Made by a program: the position numbers and the translations under genes. From positions 1 through 40,336 of the forward strand of contig CAIMWV010000012.1 of assembly GCA_903845295.1 (NCBI GenBank): a stretch of DNA of 40,336 nt, in the 5' to 3' direction. Each line of letters opens with the position of its first letter. The first letter of the stretch is position 1. Source of the DNA: Candidatus Staskawiczbacteria bacterium. Its GTDB lineage: Bacteria > Patescibacteriota > Minisyncoccia > Minisyncoccales > Staskawiczbacteraceae. Below, piece after piece: positions 1 through 40,336 of the stretch. Below the pieces are notes generated by a model. The model saw nothing but the letters and a program-made list of their open reading frames with translations. It was not told the origin of the DNA and searched no databases.

Positions 1-52
1 AATCATGATATATTGATTTTTCATAAAAATATTTTTAAATTAAATGTTTTTC

Positions 53-82
53 AAGCGGAGGAGGTGGTGTGGGACTAGAACC
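53..82 (-). pseudogene. Degenerate second copy of the tRNA-Ser 3' end
   Basis: Reverse strand ggttctagtcccacaccacctcctccgc versus tRNA ggttcgagtcccac-----ctcctccgc. Confidence 0.7.
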
Positions 83-208
83 CGTCGCTTGCCTTGCCGC
101 CCTCATTTCATTCGGGCTAGCTCTTCGGTTCCGGCTCGCTCCTTAAAAACCTCTCGGTTTTTAATATTTTCCTACACGGGAGGAAAATTCTTTCCTCCCG
201 ACCCCTCC
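83..208 (-). mobile_element. Small palindrome-rich element, copy E2 (same family as 20741-20904)
   Basis: Reverse strand starts ggaggggtcgggaggaa, contains cctcccgt-taggaaa-attaaaaaccgag-ggttttt-aaggagcgagccgg, ends aaggcaagcgacg; matches E1 at both ends and through most of the 5' half. Confidence 0.75.
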
Positions 209-210
209 AT

Positions 211-270
211 TTGGGTTCTCGTCTCACCTCTTTAATAATTTTAGCCAAATACATTTGGCTAAAATTATTA
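211..270. repeat. Perfect 18-bp-arm inverted repeat (233-270) whose left side extends into an inverted degenerate copy of the tRNA-Ser T-arm
   Basis: taataattttagccaaat-ac-atttggctaaaattatta; left flank gggttctcgtctcacctcttt resembles tRNA gggttcgagtcccacctcc. Confidence 0.75.
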
Positions 271-273
271 ATG

Positions 274-357
274 CGGAGGAGGTGGGACTCGAACCCACGA
301 GACCTGTTAAGGTCACAGCTTTCCAAGCTGTTGCAATGGCCACTATGCGACTCCTCC
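274..357 (-). tRNA. tRNA-Ser(GGA)
   Basis: Reverse strand GGAGGAG...CTTGGAAAG anticodon loop (GGA), long variable arm, T-arm GTGGGTTCGAGTCCCAC, acceptor CTCCTCC + G + CA. Confidence 0.95.
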
Positions 358-363
358 AAAAAT

Positions 364-957
364 TTATTCTCGGGCTACTCCGGCTTTTACAAGCGCCTTG
401 AAGTGCTGCGGGCTTTTCTCTTTCAAATAAACCAACACTTTGCCTCTTACATATCCTGTATTTAAACCTTTTTCTTTTGCAAAATCAATTATATTTTCCA
501 GCGCTTTCGCCATCTCTGATTTATTTTCAACCATTAATTCTATTTCTGCAAGCTGATAATTGAAATCTCCGTATTCAACAAAATCAATATCTATTCCAAA
601 AATTCCCTTCTTGTATTTTCTTCTTGTTGTTTTGCAAATACAAAATTTAAAATATCCTTTTTCCAAAAGAATATCTTCCATATCATACCCGGAAATCCCT
701 AAAAATTCTTTTATTCTATCTTCGTCTTCAATCTCATCGTAAAAATTTGCTTTCCTTACGGCCTCTTTATTCAAAGATAATTTCAGCTCAAATTTTCCAT
801 CCCGCTGCCTCAGCCAATTATCGTTTCCAGTCAAAGAAAAATCTTTTGTATCGTAATAAATGTCCGTAAAAACTTTTTCTCCGATAAAATCGGCTCCCTC
901 AATGAGCCTTTTTTCATCGTCCCCTTTCAATAAAAATTTCTTTTCCACTTCTATCAT
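364..957 (-). CDS. CYTH-domain protein (adenylate cyclase class IV / triphosphatase-like)
   Basis: 197 aa, N-terminal MIEVEKKFLL (ExExK motif), DIYYDTKDFSL. Confidence 0.85.
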   Translation of the reverse strand: MIEVEKKFLLKGDDEKRLIEGADFIGEKVFTDIYYDTKDFSLTGNDNWLRQRDGKFELKLSLNKEAVRKANFYDEIEDEDRIKEFLGISGYDMEDILLEKGYFKFCICKTTRRKYKKGIFGIDIDFVEYGDFNYQLAEIELMVENKSEMAKALENIIDFAKEKGLNTGYVRGKVLVYLKEKSPQHFKALVKAGVARE

Positions 958-1865
958 GTTTCCATATCGCGCAGAGCTTTTATTCTGTCTCCTATGGGAG
1001 GATGAGTTGAAAAAAGTTTTGCAAACCAGTGAGTTTTTTGCTGGCCCTTATATGGCGAGTCAATAAAAAGAGAACTGGTTGCGTCATTTGTAATTCTCAT
1101 CGGGGTCGGGTCTGATGAAATTTTTTCTAATGCGCGGGCCAGTCCTTCCGGATACCGGGTTAACAAAGCGCCATCGGCGTCTGCCAAAAATTCTCTTTTT
1201 CTGGAAATTGCCAGCTGGACCAGCATTGCGGCTATAGGAGCCAAAATTGCGGCTACAAGCCCGCCAATCATTAAAATAATGCCCAGCCCCCCGTTGTCTC
1301 TGCTTCTCCTGCCTCCCTGCATCCCGCCCCAAAAACTGATTCTTAAAAAGAAATTGGCAGTTATTGCAACGACCCCGGCCAAAACTGCCACAATTGTAGA
1401 CAACAGCATATCTTTATTTCCAATATGGGACAATTCGTGAGCTAAAACTCCCTGCAGTTCTGTTTTATCCAATCTGTTTAAAAGTCCCTGGGTCACGCAA
1501 ACTACTGCACGATTTTTATCGCGCCCTGTGGCAAATGCATTCGGCTGCATCTCCGGAATAATATAAATTTTAGGCACAGGAAGCCCTGCTGTTATACAAA
1601 GATTTTCAACAACATTGTAAAGCTGCGGATTGTCTTTTTTTTCAATCGGCTGGGCTTTATACATTGATAGAACAATTTTGTCAGACCACCAATAACTGCC
1701 AAAAGACATAAAAACGCTTAGAAAAACAGCAACGTACAGAATCGCGTCGCTGTCCAATAAATAGCTGAAAAGCCAGCCCAAAGCTATGATAAAGACCAAA
1801 AACCCAGTTATTAGAAACCAGGTTTTTCTCGTGTTGGAATCTGCTTGTGTATAAATGCTTGGCAT
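954..1865 (-). CDS. htpX: Protease HtpX (M48 metalloprotease)
   Basis: 303 aa, HELSHIGNKD zinc motif, TM segments, STHPPIGDRI C-terminus; ATGA overlap with the next gene. Confidence 0.95.
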   Translation of the reverse strand: MPSIYTQADSNTRKTWFLITGFLVFIIALGWLFSYLLDSDAILYVAVFLSVFMSFGSYWWSDKIVLSMYKAQPIEKKDNPQLYNVVENLCITAGLPVPKIYIIPEMQPNAFATGRDKNRAVVCVTQGLLNRLDKTELQGVLAHELSHIGNKDMLLSTIVAVLAGVVAITANFFLRISFWGGMQGGRRSRDNGGLGIILMIGGLVAAILAPIAAMLVQLAISRKREFLADADGALLTRYPEGLARALEKISSDPTPMRITNDATSSLFIDSPYKGQQKTHWFAKLFSTHPPIGDRIKALRDMET

Positions 1866-1882
1866 TTTATAACCGACCGGTT

Positions 1883-2440
1883 TTAGAACTTAACTGCAAC
1901 GGGCTGCTTTTCCGCTTCGGATGCTGTCTGGAACATTTCCATCTCTTTAAACCCGAATGAGTTTGCTATCAAATTTGCCGGGAAGCTTTCTATCTTGATA
2001 TTTAAATCCCTGACATTTGTGTTGTAGAACCTGCGGGCAGCCTGAATTTTATCTTCGGTATCCGTAAGTTCATTTTGAAGACTCAAAAAGTTCGTAGAGG
2101 CCTTCAAATCGGGGTAATTTTCAGCTACAGCGAACAAACTTTTTAAAGTGCCTGAAAGCGCATTTTCAGCCTCTGCTTTATTGGAGAGCCCCTGGGCGCT
2201 TATAGCGGTTGCTCTGGCTTGCGTTACCTTCTCAAACAGCTCCTTTTCATGAGCCGCATATCCCTTTACTGTTTCAACCAAATTCGGAATCAAATCATAT
2301 CTTCTCTTAGTCTGCACATCGATATCCGATAAAGCTTCTTTTGCCCTGTTTTTTAATGTTACTAAACCGTTAAAAGCAGCTATTACCCACAAGATAACAA
2401 CGACTACAACGATTAATATTATCCACGATATTATTCCCAT
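1883..2440 (-). CDS. lemA: LemA family protein
   Basis: 185 aa, N-terminal TM, QTKRRYDLIPNLVETVKGYAAHEKE, ARRFYNTNVRDLN. Confidence 0.95.
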   Translation of the reverse strand: MGIISWIILIVVVVVILWVIAAFNGLVTLKNRAKEALSDIDVQTKRRYDLIPNLVETVKGYAAHEKELFEKVTQARATAISAQGLSNKAEAENALSGTLKSLFAVAENYPDLKASTNFLSLQNELTDTEDKIQAARRFYNTNVRDLNIKIESFPANLIANSFGFKEMEMFQTASEAEKQPVAVKF

Positions 2441-2457
2441 GATTTTGGTTATTTATA

Positions 2458-2566
2458 ATTACTAGCGAGGAAGGAGTAAAGAACATGAACGAGATAAAAT
2501 GAAAACAAATTTTCATTTTATTGAGCGAGTGTTATTTATTCCGACCGAGCGACGTAATTATATAAA
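2458..2566. repeat. Long imperfect palindromic element, about 50-nt arms
   Basis: taattactagcgaggaaggagtaaagaacatgaacgagataaaatgaaaa versus reverse complement of the right side taattacgtcgctcggtcggaataaataacactcgctcaataaaatgaaaa; perfect 12-bp core. Confidence 0.7.
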
Positions 2567-2585
2567 TTTTAATTTATTAAAATTT

Positions 2586-3110
2586 CTACAGATCTTCTAT
2601 TAACGTATTTAAATATGGATGCTGGGTTTCAAATTTGTAGGTAAAAAGCTTCAAGAGCATCAGAAAGTCTCCTAATTCTGAACGGAATCCCTCAGGGCCT
2701 GAAAAAACCTCCCATAACTGTACTACAAGATTTTTGGTATAGCGGTGCAGAATTTCATAATCGGATTTATTTTTCAGATAGTTTATTATCTGCTTGAATT
2801 CTCCCCTGTCTAACCAAACGCCGCCGCACATTTTGCAAAAATCAACCCTTACCTTGGAATTATCGTACTTAACCTCTCTTAAACCGGAGCGGTCAACGGG
2901 ACAATGTCTATCACCGCGCGATACATGGAACTTTGCCTTATCCCTCCACAAATCAACATCAACCCAATTTAATTGTTTGTCTTTGTCGTCTTTTGCCAGC
3001 CTTAATTCATCTTTATCGAACCATATACCCAAACACTTGGGGCAGTAGTCAACTTCCACATTATGGAACAAAACTTTTTCTAATTGTTCATTGTCATTTG
3101 GACACTCCAT
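2586..3110 (-). CDS. zf-TFIIB-type zinc ribbon domain protein (two ribbons)
   Basis: MECPNDNEQLE...VDYCPKCLGIWFDKDEL and RHCPVDRSGL...VDFCKMCGGVWLDRGEF. Confidence 0.85.
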   Translation of the reverse strand: MECPNDNEQLEKVLFHNVEVDYCPKCLGIWFDKDELRLAKDDKDKQLNWVDVDLWRDKAKFHVSRGDRHCPVDRSGLREVKYDNSKVRVDFCKMCGGVWLDRGEFKQIINYLKNKSDYEILHRYTKNLVVQLWEVFSGPEGFRSELGDFLMLLKLFTYKFETQHPYLNTLIEDL

Positions 3111-3185
3111 GCATTAATTATAACCAAAATAAATAATTTATGCAACAAAAAAGCCCAAATACAATGCTGTGTGCTTGGACCCATA

Positions 3186-3665
3186 TTACTTTGTTATTGA
3201 AAGAACTGCCTCGTGGATTTTCCGGGCCAGCTCCCTGTAGTATCCTTCGACCTGATTAAGGTCGGCGATAAAACAAGGATGGTAGATGAATATCGTGCCC
3301 CTTGCTTTGAGCATTGCATTAACTCCAACTTCTTTTTCCTCCGCAGTGCGGAAATCAGTTCGGTAAATAATCGCTGTGCCGGCTGAGGTAATTGCAATGC
3401 CGTATTCCACACATGTTCCGCTGTCGGCATCAGCGCCATCGGCGCTCCCGACAAAGATGTTTTCAGAACTTTGGCACGCCTGTCTGCAGCTTTCAACCAC
3501 GCCCGCCACGTCGAAACGGTCTCCGTGAAAAAACTGAAGCGCTTCCACCTGTGGAAGAATGACTGCGTGCCCCAGCTCTCTCAGATACTTTGCCAGAAAA
3601 AGATTGTGCAACCTCTGTCCGGCATTAAACAACCCGCCTGCCAGGTAAATCTTTAATTTTTTCAT
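3186..3665 (-). CDS. Nucleoside 2-deoxyribosyltransferase-like protein
   Basis: MKKLKIYLAGGLFNAGQRLHN...; aaggag SD upstream of the ATG at 3665. Confidence 0.65.
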   Translation of the reverse strand: MKKLKIYLAGGLFNAGQRLHNLFLAKYLRELGHAVILPQVEALQFFHGDRFDVAGVVESCRQACQSSENIFVGSADGADADSGTCVEYGIAITSAGTAIIYRTDFRTAEEKEVGVNAMLKARGTIFIYHPCFIADLNQVEGYYRELARKIHEAVLSITK

Positions 3666-4389
3666 CGCTTTTCTCCTTATCATCACGCCATCCTGTACTT
3701 GCAAGCCAGCTCATGAATCCGCCAAAAGGCAGATCAAAGAGAAGCCTTGCGGCGACGTAATCAATTCTCCACTCCCGCAGGTCGCTGAACTGCCCCATTG
3801 TCGGAACGCGCGCAGCTTCGACTCCAGCTTGATTGGCGCATCTGACATCTGTGCTGTACTTATCGCCGACATACAGGACTCTCGGATTCTTTTCAGGAAT
3901 CCTTTTTTCCTGTTTAGCCAAAGCAACCACCGCGAGCAAAACCAGCGGATTGGGTTTCTGGTATTGGCTTGTTATTTTTTCCAACAGCCTGTCTCCAGAT
4001 ACAAGCTGCTCCGTACAATCATAAAAGATTCCCTGAGTCGGGAGATATTTCAAAACTCTCAGCCCGCCACCCCTATTAAACCTTAATAAATGGGGCTCTT
4101 TTAGAATGCCGAATCCCACCATCTTACTGACAGGCATCAGCGCGCCGTAGATATCTCGAATCCTTTTCAAGCCGTCAAAAGATGAATTCGAAATCATTTC
4201 TGCCTTCGGCGCAATCGCCAGCAAGGTTTCAATTATCCTGCCGTCAGGCTCGGAACCATGAAAGACACTGGTCGTGCCGTCACAGTCTAACCCAATAAGG
4301 TCGAAGTCATTTGCTATCGCGGCCAGACCGTTTAAGTCTTTAAGCCTGAAATCCACGTGGTACTGCGCAATGAAGGATTTTACTCCCAT
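3625..4389 (-). CDS. HAD-superfamily hydrolase-like protein
   Basis: LIGLDCDGTTSVF, ISNSS, YVGDKYSTDVRCANQAG motifs. Confidence 0.7.
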   Translation of the reverse strand: MGVKSFIAQYHVDFRLKDLNGLAAIANDFDLIGLDCDGTTSVFHGSEPDGRIIETLLAIAPKAEMISNSSFDGLKRIRDIYGALMPVSKMVGFGILKEPHLLRFNRGGGLRVLKYLPTQGIFYDCTEQLVSGDRLLEKITSQYQKPNPLVLLAVVALAKQEKRIPEKNPRVLYVGDKYSTDVRCANQAGVEAARVPTMGQFSDLREWRIDYVAARLLFDLPFGGFMSWLASTGWRDDKEKSDEKIKDLPGRRVV

Positions 4390-4490
4390 GCGTGATTTCC
4401 TTTTTCAAAGGTCATCTTGAGCAAATTACTCAGGATAAATCAGATTATCCCAAAAAAATAATTTAGTCAATTTTATCTAAACCAAACAAA

Positions 4491-4517
4491 AATCCCGAGG
4501 TTTCTGACCTCGGGATT
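4491..4517 (-). terminator. Rho-independent terminator
   Basis: aatcccgagg-tttctga-cctcgggatt, T-run on the minus strand, 3' of the 4531-4896 ORF. Confidence 0.85.
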
Positions 4518-4530
4518 CGAAGATATATTC

Positions 4531-4896
4531 CTATTCTTTTTCTTCTCCTTTTATCTTTATACCCATTTCATTAAAAAGGGCTTCGTGGGAATCAGTAGTG
4601 TGTCCGAGATAAATTGTCACTCCATTTTCTGGCATTATAAACTTTTGATCTTTAAGCGCTTTTTTTTCATGTTCACTTAGTGGAGTTTTAGCTATTTTAA
4701 TTTTATTATCTTCCTCCTCACCTCTGTTAAGTCCTTTTTCGTCGGCGAACTTCAAAAGCGCTTTTGCTTGCTCCGGGGTTAATCCGACTATCAGCGATTC
4801 GCCTCCTATAACTACCGTTTGCTTTTTAATAAAATCTGCATCCGGTAATTTTGATTCTTCTTCTTCGGGTCTTGGACCCATATCCGAATTTGCCAT
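4531..4896 (-). CDS. Hypothetical charged protein
   Basis: 121-aa ORF with own promoter and terminator. Confidence 0.75.
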   Translation of the reverse strand: MANSDMGPRPEEEESKLPDADFIKKQTVVIGGESLIVGLTPEQAKALLKFADEKGLNRGEEEDNKIKIAKTPLSEHEKKALKDQKFIMPENGVTIYLGHTTDSHEALFNEMGIKIKGEEKE

Positions 4897-4923
4897 ATTT
4901 TTTAGGTTTAATTATATTACTTC

Positions 4924-4951
4924 ATTATATTCTCGATATCACCCTTGTCAA
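4924..4951 (-). promoter_or_regulatory. Sigma70-type promoter for the 4531-4896 ORF
   Basis: Minus strand TTGACA-16 nt-TATAAT. Confidence 0.75.
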
Positions 4952-4953
4952 TG

Positions 4954-4979
4954 AAAAAACCGCATTACTGCGGTTTTTT
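4954..4979. terminator. Bidirectional terminator after groEL
   Basis: aaaaaaccgc-attact-gcggtttttt. Confidence 0.85.
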
Positions 4980-4987
4980 CAAATATT

Positions 4988-6637
<1,650 letters not shown>

Positions 6638-6741
6638 TTATAATTTCTAATTTTAAATTTCTATTAAATTTCTAAGGAATTAATTTCTAAATTAAAAATT
6701 AAACCTTTAATAGAAATTAGAAATTGAAACTTGAAAATTCG

Positions 6742-7032
6742 TTATTCTATTACTGCTAAAATATCGCTTTCTGAAGCGATTAAATATTCTTTTCCCCCAA
6801 TTTTTATTTCGCTTGGCCCATATTTTGTAAATAAAACCTTATCTCCCGGTTTTATCGACATCATAATTATTTTGCCGTCATCGGTTTTTTTGCCTGGTCC
6901 CACTGCAATCACCTTGCCCTCTTCTGACTTTTCTTTTGAAGCTGTTTCGGGCAAAAAAATACCGGCCTTTGTCTTCTCTTCCTCTTTAATGGGCTCTATT
7001 AAAATATGATCTCCTAATGGTTTAATTTGCAT
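6742..7032 (-). CDS. groES: Co-chaperonin GroES
   Basis: MQIKPLGDHILIEPIKEEEKTKAGIFLPETA...; internal ATG at 7032 preferred over the upstream ORF start. Confidence 0.96.
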   Translation of the reverse strand: MQIKPLGDHILIEPIKEEEKTKAGIFLPETASKEKSEEGKVIAVGPGKKTDDGKIIMMSIKPGDKVLFTKYGPSEIKIGGKEYLIASESDILAVIE

Positions 7033-7133
7033 AATTTTAAAAATAATTAATAATAAAAAATGCCTTTGAGACATTACTATAACATAATTTAGAAAAATAA
7101 ACAGTCTTTGTCAATAGATGTTTTAAAAAATAT

Positions 7134-7161
7134 TCCCTGCGCAATTGACATCGCGCAGGGA
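7134..7161 (-). terminator. Terminator hairpin
   Basis: tccctgcgc-aattgacatc-gcgcaggga followed by a T-rich run on the minus strand. Confidence 0.75.
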
Positions 7162-7179
7162 TACGATGGTTTTTCACAT

Positions 7180-7800
7180 TTACTGAGGGAAATACTGGCC
7201 GAATCCGCCAAAGTCTGTCTGTGACCACTCGGTAAACAGCCAATACAGGCGCTTGAACTCCAGCATTTCCTCAGCGCCGGCGCAAGGGTTGCCAGGAGAG
7301 GCGTCTTGAAGCTTTTTTACTTCATATGTCCATCCCCGGAGGACGGCTTTCATATATTCTACAACTTGGTCTTTCGTCCATTCGCCCATTTCGCGGCTTT
7401 TTGGACCGAGAGCCTTGCAAAGTTCGTTAAACTGGATAGCAAAGTCCTTCATGGTGCCTGCCATGATGCCCTTCACAGTCTCCAATTGTCCCCTCTCAAG
7501 GCAACAAGCGTCAGCGTCCATGGAAGACTGCCAAAGGAAATAAAATACTATAACACAAACTATTATTGCGGGAAGGCATATTACTGAAAACGGATTATGC
7601 CAATAATATGCCCAAAGGAAAATTGAAGCGTAGAGCAGCGGAATAATAATGAAGCATGCTGATTTAAACCTTCTTTTGCTTTGGCAGTTCTCTCTAATGT
7701 GCTTAGCCACCTCATCTATAACTTCCTGGGGAACAAGAACCATCGGCGCCTTCCGCTCATAAATCGTTTCCAAGAATTCCTTTCGCCAATTCCATTCCAT
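7180..7800 (-). CDS. Hypothetical membrane protein, two predicted TM segments
   Basis: ACFIIIPLLYASIFLWAYYW and VICLPAIIVCVIVFYFLW; aaaaggag SD 6 nt upstream of the ATG at 7800. Confidence 0.75.
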   Translation of the reverse strand: MEWNWRKEFLETIYERKAPMVLVPQEVIDEVAKHIRENCQSKRRFKSACFIIIPLLYASIFLWAYYWHNPFSVICLPAIIVCVIVFYFLWQSSMDADACCLERGQLETVKGIMAGTMKDFAIQFNELCKALGPKSREMGEWTKDQVVEYMKAVLRGWTYEVKKLQDASPGNPCAGAEEMLEFKRLYWLFTEWSQTDFGGFGQYFPQ

Positions 7801-7986
7801 GACCAACTCCTTTTGCCTTGGCTTTGAAGAAATGGGGGCATCGGTGCCTCACGAATCAATGGGTTTCGGGCCCAAAGACCGCACTTCATTTCTTTTGGCT
7901 GACAAGGCGTTCAGCCACACAGGAAAATTATCTTTTTAAAATGATTTTCCGGCGCAGCCGAACTTGTTTCAAAGAGCTGTGTTCTG

Positions 7987-10860
7987 TTATACTTCGGTTT
8001 TTAAAAATTTCCCCGTGTAGCTATTTTTTACCTTTGCAATATCTTGCGGAGTTCCTTCTGCCACGATTTCGCCTCCTTTGTCTCCTCCTTCGGGCCCCAG
8101 ATCAATCAGCCAATCGGCATTTTTAATCAAATCCAAATTGTGCTCTATAACCAAGACCGTATTGTTTTTTTCAACCAGTCCGCCTAAGACAGAAATTAAT
8201 TTTTTAATGTCGTCAAAATGCAGGCCTGTTGTCGGCTCGTCTAAAATATACAAAGTCCTTCCGGTGCCTTTCCTGGAAAGTTCTGTTGCCAATTTTACCC
8301 TCTGTGCTTCCCCGCCGGACAATGAGGTTGCCGGCTGTCCCAGTTCAACATAGGAAAGGCCGACTTCTTTCAAAGTTTTCATTTTTTCATAAAGCCCGGG
8401 AATGTTTTTGAAAAACTCCATTGCCTCTTCAACCGTCATTTCCAGAACCTCCGCAATATTTTTATCCTTATAGGTGATTTCCAAAACTTCTTTGTTATAT
8501 CTTTTGCCCTGGCATTCCTCGCACTCAACATAAATATCAGGCAAAAAATACATTTCAACTTTTTTCTGGCCCTGGCCTTCGCAGGCTTCGCACCTTCCGC
8601 CCTTTACATTAAAACTGAACCTGCCGGCTGAATAACCTCGGACTCTTGCTTCTTTTGTTTTGGTAAAAATATCCCTTATGTATGCAAACGCCCCGGTATA
8701 TGTTGCCGGATTAGACCTTGGAGTCCTTCCAATGGGCGACTGGTCAACTAAAACAACTTTATTTATATTTTCAACTCCTGAAATTTCTTTATGCTTTCCC
8801 GGTTCGTCTTTTGCCCTGTAAAACTTTTTCAGCAGGGATCTTGCCAAAATATCATTCACCAAAGATGATTTTCCAGAACCGGAAACTCCCGTAACGCAGA
8901 CAAATTTTTCCAAAGGTATTTTAACATCGATGTTTTTTAAATTGTGTTCCTCGGCTCCTTTTATTGTCAAAAATTTTTGCTTGTCCGCCGAAGCTTTAGC
9001 GGAGGTGGAATTCTTATTTTTAGATTTTGCTTGTCCTGAGGACTTCGAGTGAGCCTCAGTCGAACTCCCGCGCCGAAGGGACTTATCCAATTCCACTTTT
9101 TTTCTTCCGGACAAATAATCACCGGTCAAGGTATGAGATTTTAATAATTCTTTTACTGTCCCCTGAAAAACAACTTTCCCTCCGTGCTTTCCTGCGCCCG
9201 GCCCGATATCAACAATCCAATCTGAAGCCTGCATTGTTTGCGGGTCGTGCTCAACAACAACAACCGTATTTCCCAGCTCTTTTAATTTCACCAGCGTATC
9301 TATCAATTTATGCTGGTCTCTGGCATGCAAACCGATTGACGGCTCATCTAAAATATATAAAACCCCTGATAATTTAGAGCCGATTTGAGTTGCCAGCCTT
9401 ATTCTCTGCTCTTCTCCTCCGGCCAGCGTCCCTGCTTTTCTGGATAAGGTCAGATAAGCAAGCCCGACATCGTTTAAAAATTGCGTCCGGTCGATAATTT
9501 CCTTCAAAATCGGCTGGCTGACTTTTACTTCGCCTGCATTTAATTTTGACGAAAGTTTTTCAAAAAATTCTTTTACTTTATCGGTGGACAATTCAACAAC
9601 CTTGTCAATTGATTTGTCTGCGACAGTCACTGCTAAAACTTCTGGCTTTAATCTTTTGCCCTGGCATTTCGGACAAATTTTTGTCACCATATATTGTTCA
9701 ATTTCCGCCCGCGTCCAATCGGAATCGGTTTCATGGTACCTTCTTTCCAAATTCGGGATTACTCCCTGGAATTCGCCGTCACCGTTCAAAATAATATCAA
9801 CAATTTTTTTAGGCAAATCGCCGACTTCTTCGTCCAAAGAAAAATTATATTTTGCCGCCAGGTCCGAAAGAATCGAATAATAATATCCTTGCCTGCCGAC
9901 TTTATGCGATGCCCTAGACCAAGGCCAGATGGCGCCTTCGGCAATTGTCAGCCTTTTGTTGGGAATCACCAATTCCGGGTCAACTTCCAGTTTTTCTCCC
10001 AAGCCCGTGCATTCCGGACATGCGCCATAAGGATTGTTAAAGGAAAATAATCTGGGCTCTAATTCCGGCAAAGAAATTCCGCATTCTTCACATGCAAAAT
10101 GCTCTGAAAATATTAAATCTTGTTCGGGATCATTTTTTTGCCCGATAATCACAATTCCTTTTCCCAGCCTCAAAGCAATTTCCAAAGAGTCAACTAATCT
10201 TGACCTGTCTAAATCCTTATCTAAAATCAAACGGTCAACAACAACTTCTATGTCGTGTTTTTTTTGCTTGTCCATCGGCTTTTCCAATGATTCTTCAACC
10301 GGAAAAATTGTACCATCGATTCTTACCCTCACAAATCCCCCTCTCTGGATTTCCTCTAATACTCCGTGATGCTCCCCTTTTTTAGAACGGATGACCGGGC
10401 CCAAAATTGTAATCTCTGTTTTTTTGGGCAATTTAAGAACCTGGTCAACAATCTGGTCAACCGTCTGGCGCGAAATAAGCTTTCCGCAATTCGGGCAATG
10501 GGGTTTTCCTATCCTTGCATACAAAAGGCGCAGATAATCATAAATTTCTGTAATCGTTCCGACCGTAGAGCGCGGATTATGGGTTGACTTTCTTTGGTCA
10601 ATTGAAATCGCCGGCGAAATTCCTTCAATCTTGTCCACATCCGGCTTATCCATTATTCCCAAAAACTGCCTGGCATAAGCCGACAAGCTTTCAACATATC
10701 TTCGCTGGCCCTCAGCATAAAGAGTATCAAAAGCCAAAGATGATTTTCCCGAGCCGGACAAACCGGTGATAACCACCAGTTTATTTTTAGGGATATCTAA
10801 ATCAATGTTTTTTAAATTATGCACCCTCGCCCCCCGTATTTTTATATATTCGTTTTGCAT
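7987..10860 (-). CDS. uvrA: Excinuclease ABC subunit UvrA
   Basis: [42 protein letters not shown]..., two ABC domains; start ATG at 10860. Confidence 0.97.
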
Positions 10861-10882
10861 ACACAAAAAGTTTAAGTTGTTT

Positions 10883-10911
10883 ATTATACAACTTTTTTTA
10901 GGCGTGTGCAA
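10883..10911 (-). promoter_or_regulatory. Probable uvrA promoter
   Basis: Minus strand TTGCAC-17 nt-TATAAT with extended -10 TG. Confidence 0.65.
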
Positions 10912-10945
10912 GTGCCTACACCCCTTCGACAAGCTCAGGGCAAGC

Positions 10946-10976
10946 AAAAAGCCGCCCCGTTGAACGGGGCGGCTTT
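10946..10976. terminator. Terminator 3' of the 11009-12598 gene
   Basis: aaaaagccgccccg-ttgaa-cggggcggcttt. Confidence 0.85.
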
Positions 10977-11008
10977 GCGTCAAATAAAAATGGCGCAATG
11001 ATAGAAGG

Positions 11009-12598
11009 TTAAGGATAACAAGGAGTACTGCAATTCACGCATCCATTAGTATCTGGTGAATGATTACCAGGACAAGAATCTAATATACATTGTACCGCAG
11101 GACAGTTATAACCAACTTGCACTGTTGAACTTGTCTGCGCTGTCTGTCCGGCATTATCCATAACTGTGAACGTAACCGTGTATATTCCCGCCGACGAATA
11201 TGAATGAGTAAATGTGGAAGTTTGGATGAAAGCACTTTGAGCAGAGGCGGAGTATGAAATAGGAGCAATAATAGCATCTCCCCAGTTAACAGAATAGTTT
11301 AACGGCCCATTTTCAGGGTCAGATGCGTTTATTGTCCAAGTTCCAGTTTGGTTTACGCTAAGTATTGTTGGAGCAGTAACTCCGCTGATAACCGGCGGAA
11401 GATTGGTTGTTGGAAAGTCAATAATTTTAAAATATGAATCGCTTGAATCACAAATATCGGTGCCGGTTTGGCAGATTTGGACAATGTATGCACCGTCAGG
11501 AGCTGGAGTACTAAGATAATTGCTTAAAATTTTGCCTACGCCCCAAGAATAAGAATAACCGCTTACGCTCGTAGCAATTGTATATGGAGCTTGAATGCTA
11601 CATGCTGCACAAGCTGCTCCTGCAACACAGGGCGGACAATATGGACGAGGTTGAGTTAATTTTATGTCATAAAATCTTGCAACCTGAGCACAATATGCGT
11701 CGGGCGGGCATTCTGGGATGGGTATATTATCTTGCCATTTTATTTTCTGGATGGTTCCTTTCTGCCAAGTCTCTCCTCCATTCGGCGAAAGAACATTTAT
11801 AGACGATTGGATCGGGCACTGTTGAGCCAGGGCTGGACAAGCAATGTTTACATTTGGCGCTGATAATCCGCAATTATTGGAGTCTGTAATAACATACGAC
11901 TGCCAACCGTTTTTGCACGGTCCCCAACTGCACGTCCAGTTCGGTGTGCAATTTCCTCTCGCCAAATTAAACGCATTTAAACAATCCTGCTGGTTACCAA
12001 AGGTTTGCAAACCATAATACATATAGGTACCACAAAATTGTTTCGGAGTCTGGCAACTATTACTGCTTGTATTGTCAAACCAATACAAATTAGAACATGC
12101 CGGCGTTGTCCCACATCTATACAGCGCATTTAATTTTGCCCTTGTGATAGGACCAACTGTACCGGTTTGCATAATTCCATATTTTCCTTGAAATTGAACG
12201 ACCGCAGCGGCTGTATTTTCTCCAAAAGTATCTGGCTGACCCATACCCTCGTGATCATAAGAAAGAGATGGCGCAATGATAGGATTATCTTTACCCAACG
12301 CAGTCCATAAATCATCCACTTCCGAACCTGTAGATCCGGCTACTAAATAATTATTAAAAGTATGGCACCAAGCTTGTGTTGTGCCTTGCTGAGACTGCAG
12401 GTTTTTTATCTGTGCCATAAGCTGGGTGATCAAATCCTGCAAACAAGAAATCCTTTCATCGGTAGTATAATTCGTGCCACCTACCACTGATAAACAATCA
12501 GCCGCTGTTGTGGCCTTGGCGGCATGCACATTTGCAACGCCACAACACAAAATCGCTGTTGCTAAAACAGCCGTAATTAATAGTGATTTAATTTTCAT
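11009..12598 (-). CDS. Secreted surface protein with peptidoglycan-binding-like domain
   Basis: Signal peptide [28 protein letters not shown]_binding_1-like segment; [11 protein letters not shown]-like domain; Cys-rich modules. Confidence 0.85.
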
Positions 12599-12730
12599 GA
12601 AAAATTTGTTTAATAAAACATATCAAAAATTTTATTGAGTAAATAAAATTTTTGCTACCATATTATTAAAAATTTTAAATTATTACTTAATAATAGTCTG
12701 AAGGCAAAAATAGTCAATGATTAATACAAA

Positions 12731-12757
12731 AGCAGACGGGGCATTGCCCCGCCTGCT
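12731..12757 (-). terminator. Terminator 3' of the 12778-15438 gene
   Basis: agcagacggggc-att-gccccgcctgct. Confidence 0.75.
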
Positions 12758-12777
12758 TAAAATAATATTTGCAAAAA

Positions 12778-15438
12778 CTATTTATTCAACATCGCCTGTA
12801 TTTCTGCTTGTATTTTTGCAATGGCAGCAGAAATCGATGCCAAGCTGTTCTGCGAAGCATTTAAACCCACTGTTGGCGCAATAATGCTGAAATAATTATC
12901 GCTGTCATCATAAATAGTCGGACTGTCTGTCGTATTCGAATCAAGAACTTTAATTTTATATTGGCCAGTTGACAAATTTGTCGGTATTGTCCAAGAATAA
13001 GAGCCGGAACCCAAAAGAATAGTAGAATTACTGCTCTCCCACGGAAACTGAGCCCTTGGATTATCATTAACCCCTCTCAGCTCGATGTAAACTTGATCAG
13101 AACTTGGTAGGCCAGACGATATCCACGTAATATTATGTGTTGATCCCTGCGCCCATTGTTCGCCTCCATTAGGCGAGGTGACGGTAATGGTGGGTTGGCC
13201 TGTTGTCGGCGCAACAATACTGAAACAATTATTGCTTTCACCTAAAATTTCTTTGGAGCTCGAATAGCTATAATTGTTATCAACAACTTCTATTTTTTGG
13301 CATGCATAACCGGAATAAGACGGGCATGAATATTGATTGCAAAGAGGTTGCGTCGGAACAGTCCAAGAATAATAACTGCTCGAAGCATCGAGGTTAGTAG
13401 CTATGCTGTTTACTTCAAATTGAGTCATGCCCGATCTTTGACTAAGGAGCCAAATTTTCACCTTGTCTAATCCCGTAGCGTTCCAAGTTATATTATGAGT
13501 ACTTCCTGCCTGCCATTGCTCTCCTCCGTTTGGTGAATTAACGGTGATTGACGGCTGGGTGGAAGTTGAGGCTGTTATCTGAAATGCATTACTGGTGGCC
13601 GATGCAAGTATATTGGCGTTTGTATCGGTGTAATCAAGTTCCAAATAATATGTTCCTGGTGTAATCGGCGAGCCGCCAATAGAGGCAACATCTGATGGAA
13701 TTGTGAAAGTAAATGTTGGGTAGGATAAACTCGACACTCTAAAATAAATTGGGATATAACTAACTGGCGCGTTACTATTATTACCTAATAACTGTGCTGT
13801 TGTTTGTTTAAGATATGCGAAGTAAAGATTGTTTGCTCCCGTAAAATTACCTGCTCTATTCCAGTTAAATTGTGCGTTATTGATTCCGGCCACATACGAA
13901 CTCAAAACCGAAGTTACAGATGTGATTGTCGGCTGGGTGGAAGGTGACGTAACTGTGAGCGTAATCGGAATTGTTATAGGTGAATTGCTAAAGTTACCGC
14001 TGAAAATTAAATTAGTAGTATATGTGCCTGGACCACTAACCTTAGTAGCATCTACTGATGCTCCTACCCCCATCACCCCTTGAGCCGCCAAAAACATCAT
14101 TTGTGTATTATAGGCTGTGTTAAGCCATGCCGGTTGGTTAGGAACGCTTATTGTTAAATTAACTGACGAAGAGGATGCATTAGTAAGGTGCAAACCATAA
14201 GGTTGCGGGTTTGAAGATCCTTGCACTACGTTAAAGTTAACAAAAGAATCCGAAGGAATAAGTGTGACTGACGGCTGGGTGGAAGTTGAACAAGATTGAC
14301 CTGTTGTTATGCTATATCCTGAAGTTGAATCACAACCTGGAGGCGCTGAACAAGGCTGGCCTGTTGTTGAGCTATATCCTGAAGTCGAAGTACAACCTGG
14401 GGGTAAAGTAGTCGACGCAACAATGCTAAAAGCAGAATCGCTGCGATCATATGCTCCTGTCTTGCCATCGTCTGAAATCTGAATCTTAAGGTGAGACATA
14501 TCACTTGAACCAGTGCTAGTGACAATCTCTTTAGCAACCCACGGATAAATTGTCCAAGAGTAACTGCCAGCGCTTGCCTGGATATAAGTATACAACGAAG
14601 GATCGTTACTGCCGTTACTGTTTAATAAAACCCCTTTTGATAAAATATTTCCATTAGCATCTAAAGGCAAAAGATAAATGCTTACAGTGGAATCATTTGG
14701 CAAATTAGCAGACGACCAAGTAATAGTGTGATTTGTTCCTGTTTGCCAAGTCTCCCCTCCATTCGGCGAAGTGACGGTAATTGAGGGCTGGGTGGAAGGA
14801 GTGCATTTCTGTTGCATATTAGGACAAGCAATGGTAGCGCTTGATGCAGACAACCCGCAGTTATTGGAATCAACAGGCATTTCCTGTTGGCCGCCGTTTA
14901 TACACGGTCCCCAACCGCACGTCCAGCTCGGAGTACATATGGTTGGAGTTGTAGTTGTGCCACTTGCGCAAGATTGACCCGTTAAAGGGCTAAATCCTGA
15001 AGCCGATGTGCAACCTGCGGGCAAAGTGCCAGTCGTTGTACATCCATACAGTGCATTTAATTTTGCTCTGGTTCTAGGACCGACTGTACCGGTTTGTCTG
15101 ATATTGTATTTTCCCTGAAATTGGACTACTGCAGCGGCAGTAGAATCTCCGAAAGCCATTTGGCCATCGCCGCCATAATCAATATTTTCTTTAGTTAGGG
15201 CTGTATGAAGCGCGCTTACCTCGTCACCGGTAGCGCCAACGAATAGATAATCTGTGAATGTATGGCACCAAGCTTGCGTTGTGCCTTGCTGTGATTGAAG
15301 TGCTTGCAACTGCGCCATAAGCTGGGCAATCTGCGCCTGAAGTTGGGCAATTGTCGGTGTTTGGGCGCTGACTGCAGCCCCACAACACAAAATAGCTGTT
15401 GTTAAAACAGCCGTAACTACGAGAGACTTAATTTTCAT
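12778..15438 (-). CDS. Secreted modular surface protein with peptidoglycan-binding-like domain and three SPNGGE(T/Q)W repeats
   Basis: Signal peptide [51 protein letters not shown]; repeats [36 protein letters not shown]. Confidence 0.88.
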   Translation of the reverse strand: MKIKSLVVTAVLTTAILCCGAAVSAQTPTIAQLQAQIAQLMAQLQALQSQQGTTQAWCHTFTDYLFVGATGDEVSALHTALTKENIDYGGDGQMAFGDSTAAAVVQFQGKYNIRQTGTVGPRTRAKLNALYGCTTTGTLPAGCTSASGFSPLTGQSCASGTTTTPTICTPSWTCGWGPCINGGQQEMPVDSNNCGLSASSATIACPNMQQKCTPSTQPSITVTSPNGGETWQTGTNHTITWSSANLPNDSTVSIYLLPLDANGNILSKGVLLNSNGSNDPSLYTYIQASAGSYSWTIYPWVAKEIVTSTGSSDMSHLKIQISDDGKTGAYDRSDSAFSIVASTTLPPGCTSTSGYSSTTGQPCSAPPGCDSTSGYSITTGQSCSTSTQPSVTLIPSDSFVNFNVVQGSSNPQPYGLHLTNASSSSVNLTISVPNQPAWLNTAYNTQMMFLAAQGVMGVGASVDATKVSGPGTYTTNLIFSGNFSNSPITIPITLTVTSPSTQPTITSVTSVLSSYVAGINNAQFNWNRAGNFTGANNLYFAYLKQTTAQLLGNNSNAPVSYIPIYFRVSSLSYPTFTFTIPSDVASIGGSPITPGTYYLELDYTDTNANILASATSNAFQITASTSTQPSITVNSPNGGEQWQAGSTHNITWNATGLDKVKIWLLSQRSGMTQFEVNSIATNLDASSSYYSWTVPTQPLCNQYSCPSYSGYACQKIEVVDNNYSYSSSKEILGESNNCFSIVAPTTGQPTITVTSPNGGEQWAQGSTHNITWISSGLPSSDQVYIELRGVNDNPRAQFPWESSNSTILLGSGSYSWTIPTNLSTGQYKIKVLDSNTTDSPTIYDDSDNYFSIIAPTVGLNASQNSLASISAAIAKIQAEIQAMLNK

Positions 15439-15632
15439 GAAAAATTTGTTTAATAAAACATAGCAAAAATTTTATAGAATAAAATTTTTGATACTACATT
15501 ATTAAAAATTTTAAATATTAATTAATAATACCCCCGAAGAGAGAATAGTCAATGGTTTATTCTCGTATTCATTAATCCATTGAAAAACAGCTGTTTTATG
15601 TTAAATTAAATATAGGAATTAATGATGTAATT

Positions 15633-16946
15633 ATGAAAAATTTTAAGCTGATAAAAAATAAAAATTTTGGCGAACTCCCGAAAACAAGCGGAGTTTATTC
15701 GTTTTATGGAAAAAACGAGCTCTTATATATAGGTAAGGCTATAAACATACAAAACCGGGTTAAAAACCACTTTAACCAGCCAAGCTACAGAGACGACCTG
15801 TTTATAGATAAAGTTGATAAAATCGGATTTTTCGAAACCGGCTCGGAAATTGAGGCATTGGTTTTTGAGGCTAATTTAATCAAAAAATACCAGCCGAAAT
15901 TTAATGTAGTTTGGAGAGACGACAAAAATTACTTTTATGTTGCAATATCTCAAAACGAACAAAAAATACCTTACATATTTATCACCCATCAGAAAAACTA
16001 CGAAAAAACAAAATATGTCGGCCCATTTGTTGAAGGAACGGCACTAAAAAAAACTTTAAGATTTTTAAGGAGGGCGTTCCCCTATTACACCGTTAAAAAA
16101 CATCCGAAGACAAAATGCACATACTGCCATCTGAGCCTATGCCCTGGACCGGATCCTGATAAAAATTTGTACAAAAAAAATATAAATAACCTGGTTGCCA
16201 TTTTAGAGGGGAAAAAACAAAAAGTTTTGCGGGATTTGAAAAAAGACATGAAAAAATATTCCCAAAACCGGGATTTTGAAAATGCCGCAAAGGCCAGAGA
16301 TCAGATTCTTTCTTTGGAAAAAATAATTTCCCATGCCCATATTTTTGAGGCGAACAAAACACAGCAGGCCTGGCCAAAAACCGAGGGGTTTCTGCAAACA
16401 ATAATGGGAGTGAATAAAAAAATCAGCAGAATTGAAGGTTACGACATTTCTAACATACAAGGGAACCAGGCCGTAGCCTCAATGGTAGTTTTTATTGACG
16501 GCACAGCTGACAAAAACCAATACCGGAAATTTAAAATAAAAACAATTGAAGGCCCGAACGATACTGCCATGATAAAAGAAGCTTTATCCAGAAGAATAAC
16601 GCATAATGAATGGCCGATGCCAGACTTAATTTTTATTGATGGCGGAAAGGGGCAGCTTAACGCCGCTTTAGCAATAATTCACCCCCACACCAAACGAGGC
16701 GATGGGGCTGGTAAAAAAATAAATCGTAGCGAATCTCGTTCTGGTGTGGGGGTAAAGGAAATTCCTGTCTGCGCTCTGGCAAAAAAGAACAATGAATTAT
16801 TTATAAAAGGAAATAAAGACCCGGTTTTATTAAAAACCCTGCCCCGCGAAATTTTTAACTTAATTTTACAAATCCGCGATGAAAGCCACAGGTTTGCCAT
16901 AACCTACCATAAAAAATTAAGGAAAAAGCACCTCTTGACAGAATAG
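15633..16946 (+). CDS. uvrC: UvrC-like excinuclease subunit, short form
   Basis: GIY-YIG N-terminus (SGVYSFYGKNELLYIGKAINIQNRVKNHF), UVR motif, RNase H-like EGYDISNIQGNQAVASMVVF...IDGGKGQLNAAL. Confidence 0.92.
   Translation: MKNFKLIKNKNFGELPKTSGVYSFYGKNELLYIGKAINIQNRVKNHFNQPSYRDDLFIDKVDKIGFFETGSEIEALVFEANLIKKYQPKFNVVWRDDKNYFYVAISQNEQKIPYIFITHQKNYEKTKYVGPFVEGTALKKTLRFLRRAFPYYTVKKHPKTKCTYCHLSLCPGPDPDKNLYKKNINNLVAILEGKKQKVLRDLKKDMKKYSQNRDFENAAKARDQILSLEKIISHAHIFEANKTQQAWPKTEGFLQTIMGVNKKISRIEGYDISNIQGNQAVASMVVFIDGTADKNQYRKFKIKTIEGPNDTAMIKEALSRRITHNEWPMPDLIFIDGGKGQLNAALAIIHPHTKRGDGAGKKINRSESRSGVGVKEIPVCALAKKNNELFIKGNKDPVLLKTLPREIFNLILQIRDESHRFAITYHKKLRKKHLLTE
16681..16753. repeat. Palindromic insertion inside uvrC
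   Basis: acccccacaccaaacgag ... ctcgttctggtgtgggggt (18/19-bp arms, one indel), in frame. Confidence 0.85.
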
Positions 16947-16963
16947 AATATTTTATGTAATAT
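16935..16963 (+). promoter_or_regulatory. Promoter overlapping the uvrC 3' end
   Basis: TTGACA-17 nt-TAATAT. Confidence 0.75.
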
Positions 16964-17004
16964 GACGATAGCACAAACTAAACAACCGAGAAAGGAGCGT
17001 ACAA

Positions 17005-17172
17005 ATGAGAGCTATAGTGATTTTTGTGGCGGCTTTACTGGGCATCTTCGGAGTGATAATTGTCGGCGAAATGCTCCGGTCTTACGGATATCCAGGGTGG
17101 GCCAACATCGTCTCCATTTTGGGGCTGGGGCTTATCACGATATTTGTGATTAAAGCCTCGGAAAAAAAGTAA
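17005..17172 (+). CDS. Small (55 aa) two-TM membrane protein
   Basis: MRAIVIFVAALLGIFGVIIVGEMLRSYGYPGWANIVSILGLGLITIFVIKASEKK; gaaaggagcg SD; own promoter and terminator. In a different frame from the provided ORF 16962-17153. Confidence 0.75.
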   Translation: MRAIVIFVAALLGIFGVIIVGEMLRSYGYPGWANIVSILGLGLITIFVIKASEKK

Positions 17173-17204
17173 AGGGAGAAAACAATGAGTCTGTCTTCCT
17201 CATG

Positions 17205-17238
17205 TAGCGCCAGTTCTTTCAGGGCGCTATTTTTTTAT
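17205..17238 (+). terminator. Rho-independent terminator
   Basis: tagcgcc-agttctttcag-ggcgcta-ttttttt. Confidence 0.88.
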
Positions 17239-17253
17239 ATAAAGCTTAGTATC

Positions 17254-17282
17254 TTGACATATATCAATAAAAATGCTATCAT
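17254..17282 (+). promoter_or_regulatory. Promoter of candidate ncRNA/leader
   Basis: TTGACA-17 nt-TATCAT. Confidence 0.75.
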
Positions 17283-17288
17283 ATAGAT

Positions 17289-17569
17289 TATAGTTCTTTT
17301 TAACATATATTGGTTGCAATTTTGAGGCGCTTCATCACGGTATCGATAGATCAGACCTACTGTCTAATAAGATTCGTTACGGAATTTACATATTTTTAAG
17401 CGAGAATTTGGAAAAATGAGGAGGTTTACCCTTGCGGTAAGCCGACGAATTTTTACAAATTTGTAGCAAAAATATGTAAATTGCAGTAGAAGTTTTATTA
17501 GACAGCAGGGCTATAATTCTGTACTACCCTATTTTATGAAATATTGAAGGCTTCAAAACTGCAACCAAT
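17289..17569 (+). ncRNA. Candidate long rod-like structured RNA (stand-alone ncRNA or leader RNA)
   Basis: Nested pairings: 17309-17328/17549-17569 (about 20 bp), 17360-17370/17495-17505 (11 bp), 17383-17397/17468-17482 (15 bp perfect), 17405-17417/17449-17461, 17423-17430/17436-17443. Confidence 0.65.
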
Positions 17570-17607
17570 GTGATGGTTTGCGGGGACAAAAACAGGAGGG
17601 AACTGCC

Positions 17608-17826
17608 GTGGACGAGAACCAGAAAGGAATGCTACTCTTTGCTTTGATCATGCTTGGCATGCCAACGCTGGGGGTAGTTTCGTACTTGCTGTCAACGTGG
17701 TGGCTCAACCGGCGGGACAAACGACCGAAGCAGAAAAATCCTTCTGCCGCAGAGATTCGTGCCAACGCCGAAATCCTGGCCGCGGACGCCTTTGCCCGCG
17801 CGACCACCAACGAACCGCTCCCCTAA
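17608..17826 (+). CDS. Small membrane protein (72 aa), GTG start
   Basis: aggaggg SD 7 nt upstream of GTG; one TM segment MLLFALIMLGMPTLGVVSYLLSTWWL. Confidence 0.7.
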   Translation: MDENQKGMLLFALIMLGMPTLGVVSYLLSTWWLNRRDKRPKQKNPSAAEIRANAEILAADAFARATTNEPLP

Positions 17827-17853
17827 CGAGAGCCACGCAACCAAGTTTCAAAG

Positions 17854-17884
17854 GGCGCCAGCATCTTGTTGGCGCCTGTTGTTT
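17854..17884 (+). terminator. Rho-independent terminator
   Basis: ggcgcca-gcatcttgt-tggcgcc-tgttgtttt. Confidence 0.8.
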
Positions 17885-17939
17885 TACGGAAACTTCTACG
17901 GGGTTGAATTTGTATAGAAATCTGCTATACTATATAAAG

Positions 17940-18329
17940 ATGAATAAATTACTCTCTCAAATTATCGCGGCTATATTAGGTTTATGGCTGGCGACATTGT
18001 TTGTGCGTGGAGTGGTAATCAGGACATATCCCTCATCAAACTTTTTTGGTTTTAGTTTAAAATACCAATGGGAGATTATCGTAATTTTAGGAATTGTTCT
18101 GGGCCTGTTGAATTATTTTCTGAAGCCGGTTCTGAAAGGGTTATCTATGCCATTGGAATTAATCTCGCTTGGACTTTTCACGATAGTTATAAACATGGCT
18201 TTGTTATGGCTTTTAGATTTAATGTTTGACGAGCTTTCAGTCCCATTCTTCCTGCCCCTCTTATACACAACACTGATTATTTGTGGATTGAATCTTGTCA
18301 TCAGATTCTTTTTCGTAAAAAAATATTAA
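17940..18329 (+). CDS. Phage holin family (Phage_holin_4_2 / YvlD-like) membrane protein
   Basis: 130 aa, multiple TMs, NYFLKPVLKGLSMPLELISLGLFTIVINMALLWLLDLM; near-leaderless, -10 TATACT ends about 9 nt upstream. Confidence 0.8.
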   Translation: MNKLLSQIIAAILGLWLATLFVRGVVIRTYPSSNFFGFSLKYQWEIIVILGIVLGLLNYFLKPVLKGLSMPLELISLGLFTIVINMALLWLLDLMFDELSVPFFLPLLYTTLIICGLNLVIRFFFVKKY

Positions 18330-18330
18330 G

Positions 18331-18500
18331 AAGCGAGCGAATAAATGAGTTCAGCGTAAATTAAGGGTAAAGGCATCGTCGCAAATTAGGTTAGTGTATA
18401 AGATATATCCAACCAAATTTGCGACGCAAACATCATTTGCTCCGCAAATGATGCCCGTAATTTCCGAAGCAATCTTGTTCGCCTCGCTCACAAGACCGTG
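18331..18500 (+). mobile_element. Palindrome-rich element, copy B1, ending in the secG GTG start
   Basis: Shares ttcagcgtaaat and ttccgaagcaatctt-ttcgc...tcgctcaca-gaccgtga with 23057-23202; imperfect inverted arms; internal hairpins. Confidence 0.7.
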
Positions 18501-18716
18501 AATACAATTTTATATTATACTCAACTCGCAGTATCTGTAATTTTAATTGTGCTTATCGCAATCCAGCAAAGAGGCGCAGCCCTGGGTGCCGGATTCGGCG
18601 GCGGTGGAGAAATTTATTCCACCAAGCGCGGAGCGCAAAAGAAAATATATTACGCCACAATCGCAGTAACGACCATTTTCCTTGTTTTGGGCGTATTAAA
18701 TATATTGATACCGTAA
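18498..18716 (+). CDS. secG: Preprotein translocase subunit SecG
   Basis: MNTILYYTQLAVSVILIVLIAIQQRGAALGAGFGGGGEIYSTKRGAQKKIYYATI. Confidence 0.92.
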   Translation: MNTILYYTQLAVSVILIVLIAIQQRGAALGAGFGGGGEIYSTKRGAQKKIYYATIAVTTIFLVLGVLNILIP

Positions 18717-18732
18717 ACCTATCACTCAACAA

Positions 18733-20730
18733 ATGGCAAAGTTTCCTAAATTCTCTCAGTGGAAACAACTTTTTAAAGTATTAAAAAAAACTGAAAGAAT
18801 ATTTTTTTTAGTTCTTATTGTTTTGGCTGTTTTGAGTGCAACATACCTTGCAATTGATTTTTATATAAACAATACAAAATTGACTCCTGCTTACAGCGGA
18901 ACATATACAGAGGGGGTTGTCGGCCAGCCAAGATTTATAAATCCTATTTACGGAGAAACAAATGATGTTGACAGAACGTTGATTGACCTAATTTATTCCG
19001 GCCTGATGACTTACGACAAAGACGGAAAAATAGTGAACGATCTGACAAAAAACTATCAGATTTCAGGCGACGGTAAAACTTACACATTTCAATTGAAAGA
19101 TAATCTCTATTGGCAGGACGGAATACCGCTGACAGCCGATGATGTTATTTACACAATAAAAACAATTCAAAACTCAGATTATAAAAGTCCCTTAAGGGCG
19201 AATTGGATAGATGTCGAAATAAAAAAACTGTCTGACAAATCATTCACTCTGTCTCTTAACGCGCCCTATAACTCTTTTTTGGAAAACTGCACATTAAAAA
19301 TAATCCCCCAGCACATCTGGAAAAATATTTTGCCGGAAAGTTTTGCCTTATCTCCTTATAATCTCCAGCCAATCGGATCGGGCCCCTACACTCTTTCCAA
19401 TATGCAGGAAACCAATAATAGTTTTATAAAAAGCCTCATGCTGGCGGTCAACCATAAATATTACGGCAAATTGCCTTATATATCCGAAATTTATTTCAAA
19501 TTTTTCGGCAACAAAGACGACCTGATAAATGCTGCCAACCAAAAAACAATCGATGGATTCGATATCTCGGCATTACAGGACAATGAAGCCTCGGTAGAAA
19601 AGCAGGTGCGACAAGGTTGGACTACAAACGAAAAATTTGAAGTTTATTCTTTTTCCCTCCCAAGATATTTTGCCGTATTTTTCAACACCGACTCATCTAA
19701 AATTTTATCTGATACCGGTATAACGCAGGCTCTCAATTATTCAGTCAACAAGCAGGAGCTTTTATCTAAGATAGAAGATTCCTTCAAAGAAAAAATTTCT
19801 GTTGTCAATTCTCCGGTTCTGCCTGACTATTTTAACTATTCAGCCCCCACGGTAAGCTACAATTTTAATGTAGACCAAGCAAACAAACTTTTAGATAAAT
19901 CGGGATTTGTGGACTCAGGCAACGGGACCCGGGCGAAAGCAAACAACAAGAAGCCCGCCTTTCAATTTAAAAATTACCTGTCTATAGGATCAAAAGGAAA
20001 CGATGTTGTAGAACTCCAAGGATGTTTATCCAGATTAGACAACAGTTTTAAAACTCTTTTAGAGGGAGAGGCCAGCGGAAAATACGGGACAGGGACCGGT
20101 GATGCAGTTACTGCGTTCCAAAAGAAATATTTGCCTGATGTGCCAAGCACCGGCGAGGTTGGATCAGGTACCAGAAAAGAACTTAATGCATTGTGCCTCG
20201 CCCCACAAAATACTTCTGTACCACTGCAGTTCACTTTAACTACGATAAACCAGCCCCAATTGGTCCAAACAGCCAATCTTTTGAAAGATTATTGGCAGAA
20301 AGTCGGAGCGTCAGTCCAAATAAAAACAGTAGAACTTTCAGAGTTGAAAGATATTATTAAGAACAGAGATTATGATGCCCTGCTTTACGGCGAGGCCTTT
20401 GGAAGCTTGCCGGATTTATATCCATTTTGGTATTCTGAACAAATAAATGACCCGGGATTAAATCTTTCAGAATATCAGAACAAAAAAGCTGACCAGTTAC
20501 TGAAAGACGCCAGAGAATCTTTAGACGACCCTACCAAGTCTCAAAAATATGAAAGTTTGCAAGACATAATACTTACAGACGCCCCTGCCCTATTTTTGTA
20601 TAATCCTGATTATCTCTATTGGGTTTCTGAAAAAGTAAATGGGATCGACACAACAAAAATAGTTGATCCGGCAAAAAGATTCGAAAATATTCAAAATTGG
20701 TATGTCCAAACCCACAGAGTTTGGAAGTAA
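18733..20730 (+). CDS. ABC transporter substrate-binding protein (family 5, OppA-like) with embedded peptidoglycan-binding-like domain
   Basis: SBP_bac_5-like body; internal FKNYLSIGSKGNDVVELQGCLSRL...GTGDAVTAFQKKYLPDVPSTGEVGSGTRKELNALC. Confidence 0.9.
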   Translation: MAKFPKFSQWKQLFKVLKKTERIFFLVLIVLAVLSATYLAIDFYINNTKLTPAYSGTYTEGVVGQPRFINPIYGETNDVDRTLIDLIYSGLMTYDKDGKIVNDLTKNYQISGDGKTYTFQLKDNLYWQDGIPLTADDVIYTIKTIQNSDYKSPLRANWIDVEIKKLSDKSFTLSLNAPYNSFLENCTLKIIPQHIWKNILPESFALSPYNLQPIGSGPYTLSNMQETNNSFIKSLMLAVNHKYYGKLPYISEIYFKFFGNKDDLINAANQKTIDGFDISALQDNEASVEKQVRQGWTTNEKFEVYSFSLPRYFAVFFNTDSSKILSDTGITQALNYSVNKQELLSKIEDSFKEKISVVNSPVLPDYFNYSAPTVSYNFNVDQANKLLDKSGFVDSGNGTRAKANNKKPAFQFKNYLSIGSKGNDVVELQGCLSRLDNSFKTLLEGEASGKYGTGTGDAVTAFQKKYLPDVPSTGEVGSGTRKELNALCLAPQNTSVPLQFTLTTINQPQLVQTANLLKDYWQKVGASVQIKTVELSELKDIIKNRDYDALLYGEAFGSLPDLYPFWYSEQINDPGLNLSEYQNKKADQLLKDARESLDDPTKSQKYESLQDIILTDAPALFLYNPDYLYWVSEKVNGIDTTKIVDPAKRFENIQNWYVQTHRVWK

Positions 20731-20740
20731 CAATTTTATA

Positions 20741-20904
20741 GGAGGGGTCGGGAGGAAGGATTCCTCCCGTATAGGAAATTATTCAAAACCGAGGGTTTTG
20801 AAGGAGTGAGCCGGTAGCCTGAAAGAGCGCGCCGAGCGAAGGGTCGCGAGATTTATCTGCGAAGCGGAAAATCCCGACCTAGCGAGGCGAAAAGGCGAAC
20901 GACG
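20741..20904 (+). mobile_element. Small palindrome-rich element, copy E1
   Basis: Shares both ends and much of the 5' half with 83-208 (reverse strand); hairpins cgggaggaa-gga-ttcctcccg, caaaacc-ga-gggttttg, and nested hairpin C. Confidence 0.75.
20834..20885 (+). repeat. Nested hairpin element C, copy 1
   Basis: gagcgaagggtcgcgagatttatctgcgaagcggaaaatcccgacctagcga; inverted near-identical copy at 23139-23191. Confidence 0.85.
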
Positions 20905-20940
20905 AATTGGTACGTGCAAACCCATAGAGTCTGGAAATAA
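20905..20940 (+). repeat. Duplicated, synonymously diverged 3' end of the SBP gene
   Basis: AAT TGG TAC GTG CAA ACC CAT AGA GTC TGG AAA TAA = NWYVQTHRVWK*, identical peptide to 20695-20730. Confidence 0.9.
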
Positions 20941-20956
20941 TATTTCAGTGAAAATT

Positions 20957-21040
20957 GCCGCGGTGGTGAAATTGGCAAACACGCTAGCTTCAGGAGCTAG
21001 TGCCCTTAAAAGCTTGTGGGTTCAAATCCCACCCGCGGCA
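20957..21040 (+). tRNA. tRNA-Leu(CAG)
   Basis: gccgcgg...ccgcggc acceptor, anticodon loop ttCAGga, long variable arm, T-arm gtgggttcaaatcccac. Confidence 0.95.
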
Positions 21041-21140
21041 CACTTTAATTCACAGCTTCAGTATAAGCTAAAAAAAATAATTCTCTAAAAAATAATTAAT
21101 ATAGTTAACATCCTTCCATAAAATTTTTATAATAAGAAGG

Positions 21141-22958
21141 GTGCAAAAAAATATGATGATACAAAAACCCCTAGCCACTGCTAGGAAACCCTTCGGGACC
21201 CAAAGAGTTCCTCCTCAAGGTAAACAAAGTCCTGCGCCGGCGAGAAGTTGGCATGAGGCAAATCCTGTGCCAAAAAAAGTTTGGCGGCAAGATAACAGCT
21301 TAAAAATAATTCCTCTCGGAGGATGCGAAGAGGTCGGAAGAAATATGACCTGTTTTGAATATGGACAAGATATTGTAATCCTAGATATGGGATTGCAGTT
21401 TCCCGAAGAAGATATGCCGGGAATTGATTATGTAATTCCAAATGTTGAATATTTGAAAGGAAAAGAAAAAAATATCCGCGGGGTTATATTTTCCCACGGC
21501 CACTTAGACCATATCGGAGCTGCGCCAATTTTGCTCAACCAGCTGGGAAACCCGCAAATAATCGGTAGGCCCTTAACCTTGGAAATGGTAAAGCACCGGG
21601 TTGAAGACACATATCACGGAGCTTCAAAAAAATTAAAAACAGTTTATGTAAAAGATATTCACGAAAAAATGAGCTTGGGGGCTTTTACGTTAAGCTTCTT
21701 CCCGATCGACCACAGCGTTATGGATGCAATGGGAATTATTTTAGAAACTCCTGTGGCAACAGTTTTGCATCCTGGAGACTGGACGATTGAAAAAAGCCCG
21801 GCCAGCGGAAAAGCTATAGATTATTCTCATTTGGCCCGATTAAAAAGGCCGACCATTTTAATGTTGGAATCGTTGGGAGCTACGAACTCCGAAGAACAGG
21901 TTACAGAAGAAAAAATGTTGAAAAATCTGTATATGTTGATAACAAAAGCTCCCGGCAGAACCATTATCACCACTTTTTCTTCGCAGATCCAGAGAATAAG
22001 ACAAATTTTGGAATTCGCCGCGCAAAACAATAAAAAAGTTGCTCTCGATGGTTTTTCAATGAAATTAAATATTGAGCTTGCTACAAAGTTAGGTTATATA
22101 AAAATTCCTAAAGGAGTTATAATCACAACCGACAAGGCTCATGGTTATCCTGATAATAAAGTTATTATAATTTGCACCGGAGGACAGGGAGAAGAAATGG
22201 CTGCTCTTTCAAGAATTGTTGCAGGAAACCATCGCTTTATTAAAATCAAAAAAGAAGACACCGTTATTTTTTCTTCATCTGTAATACCGGGCAACGAACG
22301 CACAGTCCAGCGGGTGAAAGACAACCTTTACCGCCAATCTGACAATGTTTATCACTCAGACATTATTGATGTGCACATTTCGGGACACAGCAACATAGAG
22401 GGCATAAAACAAATGCTAAAAGAAATTAGGCCGGATTATTTCATCCCTGTTTATGCCAACCATTATTTCCTGAAAGAAGCGGCCAAAATTGCCCAAGGAA
22501 TAGGATTTAGAAAGGACAAAATATTTGTACCGGATAACGGATCTATCATAAAATTCACCAATCGCGAAGCCGGAATATTAAAAGAAAAAGCGCCGACAAG
22601 TTATGTTTTTGTCGACGGCTTAGGCGTAGGAGATGTTGGAGAAATTGTTTTGAGAGACCGCCAAATGCTGGCTGAAGACGGGATGTTTGTGATTGTGGCC
22701 GTGATAGACAAGCAAACCGGCAGGGTAAAAGGAAGCCCGGATATTATCTCGCGCGGATTCGTTTATTTGAGAGAATCAAAAGATCTGCTCAGCCAAACAC
22801 GCAAAAAAGTAATTGAGATTGTAGACAAATCAGCCGGCCATGGAGGCCCTGTGAACTGGACATATGTGAAAGATGAATTAAGAAACAAAATCGGCGACTT
22901 CTTGAACACTAAAACCTCTAGGCGTCCTATGATTCTGCCTGTCGTGATAGAAGTTTAA
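21141..22958 (+). CDS. rnj: Ribonuclease J
   Basis: 605 aa; LGGCEEVGRNM, FSHGHLDHIGAAP, HVSGHSN-like HISGHSNIEGIK. Confidence 0.95.
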   Translation: MQKNMMIQKPLATARKPFGTQRVPPQGKQSPAPARSWHEANPVPKKVWRQDNSLKIIPLGGCEEVGRNMTCFEYGQDIVILDMGLQFPEEDMPGIDYVIPNVEYLKGKEKNIRGVIFSHGHLDHIGAAPILLNQLGNPQIIGRPLTLEMVKHRVEDTYHGASKKLKTVYVKDIHEKMSLGAFTLSFFPIDHSVMDAMGIILETPVATVLHPGDWTIEKSPASGKAIDYSHLARLKRPTILMLESLGATNSEEQVTEEKMLKNLYMLITKAPGRTIITTFSSQIQRIRQILEFAAQNNKKVALDGFSMKLNIELATKLGYIKIPKGVIITTDKAHGYPDNKVIIICTGGQGEEMAALSRIVAGNHRFIKIKKEDTVIFSSSVIPGNERTVQRVKDNLYRQSDNVYHSDIIDVHISGHSNIEGIKQMLKEIRPDYFIPVYANHYFLKEAAKIAQGIGFRKDKIFVPDNGSIIKFTNREAGILKEKAPTSYVFVDGLGVGDVGEIVLRDRQMLAEDGMFVIVAVIDKQTGRVKGSPDIISRGFVYLRESKDLLSQTRKKVIEIVDKSAGHGGPVNWTYVKDELRNKIGDFLNTKTSRRPMILPVVIEV

Positions 22959-22971
22959 GAAGGCCGACTTG

Positions 22972-23008
22972 CCCCGTTAAATCTGAGCGAAGCGAGTATT
23001 TAACGGGG
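22972..23008 (+). repeat. Hairpin D inserted between the two RNase J tails
   Basis: ccccgttaaat-ctgagcgaagcgagt-atttaacgggg, perfect 11-bp stem. Confidence 0.85.
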
Positions 23009-23010
23009 TG

Positions 23011-23037
23011 ATACTTCCAGTTGTCATTGAAGTATAG
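23011..23037 (+). repeat. Duplicated, synonymously diverged 3' end of the RNase J gene
   Basis: ATA CTT CCA GTT GTC ATT GAA GTA TAG = ILPVVIEV*, identical peptide to 22932-22958. Confidence 0.9.
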
Positions 23038-23056
23038 TAAAATAGAAATTAGATAA

Positions 23057-23202
23057 AAGCGACGGATAAGGTGTTCAGCGTAAATCAGACCCTCAATGTA
23101 TGAAATATATCTGGGTCTGACTTCCGAAGCAATCTTATTCGCTAGGTCGGGATTTTCCGCTTCGCGGATAAATCTCGCGACCCTTTCGCTCACACGACCG
23201 TG
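23057..23202 (+). mobile_element. Palindrome-rich element, copy B2, ending in the trpS GTG start, with nested hairpin C
   Basis: See B1; internal hairpin cagaccc...gggtctg. Confidence 0.7.
23139..23191 (-). repeat. Nested hairpin element C, copy 2
   Basis: Reverse complement gagcgaaagggtcgcgagatttatccgcgaagcggaaaatcccgacctagcga; one mismatch and one indel versus copy 1. Confidence 0.85.
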
Positions 23203-24177
23203 AGAATTTTTTCAGGGATCCGCCCCACCGGCGGCCTGCATATAGGTAATTATTTAGGAGCCATAAAGCAATGGATTGCTCTGCAAGAAAAAAATGAGTG
23301 CGTTTTTTGCATAGTTGATTTGCATGCAATAACCACTCCATACGAACCAAAGGAACTGCAAAAGAATATTTTGGAGGCGACGGCAATTTACCTGGCTGCC
23401 GGAATAGATCCTGAAAAATCAATAATTTTTGTGCAATCAGAAGTAAAAGAACATGCCGAACTGGCTTGGCTTTTAGGTACTATAACGCCGATGGGAGAAC
23501 TTTCAAGGATGACCCAATTCAAGGAAAAATCAAAGCAACACAAAGATTATATAAATGCCGGGCTGTTCAACTACCCTGTCTTGATGGCGGCGGACATCCT
23601 TTTATACAAAAGCCAGGCTGTTCCTGTCGGCAAAGATCAAGAACAGCATGTTGAGCTCGCCAGAACTATCGCTAAAAAATTCAATCTAAATTTCGGCAAA
23701 ATTTTCCCGGAGCCGGAAACAATTCTTCCCAAGGTCGGGGCCAAAATAATGAGTTTAACAGACCCTAAAAAGAAAATGTCTAAATCTGACGACCCAAAAA
23801 GCTGCATTTCCCTTTTTGATTCGCCAGAAGACATCCAGAAAAAAATAATGTCGGCGGAAACCGATTCCGGCAAAGAAATAATTTATAACGTCACAAAAAA
23901 ACCTGGCATTTCTAATCTTCTGACCATATACAGTCTGCTGACCGATAAATCGACCCAGGAACTTGAAAAACAATTCAAAGGCAAAGGTTACGGAGACTTC
24001 AAAAAAGCTTTAGCTAAGGTTTTAATCGATTATTTAGAGCCCTTCCGCAGAAAACAAAAAGAATTACAGACAAGGGATGTTTATGTAAAAGATATTCTGA
24101 ACAAAGGCGCATCAAGGGCAAGAATAATCGCCCAGTCAACAATGCAGGAAGTCCGCGAAAAAATGGGACTGATTTAG
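23200..24177 (+). CDS. trpS: Tryptophanyl-tRNA synthetase
   Basis: MRIFSGIRPTGGLHIGNYLGAIKQW (HIGN), KKMSKS; GTG start required by the position of HIGN. Confidence 0.96.
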   Translation: MRIFSGIRPTGGLHIGNYLGAIKQWIALQEKNECVFCIVDLHAITTPYEPKELQKNILEATAIYLAAGIDPEKSIIFVQSEVKEHAELAWLLGTITPMGELSRMTQFKEKSKQHKDYINAGLFNYPVLMAADILLYKSQAVPVGKDQEQHVELARTIAKKFNLNFGKIFPEPETILPKVGAKIMSLTDPKKKMSKSDDPKSCISLFDSPEDIQKKIMSAETDSGKEIIYNVTKKPGISNLLTIYSLLTDKSTQELEKQFKGKGYGDFKKALAKVLIDYLEPFRRKQKELQTRDVYVKDILNKGASRARIIAQSTMQEVREKMGLI

Positions 24178-24205
24178 TTGGTAGTGAGTAGTTTGCAGTG
24201 AGTAA

Positions 24206-24235
24206 TAAAAAACAGCCTTCTCGGGCTGTTTTTTT
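24206..24235. terminator. Bidirectional terminator
   Basis: aaaaaacagcc-ttctc-gggctgttttttt. Confidence 0.88.
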
Positions 24236-24242
24236 GTTAATA

Positions 24243-24818
24243 TTAACGATACTGATTAACATGAGTTAAAATTTCTTTTAAGTCAATGGTCATCGGTTCC
24301 GCTTCTTCTATTGTCGTATCACCACCTGGAGATCTCCCGGTTACTCGGTCACCACGAGAGCAAAAATCATTAAAGGATTCTTCAAATTGACGGGATAGTT
24401 CCTCGACATTCAACTGTTTGGTTTTAGTATCGGCCAGAGATTCTGCATTGGGAACCCTATCCATCGCGGCTCTGTTAATGGATGATTCTAAATTAGTTTG
24501 TGCTGAAGAATCCTTGCTGCCAGTTGCAACATTCTTTTTTACTTCTAAAAAGTAATTTAACGCACTTTTAACTATTTCGCAGGCATTTCTCCGGTGGCGG
24601 AGATGATCTTTGTCTTCTCCAAGTTTTTGGGCAAAATTCGGAGCCTTTTGCACAAATTCAAAAAATCTCGCCCTGCTTTTTTCTCCCGGTGTTTTCGCCT
24701 TCCCTTGCTCTTTAAACAAGGACTGTATTGCGCTAAACCTTTTTATTTTTTCTTCTTCGGATACTGCATCAAAGCCTTCTCTTGAATTACCGAAGCCAGA
24801 TTCAATTGAGTTCGACAT
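24243..24818 (-). CDS. Hypothetical charged protein
   Basis: 191-aa ORF; promoter TTGACC-17-TAACAT upstream; terminator downstream. Confidence 0.75.
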   Translation of the reverse strand: MSNSIESGFGNSREGFDAVSEEEKIKRFSAIQSLFKEQGKAKTPGEKSRARFFEFVQKAPNFAQKLGEDKDHLRHRRNACEIVKSALNYFLEVKKNVATGSKDSSAQTNLESSINRAAMDRVPNAESLADTKTKQLNVEELSRQFEESFNDFCSRGDRVTGRSPGGDTTIEEAEPMTIDLKEILTHVNQYR

Positions 24819-24885
24819 ATTTTTTATTATTTAATTATTAATTTATGTTACCATTCTCAAATTGACTGGTCAAGAATAGCAAAAA

Positions 24886-26217
24886 TTATTTTGTAATAAA
24901 TTTTGTCAGTTCCTTTTGTTTGGCTCCCAATAGTTTTTGAGTGTCGGCTTCAATGGTTAAACGCAATAATGGTTCTGTATTTGAAGGCCTCAAATTAAAC
25001 CACCAATCTTTGTATTCTACTGTTACGCCGTCCAAAAAATCCTGCTTCCCGTCCGAATATTCCTGCTTTATCTTTTCTATCATCTTTTCTTTGTCTGCAA
25101 CTTTGAAATTTGTTTCCGCCCCTTTCGGATAGGGAGATAATTCAGCGATTATTTCAGAAACTTTCCTTTGGTCTTTTGAAAGCGTCTGCAACAGAACCAG
25201 GAAAGAAATCATTCCCGAATCCATATAATAATTGTCCTTGAAGCAGTAATGCCCGGATAATTCTCCGCCCATGATTCCGTTGTTTTTCATAACGCCCTCT
25301 CTTACATTAACAAAGCCAACTTGGGTTCTTATCGGGGTCCCTCCCCATTTTTTAATGAATTCCGGAACCGCTTTAGAACAGATTGCATTGTAGGCAACTG
25401 CCATTCCGGGATTTTTTCCCAAAAAATATTTCGCTAAAAGCAAAAGAGTTGCGTCGGCCCTTACCAATTGCCCTTTTTCATCGACTAAAAATATCCTGTC
25501 TGCGTCGCCATCAAACATAAATCCTAAATCTGCTCTTTCTTTCAATATTGTTTCGCCAATTTTATCTGCTGAGCCTGCTTCCAGCGGATTTGGGCTGTGG
25601 TTTGGAAAATTTCCGTCAGGTTCAAAATTCAAAGGAATAATTTCAACCGGTAAATCGTCCTGGATTTTAGAAATTACTGAACCGGCCACTCCATTTGAAG
25701 CATCGACAACAATTTTCAACGGTAAAATTTCGCTTAAATCTACAAAGGACAGGATGTGGTTTATAAAATCTTTCCAGATGTCCTGTTTTTCTGTTTCCAT
25801 TTCGTCACCAGGTTTAAATTTGCCCGGCTCTATTTTCGGCAATAAATCTGTGCCCCTGACCATTTCAAGGTCCGCTCCGGTTTTCTTGATCATTTTAAAG
25901 CCGTTGTATTCCTTAGGATTATGGCTGGCGGTTATCATAACTCCTGCATCAAAATCATAGTTTCCTAATGCAAAATAAAGGCATTCTGTGGGTGTTTGGC
26001 CAATATTGTATATTTGAGCGCCTTGGGTCTGAATACCCCTCGAAATGGCTTTAAATAGCGCTGGCGATGAAATACGGGCATCGTGGCCTATCACCACTCT
26101 TTTCGCGCCGGAATACCGGGCAAAAGCCCTGCCTATATCAAAAGCTGACTCCTCGTTCAGTTCTGAAGGACAAATACCCCTTACGTCGTATGATTTAAAA
26201 ATAGACTCATTAATCAT
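24886..26217 (-). CDS. Phosphomannomutase/phosphoglucomutase
   Basis: FKSYDVRGICPSELNEE, VMITASHNPKEYNGFKM, FDGDADRIFLVDEKG, RPSNTEPLLRL. Confidence 0.95.
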   Translation of the reverse strand: MINESIFKSYDVRGICPSELNEESAFDIGRAFARYSGAKRVVIGHDARISSPALFKAISRGIQTQGAQIYNIGQTPTECLYFALGNYDFDAGVMITASHNPKEYNGFKMIKKTGADLEMVRGTDLLPKIEPGKFKPGDEMETEKQDIWKDFINHILSFVDLSEILPLKIVVDASNGVAGSVISKIQDDLPVEIIPLNFEPDGNFPNHSPNPLEAGSADKIGETILKERADLGFMFDGDADRIFLVDEKGQLVRADATLLLLAKYFLGKNPGMAVAYNAICSKAVPEFIKKWGGTPIRTQVGFVNVREGVMKNNGIMGGELSGHYCFKDNYYMDSGMISFLVLLQTLSKDQRKVSEIIAELSPYPKGAETNFKVADKEKMIEKIKQEYSDGKQDFLDGVTVEYKDWWFNLRPSNTEPLLRLTIEADTQKLLGAKQKELTKFITK

Positions 26218-26280
26218 GGCTACTATTGCATTTTATTGAAAATTATTATAGTATTATAACATAATTTAAGATAACAAACT

Positions 26281-26784
26281 ATGAAAACATACGAATTGAC
26301 ATACATAATTTCGCCGGAAATAACGTCTGAAGAAGCAGAGGCCAAAGCAAAAGAAATAGAATCTGTTATTCAAGGCAAAGAAGGAATGATTTCAAAACAA
26401 TCAAACCCCGTTGCCAGGGCTCTCTCTTACCCGATAAAAAAACAAGCTTCCGGATTTTTTGGTGTTTTGGAATTTCAATTAGAACCGGAAAAATTAGTTG
26501 AATTAAAAGAAATTATCGCCAAAGATGGAAAAATTGTACGCCATATGGTTATAATAAAAGAACCTGCCAAGCCAAGAAAAGAAAGAAGGGCCCAAAGGAT
26601 ACCCCAAGCAAAACCCGTACCAAGTGAATACCCCGCTTTCGAGGCAGAGCATCTGCCCGTGCAAGTAGAAAAGACAAGCGCCGAGTCAGAAGATATTAAA
26701 CCCGCCTCCAAAAAGGCGGCAGTCAAGGAAAAGGTCGAATTAAAAGATATTGAACAAGAATTAGACGAAATTTTAGGAGAGTAA
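26281..26784 (+). CDS. rpsF: 30S ribosomal protein S6 with C-terminal extension
   Basis: MKTYELTYIISPEITSEEA...; position before ssb and rpsR. Confidence 0.92.
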   Translation: MKTYELTYIISPEITSEEAEAKAKEIESVIQGKEGMISKQSNPVARALSYPIKKQASGFFGVLEFQLEPEKLVELKEIIAKDGKIVRHMVIIKEPAKPRKERRAQRIPQAKPVPSEYPAFEAEHLPVQVEKTSAESEDIKPASKKAAVKEKVELKDIEQELDEILGE

Positions 26785-26793
26785 TTTAGTAAA

Positions 26794-27327
26794 ATGAATC
26801 TAAACAAAGCATTTATTTTAGGAAATGTCACCCGCGAACCGGAAGTCAGGTCTTTGCCTTCGGGCCAGCAAGTAACGAATTTCAGCATAGCGACAAACAG
26901 GTTTTATACTTCAAGCTCGGGAGAAAAAAAACAGGAAGCAGAATTCCATAATATTGTCTGTTTTGGAAAATTAGCCGACATTTCTTCAAGATATTTAAAC
27001 AAGGGTTCTTTGGTCTTGATTGAAGGAAGGATAAAAACAAGAAATTGGGTAAACACCGCAGGGGCAAAACAATACAGGACAGAAATTATAGCCGACAGCT
27101 TGCAGCTTGGCCCAAGGGGCGCAGGATCGCCATCCGGTTCAGGTTCAAATTATGGAAGACAGCCTGCTATGTCTCCGGATACAGAAACATCTGCCAAACA
27201 GGAAGAAATCCCGGTTATTGAAGAAAATTATATTCCCCCGTCTGACGATAATTCAGGAAGCCAAAAACCTGTTTCATTTGAGGATAATGCGGCAGACGAG
27301 ATTGACGTAAAAGACATTCCTTTTTAA
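26794..27327 (+). CDS. ssb: Single-stranded DNA-binding protein
   Basis: MNLNKAFILGNVTREPEVRSLPSGQQVTNFSIATNR; C-terminal DVKDIPF. Confidence 0.96.
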   Translation: MNLNKAFILGNVTREPEVRSLPSGQQVTNFSIATNRFYTSSSGEKKQEAEFHNIVCFGKLADISSRYLNKGSLVLIEGRIKTRNWVNTAGAKQYRTEIIADSLQLGPRGAGSPSGSGSNYGRQPAMSPDTETSAKQEEIPVIEENYIPPSDDNSGSQKPVSFEDNAADEIDVKDIPF

Positions 27328-27391
27328 AAATCCGAAATCCAAATCCCAAAACCAAAAATTTTGAGCTTTGAATTTTTAATTTATTATATTT

Positions 27392-27586
27392 ATGTGTTAT
27401 TTTTGCCAAAAAAACGTTGACGACGTAGATTTCAAAAACATAGAATTGTTATCGCGTTTTGTTTCCGGATTCTATAAAATAAAACCGAGAAAAAAAACAA
27501 ATCTGTGTTCGTACCACCAGAAAAAGATCGCCACGGCAATAAAAAGAGCTCGCCAAATGGGGCTTTTGCCGTATACTCCGAAATAA
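27392..27586 (+). CDS. rpsR: 30S ribosomal protein S18 (CxxC form)
   Basis: MCYFCQKNVDDVDFKNIELLSRFVSGFYKIKPRKKTNLCSYHQKKIATAIKRARQMGLLPYTPK. Confidence 0.92.
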   Translation: MCYFCQKNVDDVDFKNIELLSRFVSGFYKIKPRKKTNLCSYHQKKIATAIKRARQMGLLPYTPK

Positions 27587-27632
27587 GGGAACACTTATCC
27601 TGAGCCTGCCGAAGGATAGAAAACCTTAAACC

Positions 27633-27660
27633 AAAAACAGCCCACTCGGGCTGTTTTTTT
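27633..27660. terminator. Bidirectional terminator
   Basis: aaaaacagcc-cactc-gggctgttttttt. Confidence 0.88.
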
Positions 27661-27664
27661 GATA

Positions 27665-28033
27665 TTATTCTGGTGGCCAAAATTTCCTACCAGTTTGCTT
27701 TTTTATTTCATCTGAAATCTTATAAAATTCCCGTGCGGCTTGTCTGCTTGCCCGTTCTGATTCAGCAATTCCTTCATTAAGTTTTTCAATTTTACTTTGG
27801 CTTTCTCTTTGAGAATCCTTAAGCTTATAATATTCTCCCATTATAGATGATATGTTTTGTTTTTTTATCCTTTCGGGCCAATTTCTTGCCATAACTTTTC
27901 TTAATTGTTCTTGAATCATTACATCAACATTATCTTGTGGTTCACGCCCAAGCAGATCCTCTGCTTGCCTTAATATATCTTTTTCTTGTTTTTCGGGATT
28001 ATTTGATTCCGATCCCCCTGGTCTTTCTCCCAT
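27665..28033 (-). CDS. Hypothetical coiled-coil/charged protein
   Basis: 122-aa ORF upstream of a terminator. Confidence 0.7.
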   Translation of the reverse strand: MGERPGGSESNNPEKQEKDILRQAEDLLGREPQDNVDVMIQEQLRKVMARNWPERIKKQNISSIMGEYYKLKDSQRESQSKIEKLNEGIAESERASRQAAREFYKISDEIKKQTGRKFWPPE

Positions 28034-28050
28034 AATTTTTATTTTTAATA

Positions 28051-29067
28051 TTATTCTTTTATTTTCATCGCCTCGTCTTTGATTTTTTTCATTACATCTT
28101 TGTGCTCTATAAGATAAGCTTTGGCGGCTTCTGTGCCCTGGCCGATTTTCTCACCCTCAAAAGTAAAATAACTGCCCGACTGTTTTATTAATCCTAATAA
28201 GAGTCCGGTCTTTAAGGCGTCGCCGGATTTAGAAATACCCTCGTTGTAATAAATATCAAATTCAGCTGTTTTAAAAGGAGCGGCAACTTTGTTTTTTACT
28301 ATTTTTGCTTTTACGCGGTTGCCGATAATTTCATCGCCGGATTTTATCTGCGCGGTTCTCGCCAAATTAACTCTTACTGAAGCGTAAAATTTCAAAGCCA
28401 TGCCTCCCGGAGTTGTTTCCGGATTTCCAAAAACCATGCCGATTTTCATTCTTGTCTGATTTAAAAATATAACCATTGTGTTTGTTTTAGACATTATAGA
28501 AGAAAGCTTTCTGCAAGCCTGCGACATTAATCTTGCCTGCAAGCCCATATGCTGGTCTCCAATTTCTCCTTCAATTTCAACTCTTGGAGTTAAGGCTGCC
28601 ACAGAGTCAATCACAATAACATCAATTTTTTCTGATTTCACAAGAGTTTCAACAATTTGCAGTCCTTGCTCGCCGGAATCCGGTTGAGAAATTAAAAGGT
28701 CGTCAACGTTGACGCCTATGCGTTTGGCATAATCAGGGTCCATTGCGTGCTCCGCATCGACAAAAGCGCACGTACCCCCCTTTTTTTGCGCTTCAGCTAT
28801 CACGTGCAAGGAGAGCGTGGTTTTACCGGACGATTCAGCTCCATATATTTCTATTATCCTGCCCCGGGGCATGCCCCCCACTCCCAATGCCAAATCCATT
28901 GCGATAGAGCCGGTTGGTATGACATCAACATTAACTGCATGGATTTCTCTCATTGTCATTATCGCCCCTTCCCCAAAACGTTCTTTAATTTCATTTACAA
29001 CACTATCTACAGCTTTAGCCTGTTTCTCTGCCTCCTGTTTTTTATTTTCTTTTTTTTCTTTTACCAT
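28051..29067 (-). CDS. recA: Recombinase RecA
   Basis: [28 protein letters not shown] at 29067 ([10 protein letters not shown]) preferred over upstream GTG. Confidence 0.97.
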
Positions 29068-29090
29068 AAAATTTGCGAACGAAATGAGCA

Positions 29091-29157
29091 CCCAGCACTA
29101 ATTTTTAAAATTAGTCTGTAGTTCACATTAGTTTTAATTTTAAAAATTAGTGCTGGG
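29091..29157. repeat. Perfect 23-bp-arm inverted repeat between ftsK and recA
   Basis: cccagcactaatttttaaaatta-(21 nt)-taattttaaaaattagtgctggg. Confidence 0.9.
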
Positions 29158-29170
29158 TTTTCGCTTAAGC

Positions 29171-31447
29171 TCAAACTTTTTTCCAATCGCCATCCTCTTC
29201 TGCTTCCACCTTCTCAACAGGTTTTTCTGATTCGTCCAATCCTCCGCCCGGGACCAAGTCCACATCAGCAACTGTACCGCCCCTGTCTCCATAAACCTCC
29301 CTTGGTTTTGCTCCATCAGCAGGCCCTACAATTCCCTTTTCTTCAAGCATATCAATTAATCTGGCTGCCCTTGAATAGCCGATTCTCAAACGCCTTTGTA
29401 AAAATGAGGCAGATGCTTTTTTAGTTTCTAAAACAATTTTTTTGACGTCCTCAAACAACGGGTCTTGATCAGCACCGCCAAAAAATTCGCCGGCTCCAGC
29501 CTCATCTTTACCGGCTTCTGAATGTTCTAGGCTTTCTTCCAAACTCTGACTTAACGCTGCCTGTGGATCTCCAAGCTTTTTACCTTGATCAATAATAAAA
29601 GCGGCGACTTTTTGAACTTCTTTTTCGGAAATATAAGGACCCTGGATTCTAACGATTTTAGCTGATTTAGCTGACGCAAAAAGCATGTCTCCGGCCCCCA
29701 AAAGCTTTTCAGCTCCCGAGGTATCAATAACTGTTCTCGAATCAATCTGAGAAGAAACCTGGAAAGTAATTCTGGTTGGCACATTGGCTTTAATTAAACC
29801 TGTAATAACTTCCACTGACGGCCTCTGTGTGGCAAGTACAAGGTGAATTCCAGTTGCTCTGGCCATTTGAGCCAGCCTTACTATTCCCGCCTCTATCTCT
29901 CTGCCCTTAGCAGCCATTAAATCCGCCAATTCATCAACCACGAAAACAATATATGGCATTTGCAATCCTGAAGCAATTATAGATTTATTGTTGTTGTATG
30001 AAGCCAAATTTCTTGCCGGAACTTCTGAAAAAACCTCAAAACGCCTTTCCATTTCGTGAGTCAGCCAGGTTAAAGCATTGATTGTTTTTGTGGCGTCATA
30101 AATTACCGGGCATAAAAGGTGCGGGATATCATTGTAGTGCTGAAACTCAACTCTTTTCGGGTCAACCATGATAAGCCGCAAATTATCCGGAGTGCATCTG
30201 TATAATAAACTTAAAATCAAAGTGTTCAAAAAAATAGTCTTGCCGGTTCCCGTAGCTCCAGCAACCAATAAATGAGGCCCCTCTGTTATATCAGTAAAAA
30301 GAGCAGAGCCGGCAACATTTCTTCCCAAGGCAACAACTAACGGTGTTGTGGCATTTTGATAATTTGGCTGAGTTATTAAATTCCTTAAAGTTACGACCGA
30401 TCTTACTTTATTCGGCACTTCAATCCCAACCAATGATTTGCCGGGAATTGGAGCTTCAATTCTTATAGGGTGGGCGGCCAAAGCCAATGCTAAATTATTT
30501 GACAGGGTCGTAATTTTTGAAAGTTTCACTCCTTCTGCGGGCTTAAAAGCATATTGGGTAACAGCAGGACCAACATTAACCTCCGCCATCTCAACGGGAA
30601 TGCCAAAATTCTCTAGCGTGCTTTTAATTATCATTGAGTTTTCTTTGATATTCCCGGAAGTTGGAGCTGCTTCATTTTTGTTCAACAAATCCAGTGGAGG
30701 CAAAACATATTCATTTTTATTTTCCGCAGCTGGTTTTTTGATGTCCGGCTTTTCCGGCTCTTCATTGCCTTTTTTGAATAAAGTTATTTTTGAGGCTGTC
30801 GCAGGTTTTACTTTTTCTTGCTTTTCTGCCTCTATGCCCTTAATTTTTACGTCTTCTTGCGCTTGCCGGTTCACAGCAAAAGTTGGAGCCTCCTTCTCTT
30901 CCTTCTCTTTTTTAGGAAGTTCCTGCCAAATAAACTGCAAAAAGATGAATAAACCAATCAGTAAAATAGCGCCGAATATGATATTAGCAACTAGCATCCC
31001 AAATAGACCGACAAACAATTTTGCTAACCAATATCCGATAAAACCGCCACTATTTTGTGCCAAATCCTTAACCATCAAATCCTTCACGGATAAAATCCCC
31101 ACCACACCGACAAGAGAAATCAAAACAGCCAAAAACATTGCCAAATTTTTTCCTTTTTTCCTGGTATTTAAAAATATCAGGCCCGCAACAAATAAAAATA
31201 AAGGTATTGTGTAGAATCCTTTTCCGATCAAGAAATCACAAGCTCTTGCGAAAAGTTTTCCGGCATATCCTGCTTTGTTAAAAGACGGGAAAGACAAAAC
31301 AACGATAAGCGCAACTAAAAACAATAAAATTGCTTTTATCCACCTTTTAGTCCACGAACTTAAAATGGAATCTTTTGGCTTTTCTTTGCCATTTTTTCCA
31401 TTCCCATTTTTGTTTCTCCCATTCTTTAAATTATCTTTTTTTGCCAT
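29171..31447 (-). CDS. ftsK: DNA translocase FtsK
   Basis: N-terminal TMs; PHLLVAGATGTGKTIFLNTLILSLLYR; gamma-like winged-helix C-terminal region. Confidence 0.96.
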   Translation of the reverse strand: MAKKDNLKNGRNKNGNGKNGKEKPKDSILSSWTKRWIKAILLFLVALIVVLSFPSFNKAGYAGKLFARACDFLIGKGFYTIPLFLFVAGLIFLNTRKKGKNLAMFLAVLISLVGVVGILSVKDLMVKDLAQNSGGFIGYWLAKLFVGLFGMLVANIIFGAILLIGLFIFLQFIWQELPKKEKEEKEAPTFAVNRQAQEDVKIKGIEAEKQEKVKPATASKITLFKKGNEEPEKPDIKKPAAENKNEYVLPPLDLLNKNEAAPTSGNIKENSMIIKSTLENFGIPVEMAEVNVGPAVTQYAFKPAEGVKLSKITTLSNNLALALAAHPIRIEAPIPGKSLVGIEVPNKVRSVVTLRNLITQPNYQNATTPLVVALGRNVAGSALFTDITEGPHLLVAGATGTGKTIFLNTLILSLLYRCTPDNLRLIMVDPKRVEFQHYNDIPHLLCPVIYDATKTINALTWLTHEMERRFEVFSEVPARNLASYNNNKSIIASGLQMPYIVFVVDELADLMAAKGREIEAGIVRLAQMARATGIHLVLATQRPSVEVITGLIKANVPTRITFQVSSQIDSRTVIDTSGAEKLLGAGDMLFASAKSAKIVRIQGPYISEKEVQKVAAFIIDQGKKLGDPQAALSQSLEESLEHSEAGKDEAGAGEFFGGADQDPLFEDVKKIVLETKKASASFLQRRLRIGYSRAARLIDMLEEKGIVGPADGAKPREVYGDRGGTVADVDLVPGGGLDESEKPVEKVEAEEDGDWKKV

Positions 31448-31487
31448 TTTATTTATTATATCATTATACTCTCTGTATTATATTCTT

Positions 31488-31505
31488 CAAGCTGATTTTT
31501 ACACA
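31488..31505. repeat. 18-bp direct repeat, copy 1
   Basis: caagctgatttttacaca, identical to 32295-32312. Confidence 0.9.
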
Positions 31506-31552
31506 TATTTTATATTGACGATAGAGAGGCTCTAGGGATAAATGGACAGATG

Positions 31553-31595
31553 GCAGTGGTATAAAATTTTGCTTAAGCAAAATTTCCTACCACTG
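31553..31595. repeat. Palindrome F1, 3' of the Cas2-like gene
   Basis: cagtggtataaaattttgc-ttaa-gcaaaatttcctaccactg; similar to 32230-32268. Confidence 0.85.
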
Positions 31596-31605
31596 AAAAT
31601 TATAT

Positions 31606-32145
31606 TTAATCCACCCCCATTGCTATTTTGATTTCTTTTTCATTATCAATAGATTCCAACAACCCAAAACGAACGTATTTTTCCAATTTAAATAATTTAA
31701 TAAAATCATCTATTTCCTTTTTGCAGTCATACGGATACAAAAATAAACTTTCTTGAAACTCATAGAACCCGCCTAACCTCAACCTATACCTCAATGCATT
31801 TCTTCCTTTTTTACATTCATCCGGAATATCGAAGGCCACCATCCTCCATTTACCGTCCCATTTTTCCTTTCTATTATAAAAATTTCTAAAGCAGACATTC
31901 AGCGCCCTCAATCTTCCCCTTGAAGTTAATGAAACAACGACCGAACCGTCATAATTTTCTTTTTTCTCTATTAATTTTTGCTTATTCAAGTCTCTGATGC
32001 CATCTCTTATTTTATTTTTATCAACTTTCCTCCATCCGCCGGGAAATTCGTCTAAAATAAAAAGGCCTTTCTTTACTCTATAAGTGAAACCGTAATCTAT
32101 ACAATTATATAAATGAAGCAATATTTGATCTATTGTTGAGTTCAT
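31606..32145 (-). CDS. PaaX-like / Cas2-like fold protein with N-terminal winged-helix
   Basis: 179 aa; KWRMVAFDIPDECKKGRNALRYRLRLGGFYEFQESLFLYPYDCKKEIDDFIKLF resembles the Cas2/PaaX C-terminal ferredoxin-like fold; HTH-like N-terminus. Confidence 0.7.
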   Translation of the reverse strand: MNSTIDQILLHLYNCIDYGFTYRVKKGLFILDEFPGGWRKVDKNKIRDGIRDLNKQKLIEKKENYDGSVVVSLTSRGRLRALNVCFRNFYNRKEKWDGKWRMVAFDIPDECKKGRNALRYRLRLGGFYEFQESLFLYPYDCKKEIDDFIKLFKLEKYVRFGLLESIDNEKEIKIAMGVD

Positions 32146-32229
32146 ATTTATTACATTTTTACCGATTTATACATTTTTATTTTTTTGGAATTTTTACTAT
32201 TATTTAATTATACCATAAAAATATTTTGT

Positions 32230-32268
32230 AATGGTAGAAAATTTTGCTGGAGCAATATTTTCTACCAC
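32230..32268. repeat. Palindrome F2, 5' of the Cas2-like gene
   Basis: aatggtagaaaattttgc-tgga-gcaatattttctacca. Confidence 0.85.
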
Positions 32269-32294
32269 CACCCTCTTTCTTCCGCTTATTCATC

Positions 32295-32312
32295 CAAGCT
32301 GATTTTTACACA
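32295..32312. repeat. 18-bp direct repeat, copy 2
   Basis: caagctgatttttacaca. Confidence 0.9.
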
Positions 32313-32316
32313 ACTA

Positions 32317-32345
32317 AATACCCCGCCGTTTTAGGGCGGGGTATT
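32317..32345 (-). terminator. rpoBC operon terminator
   Basis: aataccccgcc-gttttag-ggcggggtatt. Confidence 0.88.
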
Positions 32346-32358
32346 ATTTTTTCCTCAA

Positions 32359-35300
32359 TTATTCTTTTATTTTCGGGATAAATCCTGTTCCTACGGGAAT
32401 AAGTTTTCCGATAATCACGTTTTCTTTCAGGCCGCGAAGCTTGTCTTCCTTGCCCTCAAGAGATGCTTTGATTAAAACCCTGGAAGTTTGCTGGAAAGAA
32501 GCTGCTGACAAGAATGATTCTGAATTTAAGGCAACTTCTGAAATGCCAAGCAATATTTGCACGCCCGATGGCGGAGTCTTCTTATCTGCTTTTAATCTTT
32601 CGACTTCTTCATTGAAAATTGCGCTCTCTACCACCTCGCCCTTTATCCAATCTGAATCGCCCTCATCCCTGACTCTTATCCTTGAAAACATCTTTTGAAT
32701 GATTACTTCAATATGTTTATCATTGATATCAACGCCCTGGGAAGAATAAATTTTCTGGACTTCCTGCAAAATATACCTTTGGGTTGCCTCAACCCCTGCG
32801 GACTTGTAAAGTTTTTTTAAATCCAGGCTTCCTTCGCACAACGGCTGATTCTCTTTGACATCCTGCCCCTTCTCAACCATTATTGCAATTCTTCCTGGAA
32901 TCTTATATTCCATTGTGTCTTTTTTAGATCCCGATTTTTTAGACGGCTGGATTTTAACAATCCTCGTTTCTTCATCAATGCCGATAACTTTTCCTTCGGT
33001 CAAAGACATTATTGCCTCTCCTTTTGGAGCTCTGCATTCAAAAATTTCTTCAATTCTCGGCAAGCCCTGAGTAATGTCGCCGGCTCCCACAATGCCTCCT
33101 AAGTGGTGAGTTCTCAACGTTAACTGAGTGCCCGGCTCGCCGATCGCCTGAGCTGCGACAATGCCGACTGCTTCTCCCATTTTTATCATTTGGTTCCTTC
33201 CCAAGTCCCAGCCATAACATTTTTGGCAAACCCTTTGAGAAGATTTGCAGGTCAAAGGAGACGCGACAACAACCCTTTCAATCCCCGTTTCCTCCGCAAT
33301 TGCTTTCGCCGCTTTCCAATTAATTATTTCTCCCTTTTTAGCAAAGACCATCTTTCCATGTTCAACTGTTTCTAAGGCAGTCCTGCCTACTATTTTGAAA
33401 ACGAAATCCTGTTCAATTAAATCGGCATCTTTTTTATAAACAGTCAGACCCGTTTTGTCTCCGCAGTCTTCTTCTGTAACAATCACGTCATGGGCCACAT
33501 CAACTAATCTTCTTGTCAGATATCCGGCAGAAGAAGTCCTTAAAGCAGTGTCGGCCGTTCCTTTTCTGGCTCCATGTGTTGAAATAAAATATTCCAACAC
33601 ATTAAAGCCTTCTGTAAAAGATGATTTTACCGGCAATTCTATAATATCTCCGGAAGGGTTATTCACCAAGCCTTTCATACCAGCCATCTGAACCGGCTGA
33701 GACCAAGTGGCCCTTGCTCCAGACCCGATAATTGACATAACCGGACCGTCCTTAGGCAAATTGGCTTTCAACAATACTTCCAGCTTTGTTTTGACTGCCT
33801 GCCAGATTAAAATCTTCTGGGAAGTTTTTTCTTCGGGAGACAAAAGTCCTTTTTCAAAGTGACTGTCGATTTGTTTTACCTCTTTTTCTGCCTCATCTAC
33901 CAAACCTGCTTTTTCTTTCGGAACTATCAAGTCATCCATACCCCAGCTGATTCCGGACAATGTACAATACTCAAATCCAAGCGTTTTTATATTGTCTATA
34001 ATAACCACTGCCTGCTCATTTGGATATTTCTCAATAATTTCCCTCACCAAACCTTTTAATCCTTTATTGTCAATTATTTTATTTACATAAGGATAATCTT
34101 CGGGCAATACTGCATTCAAAATCAACCTGCCAACAGTTGTCTCAATTAATTCCATTTTTTCTTTACCCTGAGCCGTGTCGAGAGGCGGTTTTGGATGAGG
34201 AACTTTTATTATGTCGTTCTGTCCCAAAATTTTGTATTCAAAAGCTGTTATAGCTTCCGAAGCGCTTGAATATACTTTTATATCTTTAGGATTCTTCGGA
34301 TCTGCCAAAGGGTCTAATCTGGACAAAAAGAAACAACCCAAAGCAATATCTCTGAACGGCCCAATTATCGGCATTCCAGTTGCCGGCCTCAAAAGATTCA
34401 AAGTTGAGAGCATAATTTCCCTTGCTTCTTTCTGCGCCTCATCGGATAAGGGTAAATAAACCGCCATCTGGTCGCCGTCAAAATCAGCATTAAAAGCCTC
34501 GCAAACCAAAGGATGTAATTTTATTGTTTCTCCTTCTGTTAAAAGAGGCCTGAACGCCTGGATGCCAAGCCTGTGCAGAGTTGGAGCCCTGTTTAACAAA
34601 ACCAGCTTATCTTTGATAATTTCCTCCAAAATAGCCCAAACTTCCGGAGTTTTTTCCTCAACCAAGCGGGCAGCTCCGCGGATATTATAAGCCAATTCCT
34701 TATCTAAAATTCTTTTAATTACAAATGGTTTGAAAATTTCCAAAGCCAATGTTTTCGGCAAGCCGCATTGCGAAAAATGCAATTCGGGGGCAACTGCAAT
34801 AACCGATCTCCCGGAATAATCAACACGTTTTCCCAAAAGGTTTTGCCTGAATCTCCCCTGTTTCCCGGCCAGCATTGCAGCCAAAGACTTTAACAGGCGT
34901 TTGCCGCCGGTCGTAGCTGTCGTGGTAACTCCTTTTCTCATTTCGTTGTCGATTAAGGCGTCAACAGCTTCCTGCAACATTCTTTTTTCGTTTCTGACAA
35001 TTACCGGCGGAGCTTTTATTTCCTGCAAATATTTCAATCTGTTGTTCCTGTTTATGACTCTTCTGTATAAATCATTTAAATCAGACGAAGCATACCTTCC
35101 GCCGTCTAATTGAACCATCGGCCTTAAATCAGGAGGCAAAACCGGCAGAACATCCAGAAACATCCATTCTGGCCTTATGTTTGCCCTTAACATTCCCTGA
35201 AATAATTTTAACCTTCTTAAAACTTTCTTTTTCATAGCCGGCGGAGCTTCTTTGGCCTCCTTGGCTATCTGGTCAGTTTCTTTTTTTAAATCAACTTTTG

Positions 35301-35958
35301 AAAATAATTCTTTTACAACTTCGGCTCCTGTTCCCGCTTCAAAAGCTTCTCCATATTTTGAAGAAAGTGTTTGATACAAAACCTCAGACAAAATTCTTAA
35401 CGGCTTTATGTCCAGAAGTTCTTCCTTGGCTTTTTCCCTTGCCTGTTTTATTTCATTTTTTGCAGCTTCTGTCTTTTCTTTTTTAACTTTTGTCTTATAT
35501 TCCTGCTCAATGGCCTCCATTATAGCGTCCCTGGCCTTTTCATCGACTTTAGTAATAATATATGAAGAAAAATAAATGACTTTTTCCAATTGCTGGGAAC
35601 TTTTATCCAAAACTAAACCCATTCTTGAAGGAACTCCCCTTAAAAACCAAATATGCGAAACTGGGGTATACAGTTTAATATGCCCCATCCTTTCCCTCCT
35701 TACAGATGACTTTGTAACCTCAACTCCGCACCTGTCGCAGACAACCCCCTTGTATCTTATTCTTTTATATTTTCCGCAGGCGCACTCATAATCTTTTTCG
35801 GGGCCAAAAATTCTCTCATCAAAAAGCCCGTCCTTTTCAGGCTTCTGGGTTCTGTAATTAATTGTTTCCGGTTTGATTACCTCGCCATGAGACCAGGACA
35901 TAATATCCTCGGGCGAAGCAATTTTTATTCTTATTGATTCTAGATCTAGTACTCGCAT
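32359..35958 (-). CDS. rpoC: RNA polymerase subunit beta'
   Basis: 1199 aa; NADFDGDQMAVYLPLS. Confidence 0.98.
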   Translation of the reverse strand: MRVLDLESIRIKIASPEDIMSWSHGEVIKPETINYRTQKPEKDGLFDERIFGPEKDYECACGKYKRIRYKGVVCDRCGVEVTKSSVRRERMGHIKLYTPVSHIWFLRGVPSRMGLVLDKSSQQLEKVIYFSSYIITKVDEKARDAIMEAIEQEYKTKVKKEKTEAAKNEIKQAREKAKEELLDIKPLRILSEVLYQTLSSKYGEAFEAGTGAEVVKELFSKVDLKKETDQIAKEAKEAPPAMKKKVLRRLKLFQGMLRANIRPEWMFLDVLPVLPPDLRPMVQLDGGRYASSDLNDLYRRVINRNNRLKYLQEIKAPPVIVRNEKRMLQEAVDALIDNEMRKGVTTTATTGGKRLLKSLAAMLAGKQGRFRQNLLGKRVDYSGRSVIAVAPELHFSQCGLPKTLALEIFKPFVIKRILDKELAYNIRGAARLVEEKTPEVWAILEEIIKDKLVLLNRAPTLHRLGIQAFRPLLTEGETIKLHPLVCEAFNADFDGDQMAVYLPLSDEAQKEAREIMLSTLNLLRPATGMPIIGPFRDIALGCFFLSRLDPLADPKNPKDIKVYSSASEAITAFEYKILGQNDIIKVPHPKPPLDTAQGKEKMELIETTVGRLILNAVLPEDYPYVNKIIDNKGLKGLVREIIEKYPNEQAVVIIDNIKTLGFEYCTLSGISWGMDDLIVPKEKAGLVDEAEKEVKQIDSHFEKGLLSPEEKTSQKILIWQAVKTKLEVLLKANLPKDGPVMSIIGSGARATWSQPVQMAGMKGLVNNPSGDIIELPVKSSFTEGFNVLEYFISTHGARKGTADTALRTSSAGYLTRRLVDVAHDVIVTEEDCGDKTGLTVYKKDADLIEQDFVFKIVGRTALETVEHGKMVFAKKGEIINWKAAKAIAEETGIERVVVASPLTCKSSQRVCQKCYGWDLGRNQMIKMGEAVGIVAAQAIGEPGTQLTLRTHHLGGIVGAGDITQGLPRIEEIFECRAPKGEAIMSLTEGKVIGIDEETRIVKIQPSKKSGSKKDTMEYKIPGRIAIMVEKGQDVKENQPLCEGSLDLKKLYKSAGVEATQRYILQEVQKIYSSQGVDINDKHIEVIIQKMFSRIRVRDEGDSDWIKGEVVESAIFNEEVERLKADKKTPPSGVQILLGISEVALNSESFLSAASFQQTSRVLIKASLEGKEDKLRGLKENVIIGKLIPVGTGFIPKIKE

Positions 35959-35992
35959 GGGTTTAGTTTTTTAAATTTCTAATTACTAATTT

Positions 35993-38900
35993 CTATTTTT
36001 TATCTTCACGATAATCTCTTCTTTCTTCCCTATCATCCCTTAATTCTCTTGGCTTTTCCCTTACTTCGACTGACATGCCGAGAGATTTTAATTCTGCGAC
36101 AAGCAAATTAAATGATGCGGGAATATTCGGATTCCTTATCGGCTCGCCCTTAAGAATCGATTCATATGCTGCGGCTCTGCCCTGAACGTCGTCAGATTTT
36201 ATTGTCAGCATTTCCTGCAAAGTGTGGGCTACCCCAAAACCTTCCAAAGCCCAGACTTCCATTTCTCCAAATCTCTGGCCTCCGAATTGGGCTTTTCCTC
36301 CCAACGGCTGCTGAGTAATTAAAGAATAAGGGCCGATTGAACGGGCGTGAACCTTGTCGTCAACCATGTGAATTAATTTCATCACATACATATATCCTAC
36401 CGTAATCGGTTTCGGGAATGGCTGGCCGGTTCTGCCATCGTAAAGCGTAGTTTGTCCTGATTCTGGCAAACCGGCTTCTTTCAATTCTTTTTTAATATCT
36501 TCTTGATTTGCCCCTATTAATGCCGGAGTAATTGCTAAATATCCTAATTTGTGAGCCGCCCAGCCAAGATGAGTTTCCAAAATCTGTCCGATGTTCATAC
36601 GGGAAGGAACCGACAATGGAGAAATTATCAAGTCAATCGGAGTTCCGTCGGCCAAAAATGGCATCTCGTGTTCAGGTAAAATTTTTGAAACAACTCCTTT
36701 ATTTCCGTGTCTTCCTACTAATTTGTCTCCAACTTTTGCTTTTCTGGTTTCAGCAATCTCAACTCTAATTCTTTTTATAACTCCTGGCTCTAATTTGTGG
36801 CCAAGATCGCGTGAAAATATTTTTACATTGACAACTTTTCCTTTCTTTCCATGCTCCATTCTCAAAGAAGAGTCTTTCACATCTTTTGCTTTTTCGCCGA
36901 AGATTGCTCTTAATAATCTTTCCTCCGGAGTCAATTCTGCTTCTCCTTTTGGAGAAATTTTTCCAACCAAAATATCATTAGGGCCGACCTCGGCTCCAAC
37001 CCTTACAATTCCTTCTTCATCTAAGTCTTTTAACTTTTCTTCTCCGACATTTGGAATATCGGATGTTGTGACTTCGGGCCCCAGCTTTGTTTCACGGACA
37101 TCGCAAGTAAAATCTTCTATGTGAATTGACGTAAACTCATCTTCTTTCGCCAATCTTTCTGAAATAGTGATCGAGTCTTCAAACCCCCCTCCGCGCAAAG
37201 GTAAAAAGCAGACTAGAACATTTCTTCCCAAAGCCAATCTGCCCTGAGAAATAGCGGCGCCATCAGCTAATATATCTCCTTTTTTAACCTCCTCCCCTTT
37301 TGCAACTATCGGTTTTTGATGAAAGCATGAATATTGGTTAGTTCTTACAAAAGTCTGCAATTCATAATTTTCCTCTTGTTTTTTCCCTCCAATATCGTAC
37401 TGGACTTTGATGTGCTGAGCATCTACTTCTTTTATAACTCCTTTCGCTTCTGCAAGTATTACCTGGCCTGAGTCGCGAGCAACATTTCTTTCTGTCCCGG
37501 TTCCAACCAATGGAGCTTCCGGCCTTATTAATGGAACCGCCTGACGCTGCATATTAGAACCCATAAGAGCTCTGGAAGCATCGTCGTGGTTTAAAAATGG
37601 GATTAAAGAAGTGGCTACTGAAATAAACTGCTTTGAAGAAACATCTATATAATCAATTTCAGAAATTTCAACTTCAGTCGGCTCTCCCTTTACTCTGGCC
37701 TCAACTTTATTTGGCGGAATTTCAGGAAGGATTTTTAATGATTCCGTCAAAGGGACCGATGCCGGGGCTATACTGTGCCTTTCCTCTTCCTGCGCTGAAA
37801 GATATTCTATTTCATCAGTCACTTTGCCATTTTTAACTTTAAAATATGGCGCCTCAATAAAACCATAGGGATTTATTTTGGCGAAAGAAGCCAAGTGTCC
37901 CACCAATCCCACGTTCGGGCCTTCCGGAGTTTCTATCGGGCAGATTCTGCCGTAATGAGAAGGCTGCACATCTCTAACTTCAAATCCAGCCCTTTCTCTC
38001 GTCAAACCTCCCGGCCCAGTTGTTGTTAAGCGTCTCTTATGCTCTAACTCCGCCAATGGATTTTCATTATCCATGAACTGAGAAAATTGCGAAGAACTAA
38101 AAAATTCTTTAATGACAGCTATTACTGGTCTTGGGTTTATAAGCTGTATCGGAGTTATGGTATCAACTTCCAAGGTGGACATTTTATCTTTGATGATTCT
38201 TTCCATTCTCATAAGCCCTACTCTTAATCTATTCTGCAAAAGCTCAGATAATGTTCTTACCCTTCGATTTCCCAAATGATCAACCTGATCTGCTTTTGCC
38301 ATCGGGTCGTTATTCAATCTGATAACCTCTTTAACAACTTCTACTATGTCTTCTATTTTTAATATCCTGTCTTCTTTTGTTATTTCTTTATCTAAATTTT
38401 TAGGAGCTAAATTGGGCAGCCTCAACCATGTTTTCCATCTGCCGACTTTTGACAAATCATATCTGTCAAAATTAAAAAACATATTAAAAATTAAATCCTG
38501 AGCTGTATCCGGGGTAACCAAATCTCCGGGCCTTAACCTCCTGTAAACTTCCACCAGCGCTTCCTTCTGGTCTTTGCAAGTATCTCTTTTTAAGGTTTCT
38601 TTTATATATTTTATTTCTCCTGTATCTGTATCTTTAAATGCTTTTTCAACTTTTTCAATGCCGTCCAAGCCTAAAGCCATAAGCAAGGTGGTAGCGGGCA
38701 CTTTTCTTTTTCTATTTATTTTAACTCCGATAAATCCCGACTCTTCTGTTTCAAATTCGAGCCAGGCGCCCCTATTGGGAATTATTTTAGAACCAAAATA
38801 ATTTTTACCCCTCCATGTCCTGTTGGTGAAAAAAGCTCCCGGAGACCTGATAAGCTGGGAGACAACAACTCTTTCCACTCCATTTACAACAAAAGTTCCC

Positions 38901-39253
38901 CTCTCTGTCATGATAGGAAAATCGGCAAGATATACTTCCTGCTCTTTTACTTCTTTTGTTTTCAAGCTTACGAGCTTGATTTTCACCCTTAAAGAAGCTT
39001 CAAGAGAATCATTATTTTTTTTAGCCTCTAAGCCGTTTATATAATTCGGTTTTGAAAGCTTATAATCTCCAAACCAAAGCTCAAATTCTTTGCCGGTATA
39101 ATCCCTGATCGGAGAAATTTCTTCTAAGAGTTCTTTTACCCTAACCTTCCAAAAATCTTCCCAGGTTTCCTTCTGCATCGTCAAAAGGTGGGGAGTTGAA
39201 AAAGAAAGTTTAGATTTTGAAAAATTTTTTACTTTGCTTATAATTTCTGCCAT
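35993..39253 (-). CDS. rpoB: RNA polymerase subunit beta
   Basis: 1086 aa; GRICPIETPEGPNVGLVGHLA, GQRFGEMEVWALEGFG. Confidence 0.98.
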   Translation of the reverse strand: MAEIISKVKNFSKSKLSFSTPHLLTMQKETWEDFWKVRVKELLEEISPIRDYTGKEFELWFGDYKLSKPNYINGLEAKKNNDSLEASLRVKIKLVSLKTKEVKEQEVYLADFPIMTERGTFVVNGVERVVVSQLIRSPGAFFTNRTWRGKNYFGSKIIPNRGAWLEFETEESGFIGVKINRKRKVPATTLLMALGLDGIEKVEKAFKDTDTGEIKYIKETLKRDTCKDQKEALVEVYRRLRPGDLVTPDTAQDLIFNMFFNFDRYDLSKVGRWKTWLRLPNLAPKNLDKEITKEDRILKIEDIVEVVKEVIRLNNDPMAKADQVDHLGNRRVRTLSELLQNRLRVGLMRMERIIKDKMSTLEVDTITPIQLINPRPVIAVIKEFFSSSQFSQFMDNENPLAELEHKRRLTTTGPGGLTRERAGFEVRDVQPSHYGRICPIETPEGPNVGLVGHLASFAKINPYGFIEAPYFKVKNGKVTDEIEYLSAQEEERHSIAPASVPLTESLKILPEIPPNKVEARVKGEPTEVEISEIDYIDVSSKQFISVATSLIPFLNHDDASRALMGSNMQRQAVPLIRPEAPLVGTGTERNVARDSGQVILAEAKGVIKEVDAQHIKVQYDIGGKKQEENYELQTFVRTNQYSCFHQKPIVAKGEEVKKGDILADGAAISQGRLALGRNVLVCFLPLRGGGFEDSITISERLAKEDEFTSIHIEDFTCDVRETKLGPEVTTSDIPNVGEEKLKDLDEEGIVRVGAEVGPNDILVGKISPKGEAELTPEERLLRAIFGEKAKDVKDSSLRMEHGKKGKVVNVKIFSRDLGHKLEPGVIKRIRVEIAETRKAKVGDKLVGRHGNKGVVSKILPEHEMPFLADGTPIDLIISPLSVPSRMNIGQILETHLGWAAHKLGYLAITPALIGANQEDIKKELKEAGLPESGQTTLYDGRTGQPFPKPITVGYMYVMKLIHMVDDKVHARSIGPYSLITQQPLGGKAQFGGQRFGEMEVWALEGFGVAHTLQEMLTIKSDDVQGRAAAYESILKGEPIRNPNIPASFNLLVAELKSLGMSVEVREKPRELRDDREERRDYREDKK

Positions 39254-39345
39254 TTATAAATTTGCTGCAGGGAGAGTTCGACCCTGCAAATTAAAAAATA
39301 TTTAAAAGAGAATAAAAATTTAAAATTATAAATTGCTATAAACAC

Positions 39346-39374
39346 AAAATACCCTTTTTTACCCAGGGTATTTT
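39346..39374 (-). promoter_or_regulatory. Hairpin in the rpoB leader (attenuator-like)
   Basis: aaaataccc-ttttttaccca-gggtatttt. Confidence 0.5.
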
Positions 39375-39485
39375 CCCCTCGCTCTATTTTGGATATGTCA
39401 AATTTCGCTACGCAATAAAAAATTACTTAGCGAGGGTTTTCGATTTTTTTAGAGTAAAGTGGCCACTTCTTTTTGTATAGTATAT

Positions 39486-39514
39486 AGTATATTCTTTTTT
39501 GAAAAGAATGTCAA
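39486..39514 (-). promoter_or_regulatory. rpoBC promoter
   Basis: Minus strand TTGACA-17 nt-TATACT. Confidence 0.8.
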
Positions 39515-39520
39515 TACTTT

Positions 39521-40324
39521 TTATCCGATAGGTGCATCAGAACCTGACATATCGGCGGCTTGCGGCGTATTTTTCTGCAAATTTAATATGGCTGACAATA
39601 TCAGCAGAATTGTAAACAAAAATGGGATTGTGAACTTACCCGGGATTATATATACAATGCTGGTTATGATAATAACGGAAGTCATCAAATGCATACCCAA
39701 CTGATATGACTTCTTATATCCTGTCTTTATTCCTTTAATACTTGTGACCAGCCATATCAGCAAAGCTCCAAAAAGGAGATATATCATTTCTGCAAAAACA
39801 GAGATAAATCCGAGAACATAACCCCCTGCAAAAACTAACGGGTAAAGAATAACCAAAAATGGTTTTATTTTATTTATAAAATCTGCGACAGCTCCCCTAT
39901 TAAGGGTGAGGTTTTTAATGCCGGATAAAGAGTTTATGGAAATTTGGTTATTTTTATTCAGATATACGATACTGTCTGAGGTCAAAAGCATGAATGTTTT
40001 ATATGAATTAAAAGTATCTATATCAAATTTATCTTTTGTATCAATAACAACCAAGTTATCTAAATTAGACGCATCTAACTGAACGCTGCTGCCGTTTATT
40101 TTAACATCGGCAGAATTCAAACGGGCGCTGTTATTTTTCAACTCCTTAGGCATTTTTATAAAATACGGCTCCTGGACATTTGTTGAAACTTTCCCGTTTT
40201 TAATGCTTATTGTAAGGTCCTGCGGAAAATAGCCTGATATTCCGGGAGCCTTTTCATATATAAGATTCATTACGGGTATAAATCTTATAGTCGCCACAAT
40301 CGTAAATGCCAAAGCAAAAAACAA
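39521..40324 (-). CDS. DUF1189-like integral membrane protein, probably continuing beyond the window edge
   Basis: Multiple TMs, YFPQDLTISIKNGKVSTNVQEPYFIKMP; reading frame stays open to the window end. Confidence 0.65.
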   Translation of the reverse strand: MFFALAFTIVATIRFIPVMNLIYEKAPGISGYFPQDLTISIKNGKVSTNVQEPYFIKMPKELKNNSARLNSADVKINGSSVQLDASNLDNLVVIDTKDKFDIDTFNSYKTFMLLTSDSIVYLNKNNQISINSLSGIKNLTLNRGAVADFINKIKPFLVILYPLVFAGGYVLGFISVFAEMIYLLFGALLIWLVTSIKGIKTGYKKSYQLGMHLMTSVIIITSIVYIIPGKFTIPFLFTILLILSAILNLQKNTPQAADMSGSDAPIG

Positions 40325-40336
40325 AGCGAAAAACAG

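What the first reader, a model, noticed from the sequence alone, without database searches (positions are those of the whole stretch)
20695..20940. SBP gene carries two 3' ends: element E1 separates synonymous copies of the last 12 codons
Copy 1 (20695-20730) AAT TGG TAT GTC CAA ACC CAC AGA GTT TGG AAG TAA and copy 2 (20905-20940) AAT TGG TAC GTG CAA ACC CAT AGA GTC TGG AAA TAA encode the same NWYVQTHRVWK*. The five differences are all synonymous third-position changes. The 164-bp element 20741-20904 sits between them and its end abuts copy 2 exactly. Random decay of an unused copy would not be synonymous only. Inference: the element integrates in gene 3' ends and carries or captures a tail from a diverged homologue, restoring the gene and leaving the native tail downstream, much as tRNA-targeting integrative elements do but at miniature scale.
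Basis: partly seen in the sequence, partly recalled or inferred. Interest (0 to 1): 0.9.

Follow-up and report, generated by a model that had tools for sequence, protein, structure and literature searches.

The report
Tiny mobile elements restoring gene ends
In this tiny-genome bacterium a gene-free, roughly 170-base DNA element sits at the end of a gene, supplies its own working copy of that gene end and leaves the original end stranded behind it; relatives of the element do the same at many other conserved genes across a large group of bacteria, which looks like an undescribed class of mobile DNA.

Summary
Both copies encode NWYVQTHRVWK* with five third-position differences (P about 5e-5 for random change). 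The sequence between them, E1, belongs to a mobile family. A covariance model finds 85 copies in 22 of 36 genomes of its family and matches in 69 of 286 genomes sampled from its class (Patescibacteria; named hits are mostly Ca. Staskawiczbacteria). In 45 of 78 copies examined, the end of the upstream gene or tRNA is repeated right after the core (1% expected). In 44 of 78, the bases just before the core are complementary to the upstream end; in the window copy 1 is a hairpin and copy 2 is not. So copy 1 comes with the element. Two different units sit in tandem at one site. No dedicated recombinase, transposase or reverse transcriptase among six tested families tracks the elements, so the enzyme is unknown. 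It works like tail-restoring integrative elements, but it is gene-free, hairpin-armed and diverse in targets.

The parts
18733..20730 (+). Target gene: SBP_bac_5 solute-binding protein; its functional 3' end is copy 1
   Evidence: Pfam PF00496 E 3.2e-53; orthologues in 57 of 58 relatives
20695..20730 (+). Copy 1 of the tail (NWYVQTHRVWK*): element-side copy, 5' arm and loop of the hairpin
   Evidence: DNA hairpin z -3.75 against z 0.11 for copy 2
20731..20735 (+). CAATT, 3' end of the arm that pairs with AATTG at 20695-20699
   Evidence: Fold; CAATTTGCA at the same place in G011, G012 and G018 elements, absent after the stop in uninterrupted SBP genes
20739..20811 (+). Conserved E1 scaffold: GGGGTC, hairpin H1 (GGGAGGA..TCCTCCC), TATAGGAAATTA, hairpin H2 (TTCAAAACC GAG GGTTTTGAA), GGAG
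   Evidence: CM R1 match, 91 bits, E 9.5e-23; H1/H2 covary, 98% of cells paired, 12 of 18 pairs with compensatory change, 0/500 shuffles
20839..20885 (+). Nested hairpin module GTCGCGAGATTT..AAATCCCGAC, a repeat of its own in this genome
   Evidence: 98% inverted copy at 23139-23185; copies on contigs C15, C32 and C7
20890..20904 (+). Right end of the element, ..GGCGAACGACG, abutting copy 2; most copies end GAGCGAC or similar
20905..20940 (+). Copy 2 of the tail: native end left downstream, not hairpin-forming
273..357 (-). Second target in the window: tRNA-Ser(GGA)
   Evidence: ARAGORN and Rfam
213..230 (-). Complement of the tRNA-Ser T-arm, just 5' of the scaffold
134..210 (-). Second E1 scaffold copy in the window
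   Evidence: CM R1, 90.3 bits, E 1.4e-22
55..83 (-). Downstream copy of the tRNA-Ser 3' end (GGGTTCTAGTCCCACACCACCTCCTCCGC)

Best explanation
E1 is one copy of a gene-free mobile cassette family. Each cassette has a left arm that is a version of the end of its target gene, folded as a hairpin on its own inverted copy, followed by a conserved scaffold of two covarying hairpins and a GAGCGAC-type right end. It lodges at the start of the matching gene end, so that the host gene now ends with the cassette's arm and the native end stays downstream as a direct repeat. Shown: anatomy, recurrence, element-borne tail at uvrC, presence of the same tail in different genera, tandem accretion. Inferred: (i) the target is found by likeness or base-pairing between arm and gene end, because target sites show no common motif by eye; (ii) the hairpin arm acts as the attachment site, recognised by shape rather than sequence, as integron attC sites are; (iii) the recombination protein is host-encoded or supplied in trans; (iv) conserved gene ends are used because there the arm can restore function.
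For: Family: 85 CM matches in 22 of 36 genomes and matches in 69 of 286 genomes across the class. Gene-end repeat in 45/78 and arm complementarity in 44/78 against 1% by mismatched pairs; complementarity to the downstream copy in only 14/78, so the arm pairs with the upstream copy. Scaffold hairpins covary. uvrC: 25 uninterrupted tails of copy-2 type; three element-bearing genomes in genera g2 and g8 share a tail 81-89% identical to each other and 33-56% to their own copy 2. Copy 1 and copy 2 differ as two functional orthologous ends: SBP G000 5 and G011 7 differences, RNase J 8, FWVTEKVRK* gene 5, all silent; four longer pairs also show an amino-acid deficit, P at most 0.0008. FWV-gene elements of G008 (g1) and G018 (g8) share even the non-coding part of the arm. 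Arm hairpins: 26 of 33 with z below -2, median z -5.3. Two different cassettes in tandem at an S9-like (rpsI) end in L212, and unit arrays at tRNA-Arg and tRNA-Glu in L210/L211. Target choice (conserved gene and tRNA 3' ends, rarely 5' ends, 12-54 bp repeats) parallels streptococcal ICEs (PMC4701971).
Against: No enzyme tested tracks the elements: G000 has a single tyrosine recombinase and no Y1, RT, serine recombinase, IS110 or TnpB match. Copies at different targets in one genome can have almost the same scaffold (G018 SBP and FWV; G012; G054), so arms and scaffolds do not always travel together. In the freshest insertions the two ends are identical (66 bp in L195, 58 in L216, 51 in L074), as a simple target duplication would give. 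No circular form or excision was seen. At least nine copies before start codons do not fit the gene-end pattern.
Confidence: 0.55

Rival explanations
1. Target-site duplication: the scaffold inserts by a transposition or retrotransposition-like reaction with a long, variable stagger, copying the host's own gene end; the two ends start identical and diverge afterwards.
For: Exact repeats of 35-66 bp in L195, L216, L074, L087 and L104. The nearest scaffold is in the same genome for 24 of 78 copies (6.4 expected), often at another target. G054 carries near-identical scaffolds behind tRNA-His, -Arg and -Glu, each with the matching tRNA end.
Against: uvrC copy 1 is not a copy of the host's own end. 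Copy 2 should decay without regard to codons, but SBP (G000, G011), RNase J and FWV pairs differ only silently. Reverse transcriptases are absent from G000, G012 and G028, and Y1 transposases from G000 and G018.
Confidence: 0.2
2. No dedicated mobility today: elements spread between species at the same locus by ordinary homologous recombination of imported DNA, and scaffolds are homogenised within a genome by gene conversion; only the first insertion at each locus needed a special event.
For: No recombinase family tracks the elements. Scaffold left and right halves both correlate with genome and with target, as recombining copies would. The same loci are hit in different genera.
Against: The right junction lies at the start of the gene end in unrelated loci and genera, where random crossovers would scatter. 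No import tract is visible upstream of the SBP tail, although relatives are too distant to exclude one. Two different cassettes in tandem at one site (L212) are more easily given by site-specific entry.
Confidence: 0.2
3. A regulatory or stabilising 3' or 5' RNA structure (terminator, leader) that duplicated together with gene ends, not a mobile element.
For: Folded scaffold with compensatory changes; a weak resemblance to Rfam Clostridiales-2 RNA, E 0.032, far below its cut-off; several copies directly before start codons.
Against: Sporadic presence at each locus (3 of 28 uvrC tails read, 3 of 30 fetched SBP loci), different targets in different genomes, element-borne tails shared between genera, and tandem accretion.
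Confidence: 0.05

Closest known systems
ICEs and IMEs integrated in 3' (or 5') ends of tRNA and housekeeping genes by tyrosine integrases (e.g. rpsI, rplL, rpmG, guaA, tRNA in streptococci; PMC4701971, PMC5357655)
   Same: Gene end restored by an element-borne copy, native end left as a direct repeat of tens of bp, choice of conserved gene ends including rpsI and tRNA, rare 5' ends.
   Different: These encode integrases and many other genes, with integrases grouped by target; here there are no genes, well under 300 bp, one shared scaffold at many unrelated targets, and a hairpin arm.
Integron gene cassettes and attC sites (PMC2727003)
   Same: Small units in tandem; a hairpin with mismatches at intervals whose sequence is not conserved; recognition by structure is a candidate mechanism.
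   Different: No integron integrase or attI found, no cassette gene, R/L boxes not tested; targets are diverse chromosomal gene ends rather than one attI.
IS200/IS605 derivatives and REP/RAYT elements (from my own knowledge)
   Same: Hairpin-rich non-coding units; short complementary segments next to hairpins that read the flank.
   Different: Those use short target motifs without gene-end repeats; Y1 transposases do not track the elements.
SCC elements at the rlmH 3' end (from my own knowledge)
   Same: Integration at a protein-gene 3' end, restoring it, with tandem accretion.
   Different: Large, carry serine recombinases, one target; serine recombinases are absent from G000, G012, G018 and G028.

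Membership tests
ICE/IME-type tail-restoring integrative element | Element-borne copy of the target gene end upstream, native end as direct repeat downstream | tested here: met
ICE/IME-type tail-restoring integrative element | Own integrase gene inside the element | tested here: not met
   The space between the repeats is too short for an integrase gene in the copies inspected; in the window it is 174 bp
Tyrosine-recombinase element acting in trans | A tyrosine recombinase beyond the single one per genome (presumably Xer) in element-bearing genomes | tested here: not met
   One PF00589 match each in G000, G002, G006, G011 and G012; G018, G026 and G028 were not in that search
Integron cassette (attC) | Folded single-stranded attachment hairpin | tested here: inconclusive
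   Arm hairpin strong; use in recombination not testable here
Integron cassette (attC) | IntI integrase and attI platform | tested here: not met
   G000 and G012 have a single tyrosine recombinase each; no fixed attI-like target among the sites read
IS200/IS605 or REP/RAYT | Y1 transposase in the genome or lineage | tested here: not met
   Absent in G000, G018, G008, G006, G014, G022, G033 and G034, all of which have elements
IS110 with bridge RNA | DEDD transposase PF01548 | tested here: not met
   0 of 36 genomes
TnpB / omega-RNA guided element | TnpB-like protein (PF07282) | tested here: not met
   No match over cut-off in 36 genomes
Group II intron or other retroelement | Reverse transcriptase available | tested here: not met
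   No PF00078 match in G000, G012 or G028 (16 elements)
SCC-like (large serine recombinase) | Serine recombinase | tested here: not met
   None in G000, G012, G018, G028, G030, G014 or G058
MITE | Fixed terminal inverted repeats and a target duplication of fixed length | tested here: not met
   Left arm varies with the target; repeats run from about 20 to 95 bp

The most novel reading that the evidence does not exclude
A programmable class of gene-free mobile DNA: a shared structured scaffold carries an exchangeable hairpin arm that both finds the gene end (by likeness or base-pairing across the insertion point) and replaces it, so one machinery serves dozens of unrelated targets in Patescibacteria.
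Probability: 0.3. Interest if true: 0.95.

Novelty: new variant of a known kind. Interest (0 to 1): 0.85.

Why it matters
These elements rewrite the ends of highly conserved genes (an SBP, uvrC, and by their tails apparently rplK, rpsI, pgk, nusG) and of tRNA genes in about a quarter of the sampled genomes of a large, mostly uncultured bacterial class with small genomes. Annotated C-termini there may be element-derived. If the hairpin arm directs insertion, it would be a compact way to aim an insertion at a chosen gene end without disabling the gene.

Tried and rejected
Chance or assembly artefact: rejected, same anatomy in many independent assemblies. Known RNA family: only a sub-threshold match. 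Mobiliser by co-occurrence: tyrosine recombinase, Y1, RT, IS110, serine recombinase and TnpB do not track. Carrier phages: no exact core-pattern match in viral contigs. Import tract in the SBP gene: none visible, relatives too distant. Copying of the arm afresh from the host at insertion: unlikely for L104 and L087, where the ends are identical but the arm has mismatches. Plain random decay of copy 2: rejected for most pairs. Purely target-linked or purely genome-linked scaffolds: both signals are present. Papers: searches found no description of such elements in Patescibacteria; most subscription papers are not held and terms were limited.

Full report
Observation. Window 20695-20730 and 20905-20940 encode the same twelve codons, NWYVQTHRVWK*, with five silent third-position differences (P about 5e-5 for random change). 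Among 27 window genes only this gene and the RNase J gene show such a repeat of their last ten residues within 350 bp downstream: 10/10 and 9/10, against at most 6/10 in 1,080 shuffles. The window is a 40-kb contig of a 779-kb genome; named public relatives bearing the core are mostly Candidatus Staskawiczbacteria.

The element. E1 is not unique. A DNA search found it in 14 of 38 relatives, a covariance model built from 18 copies found 85 matches in 22 of 36 genomes of the family and matches in 69 of 286 genomes across the class. The scaffold has two hairpins with strong covariation: 98% of cells paired, 12 of 18 pairs with changes on both sides, none of 500 shuffles as high. Its fixed parts are GGGGTC before the first hairpin, (G)TGTAGGAAA between the two, and GGAG...GAGCGAC at the right end. 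Length and inner modules vary, including nested hairpins such as 20839-20885.

Gene ends. Copies sit behind tRNA genes (in most of these the native sequence resumes within the T-loop, GGTTC/GATTCC), behind protein genes and, in a few cases, at gene starts. In 45 of 78 copies the end of the upstream gene is repeated right after the core; mismatched pairs exceed the same threshold in 1%. In 44 of 78 the roughly 30 bases before the core are complementary to the upstream gene end, so the upstream end folds on itself; complementarity to the downstream copy is seen in only 14. In this window copy 1 plus CAATT folds with z -3.75 while copy 2 has z 0.11; the uvrC tail of G012 has z -9.4 against -0.7 for its copy 2. 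For 33 protein-gene cases the median z of the upstream arm is -5.3 (mononucleotide shuffles).

Where copy 1 comes from. The clearest test is uvrC. Of 28 tails read, 25 are uninterrupted and end in ..YHKKLRKK.. or near variants. The other three (G012 of genus g2; G026 and G028 of g8) end SYHRFLRSKKTMGRNT*, SYHRFLRSKKTMGLNT* and SYHKLLRSKNVMGRNA*, followed at once by the scaffold, with a native-type end downstream. Their copy-1 sequences are 29-32 of 36 bases alike, but only 12-20 of 36 like their own copy 2. The tail therefore follows the element. At the FWVTEKVRK* gene, elements in G008 and G018 (different genera) share the arm including its non-coding part. At SBP, four genomes of three genera carry the element, each with CAATT right after the stop, which none of the uninterrupted SBP genes read has. 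In G018 the downstream SBP copy still contains the overlapping ATGGAAATAG that in uninterrupted relatives appears to start the next gene, so it is the native end there. The silent-only divergence of copies 1 and 2 in SBP (G000, G011), RNase J and FWV, and the amino-acid deficit in the longer pairs, fit two ends that each stayed functional until they were brought together.

How it moves. Tandem arrays support repeated entry at one site: in L212 two different cassettes stand in line at the S9-like (rpsI) end, and in G054 whole units repeat behind tRNA-Arg and tRNA-Glu. Target sites show no common motif by eye; what they share is the match between arm and gene end. I take as most likely that the hairpin arm is the attachment site and that likeness or pairing with the target guides entry, with a protein that is host-encoded or comes from elsewhere. 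This is inference. No tested protein family tracks the elements: tyrosine recombinases beyond a single one per genome (22 genomes only), Y1 transposases, reverse transcriptases, IS110, serine recombinases, TnpB.

What argues for other readings. Some insertions look fresh, with identical ends: 66 bp in L195, 58 in L216, 51 in L074, 38 in L104, 35 in L087. Scaffolds cluster partly by genome (24 of 78 nearest neighbours in the same genome, 6.4 expected) and partly by target (32, 13.4 expected), and both halves of the scaffold show both signals. So either new targets are acquired with duplication of the host's own end, or scaffolds are exchanged between copies by gene conversion. Spread by ordinary homologous recombination at orthologous loci also remains possible. 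In the fresh cases L104 and L087 the arm already differs from the gene end at 2-3 positions, so it was probably not freshly copied from that end.

Comparison. Function and placement resemble ICEs and IMEs at gene ends: in streptococci about half of tyrosine-integrase elements lie in 3' ends of tRNA or conserved genes such as rpsI and rplL, some in 5' ends, with 12-54 bp repeats (PMC4701971). The hairpin with interrupted stem and unconserved sequence recalls integron attC sites, which are recognised by structure (PMC2727003). It is not a member of either: no integrase gene, no integron platform.

Names of targets other than SBP, UvrC and RNase J (which have Pfam or search support) are read from tail sequences by my own knowledge: rplK, rpsI, pgk, nusG, uvrA, dnaX. 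The FWVTEKVRK* protein has no Pfam match.

Noticed in passing
window 22932-22958 and 23011-23037: RNase J 3' end (ILPVVIEV*) is encoded twice with eight silent third-position differences; between them lies a different, about 50-bp hairpin stretch (CCCCGTTAAAT..GAGCGAAGCGAG..ATTTAACGGGG). The other relatives' RNase J tails read are single; G004 has a similar but decayed stretch.
   Followed up: partly
window 55-357, minus strand: A second E1 copy stands behind tRNA-Ser(GGA) with a downstream copy of the tRNA 3' end and an inverted T-arm copy before the core.
   Followed up: yes
L130 (G000 contig C32), about 1110-1330: Behind a tRNA a different core, built on the GTCGCGAGATTT..AAATCCCGAC module and lacking the E1 scaffold, is also followed by a repeat of the tRNA 3' end (TTCGAATCCTGCTGGGGGCACA): a second core type with the same behaviour.
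   Followed up: partly
L070, L076, L090, L096, L098, L103, L122, L123, L138: A sub-class with H1 loop CTTCGG or ACTCGG sits directly before start codons (SecY-, L32-, NusB-, GreA-, NusA-like proteins by eye), preceded by a conserved AT-rich stretch ending ACAACTGGAA or AAATCTGGAA; no gene-end repeat is seen.
   Followed up: no
L182, L201: Copies in antisense at the start of a dnaX-like gene: the arm restores the N-terminus instead of a C-terminus.
   Followed up: partly
L136 (G034 contig C10): A permuted scaffold in which the strands of H1 enclose H2.
   Followed up: no
G009 SBP locus, L003 about 3448-3500: An element-free SBP gene whose tail resembles copy 1 of the window, including a strong hairpin and the same protein end; possibly a donor lineage or a site that lost the element.
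   Followed up: no
G007, G017, G023, G027 and others: Many serine recombinases (often 500-600 aa) per small genome, up to seven, unrelated in occurrence to E1.
   Followed up: no
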